Assembly (NCBI GenBank): GCA_030043155.1 | Contig: JASHYE010000243.1 | Span: 1-5,428 of the forward strand | DNA from: Candidatus Acidiferrales bacterium | GTDB taxonomy: Bacteria > Acidobacteriota > Terriglobia > Acidoferrales > UBA7541 | Direction: 5' to 3' | DNA length: 5,428 bases | Shown here: one piece after another, positions 1 through 5,428 of the stretch | Layout of the letters: the number at the start of each line of letters is the position of its first letter | Numbering within the stretch: the stretch's first letter is position 1 | Notes under the pieces: generated by a model | Seen by the model: only the letters and a program-made list of their open reading frames with translations | Databases searched by the model: none | What the model was told of the DNA's origin: nothing | Program-made: the position numbers and the translations under genes

Positions 1-437
1 TTTCCAACGGCGAAAGTTGTTTGGGGCTGGAATGTCCCGTCTCCATTGCCCAGCAAAATGGAGACTGTATTATCCGTTTGGTTTACCACCGCCAAATCGA
101 AATCTCCGCTGCTCGTGAACTCCGTAGTTGCAAGAGCTACAGGATTCTTGCCGGTGGCGAAGGTGCCTTTCAGCGTGAATGTTCCATCGCCATTGCCCAG
201 GAAAATCGAAACCGTGTTGTCCGTTTCGTTCAGAACTGCCAGATCAGGAATGCCGTCATTGTTGAAGTCCGCAGTCACTGCCGCTATAGGTCCGTTACCC
301 GTAGTTAAGGTCGCACCGGTGGTGAATGTTCCATCTCCGTTGCCCAAGAGTATGGAAACTGTGTTACTCGAGTGGTTCACCACGGCCAAGTCGGCGTTTC
401 CGTTCGAGGTGAAGTCGCCGGAAACTACCGCAACGGG
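1..437 (-). repeat. Three tandem 147-bp units encoding 49-residue FG-GAP/VCBS repeats
   Basis: Units lie at 437-291, 290-144 and 143-1 (the last lacks about two residues at the edge). Each encodes P-[VI]-A, then a [DE]F-x-x-x-G-x-x-DLAV loop, then N-x-x-[DS]-NTVSI-[LF]-LGNGDGTF. The V of NTVSI falls at residues 514, 563 and 612, giving an exact 49-residue period. The DNA of the units differs at many third positions while the protein is well kept, so these are old repeats held by selection. FG-GAP repeats normally form beta-propeller blades, often with calcium in the D-rich loop. Only the middle unit keeps the full D-x-N-x-D-G-x-x-D pattern (D544, N546, D548, D552). More copies may continue past the left edge. 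Confidence 0.9.
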
Positions 438-1898
438 ATCTTGCCCTGTGCCGATTGTCGATTCGGGAAAGAGGTTTGAGGAAGTTGCGGATATAGATCC
501 GGCTGCGGTCAGACTTGAGGAATACTGCGCTAAATCAATGGGGACGCGATCACCAACGAAAAACGAGGTTGGCTCGCCGTTTTCGGCTCGTAAGAGAATC
601 TGACGCCCAGCCCGAACGGTGTTCAAGGTATCCGAGAACGCCAGGGCAGCTCCCGGTAGCGTAGCCAGGAATGTTGTCTTGCCTCCACCGAACGCGATGA
701 GCGGCGGTATCAGCGACCCAATTCCAACCGATCCTTCTCCGATAAGAGAGGCCAATTGCGTGGAGCTCAAACCGGACAATGCGCTGCTCGTTCCGAATAT
801 CTGCTGGATTACCGACACCAGTCCCGACGCTCCCGATTCCGCTTCCTGAATCTCCTGTGAGCTTAATGAAAAAGCCTGCGCCGTCTGTGGCGGCGTAATG
901 CCGAGTTGGGTAGCTGCGTTGCGGTCCACTTCCAGCACTTCCATCTCCAATACCAGTTCCCCGCGTGGCTGCTCCAGTTGATCCAGCAGTTGCGCCGCCA
1001 CCGAAACCGCCTGCGGAGAAGCGCGCATCGTAATGGTTCGGCTTTGCAGGTTCAGTTCGGCCCGCGTGATGCCGGCGATCTCGCGGATCAAACGAACATC
1101 TTCCGTCATATCGTCAGTTGTTTCTGCTGCGGGGAGTTGTACAGTGCGAACAATGGAAAGATCGTAAGCGCGTCTTTTTTGAGCCGTATCCTCCGCCACA
1201 AAAAACATGCCAGGAGTCAACGGCCGCCAGAAAGTGTCGGTCACATCTCCGAGCACTCGCATGGCTTCGGCAAAGTCTACATCTTCGATTTTCACGTGAA
1301 CGGGCCGCCGTGGGAGTTCCACATCAAAGGAAGCGTGAACTCCGAACTGACGAGCGACCTCCTGGTACGCGCTCTTGATGTCGTCGCGAAAATCGAAGCT
1401 TCGCGTGCCGGGTAAAGGGTTCATTCGCACCACGCCGCTGGGTTCCAGCATGAGCTTGCGGAGCGCTTCCAGCGACGAAGGCGCTAATTGCGCCAGGCGT
1501 TCACGAATGATTTGGTCGCCCGGATCAAGCGCAAGAGCGGCTTGTAACTCGCTGCGCGCCTCAGGCATATTTCCCAAAAGAGCATCCTGTTCCGCGCGGT
1601 CGACTTTTTCACCGACGATTTTCCCGCGAGCGAATTCGCGTCTAAACAAATATTCGCGGCTGGTCGCGTTATCTTTATACGCCTCTGAATAGGCGGCGAA
1701 GGCTGCGACCCAGTCCTGGCGTTTCTCGGCTTTCAAGCCTCGAGCATAAGCGGCATCTGCGGCTTTTGTGTTTGGCGCAGGAGCGGCCGGGCGTACTGCT
1801 GGGGATTGAGACGTTGCCTGAGGCTTCGCGACGGTCATTTGCGAGCCTGCGGTCAGAGCGGCGCAAGATAGGAAGGTCAGGATTGCGTTCAAGCGCAA
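1..1898 (-). CDS. Secretin-family (type II/III secretion or pilus-type) protein with TPR-like N-terminus and FG-GAP repeats, 3' end outside window
   Basis: The frame is open without a stop from 1898 to the left edge (632 whole codons). Seen: a short hydrophobic N-terminus (MRLNAILTFLSCAALTAG) fitting a signal peptide, a Pro/Ala linker at about 30-45, a TPR-like Ala-rich helical region at 46-138, an STN-like domain at about 167-238 (DDIKSAYQEVARQFGV, then VHVKIEDVDFAEAMRVLGDV), an N1-like domain at about 247-311 ending LLDQLEQPRG, the start of the secretin barrel (ELVLEMEVLEVD at 314), and VGDRVPI at 448-454. Three FG-GAP repeats follow from 488. Secretins of this build form outer-membrane pores for type II secretion or type IV pili; which system this serves is not visible. 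The TTG start at 1898 is chosen because an in-frame TAA lies just upstream, AAAAGG precedes it by 9 bases, and it keeps the signal peptide; the first ATG (1838) would delete it. The rest of the barrel domain, if present, lies beyond the left edge. Family call is firm, exact role unknown. Confidence 0.85.
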   Translation of the reverse strand, partial: MRLNAILTFLSCAALTAGSQMTVAKPQATSQSPAVRPAAPAPNTKAADAAYARGLKAEKRQDWVAAFAAYSEAYKDNATSREYLFRREFARGKIVGEKVDRAEQDALLGNMPEARSELQAALALDPGDQIIRERLAQLAPSSLEALRKLMLEPSGVVRMNPLPGTRSFDFRDDIKSAYQEVARQFGVHASFDVELPRRPVHVKIEDVDFAEAMRVLGDVTDTFWRPLTPGMFFVAEDTAQKRRAYDLSIVRTVQLPAAETTDDMTEDVRLIREIAGITRAELNLQSRTITMRASPQAVSVAAQLLDQLEQPRGELVLEMEVLEVDRNAATQLGITPPQTAQAFSLSSQEIQEAESGASGLVSVIQQIFGTSSALSGLSSTQLASLIGEGSVGIGSLIPPLIAFGGGKTTFLATLPGAALAFSDTLNTVRAGRQILLRAENGEPTSFFVGDRVPIDLAQYSSSLTAAGSISATSSNLFPESTIGTGQDPVAVVSGDFTSNGNADLAVVNHSSNTVSILLGNGDGTFTTGATLTTGNGPIAAVTADFNNDGIPDLAVLNETDNTVSIFLGNGDGTFTLKGTFATGKNPVALATTEFTSSGDFDLAVVNQTDNTVSILLGNGDGTFQPQTTFAVG

Positions 1899-1907
1899 GA
1901 GAATCAG

Positions 1908-1913
1908 CCTTTT
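1908..1913 (-). promoter_or_regulatory. Ribosome binding site of the secretin gene
   Basis: On the minus strand AAAAGG lies 9 bases before the TTG at 1898. It is a partial Shine-Dalgarno match but the best one near any start that keeps the signal peptide, and it supports TTG over the upstream ATT/CTG and the downstream TTG (1892) or ATG (1838). Confidence 0.45.
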
Positions 1914-2003
1914 GCTATCTTACACAGATAGGCTGGGAGCGAATGAAGTTGCCTGAGTTTGTGCCCCGAAAGGCAAGGCGCAGTCGACCCTGTGTCGCGA
2001 CCA

Positions 2004-2020
2004 AAGCGGTATTCCCGCTT
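2004..2020. repeat. Small inverted repeat
   Basis: AAGCGG and CCGCTT form a perfect 6-bp inverted repeat around a 5-base spacer (TATTC). There is no T-tract, so it is not a standard terminator. It could be an operator half-pair or chance; it abuts the proposed -35 element of the iron operon. Confidence 0.25.
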
Positions 2021-2047
2021 GCTTTCTGGGGTTCAGGCAGGTACACT
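2019..2047 (+). promoter_or_regulatory. Possible sigma70-type promoter of the iron operon
   Basis: TTGCTT (2019-2024) and TACACT (2042-2047) are separated by 17 bases. The match to TTGACA/TATAAT is partial (3 of 6 and 4 of 6). A transcript from here would begin around 2053-2056, at the left edge of the palindrome, a geometry that suits repression by a protein bound there. Inferred only; house-keeping promoters in this lineage may differ from the E. coli consensus. Confidence 0.35.
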
Positions 2048-2054
2048 CGAACTT

Positions 2055-2079
2055 CTAGTTGATACTCAGTTTCAACTAG
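2055..2079. promoter_or_regulatory. Near-perfect 25-bp palindrome, candidate Fur-type operator
   Basis: Left arm CTAGTTGATACT, central C, right arm AGTTTCAACTAG: 11 of 12 arm positions pair. The core at 2060-2074 (TGATACT-C-AGTTTCA) has the 7-1-7 layout of a Fur box and matches TGATAAT/ATTATCA at 11 of 14 positions counted by eye. It ends 9 bp before the start codon of an FTR1 iron permease gene, which is where an iron-responsive repressor would be expected. Another family regulator (Fur-like MntR, Zur or an unrelated dimer) could bind it instead. As RNA it could also fold into a hairpin next to the start codon. Confidence 0.65.
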
Positions 2080-2088
2080 CAAAACGTC

Positions 2089-3351
2089 ATGCTTTCCGCG
2101 CTTCTGGTCGCTCTCCGTGAAGGTGTCGAGGCCGCCCTTGTTGTCGGCATCGTCCTAGTCTATCTCAATCGCACAGGGCGCCGTGCGCTCACGCGCTACG
2201 TTTGGGCAGGGCTTGCCCTCGCCGTTGCCGTCAGTTTTGCCGCAGCAGTTCTTCTGGATCGCTGGCAGATCAGCGAAGACGGGTTCGAAGGCCTCCTGAT
2301 GCTGCTCGCCGCGGTGTTGGTCGTTTCCATGATCATCTGGATGAACCGCATCGCGCGGCGATTGCGCAAAGAGATTGAGCAGCGCATCGAGCGATACGCA
2401 CAAAAGGGCGAGCGCCTCGCGGGATGGGGAATCGGGTTTTTCGTTTTTTTGATGGTTCTTCGTGAAGGCGCGGAGCTCATTCTCATTTTGAAAGCCGTCG
2501 AATTGTCATTTGACGGCCTGCAAGTCTGGATCGGCACAGGCCTGGGCATCGCGCTCGCCGTATCTGTCGGCATATTTTTCTTTCAGGGCACTCTGAAAGT
2601 TCCTCTGGGCCGTTTTTTTGCGGCGACAAGCACAATATTGATCGTTATCGCCGTTCAGCTCTCGCTTACGGGACTCCATGAAATGAGCGAGGCGCTTTGG
2701 CTCCCTTCGAGCTCGCACGAAATGGCGATCGTCGGTCCGATCGTCGGAAACGAGTATTTCTTTTTCGTCGTGATTCTTGCAGTTGCCGCGATTGTGGTTT
2801 TGCGCGAATGGTTCGCGCTTCGTGCCGCGGCTGTGAATTCTGTCGAAAACCCGGCGGAAAGGCGCCTCCGCCAGCACGAGCATCGCCGCAGTCGCATTTG
2901 GACCGCGGCCACAGCCTTCCTTTGCCTGGTGGTGATTCTCTCGTTGACCGCCGAGTTTGTCTACACGCGCGCAGCGGCCGCGCCGCCCACAGCGGAAAAG
3001 CTTGTCGCTACTGGAAATACTGTCCGCGTCCCGCTTTCGGATATGAATGGCGTGAATCTTCACTTCTACTCGGTGGATGTCCAAGGCTCGTGGATACGGT
3101 TTTTGGTGATCCGAAAGCCCAACGGTCAGTACGCAACCGCGCTGGATGCTTGCCAGATTTGCGGAGCTAAGGGCTTTCGCCAGGAGGGCTCAATGCTCAT
3201 CTGTCGCAATTGCGGCGCGCCGATTAACACGACGGCCGTCGGAATGCCCGGCGGATGCAATCCCATTGCGTTCACGTCGCACGTGGACGGCGGAGATCTC
3301 GTCATTGACGCATCCGCGATTTCCGCAGCCGTCTCTGAAATTCAAAAATAG
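2089..3351 (+). CDS. FTR1-family iron permease fused to a C-terminal DUF2318 (FtrD-like) cysteine-rich domain
   Basis: 420 residues. The N-terminal part (about 1-245) is an FTR1 permease: seven hydrophobic segments near 1-26, 37-56, 65-85, 111-135, 145-165, 176-196 and 223-243, with the iron-binding motif REGxE twice (REGVE 10-14 in segment 1, REGAE 125-129 in segment 4) and GLHEMSEALWLP at 195-206. An eighth segment (about 272-293) leads to a C-terminal domain with C355-x-x-C358, C372-x-x-C375 and a GGCNP motif (C390), the signature of DUF2318, the domain of FtrD in the FtrABCD iron system. By topology that domain should be periplasmic. Known for the family: FTR1 moves ferric iron, often oxidised from Fe(II) in transit; DUF2318 is thought to handle electrons or metal. 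The start is fixed by an in-frame TAG at 2077 and by the REGxE motif position. No clear Shine-Dalgarno is seen (the start is preceded by CAAAACGTC). First gene of the operon, under the candidate Fur palindrome. Confidence 0.92.
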   Translation: MLSALLVALREGVEAALVVGIVLVYLNRTGRRALTRYVWAGLALAVAVSFAAAVLLDRWQISEDGFEGLLMLLAAVLVVSMIIWMNRIARRLRKEIEQRIERYAQKGERLAGWGIGFFVFLMVLREGAELILILKAVELSFDGLQVWIGTGLGIALAVSVGIFFFQGTLKVPLGRFFAATSTILIVIAVQLSLTGLHEMSEALWLPSSSHEMAIVGPIVGNEYFFFVVILAVAAIVVLREWFALRAAAVNSVENPAERRLRQHEHRRSRIWTAATAFLCLVVILSLTAEFVYTRAAAAPPTAEKLVATGNTVRVPLSDMNGVNLHFYSVDVQGSWIRFLVIRKPNGQYATALDACQICGAKGFRQEGSMLICRNCGAPINTTAVGMPGGCNPIAFTSHVDGGDLVIDASAISAAVSEIQK

Positions 3352-3374
3352 AACCGAGTGCGCGCCGAGAATAA

Positions 3375-4673
3375 ATGTTCATTCGCCTCGTCAAAGAATC
3401 GTTTCTTCGCAATCCGCGACGCAAATTACTCACCGGCGTCGCGATTGTTTTGGGCATGACGGTTGCCACGGCGACCTTCACAGTCGCTGTGGACGTTGGT
3501 GATCAGCTCGCCCGCGAATTTCGCAGTTTCGGCGCCAATTTGCTGGTCACTCCGCGCGCGGACACCTTGCCGGTGGAAGTCGGCGGTGTCGATTACCGGC
3601 CGGTTTCGGAGGGCGCTTATCTTTCGGAAGCCGATCTGCCCAAACTGAAAGCAATTTTCTGGCGCCACAATATTCTTGGATTTTCGCCTTTCTTGGATGT
3701 CCCAGTTAGCGTCACTGATTCCCAACAAGGTCGTCCGGATGCCGATTTCTCTGCCACTCTCATCGGTACCTGGTATAAGCATCCGGTTTCCGTGGAAGAT
3801 GGTTCGATATTCACCACAGGCGCGAGCTTCACACATCCGTGGTGGAAGATTCGCGGCCGATGGTTCACCGAGGGTTCAACGGAATGCGTCGTGGGCGCGT
3901 CATTGGCGCAAAAATACGGCCTAAGAATTGGCGATTCGTTGAAGCTATCTCGCCGAGGTTCCTCCGACACGGAGGCATTCACGGTCGCAGGCGTTATCTC
4001 CACGGGTGATTCCGAAGACGATGCCATCCTTTGCCCTCTTTCCGCCGCACAAAATTTGGCCGGGAAACTGGGGCAATTTCGCAGACTTTCTGTCAGCGCC
4101 TTGACAAAGCCAGAGGACGCTTTCTCTCGCCGGAATCCGAACACCATGAGCCCAGCTGAATTTGATCGCTGGTACTGTACGCCTTACATCAGTTCCATCA
4201 GTCGGCAAATCGAGGAAGTTTTTCCCGATACCCAGGTGCGTCCGGTCCGGCGCATTGCGGATACGGAAGGCCGCATCCTTTCTCATGTGAGTTTGTTGCT
4301 ATGGATTGTCACCATAGCCGCGCTCATCGCAGCGGCGCTTGCCGTTGCGGCAACATCGGCAACGACGGCGATGGAGCGCCGGTCCGAAGTGGGGTTAATG
4401 AAGGCCCTCGGCGCGTCAAATTTTCTCGTGGGCAGCCTTTTTCTTGCTGAGCAGATTCTGCTCGGCGTGGTTGGCGGCTGCATTGGATTCGCAATCGGAG
4501 CGGGTTTGGCCCGCGAACTGGGTGAAACCGTTTTTGGCATCGCGACCTCTCCTCGGCTGATTGTCTTGCCTGTCGTTCTGGCTGGCGCAATGCTGATTGT
4601 AATCATCGGAAGCTGGATTCCGCTGTATCGAGCCGCGCATGTTTCGCCAGCCCCAATTCTGAGGGGCGAATGA
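3375..4673 (+). CDS. FtsX/MacB-like ABC transporter permease, first of a pair, iron-system associated
   Basis: 432 residues. One membrane segment at about 18-40, a large extracytoplasmic domain at about 41-303, then three membrane segments at about 304-330, 350-380 and 395-416, the layout of MacB/FtsX-type permeases. The FtsX domain carries RRSEVGLMKALGAS (335-348), the loop that contacts the ATPase in this family, and ends with IPLYRAAHVSPAPILRGE (415-432), the usual P-x-x-x-A-x-x-x-x-P-x-x-x-LRGE tail. There is no ATP-binding domain, so a separate ATPase is needed, expected downstream. It starts 23 bp after the FTR1 gene with only a weak ribosome site (GAGA at 3367) and overlaps the next gene, so all three are likely co-transcribed. 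Similar permease pairs accompany FTR1 and DUF2318 genes in Campylobacter (Cj1661/Cj1662). A general MacB-type exporter role is the alternative, but the neighbours point to iron. Confidence 0.9.
   Translation: MFIRLVKESFLRNPRRKLLTGVAIVLGMTVATATFTVAVDVGDQLAREFRSFGANLLVTPRADTLPVEVGGVDYRPVSEGAYLSEADLPKLKAIFWRHNILGFSPFLDVPVSVTDSQQGRPDADFSATLIGTWYKHPVSVEDGSIFTTGASFTHPWWKIRGRWFTEGSTECVVGASLAQKYGLRIGDSLKLSRRGSSDTEAFTVAGVISTGDSEDDAILCPLSAAQNLAGKLGQFRRLSVSALTKPEDAFSRRNPNTMSPAEFDRWYCTPYISSISRQIEEVFPDTQVRPVRRIADTEGRILSHVSLLLWIVTIAALIAAALAVAATSATTAMERRSEVGLMKALGASNFLVGSLFLAEQILLGVVGGCIGFAIGAGLARELGETVFGIATSPRLIVLPVVLAGAMLIVIIGSWIPLYRAAHVSPAPILRGE
4661..4666 (+). promoter_or_regulatory. Ribosome binding site of the second permease, inside the end of the first
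   Basis: GAGGGG lies within the last codons of the first permease, 3 bases before the ATG at 4670 and 6 before the ATG at 4673. Counted from its GAGG part the spacings are 5 and 8. It is the clearest Shine-Dalgarno in the operon and points to coupled translation of the two permeases. Confidence 0.6.
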
Positions 4674-5428
4674 TGTTCAAACGGCTCCTGTGGCATCTGC
4701 TGCGAGGAAACAAAATCCGTTTGACTGTGGCTTTGCTTGCGCTTATCAGCGGGGCAGCAGTGATTTCAGCCCTGATGAATCTGGAGTTTGGCGTCAGCCG
4801 GGAGCTTGCCCAGGAATTTCGTTCGCTGGGAGCAAATGTGGTCATCTCTGCGCTGTCAGAACCTGCTGATACACATGGTACGGCTGCTCCGCTGCTGATC
4901 GATACGTCCGTCATGCATTCCGTTGAGACATCGCAATCGTCTGGTGTAAAGGCGTCGCCGTTTCTCTACTTGGCGGCGCGCGTGGAGGCCACATCGCCTC
5001 AAAATGTCGTGGTCGCCGGTACCTGGCTCGATCGCGCCGCGCAGTTATTTCCGTGGTGGCAGATCACAGGTAGTTCCTCGATTTCGCGCGCCGATCTAAC
5101 GCGCTGCTGGATTGGCCGAAACGTGAGTCGGAGCCTCAGTCTCGCCGTTGGCAGCGCGCTTCCAATTCATTACGGCACTCGCACCGTGAATCTCACCGTT
5201 GCCGCCATTGTGGACGCCGGTGGTCCAGCGGACAACCAGATATTCGTGAACCTTCCCGTCGCACAGAACCTGGCCGGCGCGGATGGCAAAACACAGTTCA
5301 TTGAACTCAGCGTTCCAGGCTCAACCGAGGATATTCGTGCAGTTCAAAATCACTTGCAATCGCTCCTGCCGGAGCTGTCCGTTGAACCCATCCCGCAAAT
5401 CACCGAAGCCGAGGGAAGCCTCCTGCGG
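4670..5428 (+). CDS. Second FtsX/MacB-like ABC transporter permease, paralog of the preceding gene, 3' end outside window
   Basis: Open to the right edge (253 codons visible, no stop). There are two adjacent in-frame starts: ATG 4670 overlaps the upstream stop as ATGA, and ATG 4673 overlaps it by one base and gives MFKRLLWHLL, matching the MFIRLVKESF start of the first permease; either may be used. Seen: one membrane segment at about 17-37, followed by an extracytoplasmic domain. It parallels the first permease throughout: LAQEFRSLGANVVIS against LAREFRSFGANLLVT, VAGTWLD, PWWQI, VAQNLAG, and ITEAEGSLLR against IADTEGRILS. The three C-terminal membrane segments and FtsX tail should follow outside the window. 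With its partner it probably forms a heterodimeric membrane core for one ABC complex, as proposed for Cj1661/Cj1662. The ATPase gene is predicted next. Confidence 0.88.
   Translation, partial: MMFKRLLWHLLRGNKIRLTVALLALISGAAVISALMNLEFGVSRELAQEFRSLGANVVISALSEPADTHGTAAPLLIDTSVMHSVETSQSSGVKASPFLYLAARVEATSPQNVVVAGTWLDRAAQLFPWWQITGSSSISRADLTRCWIGRNVSRSLSLAVGSALPIHYGTRTVNLTVAAIVDAGGPADNQIFVNLPVAQNLAGADGKTQFIELSVPGSTEDIRAVQNHLQSLLPELSVEPIPQITEAEGSLLR

What the first reader, a model, noticed from the sequence alone, without database searches (positions are those of the whole stretch)
1..560. FG-GAP propeller repeats placed straight after the secretin VGDRVPI motif
In ordinary secretins the VGxxxPI motif is followed within a few tens of residues by the next barrel strands (a GIxLxVxPxI-type motif). 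Here, 33 residues after VGDRVPI (448-454), three 49-residue FG-GAP repeats begin and run off the edge. Either a beta-propeller is inserted into the gate/barrel region, or the barrel is cut short and replaced by an adhesive or ligand-binding head. An insertion at this point would put a propeller at the pore mouth or gate, an unusual architecture for a secretion pore.
Basis: partly seen in the sequence, partly recalled or inferred. Interest (0 to 1): 0.7.

Follow-up and report, generated by a model that had tools for sequence, protein, structure and literature searches.

The report
Secretin pore gate carrying a beta-propeller
In soil Acidobacteria, a protein predicted to form a giant outer-membrane pore has a whole seven-bladed, integrin-like propeller spliced into the hinged loop that normally closes the pore, and relatives carry quite different modules at exactly that spot, so the pore's gate may have become a holder for displayed binding domains.

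Summary
The window's minus-strand gene is cut by the window edge. A 960-aa protein differing from it at 2 of 612 residues shows the rest: one closed seven-bladed FG-GAP propeller, then the second half of the Secretin domain. The propeller lies between the two hinge glycines of the central gate (Gate 1), both invariant in 107 aligned relatives; the GspD profile resumes where it stopped. Measured gate loops are bimodal: 21-48 aa without insert, 261-686 aa with. In the family of the nearest genome, 72 of 74 complete loci carry the propeller. In Bryobacteraceae, 32 of 40 examined loci are insert-free; 8 hold at the same site a propeller (2), four Ig domains (1), unclassified repeats (4) or a FliD-like pair (1). 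So this orphan secretin's gate is a recurrent insertion site for large modules. The propeller is under purifying selection. Twelve to fifteen propellers would fill or exceed the lumen; I infer that the gate loops thread them out and display them. My paper searches found no description. In the propeller family the gene is usually divergent from an FTR1 iron-permease operon.

The parts
3..1898 (-). propeller-gated secretin gene, 3' part missing at the window edge; TTG start at 1898; the closest full-length relatives have 960-981 aa
   Evidence: L001:6001-8940 is the complete orthologue at 92% identity
1836..1898 (-). N-terminal extension up to M21, hydrophobic and signal-peptide-like, present from the TTG start only
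   Evidence: sequence; a relative is filed from M21 (P0002); inference, no signal-peptide predictor was run
1485..1751 (-). TPR-like helical repeats, residues 50-138
   Evidence: TPR_14 20.5 bits, below its cut-off; helices in the model
1191..1403 (-). N0-like domain, residues about 166-236
   Evidence: strand/helix pattern; N0 and FecA-signalling-domain folds aligned to the matching part of the insert-free relative
975..1154 (-). N1/N3-type ring domain, residues about 249-308
   Evidence: Secretin_N 13.3 bits, below its cut-off; passes the cut-off in relatives P0141 and P0161
534..959 (-). first half of the secretin core, ending in VGDRVPI with the first Gate 1 hinge glycine (G449, window 552-554)
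   Evidence: TIGR02517 match 285-461 to 308-463; glycine invariant in 107 sequences
465..533 (-). linker 1 from the gate strand to the propeller, residues 456-478; low model confidence, dN/dS about 0.84 (few sites)
3..464 (-). inserted FG-GAP beta-propeller: velcro strand and the first three blades; four more blades and the second secretin half lie beyond the window
2089..3351 (+). divergent neighbour: FTR1 iron permease fused to an FtrD-like domain; within 2.5 kb of the secretin and divergent in 69 of 81 genomes of the family
3375..5428 (+). two MacB_PCD ABC permeases of the same strand (3375-4673, which also has an FtsX C-terminal domain, and 4670 onward, cut by the window edge)

Best explanation
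The gene encodes a secretin of an acidobacterial family that is not a GspD or PilQ by score and, where I looked, does not sit in a type II secretion or type IV pilus gene cluster. Shown by computation: a complete seven-bladed, FG-GAP (integrin-alpha-type) propeller is inserted at the tip of the central gate loop, between the two hinge glycines, without loss of secretin sequence; and the same loop has received other large modules on separate occasions. Inferred: each ring of about 12-15 subunits carries as many propellers on flexible tethers of about 20 residues. They would fill or exceed the lumen, so they are threaded through the pore and held outside, with the gate loops flipped up as in known open secretins. 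The pore then works as a multivalent display or receptor platform (binding a surface or ligand, probably calcium-stabilised) more than as a conduit.
Against: No experiment and no oligomer model. Surface exposure rests on volume, linker length and the kind of modules, not on a topology test. The volume sum excludes a 15-subunit ring but would leave 12 propellers barely inside at perfect packing. FG-GAP and Ig repeats are common in proteins of this phylum, so their capture could reflect supply, not function. Some members of the propeller clade have no insert (P0124 group, L179, L180), so it is dispensable there. The secretin parts of the models are only moderately confident (pTM 0.45 and 0.51).
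Confidence: 0.5

Rival explanations
1. The propellers hang on the periplasmic side of the gate and act as substrate receptors or gatekeepers that open the pore when cargo binds.
For: The insert is in the loop that opens and closes the pore. The three genomes checked also have other secretins and T2SSE-type ATPases, so a driving machine could exist elsewhere.
Against: In G001-G003 no T2SSE match shares a contig with the propeller-secretin, whereas other secretins of G002 and G003 do share one. In the loci laid out I recognised no secretion or pilus genes beside it, but I looked for seven named genes only and read the neighbours of five Bryobacteraceae loci by eye. The alternative modules (Ig, FliD-like) are of adhesin type, not of one receptor type.
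Confidence: 0.2
2. Outer-membrane partner of the divergent FTR1/MacB iron system: the propeller-gated pore admits or captures iron or an iron carrier.
For: FTR1 lies within 2.5 kb and divergent in 69 of 81 genomes; both genomes with an insert-free family member (G586, G587) lack FTR1 altogether; 20 of 20 propeller loci laid out have FTR1 within about 6 kb.
Against: The two FTR1-less, insert-free genomes carry sister sequences, so this may be one event. G591 has the propeller and no FTR1 match. None of the 20 Bryobacteraceae loci laid out has FTR1 near, including the two with propellers.
Confidence: 0.15
3. The module is a plug that seals a wide pore better, as the optional top gate does in some T2SS secretins.
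For: A top gate increases watertightness in XcpD (PMC10550240, passages).
Against: The site is the central gate, not the top gate. Seven-bladed propellers on long tethers are an odd seal, and the swapped modules share no shape.
Confidence: 0.1
4. A permissive loop that collects domains without function.
For: Several changes of state on the tree (at least 4 forced for the propeller); the modules are common elsewhere in the phylum.
Against: dN/dS of the propeller part is 0.065, lower than that of the secretin half, 0.128; the insert is kept in 72 of 74 complete loci of the family.
Confidence: 0.05

Closest known systems
GspD/PilQ/RcpA/pIV secretins (PF00263; e.g. 5WQ8, 6W6M, 8ODN, 7OFH)
   Different: gate loop is about 31 residues between the hinge glycines in XcpD (466-496) and in pIV (267-297), against 261-686 in the insert-bearing forms measured; scores far below the GspD and PilQ family cut-offs
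Vibrio-type T2SS secretins with top (cap) gate
   Same: optional extra element in a secretin
   Different: a two-strand loop at another place in the fold, between alpha10 and alpha11 (PMC10550240, passages)
Integrin-type beta-propellers of bacteria (PMC3192720, passages read)
   Same: seven FG-GAP blades, DxDxDG-like calcium loops
   Different: the main text of that paper holds neither 'secretion' nor 'outer membrane'; here the propeller sits inside a secretin gate
Amuc_1098-type secretins with N-terminal TPR (NCBIfam NF042912)
   Same: N-terminal TPR-like stretch matches weakly
   Different: far below its cut-off; the best match to that model is the TPR stretch only

Membership tests
Secretin (PF00263) | Secretin domain above the Pfam cut-off | tested here: met
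   P0002 72.8 bits against 27.5, residues 804-932, profile 39-168; six insert-free relatives 81.5-99.2 bits across the site, profile 17-20 to 166-169
Secretin (PF00263) | secretin fold | tested here: met
Secretin (PF00263) | two Gate 1 hinge glycines | tested here: met
   G429 and G827 of P0002 invariant in 107 sequences; the hinge role is taken from PMC8563730 and PMC10550240 passages, matched by motif
Secretin (PF00263) | 12-15-fold ring in the outer membrane | not testable with these tools
   no oligomer prediction available
T2SS GspD (TIGR02517) | curated score cut-off | tested here: not met
   65.4 bits (P0002) and 92.7 bits (P0124) against 351.35
Type IV pilus PilQ (TIGR02515) | curated score cut-off | tested here: not met
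   52.1 and 72.4 bits against 284.35
T2SS / type IV pilus locus | T2SSE ATPase gene near the secretin | tested here: not met
   in G001-G003 every PF00437 match is on a contig other than the propeller-secretin's; contigs are short, so this is local only
Integrin-type FG-GAP propeller | seven FG-GAP blades | tested here: met
Integrin-type FG-GAP propeller | calcium-binding DxDxDG-like loops | tested here: met
   DFNxDGxxD in 3 of 7 blades of P0002; 1-6 per protein in 101 relatives; calcium binding itself not tested

The most novel reading that the evidence does not exclude
A new class of 'display secretins': ring pores whose central gate loop has become an exchangeable socket for large extracellular-type modules, each ring exposing about 12-15 propellers, Ig arrays or other repeats through its own pore.
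Probability: 0.45. Interest if true: 0.85.

Novelty: new variant of a known kind. Interest (0 to 1): 0.68.

Why it matters
Gate loops of the secretins described in the papers I read are about 30 residues, and changes in the gate region make cells leaky or block secretion. Here the loop tip carries a domain of about 39 kDa in the window's protein (261-686 residues over the measured inserts), in every subunit, acquired repeatedly and with different domains. So the gate can carry bulky folded cargo. That makes gating, threading of folded domains through the pore, and a non-secretory role for secretins directly testable. Acidobacteria are abundant in soil (general knowledge), and the form is near-universal in the one family surveyed (72 of 74 complete loci).

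Tried and rejected
Truncation with an adhesive head: rejected, the barrel half follows the propeller.

Assembly or annotation artefact: rejected. It occurs in 119 of the 120 listed protein clusters from several sources, at conserved synteny, under purifying selection.

GspD of a T2SS or PilQ of a pilus: rejected by score.

Single ancestral propeller shared by Acidiferrales and Bryobacteraceae: not excluded but disfavoured. The two Bryobacteraceae propellers are each other's best match (54.8-56.0%), and are no closer to the Acidiferrales gate propellers (best 241 and 273 bits) than to FG-GAP proteins outside the secretins (best 242 and 284 bits).

BACON identity for the repeats of L169, L208, L210 and L211: a recalled guess. 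Pfam gave no support (L169, L208 and L211 scanned, L210 not). The best PDB hits of the L208 insert are TAL-effector repeats, which I read as a composition effect. L215 resembles FliD weakly (NCBIfam E 1.1e-4; PDB E 0.022).

BLAST self-comparison of inserts printed nothing; a half-against-half alignment with shuffles showed the internal repeats instead. No secretin is among the rows shown by Foldseek or VIA for the full propeller model, because the propeller fills the lists; hence the separate model of an insert-free relative.

My automated motif mis-set one loop length (L229, printed as 333; its HMM gap is 411) and gave no length for some loci. Three rows with cut N-halves (L276, L279, L280) were left out of the tree. 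The FTR1 count covers 81 of the 88 matching genomes: the 7 without a usable N-half row were left out.

Full report
WHAT IS THERE. The ORF is on the minus strand, 1898 to 3 (632 aa, open at the window edge). No own genome is held. The missing part is supplied by P0002, a 960-aa protein that differs from the window at 2 of 612 compared residues, and by L001, the complete orthologue at 92% identity in a record titled Candidatus Acidiferrales. In both, the repeats are followed by the second half of PF00263 (P0002: residues 804-932, 72.8 bits, cut-off 27.5). So this is an insertion, not a replaced barrel.

HOW CLEAN THE INSERTION IS. The GspD profile TIGR02517 matches the window protein at profile 308-463 before the insert (weakly, 18.3 bits) and P0002 at 460-595 after it: no profile position is lost. 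Insert-free relatives exist: 6 of the 120 listed hits have PF00263 and no FG-GAP domain (P0124, P0131, P0141, P0151, P0152, P0161; 609-626 aa). In them PF00263 runs unbroken across the site, from profile 17-20 to 166-169, and TIGR02517 from 302 to 591 (P0124). They align to the insert-bearing proteins on both sides of the site.

WHERE IT SITS. In XcpD the central gate is the loop 466-496 between two pivot glycines (PMC10550240, passages). In pIV, Gly267 and Gly297 are the Gate 1 hinges and the tip 275-289 is disordered (PMC8563730, passages). Here the matching glycines, of VGDRVPI and of YEDIGLK, are P0002 G429 and G827, and both are invariant in all 107 sequences of alignment A3. The insert lies between them. 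The equivalence is by motif, not by a residue-level structure alignment: the PDB alignments printed start after the first motif.

SURVEY; 848 proteins at E <= 1e-10; of the 120 listed, all have FG-GAP domains and 119 have PF00263 (P0074 is a fragment); the other 728 were not seen. Family of the nearest genome G001 (89 genomes): 88 match. Of 85 loci fetched, L001 and L002 included, 74 hold both secretin halves in one ORF; 72 of these have the propeller between them (HMM gap 368-680 aa), and 2 (L179, L180) have a 30-aa loop; the other 11 are not complete in one ORF. Family of G003, whose record is titled Bryobacteraceae (150 genomes): 148 match. I examined 40 loci: L003, 19 of the highest-scoring, and 20 chosen for long open frames, so not a random sample. 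Of these, 8 have an insert at the gate site: L003 and L160 propeller (by my own profile); L161 four Ig domains (PF13927, PF07679); L169, L208, L210 and L211 repeats that I could not classify (462-472 aa); L215 a FliD-like pair (261 aa). The other 32 are insert-free, with loops of 21-28 aa in the 31 that the motif measured. In a phylum-wide sample (396 genomes, 306 matching, partial matches included) the 29 best loci other than G001's are all insert-free (HMM gap 21-55 aa). The Ig form recurs: 6 of the 120 listed hits have Ig domains with PF00263. Some inserts of the propeller family are longer, because Big_2 or He_PIG domains sit among the FG-GAP repeats (L254, L250, L236, L270).

HISTORY. A quick maximum-likelihood tree of secretin columns only (152 rows) needs 5 changes of the propeller state (starred branches force 4), and 8 between insert and no insert (6 forced). 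Insert-free members are nested among propeller-bearing ones in the propeller family, so loss is likely there. L161 (Ig) is sister to two rows with the unclassified repeats (support 98), so one module has probably been exchanged for another. The two Bryobacteraceae propellers resemble each other (54.8-56.0%) but are no closer to the gate propellers of the other family than to other FG-GAP proteins, which suggests separate capture. Some branches are long and the method was the quick one.

SELECTION. Window against L001, Nei-Gojobori: dN/dS 0.065 for the propeller part in the window (residues 479-632), 0.128 for the secretin half, 0.84 for the linker (few sites). One pair of sequences only.

SURROUNDINGS. 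In 22 loci of the family laid out, truB, rbfA and infB lie tail to tail with the gene in 21, not L290; nusA was seen in 19. FTR1 lies on the other side in 20, MacB1 and MacB2 in 19 (L002 ends at the contig edge). The two insert-free loci, L298 and L299, lack FTR1 and MacB. By genome search, FTR1 lies within 2.5 kb and divergent in 69 of 81 genomes, 5.4 kb away in 1, on another contig in 8, and absent in 3: G586 and G587 (insert-free) and G591 (propeller-bearing). The 20 Bryobacteraceae loci laid out have other neighbours, in part MscS-like and SIS-like by my reading of five of them; no FTR1 was found in any of the 20. G001-G003 each carry one or two further secretins and T2SSE ATPases on contigs other than the propeller-secretin's; in G002 and G003 one of those further secretins shares a contig with a T2SSE match.

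MECHANISM. Shown: the anatomy, the site, the recurrence, the selection. Inferred: 12-15 propellers (567,000-709,000 cubic angstroms) would fill or exceed a lumen of pIV's dimensions (90 A wide, 96 A high, about 611,000). Fifteen cannot fit; twelve would need almost perfect packing with nothing else inside. They therefore most likely stand outside the channel. The gate hinges upward in open secretins, the linkers are about 20 residues, and the modules are of adhesin type, so I favour exposure at the cell surface. The periplasmic alternative stays open.

LITERATURE. 'secretin' with 'FG-GAP' gives 6 papers; by title and abstract start none concerns a bacterial secretin. Further searches (20 of 39 papers listed) found no description, as far as listings and abstract starts show. 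The library holds open-licence papers only. Of the papers cited I saw passages, not whole texts.

Noticed in passing
window 2089-5428 and L282-L297, L300, L301, L001, L002: FTR1-FtrD fusion followed by MacB permeases, divergent from the propeller-secretin and within 2.5 kb in 69 of 81 genomes; recalls (from memory) the Campylobacter P19/FTR1 iron cluster.
   Followed up: partly
L254:408-4448, L250:574-4203, L236:19-3564, L270:2-3523: Ig-like domains (Big_2 or He_PIG) lie among the FG-GAP repeats: an insertion within the gate insertion.
   Followed up: partly
window 1485-1751: TPR-like repeats are fused to the secretin's N-terminus; in the Tad system the lipoprotein TadD (a TPR protein, recalled) is the separate pilotin, which suggests a built-in pilotin (inference).
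   Followed up: no
P0161, P0126: Relatives are labelled Firmicutes and Binataceae by their sources; P0161's secretin core is identical to that of L179 (family of G001) in the tree, so its label is probably a binning or naming error.
   Followed up: no
L196:1-4353: An ORF of 1451 aa containing the propeller-secretin with extra length beyond its relatives; not examined for a fusion.
   Followed up: no
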